Assembly: GCF_000730165.1 (NCBI RefSeq)
Contig: NZ_CP022110.1
Span: 1-64,000 of the forward strand
From: Nitrospirillum viridazoti CBAmc
GTDB lineage: Bacteria; Pseudomonadota; Alphaproteobacteria; Azospirillales; Azospirillaceae
Length of the DNA stretch: 64,000 nucleotides
Direction of reading: 5' to 3'
In this document: positions 1 to 64,000 of the stretch, piece by piece
Numbering within the stretch: the first letter of the stretch is position 1
Layout of the letters: each line of letters begins with the position of its first letter
Position numbers and translations under genes: made by a program
The notes under the pieces: generated by a model
The model's input: only the letters and a program-made list of their open reading frames with translations
Databases searched by the model: none
What the model was told of the DNA's origin: nothing

Positions 1-641
1 GCGCCCGCCACCTTCATCAACTTGAAGGCGTGGCCGATCTTGGACGTGGACGGGAGATGCGGGCCGCGGCAGAGATCGTACCAGCCGCCCTGACGGTAGA
101 TGGTGATCTTCTCACCCGCCGGGATGTCGCCGATGATCTCAGCCTTGTAATGCTCGCCGATGGACTTGAAATGGGCGATGGCCTCGTCCCGGTCCCAAAC
201 CTCACGCGTGAAGGGGCTGTCCGCATCCACGATCTCGTGCATGCGCTTCTCGATCTTCACCAGGTCATCGGGCGTGAACGGCTCATCCCGGGCGAAGTCG
301 TAGTAGAAGCCCGTGGCGATGGCCGGGCCGATGGTGACCTGCGTGCCGGGGTACAGCTGCTGCACCGCCTCCGCCAGGATGTGGGCGCAGTCGTGGCGAA
401 TCAGCTCCAGCGCGTACGGCGCGTCACGCGTCAGGATGGCGACCTTGGCGTCATGCTCGATGGCGCGCGACAGGTCGCGCTCCTCCCCGTCCACCGTGAC
501 GGCCAGCGCCGCCTTGGCCAAGCTCTTGGAGATCGACTGCGCGATCTCCAGGCCCGTGACGCCCGCCGCGTAAGTTCGCACGTTGCCGTCGGGCAACGTG
601 ATCGCGATCTGGGGCTGGTCAAGGTTTTCGGCGGTCGTCAT
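1..641 (-). CDS. thrS: Threonyl-tRNA synthetase, N-terminal part (truncated by window edge)
   Basis: ThrRS charges tRNA-Thr with threonine in the cytoplasm. Only the first 213 residues are in the window; the catalytic and anticodon-binding domains lie beyond position 1. Translating the minus strand from the ATG at 641 gives a TGS domain (about residues 10-75) followed by the second additional (editing) domain. The latter carries the HDCAH metal-binding-type motif near residue 83 and the DLCRGPH motif near residue 193, both hallmarks of bacterial ThrRS editing domains. No frameshift is visible. The 159 bases upstream to the next gene hold no recognisable leader such as a T-box. Identification is by family motifs; the rest of the gene cannot be checked here. 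Confidence 0.95.
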
Positions 642-800
642 GGCGTTCAGGGTTTGTCCAAATTGAAGAAAGGCGACTTTGGGTAGCGGGGGCGGAACTG
701 TCAAGCGTTGGGCCCGGTGGTAAGCCGGCTGGCGGGGCATAAGCGCCGCATGGCTGTGTCCCCCCGGGCACAGGCGCGCGCAACAAGTGGAACAATCGGC

Positions 801-1778
801 CTAAGCTGGAGCGTTTGCCCCATCTGGCTCCCCATCTGGGGCCACATCGGGCTTGGGCCGCAGGCGCAGCGCGGTCTCCACCGCGTCCACCCCCAGGTCG
901 GCCAGATCCAGCACCTTGATCCAAGCGGCGTCCGGCCCCCAGGGGGCGGAACGCGCCGGATCGGTATGGTGCGACATGATCATCAGCGTCGGGCAGCCCA
1001 GGGCCGCCGTCAGGAAGATGGGGCCCGTGTCGTTGCCCACCGCGCCCTCGGCCCGCCGCGCCAGGCTGGCCAGCTGACCCAGACTGGTGCGGCCCACCAG
1101 GTCGACGGCCCAGGGGCAGTCGCGCACGATGGCCCGCGCCGCGTCGCGGTCGGCCTCGGTGCCCACCACCACCGGGGTCAGGCCCCGGTCGGCCAGGCGC
1201 CGGCCCAGCATGGCATAGCGCTCGGCCGGCCAGCGCTTGTGCGGCAGGTGGGGGGAGCAGCCCGGCACCAGCAGGACGAAGGGCCCCTCCAGCGCCAGGC
1301 CGTCCACATCGCCAGCCAGCCAGCCGAGGTCGGCGGGGCCGGTATCGGGCACGCCGGCAGCCTCCAGCTGGACACGGTAGCGGTCGTGGTTATGCAGGCC
1401 CTTGAGATCGGGCAGCGGAAAGGCGGCCCCCGGGGCAGCGCCCGACCACAGCGGCCGGCGCCCCGGCCCCATCAGCCAGAAGTAGCGGGCGGTGCGCGGC
1501 TTGTTCTGCAGGTCATAGATGGTGTCGAAGCGGCCAGTGCGCAACTGGCGGCGCAAGCGCCAATAGGCCAGCGGGCTACGACCGCGCGGATCGGCCCAGA
1601 CGTCGTCGAACCAGGGCATGGCCCGGCCGAAGCCAACGAAGGCCGGCCCGGTCAGCAGGGTGACATGGGCCTGTGGGTGACGGCGGCGGATGGCCTGGAA
1701 GGCATCGAAGCATTGCACCAGGTCGCCCAGCGCGCCCAGGCGGATGACCAGGATGCGCTTGGCCTCAGGCCCCGTCAC
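801..1778 (-). CDS. Glycosyltransferase family 9 (heptosyltransferase-like)
   Basis: A 325-residue GT9 family protein, related to ADP-heptose:LPS heptosyltransferases (WaaF/WaaC/RfaF) that build the LPS inner core on the cytoplasmic face of the inner membrane. Visible signatures are the N-terminal ILVIRLGALGDLV loop, a central VVVGTEADRD segment and the acceptor-side GNDTGPIFLTAALGCPTL motif. The start is a GTG at 1778 that overlaps the TGA of the upstream glycosyltransferase (GTGA), so the two genes are translationally coupled. A longer frame to 1862 exists but runs inside the upstream gene. The C-terminus ends in a low-complexity PDGEPDGA stretch. Exact sugar donor and acceptor cannot be told from sequence. 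Confidence 0.88.
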   Translation of the reverse strand: MTGPEAKRILVIRLGALGDLVQCFDAFQAIRRRHPQAHVTLLTGPAFVGFGRAMPWFDDVWADPRGRSPLAYWRLRRQLRTGRFDTIYDLQNKPRTARYFWLMGPGRRPLWSGAAPGAAFPLPDLKGLHNHDRYRVQLEAAGVPDTGPADLGWLAGDVDGLALEGPFVLLVPGCSPHLPHKRWPAERYAMLGRRLADRGLTPVVVGTEADRDAARAIVRDCPWAVDLVGRTSLGQLASLARRAEGAVGNDTGPIFLTAALGCPTLMIMSHHTDPARSAPWGPDAAWIKVLDLADLGVDAVETALRLRPKPDVAPDGEPDGANAPA

Positions 1779-3076
1779 TGGCCGGCCTTGCGATAGGCGG
1801 CCATGCCGACGGTAGCCCGCAGGTGCAAAAGCTCGGCGTAAACGGCCAGCGTGGCGTCGCACATGCGCTCACGCGTGTAGTTCTGCAGCACGAAGCGGCG
1901 GGCGTCGGCCGCCAGCGCCCGGCGCTGCAGGCTATCCAGGGCCAGGGCCTCGGCAATGGCGGCGGCCATGGTGGTGGGGTCGCCCGGCGGCACCACCAGC
2001 CCGGTTTCGCCATCGACCACCGTTTCCGCCACGGCGCCGTGGTTGGTGACGATGACCGGCTTGCCCATGGCCTGGGCCTCCACGATCACGCGGCCGAAAG
2101 CCTCCGGCCGGGCCGAGGCGCTGACCACCACGTCGGACAGCAGGTAGGCGGCGGCCATGTCGTTGCAGTGGTCGGCGATGGTGACCTGGCCTTCCAGGCC
2201 CAGTTCACGGATGCGGGCCACCAGTTCCGCCCGGTACTCGGTGCGGCCCTGGTCGGAACCCACCAGCACGGCGCGCACGTCGTCGCGCTTCAGCCGGGCG
2301 ATGGCCTCGATCAGGTCCAACTGACCCTTCCAGCGCGTCAGGCGTCCGGGCAGCAGGACGATGCGCTGGTCCTCCGGCAGGCGCCAGTCGCGCGCCAGCT
2401 TGATCAGCCGCTCCTGGCTGACCCGCTCGGGGTCCAGGTTCACGGTGTCGACGCCGCGCGGGATGGTGCGCAGCCGCTCCGGCCCCACGCCGTACTGGCT
2501 GGCCACATGCTCCGCCACGAAGCGGGAGACGGCGATGACCCGGTCGCCCCTGCCCATGACCGCGTTGTAGCGGCGCTTCATCTCGCCCTTGAAATTATAG
2601 GGGGCGTGGAAGGTGGTGACGAAGGGGATGCCGGTGCACCGCGCGGCGATCCAGGCGCTCCACGCCGGGGCGCGGGAGCGGGCGTGGATGATGTCCACTC
2701 CGCGCTCGCGGATCAGCGCTTCCAGCCGGCTGGCGTTGCGCCAGATGGTGAAGGGGTTCTTGGAGGCTAGCGGCAGGGTGATGTGCTCGGCCTTGTAGCG
2801 TTCCAGCTCACGCGCCATGGGGCCGCCGCCGGATGCCACCAGGGCCGTGCCGCCGGCGCGCATCAGCGCCGCCGCCATGTCGATGCAGCCGCGCTCCGCC
2901 CCGCCCGTGACCAGGTTGGGTATCACCTGCAGAACCACGGGACGGCCGCCCCCGAACCAACCGGCGATAGTGGTCCCATCGGCGGCCCCATCGGAACTGG
3001 CCCCATCGGGGGCCGGCGCGGGATTGCCGGTGTCGGTCGAGGCCGTTACGGTGCCAGGGGTGTGGGTCAGGGTCAT
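1775..3076 (-). CDS. Glycosyltransferase family 4, group 1
   Basis: A 433-residue retaining GT-B glycosyltransferase, probably adding a sugar to LPS or another envelope glycan at the cytoplasmic membrane. The first 45 residues are Thr/Ala/Asp-rich low complexity; the fold begins with VVLQVIPNLVTGGAERG. The C-terminal donor domain has LLPGRLTRWKGQ and the nucleotide-sugar signature RPEAFGRVIVEAQAMGKPVI with the E-x7-E arrangement of GT4. The start is taken at the ATG at 3076, since more upstream codons would read into the divergent hydrolase at 3092. It overlaps the GT9 gene by four bases, so the pair is one operon. The two start codons of the divergent genes lie only 15 bp apart, so their promoters must overlap each other's coding regions or share this gap. 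Confidence 0.87.
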   Translation of the reverse strand: MTLTHTPGTVTASTDTGNPAPAPDGASSDGAADGTTIAGWFGGGRPVVLQVIPNLVTGGAERGCIDMAAALMRAGGTALVASGGGPMARELERYKAEHITLPLASKNPFTIWRNASRLEALIRERGVDIIHARSRAPAWSAWIAARCTGIPFVTTFHAPYNFKGEMKRRYNAVMGRGDRVIAVSRFVAEHVASQYGVGPERLRTIPRGVDTVNLDPERVSQERLIKLARDWRLPEDQRIVLLPGRLTRWKGQLDLIEAIARLKRDDVRAVLVGSDQGRTEYRAELVARIRELGLEGQVTIADHCNDMAAAYLLSDVVVSASARPEAFGRVIVEAQAMGKPVIVTNHGAVAETVVDGETGLVVPPGDPTTMAAAIAEALALDSLQRRALAADARRFVLQNYTRERMCDATLAVYAELLHLRATVGMAAYRKAGQ

Positions 3077-3091
3077 GTGGGGAAGGCAAGC

Positions 3092-3847
3092 ATGGCGGGG
3101 ACGTCGATACATAGCGTACAGCGGGGGGCCGCCACCATAGCCTATCGACGGAGCCCCGGCCGCGGCCCCGGAATTGTCTTCCTGGGCGGGCTGAAGTCCG
3201 ACATGACCGGCAGCAAGGCCACCGCGCTGGAGGCCTACGCCCGGGAGCGCGGCCACGCCTTCGTCCGTTTCGACTACCAGGGTCACGGCGCCTCCAGCGG
3301 CGATTTCCGCGACGGCACCATCGGCACCTGGGCGGAGGATGCCGTCGCGGTTCTGGACACGGTGACGGAAGGCCCGCAGATCCTGGTGGGGTCCAGCATG
3401 GGCGGCTGGATCATGCTGCTGGCGGCCCTGGCCCGGCCGGACCGCGTGCACGCGCTGGTGGGTATCGCCCCGGCGCCGGACTTCACCGAGCGGCTGATGT
3501 GGGCGCGGATGGACGCCGAGGCCCGCGCCACGCTGGAGCGTGACGGCGAATGGTGCCAGCCCTCACTTTATGACGACGCGGGATATCCCATCACCCGGGC
3601 ATTGATCGAGGATGGCCGGCGCCACCTGCTGCTGAACCAGCCCCTGGCGCTGCCGTCCGTGCCCGTGCGCCTGATCCACGGCCAGCGCGACCCCGACGTA
3701 CCCTGGCAGACCAGCCTGGATTTGGCGGCGGCCATCACCCATGACGACGTGCGCGTCACCCTGGTGAAGGATGGCGACCACCGCCTGTCCCGGCCGCAGG
3801 ACCTCGACCTGATCACCCGCCAGGTGGGTGAGCTGCTGCCATGCTGA
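3092..3847 (+). CDS. Alpha/beta hydrolase (ABHD10-like serine esterase)
   Basis: A 251-residue single-domain alpha/beta hydrolase. The nucleophile elbow is GSSMGG with Ser102; the acid is in IHGQRDPDVPW and the catalytic His in KDGDHRLS near the C-terminus, so the triad is complete. FLGGLKSDMTGSKA near residue 30 is the oxyanion-side loop typical of the ABHD10 / palmitoyl-protein or acyl-glucuronide esterase group. No signal peptide, so it is cytoplasmic. The ATG at 3092 is preceded by a GGAAGG-type ribosome site. It overlaps the following serine hydrolase by seven bases, suggesting a two-gene operon divergent from the glycosyltransferases. The substrate is unknown. Confidence 0.85.
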   Translation: MAGTSIHSVQRGAATIAYRRSPGRGPGIVFLGGLKSDMTGSKATALEAYARERGHAFVRFDYQGHGASSGDFRDGTIGTWAEDAVAVLDTVTEGPQILVGSSMGGWIMLLAALARPDRVHALVGIAPAPDFTERLMWARMDAEARATLERDGEWCQPSLYDDAGYPITRALIEDGRRHLLLNQPLALPSVPVRLIHGQRDPDVPWQTSLDLAAAITHDDVRVTLVKDGDHRLSRPQDLDLITRQVGELLPC

Positions 3848-4917
3848 ACCGCCGTGCCGTGCTGCGGGCCGGGGCCGGCCTGCCCCTGCTCTCCGTATTG
3901 CCCGCTTCCGCTTGGGGTGCCGAGCATCCTGACACCGTGGTGGACGCCTTCGTCCGTGATACCGGATTCCAGGGTGTGGTCATGCTGGGCCGTGCGGGCA
4001 GGGCCGATTACGTCCGCACCGTCGGCTATGCCGATATCGAGGCCAAGGCGCCGGCCAGGCCCGACACCCTCTACGCCATCGCCTCCATCAGCAAATGGCT
4101 GACCACGGTGACGGTGCTGAAGCTGGTGGAGCGCGGCCTGCTGGACCTGGACGCCCCCCTGACCCGGGCCCTGCCCGACTACCGCGCCGACACCGGCGCC
4201 AGGCTGACCCTGCGGCGCCTGCTGTGCAACGCCAGCGGCCTGCCCAACCTGTTCATCGCCGAGGCCAAGGCCGACCCCACCCTGCTGAAGACGGACCTGA
4301 CCACGGCCCAGGCCCTGGCCCGCTTCGGCCAAGGCGACCTGGCGTTCGAGCCGGGCGCCCGGTTTGACTACCACCCGGTGAACTGGATCGTGGTGATCGC
4401 GGCGGTGGAGCGGGCGACCGGCCTGCCCTTCCAGGTCGCCGTGCGGTCCATCACCCTGGACCCGCTGGGCCTCAAATCCACGGGCGCCACCGACGCCATG
4501 CTGGCGGGGGCGGCCCCCTCATACCGCACCGTCAACCCGCCCGAACGCTGGGGCAATGACCGGCGGCCCTACCTGGCCGCCTCGGGTGGCTATGCCAGCA
4601 CGGCCCCCGATCTGATGCGTGCCGCCCATCTGGTATTCGACACGGATTTCCTGACGGCGGAGTCCCGCCGCCAGCTGACCCATGTGGAGGTGCCCACTGA
4701 GGACTACGCCTTGGGCGGCCGGGTACGCCACCTGACCATCGAGGGTCGGACCGTGCCGGCGGGCTGGGAAACGGGACGCACGGCGGGCTATCGCCTGGTG
4801 CTGGGCCACCGGCTGGACGGCCGGCGCACCGTGGTGCTGATGAACAACACCGCCCTGTCCCAGAAAACCATGGACCAGTTCGCCGACGCGCTGCTGGGCG
4901 CGGAACCTCGGGCCTGA
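3841..4917 (+). CDS. Serine hydrolase of the beta-lactamase / class C penicillin-binding family
   Basis: A 358-residue protein with an N-terminal export signal (about residues 1-27, twin Arg at 4-5 then a hydrophobic core ending ASA), so it is probably periplasmic and possibly a weak Tat substrate. The SxxK catalytic motif is S82-I-S-K85. The tyrosine motif reads YHPVN instead of the common Y-x-N, and a C-terminal GRTAGYR segment stands in the KTG region. CNASGL corresponds to the HTSGL motif of this family. These fit esterases and DD-peptidase-like enzymes better than a true beta-lactamase; resistance should not be assumed. Start ATG overlaps the stop of the preceding hydrolase. Confidence 0.85.
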   Translation: MLNRRAVLRAGAGLPLLSVLPASAWGAEHPDTVVDAFVRDTGFQGVVMLGRAGRADYVRTVGYADIEAKAPARPDTLYAIASISKWLTTVTVLKLVERGLLDLDAPLTRALPDYRADTGARLTLRRLLCNASGLPNLFIAEAKADPTLLKTDLTTAQALARFGQGDLAFEPGARFDYHPVNWIVVIAAVERATGLPFQVAVRSITLDPLGLKSTGATDAMLAGAAPSYRTVNPPERWGNDRRPYLAASGGYASTAPDLMRAAHLVFDTDFLTAESRRQLTHVEVPTEDYALGGRVRHLTIEGRTVPAGWETGRTAGYRLVLGHRLDGRRTVVLMNNTALSQKTMDQFADALLGAEPRA

Positions 4918-5056
4918 TCCCGCGCCGCGCCCACGGCATGACGCACCACCTCATGCCGTAGGCCCCGACGGAGCCGCCGGGCGTTTTCGGGAAGCGTAGC
5001 GGGCTGGAAACTGCGGATAGCCAAGTGGCCGGATGGCCATGCCGGCGCTTGAGGAA

Positions 5057-5767
5057 CTAACGATCCCGCCTACGGAAGCGCAGGTACACCGGGACCCGGC
5101 CGGCCTCCAGCGCTTTTTGCTCGTAGCGGGTCTGGACCCAATCGGCCGGGGGCACGCGCCAGTCGGACGCCTTGTCCGCCAGCCATTCGAATTCAGGATA
5201 CCGCCAGGTGTGCTCCAGCATCCAGCGGCACAGCTGCTGGTCATCGGTGGCCAGGCGCAGTTCGGCGCCGTCGCGCAGCACCCGGGCCAGGCGCGGCAGG
5301 TTGGCGGGGCCGATGAAACGGCGTTCGGCGTGCCGCAGCTTGGGCCAGGGATCGGCGAACAGCACGAAGACGCGGCCCACGCTGGCCTCGGGCAGGGCGT
5401 CCAGGATGGGGCGGGCGTCATCCGGGCAGATGCGGATGTTGCCGGACAAGTCCTTGGCCTCGACATGCTGCAGCAGGTTGGCGACGCCGTTGATGAAGGG
5501 CTCGCACCCGATGAAGCCGATGTCGGGGTTGGCAGCGGCCTGTTCGGCCAGATGCTCACCGCCGCCAAAGCCCACCTCGACCCACAGGTCACGCTTGGGT
5601 GTGGGGAACAGGGTCGCGGGATCAATGATTCCCCCCGCCGGCGGCGGATCCAGTTGCAGGCGCGGCAGCAGGCCCTCAATCAGGCTGGTGCGGTGCTGGC
5701 GTAGCGGCCGGCCGCGACGACGCCCGTAAAGCAGGGGGCGGTGCTGGGCAGGGGTGTCGTCGGTCAT
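5057..5767 (-). CDS. trmB: tRNA (guanine-N7)-methyltransferase
   Basis: TrmB methylates G46 of tRNA using SAM. The 236-residue protein has the SAM-binding start WVEVGFGGGEHLAEQA, the NIRI and ILDALPEAS stretches, and the signature VFVLFADPWPKLRHAERR (about residues 130-150), which is specific for TrmB. The start ATG at 5767 is chosen over a non-ATG start 21 bases upstream. It lies downstream of metK, its SAM supplier, but an efficient-looking terminator at 5817-5850 separates the two genes. The metK-trmB neighbourhood is common in alphaproteobacteria. Confidence 0.95.
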   Translation of the reverse strand: MTDDTPAQHRPLLYGRRRGRPLRQHRTSLIEGLLPRLQLDPPPAGGIIDPATLFPTPKRDLWVEVGFGGGEHLAEQAAANPDIGFIGCEPFINGVANLLQHVEAKDLSGNIRICPDDARPILDALPEASVGRVFVLFADPWPKLRHAERRFIGPANLPRLARVLRDGAELRLATDDQQLCRWMLEHTWRYPEFEWLADKASDWRVPPADWVQTRYEQKALEAGRVPVYLRFRRRDR

Positions 5768-5802
5768 GATGAGATCAAGGACGGGCAAGGGGCGGAAAAG
5801 CG

Positions 5803-5850
5803 GTCAGAAAAGCCAAGGGCCTTGGCCAATCCATCGATCGGCCAAGGCCC
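5803..5850 (-). terminator. Rho-independent terminator of metK
   Basis: Perfect 11-bp inverted repeat (arms 5817-5827 and 5840-5850) with a 12-base loop, 24 bases after the metK stop. On the minus strand it is followed by a loose T-rich tail (TTGGCTTTTC). Confidence 0.7.
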
Positions 5851-5873
5851 CGGGCGTCAGGACAGGGCAAACC

Positions 5874-7034
<1,161 letters not shown>

Positions 7035-7091
7035 GGGACGCCTCGGCTAAATTAACGACGGCTATTTACGGCGGGGTGATGTGATATCGAC

Positions 7092-7133
7092 AAAAAACGC
7101 CGCCCGGGCTTTCGCAGCCAGGCGGCGTTTTTT
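7092..7133 (-). terminator. Strong intrinsic terminator between XRE gene and metK
   Basis: Perfect 13-bp inverted repeat: six A then CGCCGCC at 7092-7104 and GGCGGCG then six T at 7121-7133. It lies 38 bases past the regulator's stop and can work in both directions. Confidence 0.9.
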
Positions 7134-7170
7134 CGCAGGCTTCTATAGAACGGTCAAGGGGCAGGCCCTG

Positions 7171-7641
7171 TCACGCGACGTCGGACACAGATTCCACACC
7201 GGAATTGGCGACGGCCTTGGTCAGTTCGAACAGGCGCTTGCGCACGGCGGGATCGGAGATGCGGTAGTAGGCGCGGACCAGTTCCAGGGTCTCACGCTTG
7301 GCCATCGGGTCGGCGTCAAAGCCCATGTCCGGCGACAGCGCCTCATCCACGACGTCGTTGGGCGTGTCGCCGGACATATCGTCGAAGAAGAAGGACACCG
7401 GCACGTCCAGCACGCGCGACAGGTCGAACAGCCGCGAGGCGCCGATGCGGTTGGCGCCGCGTTCGTACTTCTGCACCTGCTGGAAGGTCAGGCCGATGGC
7501 CTCGCCCAGCTTTTCCTGGCTCATGCCCAGCAGGGTGCGGCGCAGGCGCACGCGGCTGCCGACGTGAACGTCGATCGGGTTGGGCTTTCCGATCCGAGGC
7601 CGCCCACCGGTGGAACGGCGGGCCCCAATTACACTCTCCAT
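7171..7641 (-). CDS. XRE-family helix-turn-helix regulator
   Basis: A 156-residue cytoplasmic DNA-binding protein. Residues about 29-83 form a Cro/CI-type helix-turn-helix (SQEKLGEAIGLTFQQVQKYE is the recognition region), preceded by a basic N-terminal arm (GARRSTGGRPRIGKP) and followed by an acidic linker and a C-terminal helical stretch. The start is the ATG at 7641 rather than one 15 bases upstream. This type of protein is commonly found in the lnt-metK interval of alphaproteobacteria, but its target genes are not evident here. A 15-bp palindrome at 7820-7834 in its upstream region could be an operator. A strong terminator follows it. Confidence 0.88.
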   Translation of the reverse strand: MESVIGARRSTGGRPRIGKPNPIDVHVGSRVRLRRTLLGMSQEKLGEAIGLTFQQVQKYERGANRIGASRLFDLSRVLDVPVSFFFDDMSGDTPNDVVDEALSPDMGFDADPMAKRETLELVRAYYRISDPAVRKRLFELTKAVANSGVESVSDVA

Positions 7642-7819
7642 GATCCAAATCCTCACGTTACGGATCGATTACGACCCTAAGCCAAGCGTTCAGGGGTGGT
7701 CAAGGCACGCCGCCCGCATCCCACCGTCCCGCTCCCCAGCCCTTGTTCGGTCCGCCAACCTCATATGGGGGCGTGATCCATACGACCACAAGCCGGCGCC
7801 TGGTCCTGGTGACAATCGC

Positions 7820-7834
7820 GGGGTCATTGACCCC
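7820..7834. promoter_or_regulatory. 15-bp palindrome upstream of the XRE regulator
   Basis: GGGGTCATTGACCCC, a palindrome apart from its centre, lies in the 252-base gap between the lnt stop and the XRE start. It may be an operator for the regulator or a weak lnt terminator; no T-run follows, so an operator is somewhat more likely. Confidence 0.35.
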
Positions 7835-7893
7835 GACGGCTCCGCCACGGGTCCCTTCGGGCGCCCGATCACGGACATCCGGTCATGGACATC

Positions 7894-9573
7894 TCAAGGG
7901 CACTGCCTACCCTGATACATCCGAAGCGTGAAAAAATAGATAACGCCCAATACAGCCAAGAGTAAAGCGGCCAAGGGGCCATCACCCCATCGGGCATAAG
8001 GTGTAGGCCAGGGCGTAGACTGCGGGAGCGGAAGGTCCAGGACCCCCCGGGAGCCCAATGCCAAATGACCCAGTTCGCGCCCATAGGGATCTACCACTGC
8101 GGAAATACCGGTGTTGGCGGCGCGCACCAGGGGCAGCCCTTCCTCGATGGCGCGCATGGTGGCGATGGCCAGATGCTGGTGCGGCCCCGCCGTGCGGCCG
8201 AACCAGGCATCGTTGGTGACGTTCAGCAGCCATCTTGGACGTTCCGGGAGGGGGCGGTTCTTTGTCGCATCCCCATTTCCGCTTTGGTCCCCTCCGGAAG
8301 CGGTCCCCGCCTCCTGCGCCGTCACCATGCCGGGAAAGATGACCTCGTAGCAGATCAGCGGGCTGGTCGGCGGCAGGCCGGGCAGATCCAGGGTGCTGGG
8401 ACCCGGCCCCGACCCCAGGATGGAGTTGCCCGGCGACACCAGCGCCACCGCGCGCAGGGGCAGCCAGCGGCGGAAGGGGGTGTATTCACCGAACGGTACC
8501 AGGTGGGCCTTGTCGTAATGGCCCAGCACCTGGCCCTGGTCGTTCACCACCACCAGGCTGTTCCAATAGGTGTCGGTGCCGTCCTGCGCGCCGGGGGTGC
8601 CGGCGGGGGTCAGGCGCAGGCTGCCCGTCAGGGTCAGGCCGCCGCGCGGCGTCACTTGGCCCACGGCCTTCAGCAGCTCCGGCTCGTCCTCCAGCAGGTA
8701 GGGCACGGCCGTCTCCGGCCAGACCAGGGTAGTGATGGGCGCCTGGCCCGGCGGCTGCGGCTGGCGTGACAGGGCCAGTAGCAAGCGGACGTGGTCCAAC
8801 TCCGCATCCGCGTTCCACTTGTCGGTCTGGGCGATGTTGGGCTGCACCAGGCGCAGCATGACACCCGGCACCAGGGGCGCCTCACCCGCCGGCACGCGCG
8901 CGACGCCGTAGATGGTCATGACGACGACCAGGCCCAGGCCCACCACCGGCCCCGCCCAGGGCCGCCGCCCGCCGTCGGCCAGGACCGCCGGCAGGCTGGC
9001 GGGCAGCACCGTCAGCAGCGACAGGCCGTAGACGCCGATGAGGGAGCCCACCTGCGCCGGCCCCGGCAGCCCCACCCAGACATAGCCCGTGAGGTTCCAG
9101 GGAAAGCCGGTGAAGGCGTGGCCGCGCACATACTCCACCACCGTCCACAGCACCGCGAACAGCAGGCAGCGGGCGACACCCCCGATCCGAAAGCGCCGCA
9201 CCAGGGCCCACCACACCAGCGTGCCCGTGCCCACGAATAGGCCCAGCAGGAAGGGCAGGCCGGCCACGGCGAAGGGCAGCAGAGCCCAGAAGCGGGGGAA
9301 GACCAGCAGCGCCTCCCCCACCCAATAGAGGCTGAGCACGAAATGGCCGAAGGCGAAGGCCAGGCCCGTCCAAAAGGCGGCAGCCGGGCGCTCCACCCCG
9401 TCCAGCAGCCAGATCAGCCCGGGAAAGGCCAACCACAGCACCGGCACGGCGTTGACGGGCGGCATGGCCAGGGTGGCGAGGCCACCCAGCAGGGCGGCCA
9501 AGCCCAGGCGACGCCAGCGTCCGCCCCCGCGCATGCGGGTGGCGAGGCGGGCCAGACGGTCAGGCAGGCTCAC
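7894..9573 (-). CDS. lnt: Apolipoprotein N-acyltransferase
   Basis: Lnt adds the third acyl chain to lipoproteins in the inner membrane. The 559-residue protein starts with about six to seven hydrophobic transmembrane segments (residues about 20-215), then a periplasmic nitrilase domain. The catalytic Glu is in WPETAVPYL, the Lys in YDKAHLVPFGEYTPF and the nucleophilic Cys in ICYEVIFPG (about residue 408). An Asp/Gly/Asn-rich insert follows the Cys and the protein ends with a final membrane segment. It heads the minus-strand end of the conserved miaB-phoH-ybeY-corC-lnt series; 39 bases separate it from corC. Confidence 0.96.
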   Translation of the reverse strand: MSLPDRLARLATRMRGGGRWRRLGLAALLGGLATLAMPPVNAVPVLWLAFPGLIWLLDGVERPAAAFWTGLAFAFGHFVLSLYWVGEALLVFPRFWALLPFAVAGLPFLLGLFVGTGTLVWWALVRRFRIGGVARCLLFAVLWTVVEYVRGHAFTGFPWNLTGYVWVGLPGPAQVGSLIGVYGLSLLTVLPASLPAVLADGGRRPWAGPVVGLGLVVVMTIYGVARVPAGEAPLVPGVMLRLVQPNIAQTDKWNADAELDHVRLLLALSRQPQPPGQAPITTLVWPETAVPYLLEDEPELLKAVGQVTPRGGLTLTGSLRLTPAGTPGAQDGTDTYWNSLVVVNDQGQVLGHYDKAHLVPFGEYTPFRRWLPLRAVALVSPGNSILGSGPGPSTLDLPGLPPTSPLICYEVIFPGMVTAQEAGTASGGDQSGNGDATKNRPLPERPRWLLNVTNDAWFGRTAGPHQHLAIATMRAIEEGLPLVRAANTGISAVVDPYGRELGHLALGSRGVLDLPLPQSTPWPTPYARWGDGPLAALLLAVLGVIYFFTLRMYQGRQCP

Positions 9574-9612
9574 GATGGGGGTGGTCTCCGATTACGGGCG
9601 GCACCGGGACAT

Positions 9613-10539
9613 TCAGGAGCCGGTCGCCAGCGGCATGTCCTGGCCAGCCGCCTGGGGCAGGTTGCGGACGCGCAGCCGCTTGATACGGCGGGGGTCGGCG
9701 TCCACCACCTCGAACTCGATGCCCGAGGGATGGACCAGTGTTTCGCCCCGGCGGGGGATGCGGCCGGCCAGCGAGAACACCAGGCCGCCCAGGGTGTCGA
9801 CCTCCTCCCGCTCCTCGTCATCCAGGACGGCACCGACGCGCGCCTCGAAATCCTCAAGCGGCAGACGGGCGTCGGCGATCAGGGTGCCGTCGGGCCGTTC
9901 CACGATGCGCGGCTGCACCGCGTCATCATGTTCGTCCTCGATCTCGCCGACGATCTCCTCCACCAGATCTTCAATGGTCACCAGGCCGTCGATGCCGCCG
10001 AACTCATCCACCACCAGGGCCATGTGCTGGTGCGCCTGGCGCATGTGCAGCAGCAGGTCCAGCACCGGCATGCTGGGTGCCACGATCTGCACCTCGCGCA
10101 CGATGGATTCAAGGTCGAAGGGCCGCTGGTCGGCCACCACCGCCAGGATGTCCTTGATGTGGACCATGCCGATGACATCGTCCAAGGTCTCGCGGTAGAC
10201 CGGCATGCGCGAGTGCGCGTCCTCGGAAAAGCGGCGGATGAGGTCGGGCAGGCTGATCGACGCCTCGATGCCCAGGATGTCGGCGCGCGGCACCATGATG
10301 TCGACCACGGTGCGCCCCCGGAGCTTCAGGATGTTGGCCAGCAGCGTGCGCTCGTTGCCGCCCACGGACGTCTCGTCCGCGCTGCTGTCCTCGATCAGCT
10401 CTTCAATGGTGTCGCGCAGCGTGGGGTCCACGCGCCCGCCCAAGGCGGCCCGCAGCCAGCCCCGGAATTGCTGGGTCAGTGACCCGTGATCTTCGGCCCC
10501 GTCTTCACGGGGCGTTCGACTGTCGGAAAGATCGGCCAT
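9613..10539 (-). CDS. corC: CorC/YbeX family CBS-domain protein
   Basis: A 308-residue soluble protein with a tandem CBS pair (about residues 75-200, starting VDIMVPRADILGI) and a C-terminal CorC/HlyC domain (about 220-300), preceded by the acidic DEFGGIDGLVTIEDL loop typical of the family. Family members are linked to Mg/Co efflux and, through YbeX, to ribosome metabolism and envelope stress. It lacks the DUF21 membrane domain of full-length hemolysin-like transporters. It follows ybeY by three bases, so co-transcription and coupling are likely. Confidence 0.93.
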   Translation of the reverse strand: MADLSDSRTPREDGAEDHGSLTQQFRGWLRAALGGRVDPTLRDTIEELIEDSSADETSVGGNERTLLANILKLRGRTVVDIMVPRADILGIEASISLPDLIRRFSEDAHSRMPVYRETLDDVIGMVHIKDILAVVADQRPFDLESIVREVQIVAPSMPVLDLLLHMRQAHQHMALVVDEFGGIDGLVTIEDLVEEIVGEIEDEHDDAVQPRIVERPDGTLIADARLPLEDFEARVGAVLDDEEREEVDTLGGLVFSLAGRIPRRGETLVHPSGIEFEVVDADPRRIKRLRVRNLPQAAGQDMPLATGS

Positions 10540-10542
10540 TGG

Positions 10543-11135
10543 TTAGTGCGTGGTCTCTTCGCTCTGAGGGTCTTCGCGGGTTGGGCCGGCACCGTCCCGG
10601 TAGGGATCGGCTATGCCCATGTCCGCCAGGATCGCCGTCTCCAGCCGTTCCATGGTCTCGGCCTCGGCGTCCTCAATGTGATCATAGCCCAATAAGTGCA
10701 GCACGCCATGGATCACAAGGTGGGTCAAGTGGTTGGCGACGGGTTTGTTCTGTTCCGCCGCCTCCGTCATCAAGGTTTCATACGCCAGGATGATGTCGCC
10801 CAGCAGGTAGGGCGGGCGTTCCATGCCTTCCGGCAGCTCAAATTCCTCGTCCTCATCCTCGTCACCCAGCATGGGGAAAGAGAGGACGTTGGTGGGCTTG
10901 TCCTTGCCCCGGTACTGGTGGTTCAGCACCCGCACGGCGGCGTTGTCGGACAGCAGGATGGAGACCTCGCCCTCGCCGTCCGGCAGGGCGCCGGCATCCA
11001 CCGCCAGTGCTTGCCGCAGGGCCTTGCGCGCAGCCTTGCTCACCAACTCCTCGACGTCGGGGACGGTGGCTTCCCAGTCGCCAGCCTCGACCTCGACGAT
11101 GATTTCGAGGGCATCGGCCCGTGCCATGTCCATGG

Positions 11136-11139
<4 letters not shown>
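10543..11139 (-). CDS. ybeY: Endoribonuclease YbeY (16S rRNA maturation)
   Basis: YbeY is a metal-dependent endoribonuclease for 16S rRNA 3'-end processing and ribosome quality control. The 198-residue protein carries the zinc site H-x3-H-x5-H as [11 protein letters not shown] near residue 145 and the NVLSFP motif near residue 85. It is longer than the about 155-residue E. coli protein, with an N-terminal extension and an acidic insert (DEDEDEEFE) before the active site; both are frequent in alphaproteobacteria. The start at 11139 overlaps the phoH stop as ATGA; a second ATG lies six bases in. Confidence 0.95.
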
Positions 11140-12166
<1,027 letters not shown>

Positions 12167-12170
<4 letters not shown>

Positions 12171-13612
12171 GCCGTCATCTCCTGATGATTGGCCTTGATA
12201 TCGGGGCTGATGAAGGATGGGCGGCCGCCCGCGCCTTGCTGGGCCTCGCCGTGCACGCTTTCGGTGGTCACGACCTCGCCGCCCAGGCTGCTGGCCGACA
12301 CCGCGGTGACGCGCACCGGCACCACTTGGCCCAGCAGGCGGTCGGGTGCCGCGGCGTGGACGGACTGCATATAGGGGCTGCGGCCCAGCAACTGGCCGGG
12401 CAGTTTGCCCCGGCGGTCGAACAGCACCTCCTGCACCGTGCCCAGCAGGCCGGCGTTGAAGGCGCGTTGCTGTTCGGCCAGCAGGTTCTGCACCGCCTCA
12501 AGGCGCGCCGACTTGTCGTCCTCGGTCAGGCGCCCCTCCGCCATGGCGGCGGCGGGCGTGCCGGGGCGGGCGCTGTACTTGAAGGAATAGGCGCTGGCGT
12601 AGGTCACGTCGGTGATCAGCCGCAGGGTGGCGGCGAAATCCTCCGCCGTCTCACCGGGAAAGCCGACGATGAAGTCGCTGCTGAGCGCCAGACCCGGCCG
12701 GGCGTCGCGCAGATTGTCGACGATGCGGCGGTAGTCGTCGGCCGTGTGCTTGCGGTTCATGGCCGCCAGGATGCGGTCCGACCCGCTTTGCACCGGCAGG
12801 TGGACGAAGGGCATCAGCTGCGGCACCTGGCCGTGGGCGCTGATCAGGTCGTCGTCCATGTCGCGGGGATGGGAGGTGGTGTAGCGGATGCGCCGCAGCC
12901 CATCGATCTCCGCCAGTTCGCGGATAAGCCGGCCCAGACCCCAGGTCCGGCCGTCCGGCCCTTCGCCGTGGTAGGCGTTGACGTTCTGGCCCAGCAGGGT
13001 GATCTCCACCGTGCCGTTGGCCACCATGCGGCGCGTCTCTTCCAGGATCTGCGCGGCGGCGCGGGAATATTCCGCGCCCCGCGTGTAGGGCACGACGCAG
13101 AAGGTGCAGAACTTGTCGCAGCCTTCCTGGACGGAGACGAAGGCCGACGGCCCCTGGGGCGTGGCGCCCTCGCCCGGCAGCAGGTCGAATTTGCTCTCCA
13201 CCGGGAAATCGGTGTTGATGACGCCGCCGGCGCCGCGCACGGCGCGGGTCACCATCTCCGGCAGCTGGTGATAGGTCTGCGGCCCGAACACCATGTCGAC
13301 ATGGGGGGCGCGCGCCATGATCTCCGCGCCCTCCGCCTGGGCGACGCAGCCGGCCACGGCGATGATCATGCGTTCGCCCGCCGCGGCCTTCTCCTGCTGC
13401 TGCAGGCGCAGCCGGCCCAGTTCGGAATAAACCTTCTCCGACGCCTTCTCGCGGATGTGGCAGGTGTTGAGGATGACCATGTCGGCCCCCTCCGCCTCCT
13501 CCGCCGGCTCATAGCCCAGCGGCGCCAGAACGTCAGCCATGCGGCCGCTGTCATAGACGTTCATCTGGCAGCCGTAGGTCTTGATGAACAGCTTCTTACG
13601 CGACGTCGCCAC
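12167..13612 (-). CDS. miaB: tRNA-2-methylthio-N6-dimethylallyladenosine synthase
   Basis: MiaB is a radical-SAM methylthiotransferase acting on i6A37 of tRNA. The 481-residue protein has the N-terminal UPF0004 domain ([12 protein letters not shown], then LNTCHIR and AGCVAQAEG giving the three Cys of the auxiliary [4Fe-4S] cluster), the radical-SAM triad CDKFCTFC (C-x3-C-x2-C) near residue 160, and a C-terminal TRAM domain. The start is GTG at 13612, preceded by a clear AGGAG; the frame stays open 45 bases further up without a ribosome site. It is the first gene of the coupled operon leading to lnt. A terminator for the upstream acyltransferase lies at 13664-13694. Confidence 0.96.
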
Positions 13613-13663
13613 ACCGAACTCCTTGCCCCGCCGGATCACAGGCCGCGGGCACCGCACGAACAG

Positions 13664-13694
13664 GAAAAGGCGCGCCGGCTCTGGGCTGGCGCGC
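13664..13694 (-). terminator. Intrinsic terminator after the PlsC-like gene
   Basis: GC-rich hairpin with arms 13670-13676 and 13688-13694, extended by partial inner pairing, followed on the minus strand by TTTTCC. It separates the acyltransferase gene from miaB. Confidence 0.6.
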
Positions 13695-13791
13695 TGGCCG
13701 TAACATTAGGCGGCCAGGAAGCGTAGTCAAGGTGGGGTTCGGCCTGGGCTGATCCGGGCGGCAAGCGGGGCGGCGCACGTCATGACGATGA

Positions 13792-14661
13792 TCAGGCCGT
13801 CCCGGCCGCCGCTTCCGGCGTGATGCCCGCCGGTGCGGACGATGCGGGGCGGGTGGGCACCAAGGCCCGCGACCAGCGCCCGGACACGGCGCGGTCCACG
13901 CCGGCGGCCACCACCTGCCAGCAATGGTCGGCCAGGGCCTTGCGGGAGGAGAAGTCCTCCAGCGACACCACGGGGTGGAATTCCACCCGAATGCGCAGCC
14001 GGCCGGCGCCAATCATCTGCCACAGGTGGGGCGGCAGTTCCATGTCGCCATACCAGGCGTACAAGGGGCGCAGTTCATGACCCAGCGGCAAGCCGTCCAG
14101 ATGGGTGCAGGTCACGCTGACCGGCTGCACCGCCACCGGGTGGCCGTCCACCTGGGTGTTGGCCACGGCGAACAATGCCGTCTTGAACGGCAGGACGCGG
14201 TTGCCGTCGCTGCTGGTGCCCTCGGGGAACAGCACCAGGCTATCCCCCCCGATCAGGCGGCCGGCCATGTCGTCGCGCTGCTTCCCGGCCTCGCGCTTGT
14301 TGGCGCGGTTGACGAAGACGGTGCGCTGCAGCTTGGCCAGCAACCCGAACAGGGGCCACAGGCCCACCTCGGACTTGGCCACGAAGGAGCAAGGAATGAC
14401 GGAGCCCAGGACCGGGATGTCCAGGTAGGAGGAGTGATTGGAGACGAACAGGGTCGGGCGGCCCACCGACGGCTCCCCCACCACATCGACGTCCAGCGCC
14501 AGCATCAGCCGGCAACAGACACGATGGTAGAAACGGGGGAAGCGCGCCTGCCCCGGCAAGTTCAGCGACACCAGGGCCGCCTGCACCGGAATGCACAGGA
14601 AGGTCCACGCCATGTAGAGGGCCAGGCGCACGGAACCGGCACGGGTGGAGCCGATCGCCAT
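13792..14661 (-). CDS. PlsC-like 1-acyl-glycerophosphate / lyso-ornithine lipid acyltransferase
   Basis: A 289-residue membrane-associated acyltransferase. Hydrophobic residues about 10-32 form an N-terminal anchor; the catalytic HX4D motif is H76-SSYL-D81 and the FPEGT substrate motif is at 145-149. The C-terminal 25 residues are Ala/Pro-rich and dispensable looking. Such proteins acylate lysophosphatidic acid (PlsC) or lyso-ornithine lipid (OlsA). Position directly downstream of an OlsB-like acyltransferase, on the same strand with a 50-base gap, favours the OlsA role, but this is inference from context. A terminator follows. Confidence 0.85.
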   Translation of the reverse strand: MAIGSTRAGSVRLALYMAWTFLCIPVQAALVSLNLPGQARFPRFYHRVCCRLMLALDVDVVGEPSVGRPTLFVSNHSSYLDIPVLGSVIPCSFVAKSEVGLWPLFGLLAKLQRTVFVNRANKREAGKQRDDMAGRLIGGDSLVLFPEGTSSDGNRVLPFKTALFAVANTQVDGHPVAVQPVSVTCTHLDGLPLGHELRPLYAWYGDMELPPHLWQMIGAGRLRIRVEFHPVVSLEDFSSRKALADHCWQVVAAGVDRAVSGRWSRALVPTRPASSAPAGITPEAAAGTA

Positions 14662-14711
14662 GGTATGCCCTCCTCCGGACGAGGTTGCGGATGCTGGGGA
14701 AGCGGACAGGA

Positions 14712-15527
14712 TCAGATCAGGGACGAGCCGCGCCGCTCGTAATGGCGCAGGTACTTGTCGGTGATCATGTCGGTCTTCACCACGATGGAGACGTCGGTGG
14801 TGTTGAACTGATGGTCTACCACGGCGCCATCGCCCACGAAACCGCCCAGGCGCAGATAGCCCTTGATCAGCGGCGGCACCATGGCCAAGCCGCGGCGCGG
14901 GTCCACATCATGCTCTTCCATCAGCCGCATGTCGACGTAGCGGTGCGGCAGGGCCACGGGGCGCAGGGCCGGCGGGGCCAGGTGGTGATAGTGCAGGTAG
15001 GACAGCGGCAGGGCCAACGCCTTGGGGTCGGTACCGGGCAGGCTGGCGCAACCGAACAGCAGATGGATATCGTGCACGGCGACATAGGCCGCGATGCCGC
15101 GCCACAGCAGCTGCATGGCGTGCCGGCTGCGATAGGCGGCGTCCACGCACGAGCGCCCCAACTCCAGGATCTCGCCCCGATATTCCTCCAGGCGGGCGAT
15201 GTCGTATTCATCGCAGGAGTAGAAGGAGCCGGCGCGGGCAGCGGCGGCGCGGCGGATCAGGCGGTAGGTTCCCACCACCCCGGCGGCCCCGGCACCCCGG
15301 GCGTGGTCGATGACCAGCAGGTGGTCGCACAACGGGTCGAATTCATCGAAGTCGCGGCGCAGGCGCAGCATCTCCGGCGTCGGGTGCGCTTCCATCTCTT
15401 CATAGAAGACCTGGTAGCGGATGGCCTGGGCGGCCTCGACCTCAGCCTTGGTTTCGGCGAGGCGGACCTCCAGGCTCCCCATGCGAAGATCGCCAGAGGT
15501 CAGAGCGTCGATCGTGATGTCAGCCAT
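14712..15527 (-). CDS. OlsB-like GNAT N-acyltransferase (ornithine lipid type)
   Basis: A 271-residue protein of the 'hemolysin-like' GNAT/acyltransferase family that includes OlsB, which transfers a 3-hydroxyacyl chain from acyl-ACP to ornithine to make lyso-ornithine lipid. Visible family features are AIRYQVFYEEM near residue 37, the Asp-rich DEFDPLCDHLLVID, VGTYRL, ELGRSCVDAAYR and YLRLGGFVGDGAVVD. The start ATG at 15527 is chosen because the upstream frame is of non-coding character. A PlsC/OlsA-like gene follows, so the pair may make ornithine lipid, a membrane lipid common in this class. Substrate specificity is not shown by sequence. Confidence 0.75.
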   Translation of the reverse strand: MADITIDALTSGDLRMGSLEVRLAETKAEVEAAQAIRYQVFYEEMEAHPTPEMLRLRRDFDEFDPLCDHLLVIDHARGAGAAGVVGTYRLIRRAAAARAGSFYSCDEYDIARLEEYRGEILELGRSCVDAAYRSRHAMQLLWRGIAAYVAVHDIHLLFGCASLPGTDPKALALPLSYLHYHHLAPPALRPVALPHRYVDMRLMEEHDVDPRRGLAMVPPLIKGYLRLGGFVGDGAVVDHQFNTTDVSIVVKTDMITDKYLRHYERRGSSLI

Positions 15528-16066
15528 GCTCTCGTTCGCGGTCCTTGAGCGGCGCCAGAGGCGGTCGCGATTTGCGTGACGCGCTCCCGTTCGAAGTCCT
15601 GGCCTGTTCGAAGCCGGGCTTACGACCCCCCGGGAGGACGCTTCCGACATTGGCATACCACAAAGCGCCGCGGGGCGGTCAACCGACTCATGCGGGGGAA
15701 CCCCACCGGGTCACGAAAGATTCACGCGTCTGTTAGGTCGAAGAAACAATCGCCACGGTTTCGCCAAAGCTGCGGAAATGCCCCGCGCTCGGCTGGCGGC
15801 GGGGACTGTCCAGCGCACTTGGAACCGATGGTGGGGGACGCCGCAAATGGCCGACATCGCTTGGAAAGCGGGTCGGGGGCGGTCCGGCCCCAACCTTCGC
15901 GGGCCCCGGCCCGCACCCATGGCCGCGAGGCGGCTGGGGCGGTCATTCCGGAGGCCGCAGGGGCGCTGGGCGGCCGCGGCGCAGCCCTGCCCTGCGGCCG
16001 GCCGGATCCGGCGTTTTGCCTCGGCCGACAGGCCAGGCCGACCGCGCCGAGGCCCGCGCGGCGATG
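15528..16066. other. 539-base gap between the OlsB-like gene and mucR
   Basis: No supported gene. Frames open here translate to Arg/Pro/Ala-rich low-complexity sequence with no family resemblance. The gap presumably holds the promoter of the OlsB-like gene. At its right edge a 9-bp inverted repeat (16056-16064 and 16074-16082) straddles the mucR stop codon and could end mucR transcription. Confidence 0.5.
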
Positions 16067-16480
16067 TCAGGCGTCGCCGCGCGCCCGGGTGCCCAGCCCG
16101 ATTTCCTTGGCCAGGCGCGAGCGCTGCTTGGCGTAGTTCGGGGCCACCATGGGGTAATCCGTCGGCAGTGACCACTTCTCGCGGTATTCCTCGGGCGTCA
16201 TGTTGTAGGCCGTCTTCAGATGGCGCTTCAGCATTTTCAGCTTTTTTCCATCCTCAAGGCACACAATGTATTCAGGCGTGACCGACCGCTTGATCGGAAC
16301 GGCGGGCTGGGGCTTCTCCACCGCCACCGGCTGATCCTGGCCAATGTTGGTCAGGGTCTTGTAGACCTGTTCAATCAGCGCCGTCAGGTCGGCCGGGGGC
16401 ACCGTATTATTGGAGACGTGGGCGGAAACAATTTCCGTGGTCAGGGATAACAACTCACTCGCCGCGGACGGACCGGTCAT
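16067..16480 (-). CDS. mucR: MucR/Ros-family zinc-finger regulator
   Basis: A 137-residue DNA-binding protein of the Ros/MucR family, restricted mostly to alphaproteobacteria, which represses exopolysaccharide, motility and virulence or symbiosis genes by binding AT-rich DNA and acting like a nucleoid protein. The core YIVCLEDGKKLKMLKRHL (Cys74, His87) followed by NMTPEEYREKW is diagnostic. The N-terminal half (residues 1-60) is the oligomerisation region. It is divergent from a TusA-like gene with an AT-rich gap of 90 bases, a plausible site for autoregulation. A hairpin overlaps its stop codon. Confidence 0.94.
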   Translation of the reverse strand: MTGPSAASELLSLTTEIVSAHVSNNTVPPADLTALIEQVYKTLTNIGQDQPVAVEKPQPAVPIKRSVTPEYIVCLEDGKKLKMLKRHLKTAYNMTPEEYREKWSLPTDYPMVAPNYAKQRSRLAKEIGLGTRARGDA

Positions 16481-16570
16481 TTTCCTTACTCCAAGGATTC
16501 AGTACCTGACTTGTATAAGTCTAAACCATAGGCATGGCAATAACGTTCAAGTCCATCGCGTGAGGACAGA

Positions 16571-16822
16571 TTGATAACCGAGACGCCTATACCCAGTCTT
16601 TTGGATATAACGACGCAGGTTTGCCCTATTACCTTTGTGAGAGCCAAGCTTGCGGTGGAAAAGCTGAAGCCAGGTGAGACGCTGGAAATTCGGCTCAACA
16701 GCGGTGAGCCGCTTCATAACGTCCCAAGGTCATTGGCCGAGCACGGCTATACAGTGGAGATGCGCGGGCCGGAGCGGATTGATCAGCCGGAAGGCATACA
16801 CCGCATACGTGTAACAAAGTAA
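16571..16822 (+). CDS. TusA/SirA-like sulfur carrier family protein
   Basis: An 83-residue protein with the TusA fold: DITTQVCPITFVRAKLAVEKL around residues 12-32, then a LEIRLNSGEPLHNVPRSL strand-helix and a C-terminal strand. TusA proteins carry sulfur as a Cys persulfide; the conserved Cys (residue 18) is present but the usual CPxP reads CPIT. The start is a TTG at 16571, supported by GAGGA five bases upstream; a second TTG lies 30 bases in. The gene is divergent from mucR and convergent with rimI. The partner in sulfur transfer is not visible nearby. Confidence 0.8.
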   Translation: MITETPIPSLLDITTQVCPITFVRAKLAVEKLKPGETLEIRLNSGEPLHNVPRSLAEHGYTVEMRGPERIDQPEGIHRIRVTK

Positions 16823-16864
16823 AATCCACGCGCTTATTTTGTTTCCGTGGCCGGGCGTGCGGCT

Positions 16865-17353
16865 TTACACCACGGCATTGGCGCCCATCGCGCGGCGCAG
16901 CAGCAGCGCCGCCACCGGCTGGCCGCCAAGGTGGTAGTAATTCGCCCGGCGGCCCACAGGTTCAAAGCCGGTGGCGGCGTAAAGACGGCGGGCCGGCGCG
17001 TTGGTCTCCGCCACTTCCAAATAAAGCGCGGCAGCACCGGCGGCGGCGGCCGTGTCGACACAGGCCTGGGTCAGGGCGGTGCCAAGGCCCCGGCCCCGGG
17101 CCGTGGGGGTAACCCCGATGGTTAGGATCTCCGCCTCGTCCACCACGGTGCGGATCAGGGCCATGCCCAGGGGTTCCTGCTCATCCTGCGCGATCAGGGC
17201 AGCCACGCCCGGCAGGCCCATGAGGTCGGCGATGGCCTGGGCCGACCAAGCCGGTCCGGCCACGTCGGGATCGGCGAAGCACAGGGCATGCACCGCCGCC
17301 AACACCTCGGCCTCTACCGCCAGCGCAGGGCGGATCCGCCAGGCGGCCGCCAT
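16865..17353 (-). CDS. rimI: GNAT acetyltransferase, ribosomal protein S18 alanine acetyltransferase type
   Basis: A 162-residue GNAT protein. The acetyl-CoA loop is ILTIGVTPTARGRGLGTAL (about residues 76-95; R/Q-x-x-G-x-G/A type) and the C-terminal YLEVAETNAPARRLYAATGFEPVGRRANYY stretch matches RimI, which acetylates the N-terminal Ala of S18. Its ATG overlaps the tsaB stop by one base (TGATG). The tsaB-rimI pairing is widely conserved and strongly supports the name. Confidence 0.9.
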   Translation of the reverse strand: MAAAWRIRPALAVEAEVLAAVHALCFADPDVAGPAWSAQAIADLMGLPGVAALIAQDEQEPLGMALIRTVVDEAEILTIGVTPTARGRGLGTALTQACVDTAAAAGAAALYLEVAETNAPARRLYAATGFEPVGRRANYYHLGGQPVAALLLRRAMGANAVV

Positions 17354-18120
17354 CAGCCCGGTTTCCCCGGGGCCACCGTGACATCCGGCGCCCGGATGTA
17401 GAGGGGGTTGGCCGGGTGGGCAGCCAACACGGCCGGGATGGCCAGCGCCGTCATACGCGCCACTGCCAGCGCCGGCCCCTCGGCGGAGAGCGTGGCCACC
17501 AAATGGTCACAGCCGGCAGCGCTCAGCACCGTCGCCACCGCTGGCGCCGCGTCGCCCAACAGCACCGGCATGCCGGCCAGACGGGCGGCGAAGGCCGGCA
17601 CGTCGGCCGGCAGCACCGCATCCGGTTCGGACAGGGCCACGCCGGCGGCGTCGAACGCCTGCAGGTAGACGTCATCGCGCCGGCTGTCGATGGCGACCAG
17701 CAGGGGCCGGCCATCGGGCACCGCCCCCCCCAGGCCATGAACGGCAGCGTGGGCGAAGGCCTGCAGGCCGGTGACACCCATCAGTGGACGGCCGGCGGCC
17801 AGCGCCAGGCCGCGCGCCGCCGCCAAGCCCACGCGCAGGCCGGTGAAGGCGCCGGGGCCGATGGTGACGCCGTAGCGGTCGATGGCGGCGTAATCCAGTC
17901 CGGCCTCGGCCAGCACCTCTTCCACCAGGGGCAGCAGGCGCTCGGCCTGGCCCCGGGCCAGCGCCTCGGCCTTGGCCGCCAGGGCGCGGGACTCGCCCGT
18001 GGCGGGATCCACCCGCCACAGGGCCACAGCGCAGACGCTGGTGGCAGTGTCGATGCCCAATGCTATCGTGGGCCCCGGCAGGAAGGCGTCGGCCGGTGAG
18101 CTGGCGCTGGTTTGGCCCAT
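17353..18120 (-). CDS. tsaB: tRNA threonylcarbamoyladenosine biosynthesis protein TsaB
   Basis: TsaB is the inactive ASKHA-fold partner of TsaD in t6A37 synthesis on tRNAs reading ANN codons. The 255-residue protein has the start LGIDTATSVCAVAL after a 20-residue extension, and the family core YGVTIGPGAFTGLRVGLAAARGLAL (about residues 84-108). It overlaps rimI. Its start at 18120 faces the dipeptidase gene on the plus strand, 62 bases away. No tsaD or tsaE is in the window. Confidence 0.94.
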   Translation of the reverse strand: MGQTSASSPADAFLPGPTIALGIDTATSVCAVALWRVDPATGESRALAAKAEALARGQAERLLPLVEEVLAEAGLDYAAIDRYGVTIGPGAFTGLRVGLAAARGLALAAGRPLMGVTGLQAFAHAAVHGLGGAVPDGRPLLVAIDSRRDDVYLQAFDAAGVALSEPDAVLPADVPAFAARLAGMPVLLGDAAPAVATVLSAAGCDHLVATLSAEGPALAVARMTALAIPAVLAAHPANPLYIRAPDVTVAPGKPG

Positions 18121-18182
18121 ATGGCGGTTTCCCTAGAACGTTCCCGAACCCAAGACATACCCGAACGAGGCAGCACGCGACC

Positions 18183-18764
18183 ATGGCACCCACCGGCCAG
18201 CCGCATTTCATGACCATCGCCCCGGGGACGGGGTTCGACGTCGACCTCGACCTTCGCTATGCCACGGCCGACAACCTGACGGGAAGCCCCCTATATAACC
18301 GGCCGACCTGCCTGCTACATCCGGCCGCCGCCGCCTGCCTGGCCCGGGCCGTCACCCGCGCCGGCGCGCTGGGCCTGCGGCTGCGCGTCTTCGACGCCTA
18401 TCGCCCGCCGCAGGCACAGTGGGCGCTGTGGCGGGCCCTGCCGGATCCGGTGTTCATCGCCGACCCCCGCGAGGGCTCAAACCACACGCGCGGCGTGGCG
18501 GTGGATCTCACCCTGGCTCAAGGCGACGGCACACCGCTGGACATGGGCACGGGCTTCGACGACATGAGTCCGCGCGCCTATCACACCGACGATACGGTGC
18601 CGGCGGAGGTCCAGCGCAACCGCGCCCTACTGATGGGCATCATGGCCGTGGCGGGGTGGACGCACTACGCGCCGGAGTGGTGGCACTACCAACTGCCCGA
18701 CGCCCACCGCTACCCGCTGGTGGACGACGGCGCCCTGGGGCCCTGCCTTTCGGCCCGAGGGTGA
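18183..18764 (+). CDS. ddpX: D-alanyl-D-alanine dipeptidase (VanX/DdpX family)
   Basis: A 193-residue zinc dipeptidase of the M15D family, the same length as E. coli DdpX, hydrolysing D-Ala-D-Ala. The zinc ligands are H101 and D108 in SNHTRGVAVD and H168 in EWWHY; E165 is the catalytic base and R74 in DAYRP matches the active-site Arg of VanX. No signal peptide is visible, so it is cytoplasmic. The start is the ATG at 18183; upstream frame reads back into tsaB. There are no vanR/S/H/A genes, so recycling of peptidoglycan dipeptide rather than glycopeptide resistance is likely. Confidence 0.85.
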   Translation: MAPTGQPHFMTIAPGTGFDVDLDLRYATADNLTGSPLYNRPTCLLHPAAAACLARAVTRAGALGLRLRVFDAYRPPQAQWALWRALPDPVFIADPREGSNHTRGVAVDLTLAQGDGTPLDMGTGFDDMSPRAYHTDDTVPAEVQRNRALLMGIMAVAGWTHYAPEWWHYQLPDAHRYPLVDDGALGPCLSARG

Positions 18765-18800
18765 CGGCCCGAGCCAGCGCCCAGGCCGTCCGGTCAGACC

Positions 18801-19391
18801 TCAAACGATGCTGCACGCTTCCTCGAACTCCAGCCGCGGCAGGCGTGGGAAGACCTTGGCTGGATCGCCATAGCCGATGTTGCATAGGAAGTTGGATTTC
18901 ACCGTGCTGTCGGGGAAGAACTCGGCATCGACCTTGGCGTTGTCGAAGCCGGACATGGGGCCGCAGTCCAAGCCCAGGGAGCGGGCGGCCAGCATGAGGT
19001 AGGCACCCTGCAGGGTGCCGTTGCGGAAGGCCGTGGTGCGGGCCAGCTCCTCGCTGCTGGTGAACCAGGACCGCGCGTCGGCATGAGGGAACAGCCGGGG
19101 CAGCTGGTCATAAAAGGCCAAGTCATGGCCGATGATGGCGGTGACCGGCGCCTTCATCGTCTTTTCGGTGTTGTTGCCGGACAGGGCGGGCTTCAGCCGT
19201 TCCTTGCCCTCGGCCGAGGTCACGAAGACGACGCGGGCCGGGCTGCAGTTGGCACTGGTGGGGCCGAACTTGAACAGGTCATAGAGTTCGCGCAGCAGCG
19301 CCTCGGACACCGGCTTGTCGATCCAGCCGTTCTGGGTGCGCGCGGTACGGAACAGCAGGTCCTTGCCTGCCTCGGTCAAGGGTTCGCTCAT
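18801..19391 (-). CDS. Nitroreductase family protein, RutE/malonic semialdehyde reductase type
   Basis: A 196-residue FMN-dependent nitroreductase-fold protein. Signatures are [15 protein letters not shown] at the N-terminus, [17 protein letters not shown] near residue 48, and [22 protein letters not shown] near residue 130, which match the RutE/HadB subgroup that reduces malonic semialdehyde to 3-hydroxypropionate in pyrimidine degradation. No other rut genes are present, so the substrate is uncertain. Start at ATG 19391; longer frame is Pro/Arg-rich and unlike coding sequence. Convergent with the dipeptidase gene. Confidence 0.85.
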
Positions 19392-19552
19392 GGGATCCGG
19401 TTTCCTGCCTGTGATTGTCCGGGTGGGGCCCCGAAGCATGCCGGGGGGAAGCATGCCGGGGGATCTGGGGCGCCGCAAGACTGCCGGCTTCGCGGCGCCC
19501 GGAAAATCAAGAAACCGTCAAGAGAGCGGGCGGGCCCGTGCAAGTGGGCCCG

Positions 19553-20749
19553 TCAGCTGGCCCGCTTCACCTGCACCACGATCTGTTGCGGCTCGTTGTG
19601 CAGCACAGCCTGGTCGAAATCGCGCAGGTTGTTGGTGCGGATGAGGGAGCGCACGGCCTTCACATAGACCGGGCCCAGCTCGGAATACTTATCCAGCGTG
19701 TTCAGCAGCAGCATGGTGTCCAGCGGCTTCCCCTGTCGGCGCAGGCTGGCGCGGGTGGCACGGAACTGGGCGTAGGCGTCGTGCGTGTTCAGGTTCTGCA
19801 TGTAGACGCGCACGCATTCCAGCAGATCCTCGAACTTGCGGAAGCGCGAAGTGTCGCCGGGGTGACGGTTGCGGGGGGTGATGCCCTCCTTCTCCTCTTC
19901 CGACCAGGTCAGCTGGCCGAACAGGGCGTTGCCGTGCTGGGCGAAGCGGGAGGTGCCCCAGCCGCTTTCCTCTGCCGCCTGGGCCAGCGCCATGGATACC
20001 GGCACCACGTCCACCCGGCGCAGCAGGGCGTCCAGGTCGATCTTGCGGGCGGGATCCATGCCGTAGCGGGCCGCCAGCCGCGCCACCCACACCTGATCCA
20101 GCGGCGACATGGCGGCGCCGGGTGTGGGCGTTCCGGTGGTTTGGGCCGGGTCGGCGCCGCCGTGGGGCGTCACGCCCGCGGCCGGGGTACGGACGGCGGC
20201 GGTCACCACCGTGCCGCCGACGGGGGTATTGCCGGGGATGGGCGCTGTAGTGGCGGCCGCCTTGGCGGCGGCATCGGCCGGCACGCCCTTCATGCTGTCG
20301 CGCAACGCCATCAGGCGGGCGCGGTCCCGCTCGATCTCCTCATTCACCAGCAGCAGCAGGGGCAGCATGGTGTTCACGAAGATCTGCTTGCGGTCGTCCA
20401 CGCTGTCCATCTTGCCCAAGTCGCGGGGCAGGCCCGCCAGCACAATGCGGGGCACGGGACGCTCGCCGGTGCGCACCTCGTCTAGCGTGAAATTCTTTTC
20501 CTTGAACAGGGCTAGCAGGTTCTGCGCGTCCAGCTTGGGCTGGACGGTCACGGGTTGCTGCACCTGGGCCACGGCCGGGGCGGCCGGGCGCGTCACGGGA
20601 ATGATAAAACCGGTGGGTGCCAGAAGCGGACCGCTTCCGGACGCCAGCTCAGCGAGGGTTAACGGGAACACCGCGAAAACCATCACGAGCACGGAACCAA
20701 TAGCCAGCCAGCGCTGCGCGGGAATCCCCGCAGTGTCGACCTTCGCCAT
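19553..20749 (-). CDS. Glucosaminidase-domain protein (Bax/FlgJ-like peptidoglycan hydrolase)
   Basis: A 398-residue membrane-anchored protein. Residues about 12-32 form a single signal-anchor segment. A Pro/Thr/Ala-rich linker (about 175-215) precedes the C-terminal glucosaminidase domain (about 220-370), recognised by MALAQAAEESGWGTSRFAQHGNALFGQ, where the Glu pair near residue 260 includes the likely catalytic acid, and by YMQNLNTHDAYAQFR. The arrangement resembles E. coli Bax. It probably trims peptidoglycan in the periplasm. Start ATG 20749 is preferred; a longer frame lacks support. No flagellar genes are nearby, so a flagellar role is not suggested. Confidence 0.86.
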   Translation of the reverse strand: MAKVDTAGIPAQRWLAIGSVLVMVFAVFPLTLAELASGSGPLLAPTGFIIPVTRPAAPAVAQVQQPVTVQPKLDAQNLLALFKEKNFTLDEVRTGERPVPRIVLAGLPRDLGKMDSVDDRKQIFVNTMLPLLLLVNEEIERDRARLMALRDSMKGVPADAAAKAAATTAPIPGNTPVGGTVVTAAVRTPAAGVTPHGGADPAQTTGTPTPGAAMSPLDQVWVARLAARYGMDPARKIDLDALLRRVDVVPVSMALAQAAEESGWGTSRFAQHGNALFGQLTWSEEEKEGITPRNRHPGDTSRFRKFEDLLECVRVYMQNLNTHDAYAQFRATRASLRRQGKPLDTMLLLNTLDKYSELGPVYVKAVRSLIRTNNLRDFDQAVLHNEPQQIVVQVKRAS

Positions 20750-21061
20750 TAATGAATGCTCCGAACAGTTACCGAGGAACGTCCAGACGCCCGCCCCATC
20801 GATCGCGTCCACAGCTCAGGGACATAGGGCGATCGGGGTACGCGTCCATGGGACGTTTTTGCTGCCGGAAATCAAATCCGGGATAATCCGTTCAGCCATG
20901 CCCAATGGGCCCGCCACTATGTGGGCCATTCTCCAGGCCGGCATGGCTGCACGGTACCTTACACCGTCGGGGGGACACGTCTCTGTCGGTCCCAATTCCC
21001 ATCAGGTGCCGCCCACCAAACATCCTCCCCGTTCCGATCCGGGGGGTGGGCGGCGCGCATA
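20750..21061. other. 312-base gap upstream of the glucosaminidase gene
   Basis: No supported gene. It should contain the glucosaminidase promoter at the left and the nfu-type gene's 3' end at the right. A 10-bp inverted repeat at 21008-21017 and 21045-21054 with a 27-base loop may act as a terminator for the Nfu gene. Confidence 0.45.
21008..21054 (-). terminator. Possible terminator of the Nfu-type gene
   Basis: Perfect 10-bp inverted repeat (GCCGCCCACC and its complement) eight bases past the stop codon. The loop is long and no T-run follows, so function is uncertain. Confidence 0.35.
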
Positions 21062-21616
21062 CTAGCGGGCAGCGCGCACTTCGACAACCTCAGGAATGTA
21101 ATAACGCAGCATGTTTTCGATGCCGGCCTTCAATGTCGCGGTCGAGCTGGGGCAGCCCGCGCATGAACCCTTCATGGTCAGGTAGACCACGCCCTTGTCG
21201 AAACCGTGGAAAGTGATGTCGCCACCATCCTGCGCCACGGCCGGACGCACGCGGGTGTCCAGCAATTCCTTGATCTGGGTGATGATCTCGGAATCTTCTT
21301 CTTCACCTTCGCTGTGGCCGTCTTCCGCCTCGTCCAGCAGGACGGGGCGTTCGGCGGCGAAATGCTCCATGATCCGGCCCAGGATCTGGGGCTTCAGCGT
21401 GAACCAATCCTGGCTTCCGCCCTTGGTAACGGTGACGAAATCACCGCCCAGGAAGACGCGTTCCACGCCATCGACATCGAACAGCGCCTGCGCCAGGGGA
21501 GAGCGGTCGGCAGCCGTCCGGTCGGCGAAGTCGGCCGTTCCCCGCGCCAACACCTCCCGGCCCGGAATGAACTTCAGGGTGGCCGGATTGGGGGTGTCCT
21601 CGGTCTGGATGAACAT
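21062..21616 (-). CDS. Nfu-type iron-sulfur cluster carrier (Nfu_N + NifU domain)
   Basis: A 184-residue protein like mitochondrial NFU1: an N-terminal Nfu_N domain (MFIQTEDTPNPATLKFIPG start) and a C-terminal NifU domain with the cluster-binding CxxC, C152-AG-C155, in GSCAGCPSS. It delivers [4Fe-4S] clusters to client enzymes. The start MFIQTED at 21616 matches the family exactly and is preferred over one 21 bases upstream. An acidic linker (EDGHSEGEEEDSE) joins the domains. A 19-bp inverted repeat lies about 42 bases upstream. Confidence 0.94.
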   Translation of the reverse strand: MFIQTEDTPNPATLKFIPGREVLARGTADFADRTAADRSPLAQALFDVDGVERVFLGGDFVTVTKGGSQDWFTLKPQILGRIMEHFAAERPVLLDEAEDGHSEGEEEDSEIITQIKELLDTRVRPAVAQDGGDITFHGFDKGVVYLTMKGSCAGCPSSTATLKAGIENMLRYYIPEVVEVRAAR

Positions 21617-21993
21617 TCGGAAAACCTTGAAAGACAATACGGAAATGCGGATTTAAAATACGGCAGCGCGCCGTATGTGCACCAGCATTTTAGCCAAAAT
21701 GGGGCGACTGTCCGCCAATATCAAGGCGTCCCGTCACAGACCCGGTCTGCACGACCCCGCGCCGGGACTGGCACGGCCGCAAAACAAGCCGCGAAAACCC
21801 TCGGAAACGCCTGGAATTAGTGCCTCTGGCGACGCGATGCCGCGCCCGCGATTGCGAGTGCTGGTGGATTTTAAAAGGTCGGATTTTCAAAAGCGGAATG
21901 ACCGCCATCACCGCTTTTAAAAATCCCGGTCACAGTTTTAAAACAGGCCGCCCATCCATATCGCGACCGCAAGAATACCGGTCCGGCCGTGCA
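21617..21993. other. 377-base AT-rich gap with repeated TTTTAAAA palindromes
   Basis: No supported gene. TTTTAAAA occurs at 21869-21876, 21915-21922 and 21936-21943, with TTTTCAAAA at 21884-21892, in an otherwise GC-rich chromosome. A 7-bp inverted repeat ATACGGC/GCCGTAT (21658-21664, 21670-21676) lies just upstream of the Nfu-type gene. The block may carry the Nfu promoter and binding sites for a nucleoid-type protein. Confidence 0.5.
21658..21676. promoter_or_regulatory. Inverted repeat upstream of the Nfu-type gene
   Basis: Perfect 7-bp arms ATACGGC / GCCGTAT around AGCGC, about 42 bases before the start codon at 21616. Candidate operator; the regulator is unknown. Confidence 0.35.
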
Positions 21994-22506
21994 TCAGGTG
22001 ATCAAATCCAGCTGCAGGTCATTCAGCGAGCCGGGAACGATGGTGATGGGGATGCGCAGCGTGCCGGACATCTTGCCCACGATATAGGTGATTAGGGGGC
22101 CGGGCCCGGCGGTGCCGGTGCCGGCGGCCAGCACCAGAATGGAGATGGTGGGTTCCTCCGCGATCAGGGCCAGCAGCTCGTCGCGGGTGTCGCCCTCGCG
22201 TAGGTAGATCGCCGGGGGGGAGCCGCAGATGTCCACCACGTCGCGGGCCAGGCGCTGCAGCAGCTGCTCCGCCTCCTCGCGCCGTTCCTGGCGCATCAGG
22301 TCCTCCACCGCCGCCCAGTGCTGGAAGTCGCCGGGTTCGATACAGTGCATCAGGGCGACGCGGCCACCGGTGCTGCGGGCCCGCCGGGCGGCGTAGTGCA
22401 GGGCGACGGTCATCTCCTCCGTTTCATCCACCACCACCAGGAAGATGCGGGTCTGGCAGGCGGCGGGAGCGGCGCTCAGCGCGGAGGCGGGATCTTCGGT
22501 GGACAT
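21994..22506 (-). CDS. Universal stress protein family (UspA domain)
   Basis: A 170-residue single Usp domain. It begins IFLVVVDETEEMTVALHYAARRA after a 17-residue Ala-rich arm and ends with VGKMSGTLRIPITIVPGSL. The C-terminal ATP-binding G-x2-G-x9-G(S/T) pattern is degenerate, so it may be a non-nucleotide-binding Usp. It lies just downstream (minus strand) of the TauE-TIGR02186 pair with a 41-base gap and is probably co-transcribed with it. This grouping recurs in alphaproteobacteria, though its job is unclear. Confidence 0.82.
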   Translation of the reverse strand: MSTEDPASALSAAPAACQTRIFLVVVDETEEMTVALHYAARRARSTGGRVALMHCIEPGDFQHWAAVEDLMRQERREEAEQLLQRLARDVVDICGSPPAIYLREGDTRDELLALIAEEPTISILVLAAGTGTAGPGPLITYIVGKMSGTLRIPITIVPGSLNDLQLDLIT

Positions 22507-22547
22507 GGGACAGCACCCCTCTGCTCAACGGTTGGAACGAACAGGCC

Positions 22548-23294
22548 TCAGCCCTTGCGGAAGACGCTGCCGGCCAGCCAGCCGGCGCCCACCGCCAACA
22601 GCACGCCCAGCAGGCCATAGACCAGGCCGTTGTGCTGGGCGAAGTCGAAGATGTCGGCGGAGAAGCCGATCTTGCTGACGGCCAGCGGCGTGGTCTGAGC
22701 CCCCACCACGTCCTGGTCGCGGATGAGATAGACGCTGACGGTGTACAGCCCGATCGGCACGTTGGCCGGAAAGCTGATGGAGGTGCGGAACAGGCGCTGG
22801 CCCAGGAAGACCACCTCCCCCACTTCGGTGCCGTACAGCCCCTCGCGCTGCTTGTTGCGGATCAGGGCGGCGCGGAATTCCGTCACCGTGGCCGCGTCGA
22901 CGTCGGCGCGCGGCAGCATGCGCACATGATCAAGCCCGATTTCATGGCGCTGGGCAACCGCCGGCGGCAGCAGCGCGTCCAGCGGCTTGTTGCTGGCGAC
23001 GCCGTAGAAACCAGGCACGTGGGAGAATTTCAGGGTCTCGTTGTTGATCCAGATGCCGGCCATGCGGTCCTTGCGCCGCACGGTCTGCGAGGTTTCCGGC
23101 CCCTCGATCACCACGGCGACGTCGCCCGGCTGGTCGATGGCGCCAAACAGCACAACGTCGGTGCCGGTGAAGCCGGTGGTGATGGCGATCAAGTGGCTGG
23201 ACAGGTCGGCCACCAGGGTCTGGGCCCGCACCGGTGTCCAAGTTGCCAGCAACGCCAGCACAGCCATCGCCCCGCCCCAGCGCCGCGCCCTCAT
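22548..23294 (-). CDS. TIGR02186 family transmembrane protein
   Basis: A 248-residue exported membrane protein. Residues about 1-25 form a cleavable signal (ends VRAQ), a beta-rich periplasmic region follows (ADLSSHLIAITTGFTGTDVVLFGAI is the family hallmark), and a C-terminal transmembrane helix (about 220-242) ends with RKG facing the cytoplasm. Family function is unknown; the gene is nearly always beside a TauE/SafE permease. Here its ATG overlaps the permease stop by four bases (ATGA), arguing for coupled translation and a physical complex. A 50-residue linker could sense or bind a sulfur-containing anion; that is inference. Confidence 0.88.
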   Translation of the reverse strand: MRARRWGGAMAVLALLATWTPVRAQTLVADLSSHLIAITTGFTGTDVVLFGAIDQPGDVAVVIEGPETSQTVRRKDRMAGIWINNETLKFSHVPGFYGVASNKPLDALLPPAVAQRHEIGLDHVRMLPRADVDAATVTEFRAALIRNKQREGLYGTEVGEVVFLGQRLFRTSISFPANVPIGLYTVSVYLIRDQDVVGAQTTPLAVSKIGFSADIFDFAQHNGLVYGLLGVLLAVGAGWLAGSVFRKG

Positions 23295-24214
23295 TTCGGG
23301 CCCGCCGTAGTGGTGATGGAATAGAGGTCGTCCGGGGTCAGCACCAGGTCCACTGCCAGCTTGACGGCCACCCCCAGCACGGTCAGGGCCAGCAGGGCGC
23401 GGGCCTGTTCGCCCTTGAGATAGCCGCTGGCGCGCGAGCCCAACTGGGCCCCCAGCACGCCACCGATCAGCAGCATCATGGCCAGCAGGATGTCCACCGT
23501 GTGGTTGGTGGCGGCCTGAAGGACGGCGGCGACCGCCGTGGTCAGGATGATCTGCAGCAGCGAGGTGCCGGCCACCAGGGTGGTGGGCATGCCCAGGATG
23601 TAGATCATGGCCGGCACTAGCAGGAAGCCGCCGCCGATGCCCATGATGGCCACCAGCACGCCGCCGATGAAGCCGATGCCCACCGGCAGCAGCACGCTGA
23701 TGTACAGGCGCGAGCGGGGGAAGCGCATCTTGAACGGCAGGCCATGCAGCCAGGTGTGGTGGTGCAGCTTGCCCCTCGTCGCCCCCTTGCGCCGGCCACG
23801 GAACAGGGCGCGCACGCTTTCCATCAGCATCAGGCCGCTGATGCCGCCCAGGAAGATGACGTAGGACAGGGAGATGACCAGGTCGATATGGCCCAGGCGC
23901 TGCAACATGCCGAACAGCATGACGCCCAGCACGGTGCCGACGATGCCGCCGGCCTGCATCACCAGGCCCAGCTTCACATCCACGTTGCGCTTGCGCCAAT
24001 GGTACATAACGCCGGAGACGCCGGCCCCCACCAGCTGGTTGGCTTGGGTGCCCACCGCCACCGCCGGCGGCACGCCGATGAAGATCAAGAGCGGCGTCAT
24101 GAGGAAGCCGCCGCCCACGCCGAACAGGCCCGACAGGAAGCCGACCATGGCCCCCAGGCCCAGGACCCAGAAGACGTTGACCGACATCTCGGCGATCGGC
24201 AGGTAGATTTGCAT
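23291..24214 (-). CDS. TauE/SafE family sulfite exporter-like permease
   Basis: A 307-residue inner-membrane protein with about eight hydrophobic segments in two repeats: VGFLSGLFGVGGGFLMTPLL (near residue 25) and VLVAIMGIGGGFLLVPAMIY (near residue 200) are the duplicated TauE motifs. A basic cytoplasmic loop (RGRRKGATRGK) separates the halves. Family members export sulfite or organosulfonates. Start ATG 24214 is chosen. It leads a likely operon with TIGR02186 and Usp genes; the trpS terminator lies between it and trpS. Confidence 0.9.
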   Translation of the reverse strand: MQIYLPIAEMSVNVFWVLGLGAMVGFLSGLFGVGGGFLMTPLLIFIGVPPAVAVGTQANQLVGAGVSGVMYHWRKRNVDVKLGLVMQAGGIVGTVLGVMLFGMLQRLGHIDLVISLSYVIFLGGISGLMLMESVRALFRGRRKGATRGKLHHHTWLHGLPFKMRFPRSRLYISVLLPVGIGFIGGVLVAIMGIGGGFLLVPAMIYILGMPTTLVAGTSLLQIILTTAVAAVLQAATNHTVDILLAMMLLIGGVLGAQLGSRASGYLKGEQARALLALTVLGVAVKLAVDLVLTPDDLYSITTTAGPK

Positions 24215-24297
24215 GGGACCCTTAAGGCGTGCCGGCCACGGGTCCAACTCTACCCGAGCGGCGGCACGCGGGCCATGGCCCTTGCCGTCGCGCCCAA

Positions 24298-24331
24298 AGA
24301 AAAACGGCACGGGAACAGGTCCCATGCCGTT
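24298..24331 (-). terminator. Intrinsic terminator of trpS
   Basis: 12-bp stem with one mismatch (arms 24303-24314 and 24320-24331), a five-base loop, followed on the minus strand by TTTTTC. It lies 30 bases after the trpS stop. Confidence 0.85.
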
Positions 24332-24360
24332 GATCTCAAAGTACCGAACCTTTGCGCGGC

Positions 24361-25359
24361 TCAGGGCCGCAGCAGGCCCACGATGTCCTTCACCTCGGCC
24401 ATGGTCCGGGCCGCGATCTCATTGGCCTTGTCGGCCCCCTTGCGCAGGATCCGGTCCAGCTCGGCCGGGTCGCCCAGCAGCTGGTTCATCTTGTCGGTGA
24501 TGGGCGACAGCTTGGCCACCGCCAGGTCGCACAGATCGGCCTTGAAGGCGGAGAAGGTGGCGCCGGCGTGGCGGGACAGGGCGTCCTGCTTGGAGATGTT
24601 CTCCAGCGCCGCGTAGATGGTGACCAGGTTGTCGGCCTCGGCCCGCTTAGCCAATTCCTCCAGCGTGGCCGGCAACGGCTCCGGATCGGTCTTGGCCTTG
24701 CGGATCTTCAGGGCGATGGCGTCGGCGTCATCGGTCAGGTTGATGCGGCTGTAATCGGACTCGTCCGACTTGCTCATCTTCTTGGTGCCGTCGCGCAGGC
24801 TCATCACCCGGGTCGCCTCCCCCAGGATCTGCGGTTCCGGCAGGGGGAACACGTCCTTCTCATAGAAGCGGTTGAAGGCACCGGCGATGTCGCGGGCCAG
24901 TTCCAGGTGTTGCTTCTGGTCCTCACCCACCGGCACGTGGGTCGCCTTGTACAGCAGGATGTCGGCGGCCATCAGCACGGGATAGGCGTAGAGGCCCAGG
25001 GCCGCCATGTCCTTCTGCTTGCCCGCCTTCTCCTTGAACTGGGTCATGCGGTTCAGCCAGCCCATGGGGGTGTGGCAGGAGAAGATCCAGGCCAGTTCGG
25101 AATGACCCGACACGGCCGACTGGTTGTAGATCAGGTTGCGGTCGGGATCGATGCCGGCGGCGATGTAGGCTGCGGCCACGGCGCGGATGTTCTTGGTCAG
25201 CGTCGGCGCGTCCTGCGGCAGCGTCAGGGCGTGCAGATCCACGACACAGAAGATGCATTCATACTGGTCCTGCAAGGCCACCCAGTTCCGCAGCGCGCCC
25301 AGGTAATTGCCGAGATGGAGCAGGCGGGTCGGCTGCATGCCGGAGAAGATGCGGTTCAT
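24361..25359 (-). CDS. trpS: Tryptophanyl-tRNA synthetase
   Basis: Class Ic synthetase that charges tRNA-Trp. The 332-residue protein has the HIGH-type motif H15-LGN18 in LLHLGNYLG and KMSKS at 194-198, with the expected spacing for TrpRS. N-terminus [11 protein letters not shown] is typical, fixing the start at 25359. It is downstream of murJ on the same strand with a 95-base gap and ends at a good terminator, so murJ-trpS may be co-transcribed. Confidence 0.97.
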
Positions 25360-25454
25360 GGATATGGCCTTGGCAGGAAGATAAAACCGGATGGCGAAGG
25401 TAGGGCCCCGGCCCCCTGGCGGTCAAGCCGGGCCGGGCGGTCCCCTCAGCCGCC

Positions 25455-27011
25455 TCACTTCCGTCTACGCCGCAGGCGGGCCAGGAAGTCGGAAATGACG
25501 ACGCCGCGCAGGGCCACCACGGCGATGCCGTAGACCGTCAGGCCCGCCGTCACCAGCACCGCCAGCGCCGGCACGCGCACCCAGACGCTGTCCACGAAAT
25601 ACGGATCCAGCACCGTCGCCAGGGGGATCAGGCAGCCTGCCATGACCAGGCTGGCCGCCAGGATGCGCGGCGCCCGGGTCAGCAGCTGGCGGTCCAGCCG
25701 CAGCCAGCCGCGACGGGCCAGCGATAGGGCCAGCAGGCCGATGTTGCCCCAGGCGGTGATGGTGCTGGCGAGCGCGATACCGACATGGGCCAGCGGCGTG
25801 TACAGCGCCAGCACCGTGGCCAGGACCATGTTGCCCACCAGGGTGGCGATGGCGATGCGCATGGGGGTGCGCGTGTCCTGGTGGGCGAAATAGATGGCCG
25901 TCAGCACCTTGGACGCGACATAGGCCGGGATGCCGGGGGCGTAGACGGCCAGGGCCAGGGCGGTCTGGTGCGCCTCTGCCAGGCCGAAGCGGCCGCCATG
26001 GAACAGCGCCTTGTAGATGGGCTCCGGCACCAGGCCTAGGGCGAAGGCCGCCGGCAGGGCCAGCAGCAGGCCGAACTCGATACCCCGGCTGACATGGTGG
26101 TCGATGGCGTCCCGTTCCCCACCCTGGACATGCCGGGACAGGGTGGGCAGGAGGGCGGTGCCGATGGCGATGCCGATGACGCCCAGCGGCAGCTGGTTCA
26201 GGCGGTCGGCATAATAAAGGTAGGAGATGGAGCCCGAGGGCAGCAGCGACGCCACGTGCGTGCCGATGATCAGGTTGATCTGGATGACGCTGGCGCTGAT
26301 GGCACCCGGCACCATCTGGCGGAACAGGCGCCTCAGATCCGGCGTCAGGCGCGGCCAGGTGATGCGCAGCGCCACCCCCGCCCGGTGGCATGACACCGCC
26401 AGCCAGATCATCTGCACCATGCCGGAGATGGTCAGGCCCCAGGCCTGGCCCAGATTGGCCTCCAGATGCAGCCAGACGGTGCAGCCCAGCGCCGCTATCA
26501 TGCAGATGTTGAAGGCGATGGGCGCCGCCGCCCCCGGCGCGAAGCGGCCCAGCGCGTTCAGTACGCCGGTCTGCAGGGCGGTGATGGAGATGAACATCAG
26601 GTAGGGGAAGGTGATGCGCCCCAGCTCCACCAACCGGGAAAAGTGTTCCGGCTGGTCGGCGTAGCCGCTGGCCAAGCCCAGCATCACCCAGGGCATGGCC
26701 ATCATCACCAATGCTGTGATGGGCAGCAGCACCAGCACCATGAAGGACAGCGCCTGGTCGGCGAACTGGTCCGCCGGCCCCCGCCCCCGCGCCTTCAGAT
26801 CGGCCGAGTACATGGGCACGAAGCTGACGGTGAAGGCCCCTTCCGCGAACATGGAACGGAAGTAATTGGGCAGGCGCTGCGCCACGATGAAGATATCGGC
26901 CGACACCCCCGCCCCCAGCACCCAGGCGGTCAGCAGGTCACGGATGAACCCGCCGACGCGGGAGATGAGGGTGAGGCCGCCAACGGTGGCGGTAGCGCGC
27001 GCGAAGCTCAT
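25455..27011 (-). CDS. murJ: Lipid II flippase MurJ
   Basis: MurJ flips lipid II across the inner membrane for peptidoglycan synthesis. The 518-residue protein has about 14 hydrophobic segments and begins with TLISRVGGFIRDLLTAWVLGAG, containing the essential Arg residues of the central cavity (SRxxGFxRD motif). EGAFTVSFVPMY near residue 60 is a second family motif. A short basic tail (RLRRRRK) ends the protein. A perfect 11-bp inverted repeat sits 13 bases before the start codon and may affect initiation. It lies between glnD and trpS, an arrangement frequent in Rhodospirillales and Rhizobiales. Confidence 0.96.
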   Translation of the reverse strand: MSFARATATVGGLTLISRVGGFIRDLLTAWVLGAGVSADIFIVAQRLPNYFRSMFAEGAFTVSFVPMYSADLKARGRGPADQFADQALSFMVLVLLPITALVMMAMPWVMLGLASGYADQPEHFSRLVELGRITFPYLMFISITALQTGVLNALGRFAPGAAAPIAFNICMIAALGCTVWLHLEANLGQAWGLTISGMVQMIWLAVSCHRAGVALRITWPRLTPDLRRLFRQMVPGAISASVIQINLIIGTHVASLLPSGSISYLYYADRLNQLPLGVIGIAIGTALLPTLSRHVQGGERDAIDHHVSRGIEFGLLLALPAAFALGLVPEPIYKALFHGGRFGLAEAHQTALALAVYAPGIPAYVASKVLTAIYFAHQDTRTPMRIAIATLVGNMVLATVLALYTPLAHVGIALASTITAWGNIGLLALSLARRGWLRLDRQLLTRAPRILAASLVMAGCLIPLATVLDPYFVDSVWVRVPALAVLVTAGLTVYGIAVVALRGVVISDFLARLRRRRK

Positions 27012-27024
27012 GGTCGCGGAGTAT

Positions 27025-27054
27025 ATGAAAACTGGCGAGGGTACCAGTTTTCAT
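27025..27054. promoter_or_regulatory. Perfect inverted repeat immediately upstream of murJ
   Basis: Arms ATGAAAACTGG (27025-27035) and CCAGTTTTCAT (27044-27054) around an eight-base spacer, 13 bases from the murJ ATG. It would place a hairpin in the 5' untranslated region or serve as an operator. A further GAAAACTG occurs near 27159 in the same gap, and a weak GC-rich hairpin at 27139-27154 may be the glnD terminator. Confidence 0.45.
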
Positions 27055-27200
27055 GTTTCCTCAGGCGCCGGGCGCCGGCATCCGCCGACTTGGCTTCCTC
27101 ACTTTTCAGTCCGCTGACGCTCCCCGAAAAGCTCCGGCGGCCCCGGTCGGGGCCTAGGGAAAACTGAAACAGGCCCAGACCACGCAGCACGTCGTTGACC

Positions 27201-30053
27201 TCACTCCGCCGCCGCCGCGGTGCGGCGCCGGGCGGCCGGCTTGGCCTTGGGCTGTTCGGCAGCCGGGTCCGGCTCGTCCAGCACGGCCAGCAGTTCCTTG
27301 CGGATCTGGGTCAGCTTGGCCTCGTGCGCCACCTTCAGGCCGAAAATGTCCTTCACATAGAACACGTCGACCGCCGCGTTGCCGTAGGTCGAGATCTTGG
27401 CCGAGGCGATCTGCAGGTTCAGCGCCGTCAGCGCCCGGGTCAGGTCATACAGCAGACCCGGCCGGTCGCGACCGTTGACCTCGATGACGGTGTAGCCGGC
27501 GCTGGCCTTGTTATCGACCAGCACGCGCGGCGGCACGCGGAACACCCGGGTGCGCGACGGCAGGGGCGAGGCGCGCTTGGCCAGTTCCGGTGCCAGCTTG
27601 ATGTCGCCGGCCAGCGCCTTTTCCACCGAGGACTTCAGGCGGGTGCGCTTTTCCCCGCTGTCGAAGCGGGTGCCGCTGGGCCCCGCCCCCTGCAGGGAGA
27701 AGACGTCCAGCGCCATGCCGTTGGTCATGGTGGTGATGCGGGCGTCGACGATGTCGCCGCCGGCCAGCGCCATGGCCCCCGCCAAGCGGGAGAACAGGCC
27801 GGCATGGTCGGCGGTGTAGATCGTCACCTCGGTCACCGAGCGGCCGGGGTCGTAGCGGGTCTCGATGGTCAGCGGCGCCTGTTTCGCCTCCGCCTCATGG
27901 ATCAGGCGGGCGTGCTGGGCCAGGGTGGGCGGGTCGAAGGCCAGCCAGTAGTTGGGGTAGCCCAGCGCCAGATGGTGGTCGACATCGGCCGGCGCCCAAT
28001 CTGTCAACTGGGCGCGCAACGCGCCTTGAGCGTTGACGATGCGCGCCTCGCGCCCATCGGCGCCGACGACGCCGCCGGACATCATTTCCTCCGCCCGCCA
28101 GTACAGCTGGCGCAGCAGCGTGGCTTTCCAGTTGTTCCAGCGGCCGGGGCCCACGGCGCGGATGTCGGCCACGGTCAGGACCAGCAGCAGCTTCAGGCGC
28201 TCCGGCGATTTCACGATATCGACGAAGTCGCGGATGGTCTTCTCGTCATCCAGGTCGCGCTTGAAGGCGACGATGGACATGGTCAGGTGCTGGCGCACCA
28301 GCCAGGCCACCGTCTCCGTCTCTTCCTCAGTCATGCCCAGGCGCGGGCACAGCTTTTCCGCCACCTTGGCGCCCAGGATGGAATGGTCGCCGCCCCGGCC
28401 CTTGGCCACGTCGTGCAGCAGCAGGGCCACCGACAGGGCGCGCTTGGAACTGAGGGTATGAATAACCTCGCAGGCCAGCGGCACCTCGTCCTTCAGGTTG
28501 CCCTTCTCGATGTCGTGCAGGATGCCCATGGCGAACAGCGTGTGCTCGTCCACCGTGAACATGTGGTACATGTCGTATTGCATCTGCGCCACGACCCGGC
28601 CGAAATCCGGCAGGAAACGGCCCAGCACCCCGGCCTCGTTCATGCGGCGTAGCGTGACCTCGGGATCCTTGCGCGACCCCAGGATTTCCAGGAACAGGCG
28701 GTTGGCCTCCGGATCATTGCGCACCTTGGGGCCCAAGGTGGAGATGGAGCGCGCCAGCGCCCGCAGCGCCTTGGGATGGATGTCCAGGTTATGCCACTGC
28801 GCCACGCGGAACAGGCGCACCATGTCCACCGGCTTGTCGCGGAAATGTCGCTCGTCACGGATGCTGAGGCGGCCGTTGTCGATGACGAAGCCTTCCAACT
28901 CGCTGGGCTTCACACGCCGCAGGAAGGCGAAGCGGGGCGGCCGCTGGCTTTCCTGTTCCAGGGTGGCACAGAGGATGCGGGTGAGATCCCCCACGTCCTT
29001 GGCCATCAGGAAATAGTGCTTCATGAAGCGTTCGACATCGCTGGTGCCGGCGTGGTCGGTGTAGCCCAGCCGCCGCGCCATCTCACCCTGCACGTCGAAG
29101 GTCAGCCGATCCTCGCCCCGGCCGGTCAGGTAGTGCAGGTGACAGCGGCAGGTCCACAGGAAGTTCTGCGCCTTGGCGAAGCGCTGCGCCTCCTCGGCCA
29201 GCAGCACGCCGTTGGCCACCAGATCCTTCACCTTGTCGACCTGATAGACGTACTTGGCAATCCAGAACAGGGTCTGCAGGTCGCGCAGACCGCCCTTGCC
29301 TTCCTTCACGTTCGGTTCCAGCACATAGCGGCTGTCGCAGAACTTCAGGTGGCGGCTGTCGCGCTCGGCCAGCTTGGCCTCGATGAAGGCGGGACCGGTG
29401 TTGGCCACCACCTCTTTGGTGAAGCGCTTGCGGAACTCCGCGTACAGCTTGTCGTCACCATAGAGGAAGCGGGCCTCCAGCAGGCTGGTGCGGATGGTGA
29501 TATCGGCCAGGGCCTGGCGCACGCATTCATCCACCGAACGCACGGCATGGCCGACCTTCAGGCCCATGTCCCACAGCAGATAAAGGACGTATTCCACCAC
29601 CTGCTCGATGCGCGGCGTGCGCTTGTAGGGCAGCAGGAACAACAGGTCGACGTCGGAGAAGGGCGCCATCTCCTTGCGGCCATAGCCACCGGTGGCCACC
29701 ACGGCGAACTGCTCACCGCGCGTCGGACCGGCGGTGGGAAAGACGCGGTGCAGGGCGAAATCGGCCAGCGACACGACGATGGCGTCGGTCAGGGCCGTGG
29801 CCTCGCGCAGGCAGACTTCCCCCCGGCCGCCATTTTCCAGCCGGCGGCGGATGAGGGCGCGGCCCTGGTCCAGGGTCTGCCGCATCAGGGCCAGGATGCC
29901 GGCGCGCAGGGCGTCCGGCCGCAGGTCACCATCCGCCAGGTTGGCCATGCGGGTGGTCAGCGCCTCGGCCGTGGGCAGCGCCTCCGGCAAGGCGGTTTCA
30001 TCCAGCGGGGCGGAGTCCGGCTTGGTCAGGGCGGTTTTGGCGACAGGGGACAT
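27201..30053 (-). CDS. glnD: Bifunctional [protein-PII] uridylyltransferase / uridylyl-removing enzyme
   Basis: GlnD senses glutamine and adds or removes UMP on PII proteins, the top of nitrogen control and important in diazotrophs. The 950-residue product has the nucleotidyltransferase motif GGYG-x8-SDVD (about residues 122-136), a GlnD PII-UTase helical region, an HD domain with LLLHDVAKGRGGDHS near residue 520, and two C-terminal ACT domains (about 740-820 and 855-930), the second containing VNGRDRPGLLYDLTRAL. The start at ATG 30053 is chosen from codon usage. The frame stays open to an ATG at 30320 that has a much better GGGAGG ribosome site, which would add 89 residues rich in rare codons. 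Confidence 0.95.
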   Translation of the reverse strand: MSPVAKTALTKPDSAPLDETALPEALPTAEALTTRMANLADGDLRPDALRAGILALMRQTLDQGRALIRRRLENGGRGEVCLREATALTDAIVVSLADFALHRVFPTAGPTRGEQFAVVATGGYGRKEMAPFSDVDLLFLLPYKRTPRIEQVVEYVLYLLWDMGLKVGHAVRSVDECVRQALADITIRTSLLEARFLYGDDKLYAEFRKRFTKEVVANTGPAFIEAKLAERDSRHLKFCDSRYVLEPNVKEGKGGLRDLQTLFWIAKYVYQVDKVKDLVANGVLLAEEAQRFAKAQNFLWTCRCHLHYLTGRGEDRLTFDVQGEMARRLGYTDHAGTSDVERFMKHYFLMAKDVGDLTRILCATLEQESQRPPRFAFLRRVKPSELEGFVIDNGRLSIRDERHFRDKPVDMVRLFRVAQWHNLDIHPKALRALARSISTLGPKVRNDPEANRLFLEILGSRKDPEVTLRRMNEAGVLGRFLPDFGRVVAQMQYDMYHMFTVDEHTLFAMGILHDIEKGNLKDEVPLACEVIHTLSSKRALSVALLLHDVAKGRGGDHSILGAKVAEKLCPRLGMTEEETETVAWLVRQHLTMSIVAFKRDLDDEKTIRDFVDIVKSPERLKLLLVLTVADIRAVGPGRWNNWKATLLRQLYWRAEEMMSGGVVGADGREARIVNAQGALRAQLTDWAPADVDHHLALGYPNYWLAFDPPTLAQHARLIHEAEAKQAPLTIETRYDPGRSVTEVTIYTADHAGLFSRLAGAMALAGGDIVDARITTMTNGMALDVFSLQGAGPSGTRFDSGEKRTRLKSSVEKALAGDIKLAPELAKRASPLPSRTRVFRVPPRVLVDNKASAGYTVIEVNGRDRPGLLYDLTRALTALNLQIASAKISTYGNAAVDVFYVKDIFGLKVAHEAKLTQIRKELLAVLDEPDPAAEQPKAKPAARRRTAAAAE

Positions 30054-30419
30054 GGCGCGGCGAATCTCTGGCAAAGCCCGGCGGTTCCAGCCGGCCGGGC
30101 GGGCACCATCCAGGGTCGGGGCACCAGCAGCGCGGGTCCCGGGACGGACCGGGAGTATGGCACAAACTTTTTCCCACGCATCACCCCATGCGCGGCCCGA
30201 TGCCTTCGCTAGCCGTTTGCGCCCGGACTCTTTTCCGGGCCCAGCCGTTTCTTTGTCCATCACCGCGGCGTCATCGGCTCCCGATGTGCCGGCGGACCCA
30301 TCCCTGCCCATATGTCCCATGGCAGCCTCCCGGATCTTGTTGTTCCGTTTTCAGGCTTCAGGCTGACTTGATCCTGACACGCGCCCTTCCCTGTCATCGG
30401 GCACGCGCTTCACGCCGGT

Positions 30420-31034
30420 TTATCCCGCCCCCTCCATGCCCCGGCGCGGCAGCAGGCGCGGGACCAGCGACAAACGGCGGGCGTTGGCCGAGGCGGCGCG
30501 GTGGATGGGTGCCAGGCCCAGGCCGCCCAGGCGGCTGGTGGCGTGGCTGAAACGGGTGAAGGCGCCGGTGGCGGCGCGCAGGGTGGAGGTGACCAGCCGG
30601 CGCTCCGCCGTCACCCAGTCCCCGGGATGCCAGGACGACCAGGCGGCGCGGGCGAATTCGCCTAGCGCGTCGACCTGATGGTCGCGCCAGCGCCACCAGG
30701 CGTCGTGGAAGGCGCGCATGCCCCCCACCAGGGCCAGGGCGGAGTCCGTGAAGGCCTCGACCTTTTCGCGGCCCATGCGTTCGAATTCGGGATTGGTGCC
30801 CAGCGCCACCGGGTCGCCGCCGGTCTGGGCCAGCAAGCCCAGGCGCGCCGTGATGGTGTGGGCGGAGGCGAAGGCGGTCTCATGCACCCGGGTCGCCACC
30901 CGGTCCAGTTCCACCTGGGCCCGCTTCAGATGCATGGCTTCCGGCGTGCCGGGGATAACCATGCCGATGCGCCCCTTGCCCGCCCTTTTGGCCGGACGCG
31001 GGGCGGTGGGGTAAGGGATATGCCGATCCGGCAT
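30420..31034 (-). CDS. Phasin family protein (PHA granule-associated), probable
   Basis: A 204-residue, largely helical cytoplasmic protein. The segment about residues 75-125 ([40 protein letters not shown]) resembles the amphipathic helices of phasins that coat polyhydroxyalkanoate granules; the N- and C-termini are basic. No catalytic motif or signal peptide. The start at 31034 (ATG) follows a GGGAGCG-type site. A near-perfect TGTTGCG-type inverted repeat lies 16 bases upstream, like the TGC/GCA-rich palindromes bound by PHA regulators, which supports the call indirectly. phaC and phaR are not in the window. Confidence 0.62.
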
Positions 31035-31049
31035 GGTGAGCGCTCCCTT

Positions 31050-31079
31050 ATGTTGCGCCGCGATAGTGCGCCGCAACAT
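31050..31079. promoter_or_regulatory. Inverted repeat upstream of the phasin-like gene
   Basis: 12-base arms with one mismatch (31050-31061 and 31068-31079): ATGTTGCGCCGC against GCGCCGCAACAT, spacer GATAGT. It overlaps the expected leader of the phasin-like gene (start 31034). PhaR-type repressors are known to bind TGC/GCA-rich palindromes, so this is a reasonable operator candidate. Confidence 0.45.
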
Positions 31080-31239
31080 TATGGGAAACGCTTCGTCGCG
31101 TCCATAAAGTAAGTGGGAACCGTCCCTCGATCCAAAGTCTAAGGACGCTGGCAGGGTAAAGGATCGGGGGCCGGTGTTGCAGCGGCACGGGACCAAGCCC
31201 GCACCGCCGCCCCACTTGGGCCGCCCCTCGGGTAGCGCC

Positions 31240-32448
31240 TCAACCGGCAGCGGCGGCCAGACCGGCGGCCAAATCGTCGCGCAGGTCGTCCGCGTCTTCC
31301 AGCCCCACGGAGAAACGCAGGGTGCCGGGGCTGATGCCCACCTTGGCCTTTTCCTCATCGGTCAGGCGCTGGTGGGTGGTGGTGGCGTTGTGGGTGATCA
31401 GGCTCTTGGCGTCGCCCAGGTTGTTGGAGATCTTGATGATCTTCAGGGCGTTCAGCAGGCGGAACGCCGCCGCCTTCCCGCCCCTGACGTCGAAGGTGAC
31501 CAGGGTGCCGCCGGCCTTCATCTGGCGCATGGCCAGTTCATGCTGCGGGTGGCTGGCCAGACCGGGGTACAGCACCGTCTCCACCGCCGGGTGGCTTTCC
31601 AGGAACTGGGCCAGCGCCAGGGCGGAAGCCGCCTGGGCGTTGACGCGCAACTCCAGCGTCTCCAGGCCCTTCAGCAGCACCCAGGCGTTGAAGGGGCTCA
31701 TGGACGGACCGGTGTGGCGCAGGACGGGGGAGATCAGGGCCGCCACCTCGTCATCGCACAGCACGGCACCGCCCAGGCAGCGGCCCTGGCCGTCGATATG
31801 CTTGGTAGCGGAATAGACGACCACGTCGGCGCCCATGTCCTTGGGGCGCTGCAGCACCGGGGTGGCGAAGACATTGTCGACCACCACGCGGGCGCCGGCC
31901 TTGTGCGCCAGATCGGCCACGGCCGCCACGTCCACCACCTGCATCGTGGGGTTGCTGGGGCTCTCCAGGAAGACGACGGTGGCCGGGGTGGACAGCGCCT
32001 CTTCCCACTGTTTCAGGTCGGTACCTTCCACCAGGGTGCACTGGATGCCGTAGCGCGGCGCCAGATCCTTGATGATGTAGAGGCAGGAGCCGAACAGCGC
32101 GTGCGGCGCCACCACCCGGTCACCGGCCTTCAGCAGGCCCATGACCGCCAGGTTGACGGCCGCCATGCCGCTGGCCGTGGCGATACAGCGATTGAAGCCC
32201 TCATAGCCGGCCAGCCGTTCCTCCAGCATGGCCACGGTGGGGTTGCGGAAGCGGGAATAGACGAAGCGCGAGCCGTCGTTGACGAAGGCGGCCTCGGCCT
32301 CCTCGGCGCTGCCGTAGATGAAGCCCGAGGTGAGGAACAGGGCTTCGGAGGTTTCCTCGAAGCCGCTGCGGCGGGTGCCGCCGTGCACCAGCTGGGTGCG
32401 GGGGCGCAAGATGGCCGGGAAATTGGGATTGTCAGGCGTCTGGCCCAT
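31240..32448 (-). CDS. metZ: O-succinylhomoserine sulfhydrylase
   Basis: PLP enzyme of the Cys/Met metabolism family that makes homocysteine directly from O-succinylhomoserine and sulfide. The 402-residue protein has the cofactor Lys in VVVYSATKHIDGQGRCLGG, the YSRFRNPTVAMLE motif near residue 70 and GTLVTFDVRGG near the C-terminus. RSGFEETSEALFLTSGF at the N-terminus matches MetZ rather than MetB/MetC. The ATG at 32448 is favoured because GGAG lies eight bases upstream; a GTG nine bases earlier has no spacing for it. A SAM-II riboswitch 70 bases upstream controls it, so high SAM should shut translation. Confidence 0.95.
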   Translation of the reverse strand: MGQTPDNPNFPAILRPRTQLVHGGTRRSGFEETSEALFLTSGFIYGSAEEAEAAFVNDGSRFVYSRFRNPTVAMLEERLAGYEGFNRCIATASGMAAVNLAVMGLLKAGDRVVAPHALFGSCLYIIKDLAPRYGIQCTLVEGTDLKQWEEALSTPATVVFLESPSNPTMQVVDVAAVADLAHKAGARVVVDNVFATPVLQRPKDMGADVVVYSATKHIDGQGRCLGGAVLCDDEVAALISPVLRHTGPSMSPFNAWVLLKGLETLELRVNAQAASALALAQFLESHPAVETVLYPGLASHPQHELAMRQMKAGGTLVTFDVRGGKAAAFRLLNALKIIKISNNLGDAKSLITHNATTTHQRLTDEEKAKVGISPGTLRFSVGLEDADDLRDDLAAGLAAAAG

Positions 32449-32516
32449 GGCCGTCACTCCGATAAGGCAACCGCGACCGGCAAGAGGCGGCAGCGTGGTC
32501 GGTGTACCTTATGTAC

Positions 32517-32578
32517 GGCCCGACCTTTTAGCAGCTTGTTTAACGTGGTCTGCAAGCCGGTCAGCAAATCACCACGGG
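32517..32578 (-). ncRNA. SAM-II riboswitch in the metZ leader
   Basis: On the minus strand the sequence follows the SAM-II consensus. Stem P1 is CGTGGT (32576-32571) with ACCACG (32549-32544). Its loop has TGATTTG, the GACC that makes the pseudoknot, and CTTGCA. After P1 come GTTAAA, GCTAAAA and then AAGGTCGG, whose GGTC can pair with the loop GACC. The class is known from metA, metX, metC and metZ leaders in alphaproteobacteria and acts on translation. Here about 70 bases lie between it and the metZ start. Confidence 0.85.
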
Positions 32579-32814
32579 CTCTGGTTGTAGGCCGGCCTGT
32601 GGGCAAGCGTCAACGGCCACCTTGTCATCGCGACAATGCGCGGGACGGGATGGGGAACGGTGGGAAGGTCCGCTTGTTTTACCGAGGGGCGGTGCCCGCC
32701 GATGCCAGCGGCCATAATGCCCGGTTGCCGGCCGGCCGCTTCCGTGCTAGTCCCGCGCGCGTCAGTCCGCGTCGGCGGAATAGCTGATTTGCTTTTACCG
32801 GGAGTCCCAGACCT

Positions 32815-33342
32815 ATGTCCGATGAGACCAGCCTGAACGGCGCCGCCCCCAATGGGAGCACCGACGGCGGCAATGGCGCCACCGCCACTGAAGGCGCCGG
32901 CATGCTGCCGCTGGTGGTCAATGCCCAATACGTCCGGGATCTGTCGTTCGAGAACCCGAACGCCCCGGCCAGCCTGATGAACGCCCAGCAGCCCAAGGTC
33001 GACCTGCAGGTCGACGTGCAGGCCCGCAACGTGGCGGAGAACGTGCACGAGGTGGCGCTGAATATCCGCGCCGAAGCCAGCCACGAAGGCCGCACCGCTT
33101 TTATCGTCGAGCTGTCGTACGCCGGCATCTTCTCCATGCCGCCCATGCCGCTGGACCAGACCCGCGCCGTGCTGCTGATCGAGGCGCCGCGCCTGCTGTT
33201 CCCCTTCGCCCGGTCCATCGTGTCGGACGCCGTGCGCGATGGCGGCTTCCCGCCGCTGATGCTGCAGCCCCTGGATTTCGTGGACCTCTATCGCCGGCAG
33301 GTGCTGGCGTCGGAGAAGCCGGAAGACATGGCCCAGGCCTGA
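32815..33342 (+). CDS. secB: Export chaperone SecB
   Basis: SecB keeps preproteins unfolded and passes them to SecA. The 175-residue protein has the core VNAQYVRDLSFENPNAP (about residues 35-51), then QPKVDLQVDVQARNV and IEAPRLLFPFARSIVSDAVRDGGFPPLMLQPLDF, all SecB signatures. A Gly/Asn/Thr-rich N-terminal extension of about 30 residues is longer than in E. coli. It is one of the few plus-strand genes left of the candidate origin, divergent from metZ, and ends at a good terminator. Confidence 0.96.
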   Translation: MSDETSLNGAAPNGSTDGGNGATATEGAGMLPLVVNAQYVRDLSFENPNAPASLMNAQQPKVDLQVDVQARNVAENVHEVALNIRAEASHEGRTAFIVELSYAGIFSMPPMPLDQTRAVLLIEAPRLLFPFARSIVSDAVRDGGFPPLMLQPLDFVDLYRRQVLASEKPEDMAQA

Positions 33343-33368
33343 TCCCAGGGCCAGTCATTGACCAGGAG

Positions 33369-33406
33369 AACCGCCCGGCGCCCTACGGCCCGGGCGGTTT
33401 TCTTTT
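33369..33406 (+). terminator. Intrinsic terminator of secB
   Basis: Perfect 10-bp GC-rich stem (33369-33378 and 33390-33399) with an 11-base loop, followed by TTTTCTTTT. It lies 27 bases past the stop and separates secB from the convergent kinase-like gene. Confidence 0.9.
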
Positions 33407-33412
33407 GGACTT

Positions 33413-33895
33413 TCAGCCACGCGCCGCGCGAATAAGCGCGTCCACCGTCACGGCATCGGCGCCGGCGGGTACCGCCGCCAGGGGCAGGCCGTGCCCGCCC
33501 AGACTAGACAGGGTTTCGGCCGTGCCGGCCACCACGTCCCAGTCGCTGGTGCTGGCCTTCAGCGCGCCTTGCGCCTCGCGCGCCGTGGCGGCCAGCGTCA
33601 CCTCCAGCCCCAGGGTTTCCAACGCGCCGGCCAGGTGGGCCGGCGCACCGCCAACCAGCAGAACCCGGAGAGGGGAGATGGGGCGCTTGCGCGGCACCCT
33701 GGCCACCAGCTGCCGCGCCTCTTCCGCCGCGGCCAGGATACGGGCGGCGAAGTCCTGTTCCTGCCCGCCGGCAGGGAGATCCGCCGCCAGCAGGGTGGAA
33801 TAGCCGTGGATGGCCGTCAGCAGGTTGTTGAGGTCATGGATAAAGGTGGCGGGAACCACCCGGCCCTCGGCGTCCCCCTTGCCGTCAGCTGGCAA
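33413..33895 (-). CDS. Kinase-like protein: HisKA (DHp) domain plus pseudo-receiver, no ATPase domain
   Basis: A 160-residue protein. Residues about 13-45 match the dimerisation/phosphoacceptor H-box of CckA-type hybrid kinases (FIHDLNNLLTAIHGY, phosphorylatable His20). The HATPase domain that should follow is absent: after residue 70 comes a receiver-like fold (RVLLVGGAPAHLAGALETLGLEV). In it the acidic pocket is Gly82-Gly83 and the phospho-Asp position is Ala/Gly in DWDVVAGTAE, so it cannot be phosphorylated in the usual way. The start is TTG at 33895 with GGAG seven bases upstream. It overlaps the preceding response regulator gene by 11 bases. It may be a phosphotransfer or dimerisation partner; function is not known. 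Confidence 0.7.
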   Translation of the reverse strand: MPADGKGDAEGRVVPATFIHDLNNLLTAIHGYSTLLAADLPAGGQEQDFAARILAAAEEARQLVARVPRKRPISPLRVLLVGGAPAHLAGALETLGLEVTLAATAREAQGALKASTSDWDVVAGTAETLSSLGGHGLPLAAVPAGADAVTVDALIRAARG

Positions 33896-34490
33896 TACCC
33901 ATCTCCACCGCGCGCATCACCGCCTGGGTGCGGTTCTTGGCGCCCAGCTTGCGGCAGATGCCCCGCACGTGCAGCTTCACCGTCACCTCTTCCAGTTCCA
34001 GCGAGCGCGCGATTTCCTTGTTGGAGCGGCCCTGCAGAAGATAGTCCAGCACCTCGCGCTCACGCCGGGTGAAGCTGGCGCCGTCGGCCGTGTCGGCGGT
34101 GTTGACGTCGGCCGGGATGAACCGCTCACCCGCCAGCATGGTCTGGATGGCGGACAGCAATTCCGTGGCGCTCAAGGTCTTGGGCAGGAAGCCGACGGCA
34201 CCCCGAGTGAAGGCGCCCCGGATCTCATCCGGCCGGGCCAGGCCCGACATCAGCGCCACCTTCAGCAGGGGGAATTCGGTGCGCACGCGCTGCAGGCCGT
34301 CCAGACCATTCATCCCCGGCATGCGCAGATCCAGGATCAGCAGGTCGATGGCCTTGTCCTGCCGCAGGGCGACGACGGCCTCATCCACGCTGGCGGCCCC
34401 TACGACGACCGCGCCCGGCGCCTGTCTTTCGATGTGAGAAGACAACGCGTCGCGCACCAGACCATGGTCATCGGCAATCAGTAAGCGCAT
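33885..34490 (-). CDS. NarL/FixJ-type response regulator (REC + LuxR HTH)
   Basis: A 201-residue two-component response regulator. The receiver (residues 1-118) is intact: acidic D7-D8, phospho-acceptor D54 in LILDLRMPG, S82 in LMSG, and K104 in FLPK. The C-terminal LuxR/GerE domain (about 138-197) has FTRREREVLDYLLQGRSNKEIA and VKLHVRGICRKLGAKNRTQAV. The start ATG at 34490 is preceded by a 7-bp perfect inverted repeat. The downstream gene, overlapping by 11 bases, is a kinase-like protein without an ATPase domain; the cognate full kinase is not in the window. Confidence 0.93.
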   Translation of the reverse strand: MRLLIADDHGLVRDALSSHIERQAPGAVVVGAASVDEAVVALRQDKAIDLLILDLRMPGMNGLDGLQRVRTEFPLLKVALMSGLARPDEIRGAFTRGAVGFLPKTLSATELLSAIQTMLAGERFIPADVNTADTADGASFTRREREVLDYLLQGRSNKEIARSLELEEVTVKLHVRGICRKLGAKNRTQAVMRAVEMGIAS

Positions 34491-34512
34491 GTGAGACGAC
34501 CCCCGCGGTTGC

Positions 34513-34530
34513 TCTATCCAAAAGGATAGA
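34513..34530. promoter_or_regulatory. Inverted repeat upstream of the LuxR-type regulator
   Basis: Arms TCTATCC (34513-34519) and GGATAGA (34524-34530) around AAAA, 22 bases before the regulator start. It is a candidate operator, perhaps for autoregulation. A second small hairpin, CCACG/CGTGG, is at 34643-34658 in the same AT-rich 274-base gap. Confidence 0.4.
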
Positions 34531-34703
34531 CCAATAACCCCTGCTATTTGAACCTTTTTTCAGCGTCGGCAAGGGTTGCGCAAGCAGAAATTTCTTATCG
34601 AACGTAATGGAATGTGACCAGTTCGCAATTAAGCCGATGAAACCACGAAAAACCGTGGATCTTGGTTAATTCTCTGTTCATTTCCGAAACAGTGTTTTTA
34701 CTG

Positions 34704-34742
34704 ACAATAAAAAGGGCGCCACCGCATAGCAATGGCGCCCTT
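34704..34742 (-). terminator. Intrinsic terminator of rho
   Basis: Perfect 10-bp stem (34712-34721 and 34733-34742), 11-base loop, then TTTTTATTG on the minus strand, starting 22 bases past the rho stop. Confidence 0.9.
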
Positions 34743-34764
34743 GATATCGATACTGGAATTCTTC

Positions 34765-36027
34765 TTACTGGTTCATGCTCTCGAAGAATTCGGAATTCTG
34801 CTTGCTCTGCTTGAGCTTGTCGATGAGGAATTCCACCGCGTCGGTGGCACCCATCGGGTTCAAGATACGGCGTAGGATCCACATCTTGGCCATGGTGCCC
34901 TTTTCCACCAGCAGCTCTTCCTTGCGGGTGCCCGACTTCTGGATGTCGATGGCCGGGAAGACACGCTTGTCCGACAGCTTGCGGTCGAGGACGATTTCCG
35001 AGTTACCGGTGCCCTTGAACTCTTCGAAGATGACCTCGTCCATGCGTGAGCCGGTGTCGATCAGCGCGGTGGCGATGATGGTCAGGCTGCCGCCTTCCTC
35101 GATGTTGCGGGCGGCGCCGAAGAAGCGCTTGGGGCGCTGCAGGGCGTTGGCGTCCACACCGCCGGTCAGCACCTTGCCCGAGGACGGCACCACCGTGTTG
35201 TAGGCGCGGGCCAGGCGGGTGATGCTGTCCAGCAGGATGACGACGTCGCGCTTGTGCTCCACCAGGCGCTTGGCCTTCTCCAGCACCATCTCCGTCACCT
35301 GGACGTGGCGGGTCGCCGGCTCGTCGAAGGTGGAGCTGATGACCTCGCCCCGGACGGAGCGGGCCATGTCGGTCACTTCTTCCGGACGCTCATCGATCAG
35401 CAGGACGATGAGGTAGACCTCGGGATGGTTGGTGGCGATGGAGTGGGCGATGTTCTGCAACATCACCGTCTTGCCGGTACGGGGCGGCGCCACGATCAGG
35501 GCGCGCTGGCCCTTGCCCAGCGGGGCCACCAGGTCGATGACCCGGGTGGTCATGTCCTTCTTGTTGCGGACCGGATCCTCGATTTCCAGCTTCAGCCGCT
35601 CTTCCGGGTAGAGCGGGGTCAGGTTGTCGAAGTTGATGCGGTGACGCACCTTGTCCGGGTGGTCGAAGTTGATCGAGCCGACCTTCAGCAGGGCGAAATA
35701 GCGCTCACCATCCTTGGGCGAGCGGATCTGGCCTTCCACCGTGTCGCCGGTGCGCAGGCCGAAGCGGCGCACCTGGCTGGGGCTGACATAGATGTCGTCG
35801 GGACCCGGCAGATAGTTGCTTTCGGGCGAGCGCAGGAAACCGAAGCCGTCCTGCAGAACCTCCAGCACGCCTTCGCCGAAGATAGGGACGTCGTTTTCGG
35901 CCAGCTGCTTCAGGATGGCGAACATCATGTCCTGCTTACGCAGGGTGCCCGCGTTCTCAATCTGCAGCTCTTCCGCGAACGCCAGCAGCTCGGCGGGCGA
36001 CTTGGCCTTTAACTCTTGGAGATTCAT
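34765..36027 (-). CDS. rho: Transcription termination factor Rho
   Basis: Hexameric RNA helicase that ends transcription. The 420-residue protein has the N-terminal helical Rho_N domain ([21 protein letters not shown]), the cold-shock-like RNA-binding domain with [26 protein letters not shown] (about residues 60-78), Walker A APPRTGKT near residue 180 and Walker [16 protein letters not shown] near residue 262. No insertion or truncation. An upstream gap of 395 bases contains a likely promoter and a long leader, in line with the autoregulation known for rho. It is followed by a strong intrinsic terminator. Confidence 0.98.
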
Positions 36028-36422
36028 CTTCGTCCTGTCGAGAGCCCCGGGAATGATGACGACGGCTTGGCCGCCGGCCCCGGACTCATGGAATAGGGTG
36101 TGTAGGGTGGAAGGATGGCATCACCAGGGAAAAAGGACGGCGACACCGGGAGGGGAAGTTCGGGGAAATTGGCCTCACTGCGCCCATCCCGGGGAGGGGG
36201 GCGGGGATGCCTCACGAGTCAGGCGCCCGGATGACGGGGCGACTCGAAATCATCCCGACGTTACGGGCCTTGACCTGTTCCAGGATTAGTACAGGACCCA
36301 AGCCCAAGTCAAAGCAAAAAGACCCGGATCCCCAGGGCGCATTCGACCTAGGACTAAATATCCCATATACATGCTGGAACTTAAACGGGGTGCTAACGGG
36401 TCTGTGCCCGCGCCATGGTCGG
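36028..36422. other. 395-base gap: rho leader and promoter region
   Basis: No supported gene. On the minus strand TTGACT (36312-36307) and ACTAAT (36290-36285), 16 bases apart, form a promoter that would give rho a leader of about 250 bases. The hemJ stop lies at the right edge. I see no known riboswitch in the leader. Confidence 0.5.
36285..36312 (-). promoter_or_regulatory. Candidate sigma-70-type promoter of rho
   Basis: TTGACT at -35 and ACTAAT at -10 with a 16-base spacer on the minus strand, about 250 bases before the rho start. It is called by eye from consensus resemblance. Confidence 0.4.
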
Positions 36423-36851
36423 TTAGAACGGCCGGACGATGACCAGGATGACGATCAGGATCATCAGCAGGGTCGGCACCTCGTTGGCCATGCGGAAGAA
36501 GCGCGGGGACTTGGTGTTACGATCCTCCGCGAACGCACGGCGCCAGCGGGCCATGGCCATGTGCATGACGGTCATCAGCACCACCAGCAACAGCTTGGCG
36601 TGCAGCCAGCCGGCCCCCTTCAGCAACCCCGGATCCAAGGTGATCATGGCCAGGCCACAGGCCCAGGTCAGAATCATGGCCGGGTTCATGATGACGCGCA
36701 GCAGGCGCCGCTCCATGACCTTGAAGGTCTCGGACTGGGCGGATCCAGCGGGCGCGTCGCAGTGGTAGACGAACAGCCGCGGCAGGTAGAACAGTCCCGC
36801 CATCCAGGAGATGACGGCGATGACGTGGATGGCCTTGATCCAGAGGTACAT
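36423..36851 (-). CDS. hemJ: Protoporphyrinogen IX oxidase HemJ
   Basis: HemJ oxidises protoporphyrinogen IX in the inner membrane. The 142-residue protein has four hydrophobic segments and the conserved His9 and WMAGLFYLPRLFVYH near residues 16-30; His and Lys residues there are the heme/catalytic ligands in the family. The start is the ATG at 36851, beginning MYLWIKAIHVIAV. It lies 41 bases after hemH and in a row with hemE, so the last three steps of heme synthesis except coproporphyrinogen oxidase are clustered here. Confidence 0.94.
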   Translation of the reverse strand: MYLWIKAIHVIAVISWMAGLFYLPRLFVYHCDAPAGSAQSETFKVMERRLLRVIMNPAMILTWACGLAMITLDPGLLKGAGWLHAKLLLVVLMTVMHMAMARWRRAFAEDRNTKSPRFFRMANEVPTLLMILIVILVIVRPF

Positions 36852-36892
36852 GGGGGATGCGCCCTGCCCTGTCTTTGAGGTCCTGACGCCCC

Positions 36893-38002
36893 TTATGCCC
36901 CCGAGGCGGGTTGCGGGCAACCGGCTTTGCCGGCGGGGCATAGGCGCAGGCCGGTGCCGCACATCACCGGCCCGCCGGATGTTCGGATCAGCGCCTGGCG
37001 CACCAGGCCGGCCAAACCCAGGATGAAGGCCGGTTCCACGCCCACCGTCGGCACGCGCACGAAGTGGGGAACACCCACCGCCTTGGCCAGGTGGCGGTAC
37101 TCGTGCTCGATCTCCACCAGGGTTTCGGAGTGTTCGGAGACGAAGGCGATGGGCACCACCACCACCGGCACCCTGTCCTGGCCGGCACGGCGGATCTCTT
37201 CGTCCGTGGAGGGGCCGATCCACTTCATGGGGCCGACCCGGCTCTGGTAGCAGGAAACCCAATCGAGTTTCTCGATGCGCAGGGACTTCACCACCGCCTG
37301 GGCCGTGCGTTCGCACTGAAACTGATAGGGATCGCCACCCTTCACCACCTTCTCCGGCAGGCCATGGGCGGAGAACAGGACGCGCGGTTTGCCGTGGGGG
37401 GCGGCGTCTTCCAGGCCGGCGCGGATCAGCTTGGCCACGGCAGCGACGAAGCCCGGCTCATCCGGGTAGCAGCAGATGGAGCGTGAGGGCGCCGTCAGGC
37501 CCGCCGCCTTGGCGGCCCGCTGCCAATCCTTGAGGCTGGAGGCAGTGGTGGTGGTGGAGAACTGGGGGTAGAGGGGCAGCAGCACCACCTCATCCGGTTC
37601 CCAATCCTTCACGTCATGTGCCACGGCGTCGCTGAACGGGTGCCAATAGCGCATGCTGACGAACACCCGCACGGTGCCCGCGTCCCACAACTGCTGCTCC
37701 AGCGCCCGGGCCTGGGCCAGGGTGTTGGGCAGTAGGGGCGAGCCACCACCCAGGGTCTGGTAGATGCCCTGGGCGACCTTGTCGCGCCGGCTGGAAATCA
37801 GGTGCGCCACCAGCTGGCGAAAAGGGGCAGGCAGGCCAATGATGGCCGGATCGCGGAACAGGTTGTAGAGGAAGGGCCGCACCGCCTCCAGCCTGTCCGG
37901 CCCGCCGAGATTGAACAGGACGACGGCGATGCGGCGGGCGCGGGCGGCCTTGGGCGCCGCCTGGGTGTCGGGCGCGATCTCAGGAAGGGGCAGCGGGCTC
38001 AT
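36893..38002 (-). CDS. hemH: Ferrochelatase
   Basis: Inserts Fe(II) into protoporphyrin IX. The 369-residue protein has VVLFNLGGPD at about residue 27, VLFSAHGLPEKVVKGGDPY with the metal-binding His, VSCYQSRVGPMKWIGPSTDE and the catalytic Glu region FVSEHSETLVEIEHEY. The last 30 residues carry three Cys six residues apart (MCGTGLRLCPAGKAGC). Ferrochelatases of some alphaproteobacteria and of animals hold a [2Fe-2S] cluster with C-terminal Cys, so one may be present here. It is transcribed with hemE upstream (83-base gap) and hemJ downstream. Confidence 0.95.
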   Translation of the reverse strand: MSPLPLPEIAPDTQAAPKAARARRIAVVLFNLGGPDRLEAVRPFLYNLFRDPAIIGLPAPFRQLVAHLISSRRDKVAQGIYQTLGGGSPLLPNTLAQARALEQQLWDAGTVRVFVSMRYWHPFSDAVAHDVKDWEPDEVVLLPLYPQFSTTTTASSLKDWQRAAKAAGLTAPSRSICCYPDEPGFVAAVAKLIRAGLEDAAPHGKPRVLFSAHGLPEKVVKGGDPYQFQCERTAQAVVKSLRIEKLDWVSCYQSRVGPMKWIGPSTDEEIRRAGQDRVPVVVVPIAFVSEHSETLVEIEHEYRHLAKAVGVPHFVRVPTVGVEPAFILGLAGLVRQALIRTSGGPVMCGTGLRLCPAGKAGCPQPASGA

Positions 38003-38085
38003 GGGGGCTCGGTAGCGGTCGGCGGGTCGTGTCGGCGCGGGCGGATACGGTCGCCCGCGCGCCTTGGATCATCAAACGGCACAGA

Positions 38086-39168
38086 TCATCCCTGATTTGA
38101 GGACGGCCATTCCTGGATCAAGTGGGCCAGTTCCGCAACATGCTCGGGCGGGGTCTGCTGCACGATGCCGTGGCCCAGGTTGAAGATGAAGGGTCCCTTG
38201 CCCAGCGTCGACAGGATATCCGTGGCGGCGCGGCGCAGCGCCGGCCCCCCCGCCACCAGGGCCATCGGATCCAGATTGCCCTGGACAGGCACGCGGCTCT
38301 GCAGGGCACTGACGGCCCAGTCCAGCGGAACGGACGTGTCCAGGCTGACGGCGTCCACCCCCGTCTGCTCCACATACGCCTGGATGCCTACGCCCGCTCC
38401 GCGCGGAAAGCCGATGACGGGCACCCCCGGATGCTTGTCCCTCAGGGCCCGCACGATGGCCCGGGTGGGGGCGATGGACCAGCGGGCGAATTCCGCCGGG
38501 GCCAGCGCGCCGGCCCAACTGTCGAACAGTTGCACCACCTCCGCACCCGCCCGGATCTGGGCGGACAGGTGGGTGACGGTGGTCTCGACCAGCAAATCGA
38601 TCAGGCGCTGGAAGCCCGCCGGATCCTTGTAGGCCCAGCCCTTGGCGTGCAGGAACTCCTTCGAGCCCGCCCCCTCGACCATATAGGTCGCGACAGTCCA
38701 GGGGCTGCCCGCGAAGCCGATGAGCGTCACCGGATCCGGCAGCGCCGCCCGGATACGCCGGACAGCCTCATAGACCGGTTCTGCCCGCTCTTCCAGATGG
38801 GCGACGTCCAGGCGGTCCAGCCCGGCCTGGTCGCGAATGGGATCCAGGCGCGGCCCCTCGCCTTCCGCGAACCATACCTTCTGTCCCAGGGCGTGCGGCA
38901 GGATCAGGATGTCGGAGAACAGGATGGCGGCATCCATGCCATAGCGCCGGATGGGCTGCAGCGTCACCTCCGTCGCCAGATCCGGCTTCAGGCACAGATC
39001 CAGGAAGCCGCCGGCCTGGGCCCGCACCTCGCGGTATTCGGGCAGATAGCGGCCGGCCTGGCGCATCAGCCAGAAGGGCGGACGGGGAGCGGTCTCACCC
39101 TTCAAGGTACGCAGCAGCAGGCGGTCCGGCCGGCTTTGGGGCTGGATCTGGGACAAGGCGATCTCCAT
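38086..39168 (-). CDS. hemE: Uroporphyrinogen decarboxylase
   Basis: Decarboxylates uroporphyrinogen III to coproporphyrinogen III. The 360-residue protein has the signature PPFWLMRQAGRYLPEYRE near residue 30 (Arg residues binding substrate carboxylates), AAILFSDILILPHALG with the catalytic Asp, and GFAGSPWTVATYMVEG. The start is the ATG at 39168, whose product begins MEIALSQIQ; the frame continues open for 50 more codons but that stretch is the candidate origin and is unlike coding sequence. hemE next to oriC is a classic alphaproteobacterial arrangement. Confidence 0.96.
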   Translation of the reverse strand: MEIALSQIQPQSRPDRLLLRTLKGETAPRPPFWLMRQAGRYLPEYREVRAQAGGFLDLCLKPDLATEVTLQPIRRYGMDAAILFSDILILPHALGQKVWFAEGEGPRLDPIRDQAGLDRLDVAHLEERAEPVYEAVRRIRAALPDPVTLIGFAGSPWTVATYMVEGAGSKEFLHAKGWAYKDPAGFQRLIDLLVETTVTHLSAQIRAGAEVVQLFDSWAGALAPAEFARWSIAPTRAIVRALRDKHPGVPVIGFPRGAGVGIQAYVEQTGVDAVSLDTSVPLDWAVSALQSRVPVQGNLDPMALVAGGPALRRAATDILSTLGKGPFIFNLGHGIVQQTPPEHVAELAHLIQEWPSSNQG

Positions 39169-39627
39169 AGGGGCGCCAGCGCGCTGGCAGCCGGGCCCGA
39201 CGTTTTCCCACAGGCCCCTTTTTCTACTCTGATCTAATTTGAAAAAGGAATGGGGTAGTAGTTGGCCCTGTGGATAACGGGAATTCAAGATCATCCGTAT
39301 TTCATCCACAGCGTTCACGGGATCCCGCGTCGGCTCTTCGGGATGTGGATGACGCTGCGGGGTTTCTGGTCAGAGCCTTGGAATGTTATAGATTCCATGA
39401 GGTTTGGGATCCTGGGGATAAGTGGGCGGCGCCGGTCATCGCCCCCGGTTGTTCCAAGGGGTGACGGACCTTTATCCCGATGCGGGATTCCCTCTGCGCG
39501 GGATCCCAGGAAGCCTGTATGAAAAGGAAATGGGATCCCGAAACGACGGATTTTTCCCGGATTGTTAGACGGTTTTCCCCAGATCCGGTCCACAGGCATC
39601 CAGTCCGCATCTTCCAAGACCACCCAT
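39169..39627. other. Candidate chromosomal replication origin (oriC) between hemE and ppsR
   Basis: A 459-base gap with no gene. DnaA boxes (consensus TTATCCACA): a perfect one on the minus strand at 39269-39277; one-mismatch boxes at 39302-39310 (+), 39344-39352 (-) and 39413-39421 (-); weaker ones at 39204-39212, 39472-39480 and 39573-39581. An AT-rich block at about 39219-39251 could be the unwinding element. GGGATCC(C/T) occurs at 39319, 39406, 39500 and 39532. Two GANTC methylation-type sites are at 39391 and 39486. In Caulobacter and Rickettsia oriC lies beside hemE, and gene direction here flips at this point. Confidence 0.8.
39269..39277 (-). promoter_or_regulatory. Perfect DnaA box in the candidate oriC
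   Basis: TGTGGATAA on the plus strand is the exact complement of TTATCCACA. It sits next to the AT-rich block at about 39219-39251. Confidence 0.8.
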
Positions 39628-40560
39628 ATGTCCGTTGCCGGAGCGACGCCCTTGCCCCAGACGCCCCAAACCAAGGAATTTCACCTGCACCTGGTGTCCG
39701 ATGCCACCGGCGAGACCATCAATTCCGTGGCGCGCGCCTGCGTCTCGCAGTTCGACCATGTCGAACCCATCGAGCATTTCTGGAACCTGGTCCGCACCGA
39801 CCGGCAGCTGGAGATGGTGATCGACGGCATTCGCGATAATCCGGGGCTGGTCATGTTCACCCTGGTGAACGAGCGCCTGCGCCGGCGCCTGCAGGACACC
39901 TGCCGCGAGATCGGCATCCCCTGTGTGCCGGTGCTGGACCACCTGATCAATTCGCTGGCCGCCTACCTCGGCTTGGAAAGCCAGAGCCAGCCGGGCCGTC
40001 AGCATGCCTTGGACGCGGAGTATTTCAGCCGCATCGACGCCATGGATTTCGCCCTGGGCCATGACGACGGCCAGACGGCGTGGGAGCTGCACCAGGCCGA
40101 CGTCATTCTGGTGGGCGTTTCGCGCACCTCCAAGACGCCGACCTGCATCTATCTGGCGAACCGCGGCATCAAGGCGGCCAACATTCCCTTCGTCCCCGGT
40201 TGCCCCCTGCCACCGGAACTGGACCAGGTGTCGCGCCCGCTGGTGGTGGGCCTGACCAAGGACCCGGAGCGGCTGATCCAGATCCGCCGCAACCGCCTGC
40301 GCCTGTTGAACCAGGGCGAGGAAACCAGCTACGTCGATCCCGAACAGGTCCGGTCGGAACTGTCGGAGGCGCGGCGGCTGTACAGCCGCAAGGGCTGGCC
40401 CGTCATCGATGTCACCCGCCGGTCCATCGAGGAGACTGCCGCCGAAATCCTCATGCTGCTGGCCCGCCGCCGTCCGGCGGGGGCCGAGCCCATCAACCCC
40501 GTGGGGGAGCCCGCGGAAGGTCCGCGCCTGTCCCCCCGCCCGCCCCATTCCGGAATGTGA
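39628..40560 (+). CDS. ppsR: Pyruvate,phosphate dikinase / PEP synthase regulatory protein
   Basis: A 310-residue bifunctional ADP-dependent kinase and Pi-dependent pyrophosphorylase (PPSR/PDRP, DUF299) that switches PEP synthase or PPDK off and on by Thr phosphorylation. The N-terminus HLHLVSDATGETINSVARA and the P-loop GVSRTSKTPTCIYLANRG near residue 165 are diagnostic. The ATG at 39628 is preferred over one 66 bases upstream in the origin region. It starts the rightward cluster ppsR-maf-aroE-coaE-dnaQ, the usual right flank of oriC in this class (counterpart of Rickettsia RP001). Confidence 0.94.
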   Translation: MSVAGATPLPQTPQTKEFHLHLVSDATGETINSVARACVSQFDHVEPIEHFWNLVRTDRQLEMVIDGIRDNPGLVMFTLVNERLRRRLQDTCREIGIPCVPVLDHLINSLAAYLGLESQSQPGRQHALDAEYFSRIDAMDFALGHDDGQTAWELHQADVILVGVSRTSKTPTCIYLANRGIKAANIPFVPGCPLPPELDQVSRPLVVGLTKDPERLIQIRRNRLRLLNQGEETSYVDPEQVRSELSEARRLYSRKGWPVIDVTRRSIEETAAEILMLLARRRPAGAEPINPVGEPAEGPRLSPRPPHSGM

Positions 40561-40566
40561 GTGTGC

Positions 40567-41211
40567 ATGTCGTCTGAAGATTTCCCGGCGGCCGTGCCAA
40601 TCCCGGTGCTGGCGACCCAGCCGGTGGTGCTGGCGTCCGGCAGCCAGACGCGCCTGTCCCTGCTGCGCGGCGCGGGGCTGGAGGTCGTGGCCCACCGCCC
40701 CGGCGTGGATGAGGAAGAGGTCAAGCTGTCGTGCAAGGCGGGCGGCCTGACGGTGGAGGAAACGGCGGAGGCCTTGGCGGAGCTGAAGGCATCGCGCGTG
40801 GCCGCCAAGGTGCCGGCCGCTTATGTCATCGGTGCCGACCAAATGTTGGAGTGCGAGGGCCGCTGGTTCGACAAGCCGGAGGATCGCGCCGGTGCCGCCG
40901 AACAGCTGCGCGCCTTGTCCGGTCGCACCCACCGCCTGGTGACCACCGCCGTGCTGTTCCACAACAACAGCCGTGTCTGGCACCAGACCGATCAGGCCAA
41001 GCTGACCATGCGCACCCTGAGCGATGACTTCATCGAGCGCTATCTGGATGCTGCCGGCGACGCCGTGCTGACCTCCGTCGGCGGCTATCAGCTGGAGGCC
41101 CTGGGCGCTCAGCTGTTCACCCGCGTGGCCGGCGACCATTTCACCATCCTGGGCCTGCCACTGCTGCCCCTGCTGGGCTTCCTGCGCGTCCGCGGCGTGT
41201 TGCCGTCATGA
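40567..41211 (+). CDS. Maf family nucleoside-triphosphate pyrophosphatase
   Basis: Maf proteins hydrolyse non-canonical or excess nucleotides and can arrest septation. The 214-residue product has the start VVLASGSQTRLSLLRGAG (the S/T-x-S-x-x-R phosphate loop), the IGADQML motif with the catalytic Asp near residue 90, and SVGGYQLEALGAQLF near residue 170. The substrate subclass (dTTP/UTP or 7-methyl-GTP) is not certain. The ATG at 40567 is used; a GTG lies six bases upstream directly after the ppsR stop. It overlaps aroE by four bases. Confidence 0.9.
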   Translation: MSSEDFPAAVPIPVLATQPVVLASGSQTRLSLLRGAGLEVVAHRPGVDEEEVKLSCKAGGLTVEETAEALAELKASRVAAKVPAAYVIGADQMLECEGRWFDKPEDRAGAAEQLRALSGRTHRLVTTAVLFHNNSRVWHQTDQAKLTMRTLSDDFIERYLDAAGDAVLTSVGGYQLEALGAQLFTRVAGDHFTILGLPLLPLLGFLRVRGVLPS

Positions 41212-42059
41212 CCATTACCGGCAAGGCGCGTGTGGCCGGTGTCATGGGCTGGCCAGTGGGACATAGCCGCAGCCCCCGCCTGCACGGGCATTGGCTGGCG
41301 GAGTACGCCATCGACGGCGCCTACGTGCCGCTGGCGGTGCCACCGGACCGCATCGAGCAAGCCTTGCGCGCCCTGCCCGCGCTGGGCCTTGTGGGTTGCA
41401 ACGTCACGGTGCCGCATAAGGAAGCGGCGTTCCGCATCGTGGACCGGGTGGACCAGACCGCCCGCCGCATGGGCGCCGTCAACACCGTCATCGTCCATGC
41501 CGATGGCACGCTGGAGGGCCGCAACACCGATGGCTTTGGCTTCCTGGAGAACCTGAAGGCCGGCGCGCCCGCCTGGATGGCAGGCCAGGGCCCGGCGGTC
41601 ATCGTCGGCGCGGGCGGTGCCGCGCGGTCGCTGGTGGTGGCGCTGGCCGACGCCGGCGTGCCTGAAATCCGACTGGTGAACCGCACCTTCGCCCGAGCGC
41701 AGGAACTGGTGGCGGATCTGGGACCGGGTGTCGCCTGTCCGGTGACGACGGTGGCGTGGGAGGAACGGGGGAAGGCCCTGGCCGGCGCCCAGCTGCTGGC
41801 CAATGCCACCACTCAGGGCATGATGGGCCATCCACCCCTGGATTTGACGTTGGACGCCCTGCCGCGTGAGGCGGTGGTGACCGACATCGTCTATACGCCC
41901 GTGGAAACCCCCCTGTTGGCGACGGCCAAGGCGCGGGGCCATGTCACGGTGGATGGCCGGGGCATGTTGCTGCACCAGGGCCGGCCGGGGTTCGAGGCCT
42001 GGTTCGGCCGGGCACCGCAGGTGACGGACGCCCTTTACACCGCCGTCTTCGGGGACTGA
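41208..42059 (+). CDS. aroE: Shikimate dehydrogenase
   Basis: NADP-dependent reduction of 3-dehydroshikimate in aromatic amino acid synthesis. The 283-residue protein has GWPVGHSRSPRLHG near residue 14 (shikimate-binding Ser pair), the catalytic Lys71 in NVTVPHKEAAF, NTDGFGFLENL with the catalytic Asp, and the NADP loop VGAGGAARSLV near residue 132. Start ATG overlaps the maf stop (ATGA). Part of the ppsR-maf-aroE-coaE-dnaQ operon. Confidence 0.96.
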   Translation: MTITGKARVAGVMGWPVGHSRSPRLHGHWLAEYAIDGAYVPLAVPPDRIEQALRALPALGLVGCNVTVPHKEAAFRIVDRVDQTARRMGAVNTVIVHADGTLEGRNTDGFGFLENLKAGAPAWMAGQGPAVIVGAGGAARSLVVALADAGVPEIRLVNRTFARAQELVADLGPGVACPVTTVAWEERGKALAGAQLLANATTQGMMGHPPLDLTLDALPREAVVTDIVYTPVETPLLATAKARGHVTVDGRGMLLHQGRPGFEAWFGRAPQVTDALYTAVFGD

Positions 42060-42080
42060 ACAGCGCATGGCGGTGTCCCG

Positions 42081-42725
42081 ATGATAGTACTGGGCCTCAC
42101 CGGGTCGATCGGCATGGGCAAGTCCACGGCGGCGGCGATGCTGCGCCGGCTGGGCTGCCCCGTGCACGACAGCGATGCCACGGTGCATCGCCTGTATGCC
42201 AAGGGCGGCGCGGCAGTGGGCCCCATCGGCCGGGCGTTCCCCGGCGTGGTGCGTGATGGTGCGGTGGATCGGCAGTTGCTGTCGGCGGAAGTCATGGGCA
42301 ACGCCCCGGCCCTGAAGCGGCTGGAGGCCATCGTCCATCCCCTGGTGGGCCAGGCACGCGACCGTTTCCTGCGCCATGCCGCCGCCAGCGGCGCCAAGGT
42401 GGCCGTGCTGGACGTGCCCCTGCTGTTCGAGACCGGCGGGCAGGCGCATTGCGACAGGGTGGCCGTCGTCTCCGCCCCGCACAGCCTGCAGCGCGCCCGG
42501 GTGTTGGCCCGGCCGGGCATGAGCCCAGGGAAGCTGGACGCCATCCTGCGCCGGCAGATGCCGGATGCCGAGAAGCGGCGGCGGGCGGATTTCATCGTGC
42601 CCACGGGCCTGGGCCGCGCGCTGACCTTGCGGCGGCTGGCCGGCATCGTCACACTGCTGTCCGGGCAGCGCGGCCGGGTGTGGCCGCCCCGCCCCCGCCC
42701 GTCATCGATCCGTAGAGCCAGGTAG
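42081..42725 (+). CDS. coaE: Dephospho-CoA kinase
   Basis: Last step of coenzyme A synthesis. The 214-residue protein starts with the P-loop [12 protein letters not shown] (residues 5-16), then [11 protein letters not shown] near residue 30 and VPLLFETG near residue 112, all CoaE motifs. A basic, Pro/Arg-rich C-terminal tail of about 15 residues is extra. It follows aroE by 21 bases and precedes dnaQ by nine. Confidence 0.95.
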
Positions 42726-42734
42726 CCCGTTCCC

Positions 42735-43448
42735 ATGCGTGAAATCGTTCTCGATACCGAAACCACCGGCGTGAATGCCTTGAGCGGCGACCGCGTGGTG
42801 GAAATCGGCTGCGTGGAACTGCTGAACCATGTGGCCACCGGCAACAGCTGGCACGCCTACATCAACCCGGAACGGGACATGCCGGCGGAAGCGGAGGCGG
42901 TGCACGGCCTGTCGGCCGCCTTCCTCTCGGATAAGCCGGTGTTCGCCGCCGTGGCCGGCGACTTCCTGGACTTCATCCAGGACAGTCCGCTGATCATCCA
43001 CAACGCCAGCTTCGACATGGGCTTCCTGAACGCGGAGTTCACGCGCCTGGGCCTGAAGACCATGCCCATGGCACGCTCGGTCGACACCGTGGCCATGGCG
43101 CGCAAGCGCTTCCCCGGCGCGCCGGCCAGCCTGGACGCCCTATGCCGCCGCTTCGGCATCGACAATTCCGGCCGCACCTACCACGGCGCGCTTCTCGACG
43201 CCCAACTGCTGGCCGAAGTCTACCTGGAGTTGATGGGCGGCCGGCAGCCCGATCTGGTGCTGGGCGCCACTGTCGTCAAGACGGCGGACGTGGGCTTGGT
43301 GGTGGTCGAGGAGACCCGAATCTTCCGCGCCCCCCGTCCCCACGCCGCTTCGCCTGAGGAACTGGAGGCCCACGCCGCCTTCCTCAAGGCCATCAAGTCG
43401 CCGCTGTGGCTGGCGGGTGAGGAACCGGCGGCGGTGACCTCCGGCTGA
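42735..43448 (+). CDS. dnaQ: DNA polymerase III epsilon subunit (proofreading exonuclease)
   Basis: The 3'-5' proofreading subunit of the replicase. The 237-residue protein has the DEDDh exonuclease motifs: Exo I LDTETTG (residues 6-12), Exo II HNASFDMGFL near residue 92, and Exo III YHGALLDAQLLAEVY near residue 148. The C-terminal 50 residues are the clamp- and alpha-binding tail. A replication gene five genes from the candidate oriC is consistent with the usual cluster. Confidence 0.95.
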   Translation: MREIVLDTETTGVNALSGDRVVEIGCVELLNHVATGNSWHAYINPERDMPAEAEAVHGLSAAFLSDKPVFAAVAGDFLDFIQDSPLIIHNASFDMGFLNAEFTRLGLKTMPMARSVDTVAMARKRFPGAPASLDALCRRFGIDNSGRTYHGALLDAQLLAEVYLELMGGRQPDLVLGATVVKTADVGLVVVEETRIFRAPRPHAASPEELEAHAAFLKAIKSPLWLAGEEPAAVTSG

Positions 43449-43466
43449 GTCACCCAGCGACCACCC

Positions 43467-43922
43467 TTATTCGGTGTCCGATTGCGGCCAGAAATCCTCA
43501 GCCATGAACTGGCTGAACGTCCAGGGACATGACTCGGGGAAACGGTTCTCCGGATACCCCGTCTCCACCGATGCCTGACGGTGCGCCCGGCGGTAAGCCG
43601 AGGTGATCGACACATCCAGCTGAGACTTGAGGCTGGGGTTGTCCGCCAAATGGTCCGTCAAGTCATCGCGGGCGTTGGCGATGGAAAGTCGCCAGGACGG
43701 ACCTCGGTGGGTAGGCTGGAACTGCCATTTCAGGAGATGCAGCAGCAGGACCGTCAGGCGACTGACCAGCTCGCGCTTTTCGGTCCGGCCCATGCTCTCG
43801 ATCTCCTCCGCGATGTGCGCGATGTCGGCGTCCGCCACCTTGCCGGCCCGCAGCAGGGCAGCCTGTTCCGTCGCCCAGGCGTAGAAGTCCTGGTCATAGA
43901 GGGAGTTTCGGGAATCAGGCAT
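43467..43922 (-). CDS. DUF29 family protein
   Basis: A 151-residue soluble helical protein of the DUF29 family: SLYDQDFYAWATEQAALLR at the N-terminus, HIAEEIESMGRTEKRELVSRL near residue 45, LLHLLKWQF and CPWTFSQFMAEDFWP at the C-terminus. Function is unknown; such genes are abundant in cyanobacteria and some alphaproteobacteria and often near toxin-antitoxin or mobile loci, though no such partner is seen here. The ATG at 43922 has GGAGG eight bases upstream. It is convergent with dnaQ and may be an accessory insertion into the origin-proximal cluster. Confidence 0.85.
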   Translation of the reverse strand: MPDSRNSLYDQDFYAWATEQAALLRAGKVADADIAHIAEEIESMGRTEKRELVSRLTVLLLHLLKWQFQPTHRGPSWRLSIANARDDLTDHLADNPSLKSQLDVSITSAYRRAHRQASVETGYPENRFPESCPWTFSQFMAEDFWPQSDTE

Positions 43923-43969
43923 GGCGGATGCCTCCAATCATCTCAAGGCCACCCGCATCATAGCTGATC

Positions 43970-44944
43970 TTACGGCAGCAGCACTGTGGAACCGGTGGTG
44001 CGGCGGGCTTCCAGGGCGGTGTGGGCCTGGGCCGCGTCCTTCAGGGCGAAGGTCTGGCGCACGTCGATCTTCACCTTGCCGGACAGCACGGCGGTGAACA
44101 GGGCGTTGGCGCTGTCGCGCAACTCCTTCGTGGTGGCGACGTAGCCGCCCAGGGAGGGCCGGGTCAGGAACAGCGAGCCCTTGGTGTTCAGGATGCCGAT
44201 GTCCACGGCGCCCACGGGGCCGGAGGCGTTGCCGAAGCTGACCATGGTGCCCAGGCGGCTGAGGCAGTCCAGGCTCTGGTAGAAGGTGTCCTTGCCGATG
44301 CTGTCGTAGACGACCGGCACGCCCTGGCCGTCGGTGATCTGCTTCACCCGCTCCACGAAGTTCTCGCGGGTGTAGACGATGGTGTGGTCGCAGCCGTGGG
44401 CACGGGCCAAGTCGGCCTTCTCGTCCGAACCGACGGTGCCGATGACGGTGGCGCCCAGGGCCTTGGCCCACTGGCAGGCGATCAGCCCCACCCCGCCGGC
44501 GGCGGCGTGGAGCAGGATGGTCTGCCCCGGCTTCACCGGGAAGGTGCGGTGCAGCAGGTAGTGCGCGGTCAGGCCCTGCAGCAGCATGGCCGCGCCCGTC
44601 TGGTCGTTGATGCCGTCAGGCAGGTGGATGAGGCGCTCCGCCGGGTACAGCCGCGCCTCGGCATAGCCGCCGGTGCCCCCGGTGCAATAGCCGACACGGT
44701 CGCCGATCTTGAAGTCGTAAACATCCGGCCCCACGGCCTCAACCACGCCGGCGGCCTCCATACCCGGGATCAGGGGCAGCGGGTTCTTGTAGAGGCCGGT
44801 GCGGACATAGATGTCGATGTAATTCAGGCCCACGGCCGTCTGGTGCAGCCGGACTTGGCCGGGGCCAGGCTCCCCCACCGTCACCTCCTCCCACTTCATC
44901 ACTTCCGGACCGCCGGTCTGATGGATGCGGATGGCGTGGACCAT
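43970..44944 (-). CDS. qor: Quinone oxidoreductase (zinc-free MDR family)
   Basis: A 324-residue NADPH:quinone reductase of the medium-chain dehydrogenase superfamily, without zinc ligands. Signatures are GLNYIDIYVRTGLY near residue 40, PGMEAAGVVEAVGPDV, the NADP loop HAAAGGVGLIACQWAKALGA (about residues 145-165), and C-terminal GSTVLLP. Substrates are small quinones or other electrophiles. A perfect 14-bp inverted repeat lies 42 bases upstream of its start, between it and the dienelactone hydrolase gene. Confidence 0.92.
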   Translation of the reverse strand: MVHAIRIHQTGGPEVMKWEEVTVGEPGPGQVRLHQTAVGLNYIDIYVRTGLYKNPLPLIPGMEAAGVVEAVGPDVYDFKIGDRVGYCTGGTGGYAEARLYPAERLIHLPDGINDQTGAAMLLQGLTAHYLLHRTFPVKPGQTILLHAAAGGVGLIACQWAKALGATVIGTVGSDEKADLARAHGCDHTIVYTRENFVERVKQITDGQGVPVVYDSIGKDTFYQSLDCLSRLGTMVSFGNASGPVGAVDIGILNTKGSLFLTRPSLGGYVATTKELRDSANALFTAVLSGKVKIDVRQTFALKDAAQAHTALEARRTTGSTVLLP

Positions 44945-44985
44945 GGTTGGCTCCTGCGGAGGGGGAATTTAGCGGTGGTTCAGAC

Positions 44986-45016
44986 CAGCGACATGAGGCT
45001 AGGCCTCATGTCGCTG
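44986..45016. repeat. Perfect 14-bp inverted repeat between the hydrolase and qor
   Basis: Arms 44986-44999 and 45003-45016 (core AGCGACATGAGGC and complement) with the spacer TAG. No T-run follows in either direction, so it is more likely an operator or structured leader than an intrinsic terminator. Confidence 0.55.
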
Positions 45017-45076
45017 TAGGGCGCGGCGAGAATGGCCAAGCCGGCGAATGCCGGCGCTTGGCGCCTGGCGGAAAAC

Positions 45077-45772
45077 TTAGGACAGTGTCTCTTTCAGGAA
45101 GGTGGCGGTGCGCTGGTTGGCCAGATCGGCCGCCTTGGCGTCGTAGTGCTCCCCACCCACGCGGGCGAAGGCGTGATCCTGCTCCGGGTAGACGTGCTGG
45201 ACGATCAGGTGGTTGCCCTCGATGGCGGCGTTCACCTTGGCCCGGGTCTCGTCGGAGGAGAATTTGTCCTTGCCGGCGGTGTGCAGCATCAGCGGCTTGG
45301 TGATGGCGCTGACCTCGCCCAAGGCGCCGTCCAGGCCCACGCCGTAATAGCTGACGTTGGCGTCGGCGTCGGACCGGGTGGCCATCAGGAAGGCCAGCTT
45401 GCCGCCCAGGCAATAGCCCAGGGTGCCCACCTTGCCGCCCGTCGCCTCATGCCCGCGCAGGAAGTCCACGGTGGCGATCAGGTCCTCTACCCCGCTGGCT
45501 TCGCTGAAGCCGTTGTACAGCTGGAAGGCCCGCTGCCATTCGGCCTCGGTCTGGTCGGTCAGTTGCACGCCAGGCTCCTGGCGCCAGAACAGGTCGGGAC
45601 AGATGGCGGTGTAGCCCAGGGCGGCGTAATGGTCGCACAGCGCGCGCATGTTGGCGTTGACGCCAAAGATCTCCTGGATCAGCACCAGGCCCGGGCCCTT
45701 GCCGCCGGCCGGGATCGCCAGGTACGCGTCAAAACTACCGCCATCGGTGGCGTTGATCGTCACGGTGGTCAT
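45077..45772 (-). CDS. Dienelactone hydrolase family protein
   Basis: A 231-residue alpha/beta hydrolase with the Cys-His-Asp triad of the dienelactone hydrolase family: Cys121 in GYCLGGK, Asp in AGKDKFS near residue 175 and His in PEQDHAFARVG near residue 205. EIFGVNANMRALCDHYAALGY near residue 34 is the family motif. No signal peptide. No other ring-cleavage genes are nearby, so the substrate is likely a general lactone or ester. A GTGA-N6-TCAC element (45872-45885) lies about 100 bases upstream. Confidence 0.9.
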   Translation of the reverse strand: MTTVTINATDGGSFDAYLAIPAGGKGPGLVLIQEIFGVNANMRALCDHYAALGYTAICPDLFWRQEPGVQLTDQTEAEWQRAFQLYNGFSEASGVEDLIATVDFLRGHEATGGKVGTLGYCLGGKLAFLMATRSDADANVSYYGVGLDGALGEVSAITKPLMLHTAGKDKFSSDETRAKVNAAIEGNHLIVQHVYPEQDHAFARVGGEHYDAKAADLANQRTATFLKETLS

Positions 45773-45871
45773 GCTGCGCTACCCCTTTGATTTGGTTGTC
45801 GAATGCTTATGGTTAAAACACGCGTCGTTTCTTAATCACCCATAGTAACGATTGGGCGGGGGCCTGTCACC

Positions 45872-45885
45872 GTGACGTCCATCAC
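45872..45885. promoter_or_regulatory. CRP/FNR-like palindrome
   Basis: GTGA-N6-TCAC, matching the core of cAMP-receptor-type sites, in the gap between the DUF255 gene stop and the dienelactone hydrolase start. Chance occurrence is quite possible. Confidence 0.25.
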
Positions 45886-45904
45886 TAGGACACTATGGGG
45901 CACC

Positions 45905-47965
45905 TCACTGGCTGGAAGCGCTAGCGGCCAGCAGATCGGCTAGCGCTTCCGGTGTGGTCACGGGCAGGGAGCACCGCATGTCCTGACAGACATAGGCTGT
46001 GGCCCGGCCGTCCACCATGGCCTTGCCTGCCGCCGGATGCGGCTCCGGCAGATTTTGTCCGGGCGCCAGGCGGCTGACCACCAGGGTTGGGCGCGACTGG
46101 GCGCGCAGGACGGCGTTAAAGGGCTCCAGGTCGTCGCCCTCGCCCACCAGCACGACATGCACGCCGCTCAGCAGTGTCTCGGCCATGTTGAGGAAGGTGG
46201 AGAGCGGGAAGAAGTTGCGGCCCAATTCCCCGCTGAAGGCGGACATCAGGGTGTCGGCTCGGGCACGGTAGCGGTCCTGGCCGGTCAACAGCCACAGGCG
46301 GGTGAGGTTGCCCAGCTGGGTGCCGTTGCCGGCGGGCACGGCGTTGTCATGGGCGTGGCGCGGGCGGACCAGCAGGTCGCCCACGTCGTCGGCGGTGGTG
46401 TAATAGCCGCCGTCCGCTTCATCCCAGAAATGACGGTCCAGGGTGTCCGTCCAGCGCGCGGCCTGATCCAGGAAGGCGACGTCACCGGTGATCTCGTGCA
46501 GGGTCAGGGCGGCCTTCCCCATGTTGGCGTAGTCTTCCAGCAGGCCGGCATGGCGGGCCCTGCCGCCGCGGCCGCTGTGGTACAGGCGGTCCAGCCCATC
46601 CCGGCCAGTATGGCCCAGGCTTGTTACAACATGGCGGTAGGCGCCGATGGCGGCCTCGATCCAGCCCGGATGCTCAAAGACGAAACCGGCGCGGGCCAGG
46701 GCCGCGATCATCAGGCCGTTCCAGTCGGCCAGCACCTTGTCGTCCCAGCCGGGGCGGATGCGCAGCGCCCGGGCCTTCAGCAGGCGGGCGCGGGCATGGG
46801 CCAGGCGGTTTTCCTCGGCGCTGCCCGGCGCCAGGGGCGTGCGCCGGTTCAGGATGGTATGGCCTTCCCAGTTGCCCAGCTCGGTCACGTCATAGTGGGC
46901 ACAGAACAGCTCGGCATCCTCACCCAGCAGGCGGTCGATTTCCGCCTTGGTCCAGACGTAGAAGCGGCCCTCCTCCCCCTCGCTGTCGGCATCCAGGGTG
47001 GCGCCAAAGGCACCGCCGGGCACCTTCATCTCGTTCAGCACCCAGCCCACGGTCTCGCGCACGCGAACCTCCAGCAGGGGATCCTGTGTGCCCTGCCAGA
47101 CCTGGGTCATCAGCGCCACCAGCTGGGCGTTGTCGTACAGCATCTTCTCGAAGTGCGGGACCAGCCACTGCTCGTCCGTGGAATAGCGGGCGAAGCCGCC
47201 GGCCAGGTGGTCGTAGATGCCGCCGTTGGCCATGTGGGTCAGGGTGGTGATGACGGCGTCGCGCAGGTCCGTGCGGCCGGTGCGCAGATGGGCGCGCCAC
47301 AACAAGTCGAAAATGCTGGGCTGCGGAAACTTGGGTGCGCCGTTGATACCGCCCAGGAAGGGGTCGACCTCACGCACCAGGCGGTCTGCCACGGCATTCA
47401 GGGCGCCTACGGTGATAGCCTCGCCCGGGTTGCCCTGCGACAACCGGGCGAGCGCGTCCCCTAAGGCCTTCACGTTGCGGCTGACCTTGCCGGGGTCTTG
47501 GGCATAGGTTTCGGCCACGCCCTGCAGCACGTCGGGGAATCCGGGACGGCCATAGCGGCCGCTGGGGGGGAAATAGGTGCCGCCCCAGAACGGCTCCCCC
47601 TTGGGTGTCAGGAACATGGTCAGGGGCCAGCCGCCCTGCTGGCCCAGCAGGGACAAGGCCTGCTGGTAGACCTGGTCCACGTCCGGCCGTTCTTCCCGGT
47701 CCACCTTGATGTTGATGAACAGGTCGTTCATCAGGGAGGATATGGCCTGGTTCTCGAAGCTTTCATGGGCCATGACGTGGCACCAATGGCAGGCGGCATA
47801 GCCCACGGACAGCAGGATGGGTTTGCCCGCCGCCTGGGCCTCGGCGAAGGCCTCCGGCCCCCAGGCACGCCAGTGCACGGGGTTGTCCTTGTGCTGCAGC
47901 AGATAGGGGCTGGTCTCGTGAACCAGCAGGTTTTCCGCCGCTTGTGTCGTATCCGATGCCGCCAT
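45905..47965 (-). CDS. DUF255 thioredoxin-domain protein (YyaL/spermatogenesis-associated 20 family)
   Basis: A 686-residue protein. The N-terminal DUF255 thioredoxin-like domain starts [17 protein letters not shown] and holds C59-HW-C62 in ACHWCHVM, followed by [14 protein letters not shown] and [11 protein letters not shown]. The rest is an (alpha/alpha)6 glycosidase-like barrel, including [13 protein letters not shown]-type sequence (here [13 protein letters not shown]) near residue 270. The family is widespread from bacteria to humans with no firmly known activity; redox or carbohydrate roles are suggested. No signal peptide. Divergent from the DUF6489 gene, with a 9-bp perfect inverted repeat in the gap. 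Confidence 0.93.
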
Positions 47966-48025
47966 GGGGGGTCACGCTCTCCACAGAATGATGCGGTCGT
48001 TTAAGGACCAGTGCCGCTTTGCCCC

Positions 48026-48047
48026 CACTGTAGCCTCCGCTACAGTG
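48026..48047. promoter_or_regulatory. Perfect inverted repeat in the divergent DUF255/DUF6489 promoter region
   Basis: Arms CACTGTAGC (48026-48034) and GCTACAGTG (48039-48047) with the spacer CTCC, 61 bases from the DUF255 start and 98 from the DUF6489 start. Candidate operator shared by the two genes. Confidence 0.42.
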
Positions 48048-48144
48048 AAGGTCAGAAAAAAGAGGCGGTATTTCGGGGGTATATCCCTGTTAGTCGCCCC
48101 GCCATGCGCCTTTAGAGTCCAACCGAACAGGAAGGTCTGCCCCC

Positions 48145-48399
48145 ATGAAAATCACCGTCGACGTTGATTGCACCCCGGAAGAGGCCCGTGCTTTCCTGGG
48201 CCTGCCGGACGTGAAGCCCATGCAGGACGCCCTGATGCGGCAGATGCAGGACCGCATGAGCGCCAACCTGGCCGCCATGGATCCGGACGCCCTGCTGAAG
48301 ACTTGGCTGCCCGTGGGCATCCAGGGGTTCGAGCAGATGCAGAAAATGATGTGGAACCAGATGACCTCCGCCATGGGCGGGGGCAAGGACGCGAAGTGA
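48145..48399 (+). CDS. DUF6489 family small protein
   Basis: An 84-residue soluble protein: MKITVDVDCTPEEARAFLGLPDVKPMQD, then a Met-rich helical part (about ten Met residues) ending in MGGGKDAK. It matches the DUF6489 family of alphaproteobacteria, whose function is unknown. The gene overlaps the following [2Fe-2S] protein gene by four bases (GTGA), and both precede mnmE. Translational coupling suggests related roles. No membrane segment or catalytic motif is seen. Confidence 0.85.
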   Translation: MKITVDVDCTPEEARAFLGLPDVKPMQDALMRQMQDRMSANLAAMDPDALLKTWLPVGIQGFEQMQKMMWNQMTSAMGGGKDAK

Positions 48400-48770
48400 C
48401 CGATCCCGCACCCTATTTCGACCGTCACGTTTTCTTTTGCACCAATGAGCGTGCGCCGGGCCACCCCCGAGGATGCTGCAAGGAGAAGGGTTCCGAGGCC
48501 CTGCGCGACCACATGAAAGCCGCCGCCAAGGAGGCCGGCCTGGGCAAGAGGGTCAGGGTCAACGCCGCCGGCTGTCTGGACCGGTGCGAACTGGGGCCGA
48601 CGCTGGTCATCTATCCGGAGGGCGTCTGGTACACCTGCGCCACCCCCGGCGACGTCGATGAAATTGTGAAGACTCACCTGGTGGAGGGCGGCCGGGTGGA
48701 CCGCTTGATGCTATATCCGGATGAGAAAGTGCCGGCGCACCGCGCCCGCAAAGCCGCTGCCGCAGACTGA
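48396..48770 (+). CDS. Thioredoxin-like [2Fe-2S] ferredoxin family protein
   Basis: A 124-residue protein with HVFFCTNERAPGHPRGCC and NAAGCLDRCELGP, giving Cys15, Cys27/28, Cys60 and Cys64, the ligand pattern of thioredoxin-like [2Fe-2S] ferredoxins (related to the NuoE C-terminal fold). It likely carries electrons in the cytoplasm; the partner is unknown. The start is GTG at 48396 within the DUF6489 stop; a longer open frame upstream lies within that gene. It ends 11 bases before mnmE and may be co-transcribed with it. Confidence 0.88.
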   Translation: MTDPAPYFDRHVFFCTNERAPGHPRGCCKEKGSEALRDHMKAAAKEAGLGKRVRVNAAGCLDRCELGPTLVIYPEGVWYTCATPGDVDEIVKTHLVEGGRVDRLMLYPDEKVPAHRARKAAAAD

Positions 48771-48781
48771 CCTTACTCCCT

Positions 48782-50122
48782 ATGTCCCTCTATAGCACCG
48801 ACACCATCTTCGCCCTGGCCTCCGCCCCCGGCCGGGGCGGTGTCCAGGTTATCCGCCTGTCCGGCCCGGCGGCAGGAACCGCCCTGCCCGCCCTGACGCG
48901 CAGGCCCCTGCCCCCGCCCCGCCGGGCCACGTTGGCGCGGCTGCATGACCAGGCGGGCGAGGTGTTCGACCAGGCGCTGGTGCTGTGGTTCCCGGGGCCG
49001 GACAGCTTCACCGGCGAGGATGTGGCGGAACTGCACCTGCATGGCGGTCGCGCCGTGCTGGCCGCCGCCAGCGAGGCGTTGACCGCCCAGGGATTGCGTG
49101 TGGCGGAACCGGGGGAATTCAGCCGCCGCGCCTTTGAGGCGGGCAAGCTGGACCTGACCGAGGCGGAAGCCATCGCCGATCTGGTCGATGCCGAGACCGC
49201 GGCCCAGCGTCGCCAAGCTCTGCGCCAGATGGAAGGCGCCCTGGGTGCCCTGTACGAGGGTTGGCGACATCGCCTGGTACGGGCGCTGGCCCATCTGGAG
49301 GCGGATATCGATTTCCCGGATGAGGACTTGCCCCACGGCCTGGCGCCGGCGGTGGTCCCCGTCTTGACAGGCCTGTACCAGGAAATCGGCGTCCACCTGG
49401 CCGACGGTCATCGTGGAGAACGGCTGCGCGACGGCTTTTCCATCGCCATCCTGGGGGCGCCCAACGCCGGCAAGTCCAGCTTGCTGAACGCCCTGGCGCG
49501 GCGGGACGCGGCCATCGTCTCCTCCACCGCCGGCACGACGCGCGATGTCATAGAGGTGAACCTGGACTTGGGCGGCTTCCCCGTCATCCTGGCCGACACT
49601 GCCGGTTTGCGCGACGCCGCCGATGAGATCGAGCGTGAGGGTATCCGCCGGGCGCTGGCCCGCGCGGAAAGGGCGGATCTGAAGCTGCTGGTGCTGGATT
49701 GTTCCACGTGGAACATCGGCGATATGGCGGAGGCCACCTTAGCTCTGGCCGATGGTGATGCGCTGGTGGTGCTGAACAAGCGCGACCTGTGTACCTACGT
49801 GCCATCCATGGTCGCCGGCCGCACCGCCATCGCCGTCTCCGCCGCCACCGGCGAAGGGCTGGCGGATCTGTTGGCGGCCCTGGAACGCATCGTCGGCGAT
49901 CGCCTGATGCCGGGCGCTGCCCCGTCCCTCACCCGTGCCCGCCATCGCCAGGCCCTGGAGGATTGCCGCGCCGCCCTGGCCCGCGCGCTGAGGGCCGATT
50001 TGCCAGAGCTGGCCGCGGAGGATGTTCGCCTGGCCGCCCGCGCCCTGGGCCGCATCACCGGCCGGGTGGATGTGGAAGACCTGCTGGACGTGATCTTCCG
50101 TGATTTTTGCATCGGGAAGTGA
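48782..50122 (+). CDS. mnmE: tRNA modification GTPase MnmE
   Basis: MnmE works with MnmG to make (carboxymethyl)aminomethyl-U34 in tRNA. The 446-residue protein has the N-terminal folate-binding domain (DTIFALASAPGRGGVQVIRLSGP), the G domain with G1 GAPNAGKSS near residues 225-233, G3 DTAGLRD and G4 NKRD, and the C-terminal FCIGK whose Cys is needed for modification. A parS-like site (49700-49715) lies within codons 307-311. It starts the conserved mnmE-mnmG-rsmG-parA-parB run. Confidence 0.97.
   Translation: MSLYSTDTIFALASAPGRGGVQVIRLSGPAAGTALPALTRRPLPPPRRATLARLHDQAGEVFDQALVLWFPGPDSFTGEDVAELHLHGGRAVLAAASEALTAQGLRVAEPGEFSRRAFEAGKLDLTEAEAIADLVDAETAAQRRQALRQMEGALGALYEGWRHRLVRALAHLEADIDFPDEDLPHGLAPAVVPVLTGLYQEIGVHLADGHRGERLRDGFSIAILGAPNAGKSSLLNALARRDAAIVSSTAGTTRDVIEVNLDLGGFPVILADTAGLRDAADEIEREGIRRALARAERADLKLLVLDCSTWNIGDMAEATLALADGDALVVLNKRDLCTYVPSMVAGRTAIAVSAATGEGLADLLAALERIVGDRLMPGAAPSLTRARHRQALEDCRAALARALRADLPELAAEDVRLAARALGRITGRVDVEDLLDVIFRDFCIGK
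49700..49715. promoter_or_regulatory. parS-type site inside mnmE
   Basis: TGTTCCACGTGGAACA, a perfect 16-base palindrome differing from canonical parS at two symmetric positions (T to C and A to G). It encodes Cys-Ser-Thr-Trp-Asn in the G domain. Confidence 0.75.
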
Positions 50123-50136
50123 ATACCCCCGCGCTG

Positions 50137-50152
50137 TGTTTCACGTGAAACA
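50137..50152. promoter_or_regulatory. parS site between mnmE and mnmG
   Basis: Exact canonical parS palindrome TGTTTCACGTGAAACA, 15 bases after the mnmE stop. ParB binds such sites near oriC. Confidence 0.93.
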
Positions 50153-50231
50153 TGGGGCGAACATGGATTCATGGTGGTCATCCCCTGGCACCCTTTGACT
50201 CGCCCGCCCGCCGCCCCTAAAGTCCGGCGCC

Positions 50232-52139
50232 ATGCACACTTATGACGTCATCGTGGTTGGCGCCGGCCATGCCGGCTGCGAAGCGGCGGCCGCCGCTTCG
50301 CGGCTGGGCGCCCGTACCGCCCTGTACACCCATCGCCTCGACACGGTCGGGGAGATGAGCTGCAACCCGGCCATTGGTGGTTTGGGTAAGGGCCACCTTG
50401 TCCGTGAGATCGATGCCATGGACGGCGTCATGGGCCGGGTGACCGACCGTGCCGGCATCCAGTTCCGCGTGCTGAACAAATCCAAGGGTCCGGCGGTCCG
50501 CGGGCCGCGCGCCCAGGCGGACCGCAAGCTGTACCGCCACGCCATGCAGGCCATTCTGGCCGAGCAAGAGAACCTGACGCTGGTGGCCGCCGCTGTCGAG
50601 GACCTGGTGATCGACGGCCATGGTCGCGTGGGCGGCATCATCACCGCCAGCGGTGAGACAGTCCTGGCCGGTGCCGTGGTGTTGACCACAGGCACCTTCC
50701 TGCGCGGCCTGATCCACATTGGGGAGGAGAAGATCCCCGCCGGCCGCGTGGGTGAGGCGCCGGCCCTGGGCCTGTCCGACACGCTGCTGCGCGTGGGCTT
50801 TCCCCTGGGTCGGCTTAAGACCGGCACGCCACCGCGCCTGGACGGCCGAACCATCGATTGGGCCAGCCTTGAGATGCAGCCGGGCGATGATCCGCCCCCG
50901 CCCTTCTCCTATCTCACGGATCGGATCACCACACCGCAGGTGCCCTGCCACATCACCTGGACCAGTGCCCGCGTGCATGAGGTCATCCGCGCCAACCTGC
51001 ACCGCGCGCCCATGTATTCCGGCCAGATCGAGGGCATCGGCCCGCGCTATTGCCCGTCGGTGGAGGACAAGATCGTCCGCTTCGCCGATAAGGAGCGGCA
51101 CCAGATTTTCCTGGAGCCGGAGGGCCTGGACGACGACACCGTCTATCCCAACGGCATCTCCACCTCCTTGCCCCGCGATGTGCAGCTGGAGATCCTGAAA
51201 GCCATCCCAGGGCTGGAGCATGTCACCATGCTGCGGCCGGGCTATGCCATTGAATACGATTACGTCGATCCGCGCGAGCTGGGCCCGACGCTGGAGACGC
51301 GCCGCCTGCCCCGCTTGTTCCTGGCGGGCCAGATCAACGGCACCACGGGGTATGAGGAGGCGGCGGCTCAGGGCTTGGTGGCTGGCCTCAATGCGGCCCT
51401 GGCCGTGTCGGGTTCGGCACCCTTCGTCTTGGACCGTGCCGAATCCTATATCGGCGTGATGATCGACGACCTGATCACCCGTGGCACGTCGGAGCCCTAC
51501 CGCATGTTCACCAGCCGGGCTGAATATCGCCTGCTGCTGCGCGCCGACAACGCCGATCAACGCCTGACGCCGCGCGGGCTGTCGCTGGGCTGCGTGGGCG
51601 AGGTGCGGGCCGCCGCTTTCGGCGCCAAGCTGGCCGCCCTGGACCACGCCCGCCACGTGGCCGGCACCCTGTCGGCCACACCCAATGAGCTGGCCAAGCA
51701 TGGTCTGACCATCAACCAGGATGGCGTGCGCCGCAGCGTCGCCGACCTGCTGCGCTATCCCGACATCGACTTGGCCCGTCTGGGCGCCATTTGGCCGGAC
51801 CTGCGGGGCTTCTCGTCGGAGATCGCCGAGCAGGTGGAGATCGATGGGCGCTATGCCGGCTATCTCGACCGGCAGGAGGCTGACATCCGCGCCTTCCGCC
51901 GGGATGAAGCCCTGGCCTTGCCGGTCGATCTGGACGTGGACGCCATCGCCTCGCTATCCGCGGAAATCCGCACCAAGCTGCGCCAAGTGCGTCCCGCCAC
52001 CTTGGGGGCCGCCGCCCGTATGCCGGGCATGACGCCGGCGGCGCTGACAGCCCTGCTACGCCATGTGAAGAAGCGGCCTGCCCGCGGGACCGATCAGGAC
52101 GCCCCCGCCAATTCCGACGACACCACGAGTGCCGCATGA
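50232..52139 (+). CDS. mnmG: tRNA uridine-5-carboxymethylaminomethyl synthesis enzyme MnmG (GidA)
   Basis: FAD-dependent partner of MnmE. The 635-residue protein has the dinucleotide-binding start [16 protein letters not shown] (residues 4-19), [21 protein letters not shown] near residue 45, [11 protein letters not shown] near residue 155 with LKTGTPPRL, and [17 protein letters not shown] near residue 370. The C-terminal helical domain binds MnmE. It ends overlapping rsmG (ATGA). Between mnmE and mnmG lie 109 bases containing a parS site. Confidence 0.97.
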
Positions 52140-52744
52140 CCCCTGCTGATTTCGCCAGCCGCTTCCATGTTTCACGTGAAACATTGGATCGGCTCACCAT
52201 CTATGCTCAGTTGCTGGCCAAGTGGAACCCAGCCATCAACCTGGTGGCCAAATCCACCGTACCGGATGTCTGGGACCGCCACATGGCGGATAGCGCCCAG
52301 CTGTACGCCCTGCTGCCCCCGGGCACGCGTACGCAGGTGGATATGGGCAGCGGCGCTGGATTTCCCGGCCTAGTCATGGCCATCCTGGGTGTACCGGATG
52401 TCCACCTGATCGAGAGTGACACGCGCAAGGCCACCTTTCTGCGGGAGGTGGCGCGCGCGACGGGAACCCCGGTGACCGTGCATGCCCAGCGCATCGAACA
52501 GGCGCCGGAGATCGCGGCCGACGTGGTCACGGCCCGCGCCTTGGCTGCCCTACCCGAACTGCTGGACTGGGGCTACCGTTTCCTGAAGCCGGGGGCCACG
52601 TGCCTCTTCCTGAAGGGCAGGACAGCCCCCGAGGAATTGACCCTGGCCGCCCAATCCTGGACAATGACCGTCTCCCAAGTCCCCAGCATCACGGACACAT
52701 CGGGGACCATCCTAATTCTTGGTGAGATTGCCCGTGCCCGCTGA
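52136..52744 (+). CDS. rsmG: 16S rRNA (guanine527-N7)-methyltransferase RsmG (GidB)
   Basis: Methylates G527 of 16S rRNA with SAM; its loss gives low-level streptomycin resistance in many bacteria. The 202-residue protein has [13 protein letters not shown] near residue 29, the SAM loop [16 protein letters not shown] (about residues 68-83) and [16 protein letters not shown] near residue 127. A canonical parS site is embedded at codons 11-16 (His-Val-Ser-Arg-Glu-Thr), as in other alphaproteobacterial rsmG genes. Its 3' end overlaps parA by 11 bases. Confidence 0.96.
52168..52183. promoter_or_regulatory. parS site inside the 5' end of rsmG
   Basis: Exact canonical TGTTTCACGTGAAACA, identical to the site at 50137, embedded in codons 11-16 of rsmG and 566 bases before parA. 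Confidence 0.93.
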
Positions 52745-53552
52745 CGCCCCCACCCCCGCGCCCAAGCGAGCGCGCATCCTGGCTCTTGCCAACCAGAAGG
52801 GCGGCGTGGGTAAGACCACGACCACCATCAACCTGGGAACGGCCCTCGCGGCCACCGGCAAGCGCGTGCTGATCGTCGACAACGATCCGCAGGGCAACGC
52901 CTCCACCGGCCTGGGCATCGGCCGGACGGAACGCGGCACCGGCACTTATGAGCTGCTGTTCGGCGAGACGACGGTGGAGGCTTCGGTGCGCGGCACCAGC
53001 ATCCCCAAGCTGTTCGTTGTCACCGCCTCGGCCGACCTGTCGGGCGCTGAGCTGGAACTGGTGGAACTGGAGCGGCGTGAGTTCCGCCTGCGCGACGCGT
53101 TGACCAGCGCCACTGCCGACTACGACTACATCTTGATCGACTGCCCACCAGCCCTGGGGTTGCTGACCCTGAACGCCCTGGCGGCGGCCGATTCGGTACT
53201 AGTGCCCCTGCAGTGTGAGTTCTATGCCCTGGAAGGCCTGTCGCAGCTGATCCGCACCATCGAACGGGTGAAGCGCACGTTCAACCCGGCCCTGGAAATC
53301 CAGGGCGTGGTGCTGACCATGTTCGACCGGCGCAACAACCTGTCCGACATGGTGGCCGCCGATGTGCGCGGCTTCTTCGGTGAGAAAGTGTATGAGACGG
53401 TCATTCCCCGCAATGTCCGTGTTTCCGAGGCGCCCAGCCACGGCAAGCCCGTGCTGCTCTACGACCTGAAGTCGGCGGGCGCCAAAGCCTATATTCATTT
53501 GGCGGGAGAGGTTCTGAAGCGTGAGCGTAACCGGCAGTCAGTCCATGGATGA
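52734..53552 (+). CDS. parA: Chromosome partitioning ATPase ParA
   Basis: ParA ATPase that moves ParB-parS complexes and so segregates origins. The 272-residue protein has the deviant Walker A KGGVGKTTT (residues 22-30, signature Lys22), IVDNDPQGNASTGLG near residue 43, and ILIDCPPALGLLTLNAL near residue 124. It is the Soj-like small type without an N-terminal HTH, as expected for a chromosomal system. The start is GTG at 52734, with GGTGAG eight bases upstream, inside the end of rsmG; other TTG/GTG starts up to 15 bases earlier are possible. Overlaps parB by 32 bases. Confidence 0.96.
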   Translation: MPADAPTPAPKRARILALANQKGGVGKTTTTINLGTALAATGKRVLIVDNDPQGNASTGLGIGRTERGTGTYELLFGETTVEASVRGTSIPKLFVVTASADLSGAELELVELERREFRLRDALTSATADYDYILIDCPPALGLLTLNALAAADSVLVPLQCEFYALEGLSQLIRTIERVKRTFNPALEIQGVVLTMFDRRNNLSDMVAADVRGFFGEKVYETVIPRNVRVSEAPSHGKPVLLYDLKSAGAKAYIHLAGEVLKRERNRQSVHG

Positions 53553-54426
53553 GATGAAGAAGCGCAGCAACCTGGGGCGTGGCCTGTCCGCGCTGTTTGC
53601 CGAGGTGGCGGACGAGCAGGAGCCGGTGGAAAAGGGACGTCCGCCCCGGACTTTGCCCATCGAACTGCTGCACCCCGGCCGCTACCAGCCCCGCCGCCAC
53701 TTCGATGAAGAGGCCATTCGCAGCCTGGTGGACAGCGTCCGCGAGCGCGGCGTGCTGCAGCCCATCCTGGTGCGCAAGGTGGAAGAGGCGGTGGCCGGTG
53801 GCAGCGCCCGCTATGAGATCATCGCGGGGGAGCGCCGCTGGCGCGCCGCCCAGTTGGCCGGCCTGCACGAGGTGCCGGTGGTGGTGCGGTCGCTGACCGA
53901 CCGCGAGGCCCTGGAAATCGCGCTGGTGGAAAACATCCAGCGCCAGGACCTGACGCCCCTGGAAGAGGCCGAGGGCTTTCAGCGCCTGATGGATGAATTC
54001 CAGCATACGCAAGAGGACCTGGCCCGCGCCGTGGGCAAGAGCCGCAGCCACGTGGCCAACATGCTGCGCCTGCTGGCCCTACCCGACGCGGTGAAGGCGC
54101 TGGTGCAGGACGGCAGCCTGACCATGGGCCATGCCCGCGCCCTGCTGACGGCCGCTGATCCCCTTGCCCTGGCGCGTGAAGTGGTGAAGCGCGGCCTGAA
54201 CGTCCGCCAGACGGAACAGCTGGTGAAGGACGCCGCCAATCCAGCCACCCGTCCCGCGCCGGCACCCAAAACCGCCGATACCCTGGCCCTGGAAAAGGAA
54301 CTGGCGGCCGAGCTGGGCCTGAAGGTGGCGCTAAAGGCCAAGGGTCAGGCGGGCAGCCTGACCGTGCACTACAGCAACCTGGATCAGTTGGACGGGCTTC
54401 TGGCACGCCTGAAGCACCAGCACTGA
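53521..54426 (+). CDS. parB: Chromosome partitioning protein ParB
   Basis: ParB binds parS, spreads with CTP and loads SMC. The 301-residue protein has LGRGLSALF (ParA-stimulating N-terminal segment), the CTP/ParB-N motif GERRWRAAQLAGL near residue 100, LVENIQRQDLTPLEEAEGFQRLM, and the HTH QEDLARAVGKSRSHVANMLRLL near residue 165, then a C-terminal dimerisation domain. The GTG at 53521 has a GGGAGAGG upstream and is preferred; the ATG at 53545 is an alternative that starts closer to LGRGL. Ends at a very strong terminator. Its parS sites are at 49700, 50137 and 52168. Confidence 0.96.
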   Translation: MSVTGSQSMDEMKKRSNLGRGLSALFAEVADEQEPVEKGRPPRTLPIELLHPGRYQPRRHFDEEAIRSLVDSVRERGVLQPILVRKVEEAVAGGSARYEIIAGERRWRAAQLAGLHEVPVVVRSLTDREALEIALVENIQRQDLTPLEEAEGFQRLMDEFQHTQEDLARAVGKSRSHVANMLRLLALPDAVKALVQDGSLTMGHARALLTAADPLALAREVVKRGLNVRQTEQLVKDAANPATRPAPAPKTADTLALEKELAAELGLKVALKAKGQAGSLTVHYSNLDQLDGLLARLKHQH

Positions 54427-54451
54427 GACCCACACGAGCAATCCCAGGAAC

Positions 54452-54489
54452 AAAAAGCGCCGGCAGTGACAGCACTGCCGGCGCTTTTT
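54452..54489. terminator. Bidirectional intrinsic terminator between parB and holA
   Basis: Perfect 17-bp inverted repeat (54452-54468 and 54473-54489) with a four-base loop, A5 at one end and T5 at the other. It can terminate the converging parB and holA transcripts. Confidence 0.95.
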
Positions 54490-54502
54490 GTTTGGGGTGG
54501 AA

Positions 54503-55534
54503 TCAGCCGCCCGACCTGCGGGCGAGCTGCGCCACCTGGAAGAAGGCGCGGGCGCACAGGGTTTCATCCGGCATGTTGGTGCGTTTGCAGTCGGCTTCCG
54601 CATCCATCAGGCGGTCCAGCGCCAGGGCCAGGTTGGGCAGGTTCCAGCGCCGCACCTGGTTGGTCATCTGGTTTTCCATCTTGAAGAACACCGGCGGCCG
54701 CAGGGCCTTCACCGCCTGCTGCGCCGTCTGCCCCCGGGTGGTGTGGTAGACGGCCATCTGCAGGCGTTGGAAGTGGCGCTGGGCGCTGCGCAGGATGGGG
54801 ACAGGGCTGGTCCCTTCCGCGAACAAACGGCCCAGCGCCCGATCGATGCTGGCGATGTCGCCGTCGGCGGCGGCCAGGGCCGGCTCATCCATGTCCAGGG
54901 CGGCGCTGTCGCCGATGACGGTGCGCACGTCTTCCAGCGTCACGCGGCTGGCGCCCATCATGTAGATGGCCAGCTTGTCCACCTCGCCCCGCGCCACGGC
55001 GCGGTCGCCCACCAGATTGGCGGCCAGCCAGTCGCGGGCATCGGTGTCGATGGTCAGCTTATGCTCCCCCAGGATGCGGCCGATGGTGACCGCCAGTTCC
55101 CCCTCCTCTTCCACATAGCAGGCGATGGCGGCGGCCTTGTCATCCGACTCGAACAACGCGCGCAGCTTGCTGGATTTGCCGAGGTCCCCCGCCTCCACCA
55201 CGCACAGGGTGTCGCCGCTGGGCGGCTGCTTCAGCAGGGCCTGGAAGGCCACGGTGACCGACTCGTCGGCGTCGCGCACCCGCACCAGCCGACGGCCGCC
55301 CGTCATGGCTATGGCTGCCATCTCATCATTCAGGCGGGCGCCGTCGCCGCTGATCTGCTCGGCCTTCAGGTCGCTGACGCGGAAGGGGTCCTGCAGGTCG
55401 CTGACGATGGCGCGCGACAGGGCCTGGCCCCGTTCGCGCACCAGGCCGGTGTCGGGGCCGTAAACCAGGACGGCGACGATGCCGGCCGTGGGGTTTCTGC
55501 AGAAGCCATCGGCGTTGCGGGGCTGAACCTTCAC
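54503..55534 (-). CDS. holA: DNA polymerase III delta subunit
   Basis: HolA opens the sliding clamp as part of the clamp loader. The 343-residue protein has VLVYGPDTGLVRERGQAL near residue 22, DPFRVSDL, and the family's central EAGDLGKSSKLRALFES near residue 115, ending with a three-helix C-terminal domain (RRWNLPNLALALDRLMDAEADCKRT). The start is GTG at 55534 with GGAGG six bases upstream. Only 18 bases separate it from a hairpin-type terminator after lptE, so holA has either its own very short promoter or readthrough. Confidence 0.93.
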   Translation of the reverse strand: MKVQPRNADGFCRNPTAGIVAVLVYGPDTGLVRERGQALSRAIVSDLQDPFRVSDLKAEQISGDGARLNDEMAAIAMTGGRRLVRVRDADESVTVAFQALLKQPPSGDTLCVVEAGDLGKSSKLRALFESDDKAAAIACYVEEEGELAVTIGRILGEHKLTIDTDARDWLAANLVGDRAVARGEVDKLAIYMMGASRVTLEDVRTVIGDSAALDMDEPALAAADGDIASIDRALGRLFAEGTSPVPILRSAQRHFQRLQMAVYHTTRGQTAQQAVKALRPPVFFKMENQMTNQVRRWNLPNLALALDRLMDAEADCKRTNMPDETLCARAFFQVAQLARRSGG

Positions 55535-55552
55535 GGGCGCCTCCGGGGAGTG

Positions 55553-55581
55553 AAAAGGGCCGCCCCTGCCGGGGGCGGCCC
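55553..55581 (-). terminator. Intrinsic terminator after lptE, close to holA
   Basis: Perfect 10-bp stem (55557-55566 and 55572-55581), five-base loop, followed by TTTT on the minus strand. It lies 25 bases past the lptE stop and just before the holA ribosome site. Confidence 0.75.
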
Positions 55582-55606
55582 ATAGACGCGAACGAGACTG
55601 ATGGAC

Positions 55607-56179
55607 TTACTGGTCCTTGGCCGATTGGACCACCGATCCGCGGTCGAAGTACAGCGCCAGGCGGGTGGTGATCTCCTCCGCCACCTCGGTCAGGGCGCGG
55701 TCATAGGCATCCTGCTCGGTGACCATGGTGGAGTATTGCGCCTCGGAAATGTCGTAGCTGACGATGGACCGGCTGGAGGTGCGGTACAGCGTCTTGCCCG
55801 TCTTGCTGTCGATCAGCTGGTAATCGGCCAGGACGTGCAGGCGGGCGCGGGTGGCGGTGGCGTCGCGCTGGATGCCCAGATCTTCCTTGTAGGAGTTCAG
55901 GCGCACGTTCAGGCGGTAGTCGGGCTTCGCCGGCCGGCCGGCGTCCTGGTAGAACCGGTCGATCAGGTTGTTGCGCAGGACCTGGCCGATGCGGTCGGGG
56001 ATGATGTCGATCGACACCGACTCCATTTGCGCGCGCGTCGAGGGCTTGCCCGACAGGCTGTGGTCGCCATAGACGGTGTGGAAGCCGCAGGCGGACAGGG
56101 CCAGGGGCCCCGCCACGAGGATCGCACCCAGCACCGCCTTGCGGACGGCGGTCTTGAGGACGCCGTCAGACAACAACAT
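55607..56179 (-). CDS. lptE: LPS-assembly lipoprotein LptE
   Basis: LptE is the outer-membrane lipoprotein plug of LptD. The 190-residue protein has a lipoprotein signal ending LALSAC (lipid-modified Cys31) followed directly by GFHTVYG, the typical LptE start. [14 protein letters not shown] near residue 62 and [32 protein letters not shown] near residue 130 match alphaproteobacterial members. It overlaps leuS by 14 bases. The leuS-lptE-holA order is conserved in the class and couples envelope and replication genes. Confidence 0.92.
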
Positions 56180-58769
56180 TGATCACCCGGTTGGGCACGA
56201 CGATGACCTTGCGCACGGGCTTTCCCTCCAGGGCGCGCTGCACGTTGGGCTCCGCCAGGGCCAGCGCCTCGGCCTCTTCCTTGGCGATGTCCTTGGGCAG
56301 GTGCAGGGTGGCGCGCAGCTTGCCGTTGACCTGCACCGCCACAGTGGCGGTGTCCTCGGTGGCCAGGGCCTCATCCGCCACCGGCCAGACCGAGTCGACC
56401 AGCAGGGTGTCATGACCCAGCACGGACCACAACTCCTCAGCCAGGTGCGGCATCATCGGGCCGATCAGGCGAACCAGCACCTCCAGCCCCTCACGCAGCA
56501 CGGCGGCATCGCCGGCATCAGCACCGGCCTTGGCGTCCAGCTTCTCCAGCGCATTGGACAGCTCGCGGATGCGGGCCACGGCCTTGTTGAAGCGGAAGCG
56601 TTCCAGATCCTCGCCGATGGCGGCCACGGTCTTGTGCACCATGCGGCGCGCATCGGTGGCCAGCGGGGACAGCTCGGCCGGGATGGGCGTGCCGGCGGGC
56701 GGCAAGGCCACGGACGGCTCCGTCGCCAGGCGCCACAGGCGGTTGATGAAGCGCCAGGCGCCGTCGATGCCGGCCTCGGTCCATTCCAGGTCGCGGTCGG
56801 GTGGGCTGTCGGACAGCATGAACAGGCGGGCGGCGTCGGCACCGTAGGTGTCGATGATGTGCGCGGGGTCCACCACGTTCTTCTTGGACTTCGACATCTT
56901 GATGATGGGGCCGACGGTCACCGGGCCGCCGCCCTCGCGCTGCACCGACTTGCCATCCACCACATCCACGTCGGACGGCAGCAGCCACTTGCCTTCGGCG
57001 TCCTGATAGGTGGCATGGGTCACCATGCCCTGGGTGAACAGGCCCTCGAACGGTTCCTTCAGGTCGGTGTAGCCGACATGGGACAGGGCGCGCGTCCAGA
57101 AGCGGGCGTACAGCAGGTGCAGCACCGCGTGCTCGATGCCGCCGATGTACTGGTCCACCGGCAGCCAGTAGGCCGCCTCCTCCCGGTTGAAGGCCTGGTT
57201 CTCGACGCGCGGGCTGGCGAAGCGCAGGAAATACCAGCTCGACTCGATGAAGGTGTCGAAGGTGTCGGTCTCGCGCACCGCCGCCGTGCCGCAGGTGGGG
57301 CAGGCCACATGCTTCCATGTCGGGTGGCGGTCCAGCGGGTTGCCCGGCTGATCGAAGGTCACATCGTCCGGCAAGGTGACGGGCAGCTGGTCCTCCGGCA
57401 CGTGCACCAGACCGCAGCTGGGGCAATGGATGACCGGGATAGGGCAACCCCAATAGCGTTGGCGCGACACGCCCCAGTCGCGCAGACGGAAGATGGTGGT
57501 GCGCTGGCCGCGGCCCATGGCCTCCATGCGCTCGCCGGCCGCCTGCTTGGCGGCCTCCACGTCCATGCCGTCCAGGAACTGCGAGTTGCGCAGCAGGCCC
57601 GGGCCGGTATAGGCCTCGGTGCCCACGTCGAAGGTCGCCGGATCCTCACCCTCGGGCACTACCACGGGGGTGACCTTCAGGCCGTACTTGCGGGCGAAGT
57701 CCAGGTCGCGCTGGTCATGGGCCGGGCAGCCGAAGATGGCGCCAGTGCCGTATTCCATCAGCACGAAGTTGGCGATGTAGACCGGCAGTTTCCACCCGGG
57801 CACGAAGGGGTGCTCGGCGGTGATGCCGGTGTCATAGCCCTTCTTCTCCGCCGTCTCGATGGCCTCTTCCGAGGTGCCGACGCGGTTGCAGTCGGCGATG
57901 AACTCGGCCACGGCCGGGTTCTTCTCCGCCAGCGCCAAGGCGATGGGATGGTTGGGGGAGATGCCGACGAAGCTGGCGCCGAACAGCGTGTCGGGCCGGG
58001 TGGTGAACACCTCGACCTCGGGTTCGCCCTGAAACACGTTGGTGGTGACGCCTTCCGGGGCGGTCAGCTGGAAGCGGAAGCGCAGACCGGTGGACTTGCC
58101 GATCCAGTTCTCCTGCATGATCCGCACTTTTTCCGGCCAGCGGTCCAGCGTGGCCAGGGCCGACAGCAGGTCGTCGGCGAAGTGGGTGATCTTCAGGAAC
58201 CACTGCGACAGCTTGCGCTTTTCCACCAGCGCGCCGGTGCGCCAGCCGCGACCGTCCACCACCTGCTCATTGGCCAGCACGGTGTTGTCGACGGGATCCC
58301 AGTTGACCCAGCTTTCCTTGCGGTAGGCCAGGTCAGCCTTCAGGAAGTCCAGGAACATCTTCTGCTCGTGCCGGTAATATTCCGGACGGCAGGTGGCGAT
58401 CTCGCGGTTCCAGTCGATGGCCAGGCCCATGGACTGCAGCTGGCCGCGCATGGTGGCGATGTTCTCGTACGTCCACTTGCCGGGGTGGACGTTGCGTTCC
58501 AATGCCGCGTTTTCCGCCGGCAGGCCGAAGGCGTCCCAGCCCATGGGATGCAGGACGTTGAAGCCCTTGGCCCGCTTGTAGCGGGCGATCACGTCGCCGA
58601 TGGTGTAGTTGCGGACGTGGCCCATGTGGATGCGCCCCGAGGGATAGGGGAACATCTCCAGGACGAAATACTTCGGCCGGGCAGGGTCCGCGGAAATGGC
58701 GAAGCTGTTCCGGTCGGCCCAGGCCGACTGCCACTTCGCCTCGTTTTCCCTGACATTGTACCGGGACAT
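56166..58769 (-). CDS. leuS: Leucyl-tRNA synthetase
   Basis: Class Ia synthetase charging tRNA-Leu. The 867-residue protein has the HIGH motif [12 protein letters not shown] near residue 48, CP1 editing domain (about 220-400, with [11 protein letters not shown]), a zinc-type CPSCG/CPTCG pair near residues 440 and 475, and KMSKSKKN near residue 630. The length and domain order are normal. Downstream genes lptE and holA overlap or closely follow. Its start [14 protein letters not shown] is typical. Confidence 0.97.
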
Positions 58770-58894
58770 GGAAAAACCGCCTTCTCTCGGGTGTCGCGCC
58801 GGCCATCAGCCCGAAGGGGCCGGGGCGTCACCCCCTCCCGGCGGGCGCCGGGGCGTTGCGAGAGGAGACAGTCGCCCGCCGGCGATGGATCAGC

Positions 58895-59437
58895 TTACTT
58901 CGGGGGGGCCTGCTGGATGCGCAGCTGACGCGCCCGGGTGAGGACGGTGTCCTCAAGCTGGCTGTTGGTTTCGGCGGCCACGGTGGCGTCGCGCCACTGA
59001 CCATTCTGGTCGACCTGACGGAACACGGTCACGCGCACGCCGTCCGCGCGCAGGGTGCTGTCCAGGACGTAGAGGTTGATCTTGAACCGCTCGCCCGGGG
59101 TGCTGGGCGGGCTGTACCAGTCGGTGATGATCACACCGGTGTAGGGGTCGGCCGAAATCAGCGGCAGGAAGCCGATGGTATCCAGCGACGCGCGCCACAG
59201 GAAGGCGTTGACCGTCGGGCCCACCGCCTGCACGGCGGTGTTGGACGTGCCGACCGGGCCAGAGGTGTTCTGGCGCATCAGGATCGAGACGGGCTTGGGC
59301 GCAGCCTTCGCGTCGTCGTCATCGCCCCAGCCCAGCCAGGAGCAAGCGGACGTGGAAAGCAGAAGTCCGGCAACCAGGAGGGAGCGGCCAATGAGAAAAG
59401 CGGAGCGCGACGGCATGTGATTGTCACCCAGGGTCAC
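58895..59437 (-). CDS. DUF3576 family lipoprotein
   Basis: A 180-residue predicted lipoprotein: signal with STSAC lipobox (Cys32), then SWLGWGDDDD and the DUF3576 domain with VNAFLWRASLDTIGFLPLISADPYTGVIITDWY (about residues 75-108). Function is unknown; the family is typical of alphaproteobacteria and commonly sits beside leuS. The start is taken as GTG at 59437 because AAGGAA lies nine bases upstream; an ATG 21 bases in is possible. The 125-base gap to leuS shows no clear terminator. Confidence 0.88.
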   Translation of the reverse strand: MTLGDNHMPSRSAFLIGRSLLVAGLLLSTSACSWLGWGDDDDAKAAPKPVSILMRQNTSGPVGTSNTAVQAVGPTVNAFLWRASLDTIGFLPLISADPYTGVIITDWYSPPSTPGERFKINLYVLDSTLRADGVRVTVFRQVDQNGQWRDATVAAETNSQLEDTVLTRARQLRIQQAPPK

Positions 59438-59545
59438 GAGAACGGTTCCTTAGATCAAAAAAGCCGCTGGGACGCAAGGCCGGCCAAACGGGGCGGCCAA
59501 GTGTAACATCAGCGCGCGGCAGGACTGGCGGCGGTGGACGAAAAC

Positions 59546-60691
59546 CTAGAAACGAAATTCTACCACGGCGGTGGCCACGTTACCTGTCGGGCGGGGGCTG
59601 GACTGATCGGCCATTGCCGCCGGGTTGCCGCTTTCCAGGTCAGCCGTCCAATGGATGAAGTCCAGGCCCAGGGTGGTATCGCTCCGCACCTTCCACGACA
59701 GGCCCAGGCCATAGGCGCGATAGGTGGTCCAGTTCTCGGTCTCGCTGCCGTGCCAGAACAGGGTCAGGCCATAGGGGCCATTCTCATAGGTGCCCTGCAG
59801 GGTGGCGCCCCGGGTCTCACCCGGCGCGTTGGCTGGGCGGTCGTGCGGCAGGCCGCTGTCGCCGTCGTCGAACAGCACGGCGCCGACGGTGAAGCCGCCA
59901 TAGGTCAGGCCGCCGGCCAGGGTGACGGTTGAGGTGTCCTCCAGCCAGCTGTGGGCGGCGTTGGCATGGTTGTAGGCCACGCCCACCTCATACTGGGTGG
60001 GACCCCAGTCGCCACGGTAGTTGACCGCCCCTTCCCAGAAGTTCGTCTCCGCCGGGATGGCGTACGGCGCCACGATGTCCTGGCCGAAAGCCCGGCGTTC
60101 CGGCGCGAAGGAGACGCCGGCCTTCAGGCCGAACAGGCGCGGCGTCTCATAATCGACCTTGGCGGCATCGTCGCTGTCGCGCCCGGCATAGGCGCGGCCC
60201 AGGGCCATGCCCGGCGGCCGCACCCGGGCGCTTTGCGTCCAGAAGCCGTCCATCTCCCCGGCCACCAGCAGGGGCAACAGATCCGTCGCCCGCTCCGACG
60301 CGCCCCAGCTCTGGCCCAGGCGCACCTTGCCCCACCCGCCGGAGGCATAGACGTAGGCCTGGTCGATGCCGATCCCCTGGCGGTCGGCATTGCCCGGCCG
60401 GTCCGTGCTGCGCCCGGTGTTGCCGGAGCCGAGGCGCAGCAGCGCGCCATAGGTGACGCCGCTTTCGGTCACCGTCTCCACGCTGCCGGTGACGGCATAG
60501 GCCCCGGCGGCGTCCCAATGGCCGTCTCCCGCCGCCGGCCGGTCGGTGCCCACCACCCCGCCCTGGGCCACGCCCGACAGGTGGTAGTCGACCTCGGCCC
60601 CGGCCGCGTGCAAGGGCGCCAGCAGGGCGACGGCGGCGCAGAGGGGGACGCAGAGCGGGATGCCGAGGGCGACGGGGATGCGGCGGGTCAT
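59546..60691 (-). CDS. Outer-membrane porin
   Basis: A 381-residue secreted beta-barrel protein. Residues about 1-32 form a signal peptide ending AAGA; the mature part starts EVDYHLSGVAQGG and has alternating hydrophobic beta strands such as YGALLRLGSGN, GKVRLGQSWGASERATDLLP and LSWKVRSDTTLGLDFIHWTADLE. It ends with Phe (VVEFRF), the outer-membrane insertion signal. It resembles general-diffusion porins of Rhodospirillales. The start is the ATG at 60691. Divergent from yggS with 198 bases between. Confidence 0.88.
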   Translation of the reverse strand: MTRRIPVALGIPLCVPLCAAVALLAPLHAAGAEVDYHLSGVAQGGVVGTDRPAAGDGHWDAAGAYAVTGSVETVTESGVTYGALLRLGSGNTGRSTDRPGNADRQGIGIDQAYVYASGGWGKVRLGQSWGASERATDLLPLLVAGEMDGFWTQSARVRPPGMALGRAYAGRDSDDAAKVDYETPRLFGLKAGVSFAPERRAFGQDIVAPYAIPAETNFWEGAVNYRGDWGPTQYEVGVAYNHANAAHSWLEDTSTVTLAGGLTYGGFTVGAVLFDDGDSGLPHDRPANAPGETRGATLQGTYENGPYGLTLFWHGSETENWTTYRAYGLGLSWKVRSDTTLGLDFIHWTADLESGNPAAMADQSSPRPTGNVATAVVEFRF

Positions 60692-60889
60692 CAATGGCTT
60701 CCGTGTCCTGAATGCGGCGGGACAAGTGATATAGGCGGCGATTGCCGACACGGGAGCCTTGCCTTGACCGGCGCGGCGCAGGAAAGTCGCGCGTGCCCGG
60801 GCCCGACCGGCTCCCCGGATCATGCCTGGGCACGCTTTACCGTTGATCCCGTCCGCGCACAACCGCCCATACACAACCGTGGCCCCATC

Positions 60890-61624
60890 ATGACCCGCGC
60901 CAGCAAGCCCCCTGCCCCGCCCGCCCCGCCCGTGGACGCCGACGTCGCCACCCGCCTCGCCACCGTGCGCGGCGTCATTGAGGGGGCCGCCCGCGGCGTG
61001 GGCCGCGATCCGGCCACCGTCAGCCTCGTGGCCGTGTCCAAGGTGCAGCCGGTGGAGAAAATCCGGGCGGCCCTGGCGGCCGGCCAGCGGGTGTTCGGCG
61101 AGAACCGGGTGCAGGAGGCCAAGGCCAAGTGGACGGATCTGAAGGCCGAGTACCCCGACGTGGAACTGCACCTGATCGGCCCGCTGCAGACCAACAAGGT
61201 CAAGGACGCCGTAGCGCTGTTCGACGTCATCCAGACCGTGGACCGCGAGCGCCTGGCCGAGGCGCTGGCCGCCGAGGGCAAGCGCCAAGGCCGACTGCCC
61301 CGCCTGCTGGTGGAGGTGAACACGGGCGAGGAACCGCAAAAGGCCGGCATCGCCCCGGCCGACGTGCCCGCCTTCCTGGCTACCTGCCGCGATGCCCACG
61401 GGCTGGAGATCGCCGGCCTGATGGCCATCCCGCCGGCGGAGGAAGAGCCGGCCATGCATTTCGCGCTCTTGGCCGACCTGGCGCGCAAGTCGGGCCTATC
61501 CGAGATTTCCATGGGCATGAGCGGCGATTACGACCTGGCGGTGCGCATGGGCGCCACCCAGGTGCGCGTGGGCACCGCCCTGTTCGGGGAGCGGGTGAAG
61601 CCGGTGCACGAAGGCGAAGCCTGA
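60890..61624 (+). CDS. yggS: YggS family PLP-binding protein (PLP homeostasis)
   Basis: A 244-residue PLP-binding protein (PLPBP/YggS/PROSC) that holds PLP without known catalysis. The cofactor Lys is in SLVAVSKVQPVEKI near residue 51; FGENRVQEAKAKW, HLIGPLQTNKVKDAV, and GLSEISMGMSGDYDLAVRMGATQVRVGTALFG complete the signature. A Pro/Ala-rich N-terminal extension of about 18 residues is present. The ATG at 60890 is used; longer frames overlap the porin in antisense. A tRNA-Ser gene follows after 93 bases. Confidence 0.94.
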   Translation: MTRASKPPAPPAPPVDADVATRLATVRGVIEGAARGVGRDPATVSLVAVSKVQPVEKIRAALAAGQRVFGENRVQEAKAKWTDLKAEYPDVELHLIGPLQTNKVKDAVALFDVIQTVDRERLAEALAAEGKRQGRLPRLLVEVNTGEEPQKAGIAPADVPAFLATCRDAHGLEIAGLMAIPPAEEEPAMHFALLADLARKSGLSEISMGMSGDYDLAVRMGATQVRVGTALFGERVKPVHEGEA

Positions 61625-61670
61625 GGTTCCCGGGAAAATTCAGCCCGGGGTGGAGCACGATAAAAAGGCG

Positions 61671-61698
61671 CTTGCCGAGGGGCGCGTGTCTCTATATG
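61671..61698 (+). promoter_or_regulatory. Candidate promoter of the tRNA-Ser gene
   Basis: CTTGCC at 61671-61676 and CTATAT at 61692-61697 resemble the alphaproteobacterial -35 CTTGAC and -10 CTATAT elements, with a short 15-base spacer. The tRNA begins 20 bases further on. Confidence 0.4.
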
Positions 61699-61717
61699 GT
61701 CCCGCCCCATTCCGGAC

Positions 61718-61809
61718 GGAGGGGTGGCCGAGTGGTTGAAGGCGCTCGCCTGGAAAGCGGGTATACGGCCAAAACCGTATCGTGGGTTCGAATCCCATCC
61801 CCTCCGCCA
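61718..61809 (+). tRNA. tRNA-Ser (anticodon GGA)
   Basis: A class II tRNA with a long variable arm. Acceptor arms are GGAGGGG (61718-61724) and CCCCTCC (61799-61805), followed by G and an encoded CCA. The anticodon stem CTCGC/GCGGG encloses CTGGAAA with anticodon GGA at 61752-61754, reading UCC and UCU. The T loop GGTTCGAATCC is canonical. It is the only tRNA seen in the window. Confidence 0.97.
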
Positions 61810-61870
61810 TTTTCCCTGTAAAATTCGACCTTGACCATGTCGGCCTGCCCGAGGCCGGTAATGGTGGTCT

Positions 61871-62773
61871 CTACTCCATCGGCTCCTTGATGAAGTCGAT
61901 GAAGGCGCGCAGGGGCGCCGGCACCAGACGGTGGCCCGGGTAATACAGGAAGGGTCCGGGAAAGCTCAGCCACCAGGGCTCCAGCACCGGTTCCAGGGCG
62001 CCGCTGTCCAGATGCGGGCGCAGCCAATCCTCAAACAGCATGATGATGCCGGTCCCGGCGATGGCGGCGTCGATGGCCAGATCCGTGGCCGTGCCCATGC
62101 TGATCAGCAGGGGGCCCTTGGGGTCGACATGCACCGTCTCCCCCTCCCGCTCGAACTCCCACAGTGGCGTGGGGCCGTAGGAGAAGCGTCCGCGCAGGCA
62201 GGCGTGGGTCAGCAGGTCGCGAGGATGGTCCGGCCGGCCATGGCGGTCGAGATAAGCGGGGGACGCGGCGGTGGCGAAGCGTTGCACGCGCGGCCCGATG
62301 GGCACGGCGATCATGTCCTGCTCCAGCCGCTCGCCATAGCGGATGCCGGCGTCACAGCCCGCCGCCAGCACATCGACGAAGGTGTCCTCGGCCGTCACCT
62401 CCAGCTCGATGTCCGGATAAGCGGCCAGGAAGCCCGGCACGATGGCGGGCAGCACCAGGCGCACGGCGCTGATGGGCACGTTCAGGCGCAGGGTGCCGGC
62501 CGGCCGGTCGCGGAAGCTGTTGACCACGTCCAGCGCCGTTTCCACCTCGGTCAGTGCCGGTCCCAGCCGTTCCAGCAGGCGCTGTCCTGCTTCGGTGGGG
62601 GCCACGCTGCGCGTCGTGCGGTGCAGCAGCCGCACCCCCAGCTGCGCCTCCAGCCGGCTGACGGCCTCGCTGAGGCCGGAAGCGCTGGCGCCGCTGGCCC
62701 GCGCGCCATCGCGGAAACCGCGGGCGCGCGCCACCGTGACAAAGGCGTTCAGATCACCGAGATCAACTTTCAT
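61871..62773 (-). CDS. LysR-type transcriptional regulator
   Basis: A 300-residue LysR regulator. The N-terminal winged HTH (residues about 3-62, DLNAFVTVARARGFRDGARASGASASGLSEAVSRLEAQLGVRLLHRT) precedes a substrate-binding domain (about 92-290) of the CrgA/DmlR-like group. It is divergent from an aldo/keto reductase gene, the normal layout for a LysR regulator and its target; the 104-base gap would hold a shared operator, but no clear T-N11-A box was identified. Confidence 0.93.
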   Translation of the reverse strand: MKVDLGDLNAFVTVARARGFRDGARASGASASGLSEAVSRLEAQLGVRLLHRTTRSVAPTEAGQRLLERLGPALTEVETALDVVNSFRDRPAGTLRLNVPISAVRLVLPAIVPGFLAAYPDIELEVTAEDTFVDVLAAGCDAGIRYGERLEQDMIAVPIGPRVQRFATAASPAYLDRHGRPDHPRDLLTHACLRGRFSYGPTPLWEFEREGETVHVDPKGPLLISMGTATDLAIDAAIAGTGIIMLFEDWLRPHLDSGALEPVLEPWWLSFPGPFLYYPGHRLVPAPLRAFIDFIKEPME

Positions 62774-62877
62774 TGTTCGCTTTCCCGAACAGCCCGTTCT
62801 GACTGTGCCTGATTATCGTACAGGTGCCGCGCGCTTATCTCTACGGGCGTCTTCACACCCCAACAGGGATGCCCAGC

Positions 62878-63747
62878 ATGAGCACCAGCACGTACACCCT
62901 TGGCGACCGCAGCGTGAACCGCATGGGCTATGGCGCCATGCAACTGGCCGGGCCCCACGTCTTCGGTCCGCCCAAGGATCGTGACGCGGCGCTGGCCGTG
63001 CTGCGCGCCGCCGCCGAGTCCGGCGTCAACCATATCGACACCAGCGATTTCTATGGGCCCCATATCACCAACCAGTTGATCCGCGAGGCGCTGCACCCCT
63101 ACCCCAAAGATCTTGTCATCGTGACCAAGGTCGGCGCCCTGCGGGGCCCCGACGCCTCCTGGAATCCAGCCCTCTCCCGCGAACAGCTGACCCAGGCGGT
63201 GCACGACAACCTGCGCAACCTGGGTCTGGACGTGCTGGAGGTGGTGAATTTCCGCGCCATGTTCGACGTTGGAAGTCCCGCCGAGGGATCCATCGAAGCA
63301 CCCCTGACGGTGCTGGCCGAGTTGCAGGCCCAGGGGTTGATCCGCCATATCGGGCTCAGCAACGTGACGGCGACGCAGGTCGCGGAGGGCCGGCGCATCT
63401 GCCGTATCGCCTGCGTGCAGAACCTTTACAACCTGGTCCATCGCGCCGACGACGCCCTGATCGACGACCTGGCCCGTGACGGCACCGCCTACGTACCTTT
63501 CTTCCCCCTGGGCGGCTTCAGCCCGCTGCAGTCGTCCGCCCTGTCCGACGTGGCGGCCCGCCTGGGCGCCACACCGATGCAGGTGGCCCTGGCCTGGCTG
63601 CTGCGCCGCTCGTCCAACATCCTGCTGATCCCCGGCACCTCGTCCGTCGCCCACCTGCGGCAGAACCTGGCCGCGGCCGAGCTGCAACTGACGGACGAGG
63701 TGATGGCCGAGTTGGACGCCATCGCCGCCCCGTCCGCCTCCCACTAA
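62878..63747 (+). CDS. Aldo/keto reductase family oxidoreductase
   Basis: A 289-residue NADPH-dependent aldo/keto reductase TIM barrel. Catalytic Asp54 (NHIDTSDFYG), Tyr59 and Lys84 (VTKVGA) are present. The usual catalytic His position is in LEVVNFRAMFD, where Asn replaces it, as in the YdbC-like pyridoxal/aldehyde reductase group. C-terminal IPGTSSVAHLRQNLAA binds the cofactor. The ATG at 62878 with AGGGA nine bases upstream is preferred over one nine bases earlier. Divergent from a LysR gene, its likely regulator. Confidence 0.92.
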   Translation: MSTSTYTLGDRSVNRMGYGAMQLAGPHVFGPPKDRDAALAVLRAAAESGVNHIDTSDFYGPHITNQLIREALHPYPKDLVIVTKVGALRGPDASWNPALSREQLTQAVHDNLRNLGLDVLEVVNFRAMFDVGSPAEGSIEAPLTVLAELQAQGLIRHIGLSNVTATQVAEGRRICRIACVQNLYNLVHRADDALIDDLARDGTAYVPFFPLGGFSPLQSSALSDVAARLGATPMQVALAWLLRRSSNILLIPGTSSVAHLRQNLAAAELQLTDEVMAELDAIAAPSASH

Positions 63748-63817
63748 ACGCGGCGACTGGCCGACCGATGCCCCCGCGCCTATGTTTGTGCCGGACTGTC
63801 GGCACGGGGGCGAGGCT

Positions 63818-64000
63818 ATGAAACGTGTGCTTGCCGCAAGTGGATTCCTGGGTTTGGCCCTGCTGGCGGCATCCCTGCCGGCCGCGGCTCGGGTGCACAT
63901 CGGCTACACCACCCAGGGCCAATGCGATGGCTTCCCCGCGGTGAACCTGAAGACGGCGCCGGGCCTCTGCGTGGGTCTGGTCGCCAGCCAGCTGGGCTTC
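63818..64000 (+). CDS. Secreted protein, likely PQQ-dependent sugar dehydrogenase family (N-terminal part)
   Basis: Only 61 residues are inside the window. It begins MKRVLAASGFLGLALLAASL with a signal peptide ending in PAAA, then VHIGYTTQGQCDGFPAVNLKTAPGLCVGLVASQLGF. The CVGLVASQLGF run resembles the start of the glucose/sorbosone dehydrogenase beta-propeller, where it leads to the first repeat. A GGGGGCGAGG ribosome region precedes the ATG. A small hairpin GTGCCG/CGGCAC (63788-63805) lies just upstream. The family call is tentative because most of the protein is outside. Confidence 0.6.
   Translation, partial: MKRVLAASGFLGLALLAASLPAAARVHIGYTTQGQCDGFPAVNLKTAPGLCVGLVASQLGF

Follow-up and report, generated by a model that had tools for sequence, protein, structure and literature searches.

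The 459-bp gap between the divergent hemE and ppsR genes of Nitrospirillum (positions 39169-39627) is very probably the DnaA-dependent replication origin of the main chromosome, C1. Its layout resembles that of known origins of its class, with the addition of a conserved palindrome, GGGATCCC. The initial annotation of this DNA had proposed the gap as the origin from its position and motifs, and the proposal is supported here by the GC skew of the chromosome arms, by nearby parS sites, by an array of DnaA boxes that is conserved in relatives and by a gene pair shared with the Caulobacter origin. This soil bacterium belongs to a nitrogen-fixing genus that has several large replicons, and the probable origin of the main chromosome is thereby placed.

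The window, the whole stretch of 64,000 bases that was analysed (C1:1-64000), belongs to a contig of 2,945,703 bases, one of four in a genome of 7,382,386 bases. The gene for uroporphyrinogen decarboxylase, hemE (38086-39168, minus strand, PF01208), starts at 39168 and the kinase/pyrophosphorylase gene ppsR (39628-40560, plus strand, PF03618) starts at 39628, which bears out the limits originally given for the gap. We take ppsR to be the DUF299/COG1806 gene of the Caulobacter origin, and the gap accordingly has hemE and COG1806/ppsR as its divergent flanks. Nitrospirillum amazonense BR 12005 has a ppsR protein of the same sequence (100% identity). The whole gap has an AT content of 44%.

As had been reported, no gene was recognised in the gap. 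Rfam returned nothing at gathering scores across 38900-39900, and an alignment of seven genomes shows single-base insertions or deletions (at 39405, 39442, 39487 and 39527, among others) within the two frames of 119 aa that extend into the gap. A scan for sigma-70 promoters and terminators across 39150-39650 gave no promoter-like or terminator site. The element TGNTATAG (39384-39392, plus strand) is a candidate extended -10 promoter towards ppsR; seven of the eight columns of 39384-39391 are invariant in the seven Nitrospirillum genomes and the element is visible in many Azospirillum gaps. It may be a promoter from which transcription towards ppsR crosses the origin. To the left of the gap, 55 of 67 script-inferred genes (window positions 1-39168 and the preceding 40 kb) are on the minus strand and run in the same direction as a fork that leaves the gap leftwards, and from 39.6 to 160 kb there are 50 plus-strand and 47 minus-strand genes, likewise script-inferred.

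DnaA boxes were scored against the consensus TTATCCACA, counting sites with at most one mismatch, and the motif scan recovered all four boxes of the initial annotation, one exact and three with one mismatch, on both strands. The exact box, named R1, lies on the minus strand at 39269-39277 inside an invariant 14-mer (39267-39280). The one-mismatch boxes are TCATCCACA at 39302-39310 (plus strand, 33 bp from R1), TCATCCACA again at 39344-39352 (minus strand, 75 bp from R1) and TTATCCCCA at 39413-39421 (minus strand, 144 bp from R1). A sample of 864,000 bases of C1, consisting of the window and 40 stretches of 20 kb and covering about 29% of C1, contains 54 such boxes; therefore, 0.03 boxes are expected per 459 bp, compared to the four observed. 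The gap is the densest place for boxes in this sample, the next having three, and it carries the cluster above chance that is looked for in an oriC. Across the entire 7.38-Mb genome, the exact 9-mer TTATCCACA occurs 11 times. The second-densest cluster of the sample consists of three boxes at C1:807831. Directly downstream of it begins a gene for the large subunit of ribonucleotide reductase (PF00317, PF02867), which is known to be regulated by DnaA in other bacteria, and by analogy the cluster possibly serves the same regulation here.

Between hemE and R1 lies the 40-mer at 39218-39257, which nearest-neighbour energies rank as the least stable in the 64-kb window and which matches the AT-rich block first noted at about 39219-39251. 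It is a candidate DNA unwinding element with 26 of its 40 columns invariant in seven genomes, and it gives the gap an easily melted AT-rich block beside a box, another feature looked for in an oriC. From this arrangement we infer a mechanism whereby DnaA would bind R1 at 39269 together with the weaker boxes at 39302, 39344 and 39413, and a DnaA oligomer would reach leftwards into the weak block at 39218-39257. Melting of the block would allow helicase loading, replication would then proceed bidirectionally from the gap, and ParB together with the parS sites 10-13 kb away would segregate the new origins.

The gap and its box array are conserved in relatives. Out of 212 ppsR loci, 80 were retained, and hemE lies divergently upstream of ppsR in 76 of them (it was not found upstream in L074, L088, L091 and L100). 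The compared gap sequences span the aligned protein ends and hence include some coding letters. At least one box is present in 72 of the 76 gaps and at least two in 62, while among 988 length-matched control segments from the same loci 90 have at least one and three have at least two; the gaps of L080, L081, L084 and L090 have none. The spacing of the boxes is also recurrent: over the 76 gaps, a minus-strand box followed by a plus-strand box at 33 bp was counted 23 times, and minus-minus pairs at 142, 143 and 145 bp were counted 13, 10 and 4 times, respectively, these figures being pair counts to which many closely related Azospirillum loci contribute. When the seven Nitrospirillum genomes were aligned, which are all those examined in the genus search, 31 of 36 columns were invariant in the boxes and 19 of 24 in three copies of the palindrome, compared to 166 of 399 elsewhere.

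Evidence from the rest of the chromosome points to the same region. Three parS sites without mismatches to the consensus TGTTNCACGTGNAACA start at 49700, 50137 and 52168 (together 49700-52183), beside gidA/mnmG (50232-52139, plus strand) and parB (53521-54426, plus strand). At up to one mismatch they are the only parS matches in the whole 7.38-Mb genome, and all lie 10-13 kb from the gap; nearness to parS is a usual, rather than a defining, feature of a DnaA-dependent oriC. In twenty 20-kb stretches sampled around C1, the GC skew is positive in 10 of the 11 that lie between 64 kb and 1.553 Mb, and all nine between 1.680 Mb and the contig end have a negative skew. The sampled skew thus changes sign near the gap region and again roughly opposite to it, the point of C1 facing the gap being 1.512 Mb.

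Close to the gap, the skew is less orderly. The raw skew in the 39 kb to its left is +0.014, the wrong sign for a left arm, and +0.010 to its right within the window. A finer curve in 4-kb steps, covering -220 to +310 kb except for 204-210 kb, reaches its lowest point at C1:1, which is 39 kb away from the gap, and the basin around this point is wide and irregular (about -40 to +12 kb). The skew at fourfold sites of 467 script-inferred genes, balanced for gene strand, gave no usable change point, the best ones being scattered between about -95 and +220 kb at nearly equal likelihood, and the raw skew near the gap largely tracks gene orientation. Local skew consequently places the origin no better than to within about 100-200 kb, and taken together with the arm signs it supports the region rather than the exact place. 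In the skew check put forward in the initial annotation, the signs of the arms agree with an origin in this region, and the minimum falls 39 kb away from the gap at a resolution too low to decide the matter. Around the circle, the dnaA gene (C1:2800817) is separated from the gap by about 184 kb, and the sampled stretch that contains it has no place with at least two boxes within 459 bp. A whole-genome search at up to two mismatches with a dif pattern that may be wrong for this group found no match, and the position of the terminus is therefore taken from the skew alone.

These observations bear on two other accounts of where C1 replication begins. The gap presumably holds the promoters of both hemE and ppsR, and it might be nothing other than their divergent promoter region, with DnaA acting as a transcription regulator and the origin lying elsewhere on C1. 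The second-best box cluster indeed sits upstream of the ribonucleotide reductase gene and not at an origin, and the local skew fails to pin the origin to the gap. An origin is nevertheless indicated by the parS sites, the arm skew, the weak block beside R1, the recurrent box spacings in relatives and the gene pair shared with Caulobacter, and we regard a promoter-only role as very unlikely. Still less credible, to the point of being nearly negligible, is initiation of C1 from a plasmid-type initiator. The RPA gene at C1:1021590 has an open frame, with a ParA-like gene behind it, but the sampled stretches that flank this place, at 945 and 1092 kb, agree in the sign of their skew, and a nearby relaxase/DUF3363 gene and a G+C content down to 0.59 would fit an integrated conjugative element. 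A DnaA-dependent origin in the hemE-ppsR gap remains the account that we favor.

Plasmid-type replication genes were noted on both C1 and C2. The segment C1:1006001-1042000 (L134, L135) carries a plasmid-type initiator (PF10134), then a ParA-like gene and a relaxase/DUF3363 gene, and looks like an integrated conjugative element on the main chromosome. At C2:1986000-1991076 (L136), parB and parA come first, then a gap of 0.99 kb that contains repeats of 18-20 bp, and then an RPA-type initiator. This is the probable plasmid-type origin of replicon C2; its 0.99-kb gap has one one-mismatch DnaA box and no GGGATCCC. RepC (PF03428) was not found, a weak negative since the control genomes likewise gave no match over the cut-off.

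We assigned the origin to a class by looking for the sites of its known regulators. CtrA sites (TTAA-N7-TTAA) are absent from the gap at zero or one mismatch, with one match at two mismatches and no TTAA anywhere in the gap. IHF sites are absent at zero or one mismatch to either consensus; at two mismatches, there are 13 matches to the looser consensus (5.3 expected), which we attribute to the higher AT content of the gap, and none to the other. CtrA and IHF therefore probably do not act at the gap through their known sites, and a CtrA-controlled origin of the Caulobacter type is ruled out by the lack of either site at up to one mismatch. The missing CtrA sites are unsurprising, as such sites are mostly missing from the other origins of the class: the available text of PMC4468827 reports none outside Caulobacter, except possibly in Rickettsia prowazekii, and that of PMC1914354 mentions some predicted in Wolbachia and its kin. 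Two DnaA-trios (3'-GATGAT-5') lie 7 bases from R1, fewer than the three or more NAN trios within 16 bases of a box used in a published search, as described in the part of PMC8287927 available. The four Nitrospirillum gaps L024-L027 have 1, 0, 0 and 0 trios. Of 77 gaps (the window included), 64 have a usable box, and 27 of these have at least three trios, compared to 11.6 expected from shuffles. With neither CtrA nor IHF sites at up to one mismatch and with fewer than three trios, we file the gap as a DnaA-type origin at the alphaproteobacterial hemE-COG1806 locus.

An unexpected feature of the gap is the palindrome GGGATCCC, which the initial annotation did not describe and which occurs at 39319, 39500 and 39532. 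The first copy, P1, is part of the longer palindrome CGGGATCCCG (39318-39327), and both P1 and P2 (39500-39507) are invariant in all seven Nitrospirillum genomes (16 of 16 columns of their GGGATCCC copies); P3 (39532-39539) has three of eight columns invariant. A related GGATCC element adjoins the box at 39413 (39406-39412, five of seven columns invariant), with GGATCC missing in one of the seven genomes. Each of the seven gaps has two or three copies of GGGATCCC, and CGGGATCCCG is present at P1 in every one while having 4 to 14 copies per genome overall. The genome has 76 copies of GGGATCCC, three of them inside 221 bp of the gap, and among the 50 of these 76 matches that were listed (35 on C1 and 15 on C2) no other two are within 2 kb of each other. 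The other 11 copies in the 864-kb sample all fall in frames of at least 150 aa, which, at so high a genomic G+C content, says little about coding. We selected the motif after inspecting the sequence, and in a control with random windows of the 864-kb sample an 8-mer was as extreme in 12 of 2,999. Enrichment of GGGATCCC alone is thus not decisive, and its conservation is the stronger argument.

Outside Nitrospirillum, GGGATCCC is rare in the gaps, and the shorter GGATCC was counted as well. Over the 76 relatives, its density is 1.55 per kb in the gaps and 0.38 per kb in the remaining sequence of these loci, and without the four Nitrospirillum loci there are still 37 in 31,786 gap bases, or 1.16 per kb. 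Two Azospirillum loci have at least four in the gap, L033 (6) and L060 (4), and the flanks of L060 hold 17 more. In 9 of 42 gaps, the second box is followed by GGATCC at a distance of at most 30 bases, compared to 0.30 expected from composition shuffles; four of these nine are Nitrospirillum, and L055 and L057 are identical there.

Two simple explanations of the palindrome were set aside. It is unlikely to be a weak DnaA site, since by eye it appears to keep only the GGAT core of the box, and GATC methylation was rejected as a reason for GGATCC since PF02086, the Dam-family methylase and the sole family searched, was not found in the genome. Probably, GGGATCCC binds a further protein, for replication or for transcription. 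Service to hemE or ppsR transcription, whatever the origin, has somewhat less than an even chance: in its favor are the location of the palindromes, where hemE and ppsR must share a promoter region, and the rarity of GGGATCCC in the gaps of other genera, while the position of P1 between two DnaA boxes and the excess of GGATCC behind the second box weigh somewhat against it. More speculatively, the palindromes might be the sites of an origin-binding regulator in Nitrospirillum and some Azospirillum that replaces the role of CtrA and IHF at the Caulobacter origin, which we consider a rather doubtful proposal. If they do bind a regulator, they offer a direct route to whatever acts there in place of CtrA.

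Our literature search, with subscription journals mostly outside its reach and most matches judged by their listing, turned up no recognised description of the gap's origin or of GGGATCCC in Nitrospirillum or Azospirillum. In the available part of PMC6842974, GGGATCCC appears only within a BamHI primer. PMC9756655, again in its available part, describes the use of Ori-Finder on chromosomes of Alphaproteobacteria and mentions N. amazonense CBAmc; a computed origin prediction for the species may therefore already exist.

Compared with known systems, the gap shares with Escherichia coli oriC a consensus R box immediately next to the unwinding element and further boxes all on one side (as described in the accessible text of PMC6727663), whereas the flanks there are gidA and mioC and the Nitrospirillum gap has no IHF site, nor was a PF02086 methylase found. 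In contrast to the basal unwinding system of Bacillus subtilis, for which the available text of PMC8287927 asks for at least three DnaA-trios, the gap has two. The predicted Rickettsia prowazekii origin lies at the same gene pair but is 82.55% AT (PMC1914354, in part), compared to 44% here, and has CtrA and IHF sites according to a cited title, of which we found none. The initial annotation had called hemE beside oriC established for both Caulobacter and Rickettsia. The accessible portion of PMC1914354 upholds this for Caulobacter, whose origin, between hemE and COG1806/DUF299, was then the only experimentally identified one in the class; the Rickettsia origin at hemE-COG1806 was placed by prediction from gene order and motifs, and 'established' is therefore too strong for it.

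A close counterpart is the Caulobacter crescentus origin, Cori, which lies between hemE and COG1806 and is of similar size and composition (404 bp and 43.56% AT in the available text of PMC1914354, compared to 459 bp and 44% AT). Cori uses moderate G-boxes and very weak W-boxes, as described in the part of PMC4468827 available, whereas the Nitrospirillum gap has an exact DnaA box, and it has GGGATCCC palindromes and no CtrA or IHF sites at up to one mismatch. The comparison suggests that the Caulobacter origin locus persists in this family without recognisable CtrA or IHF sites.
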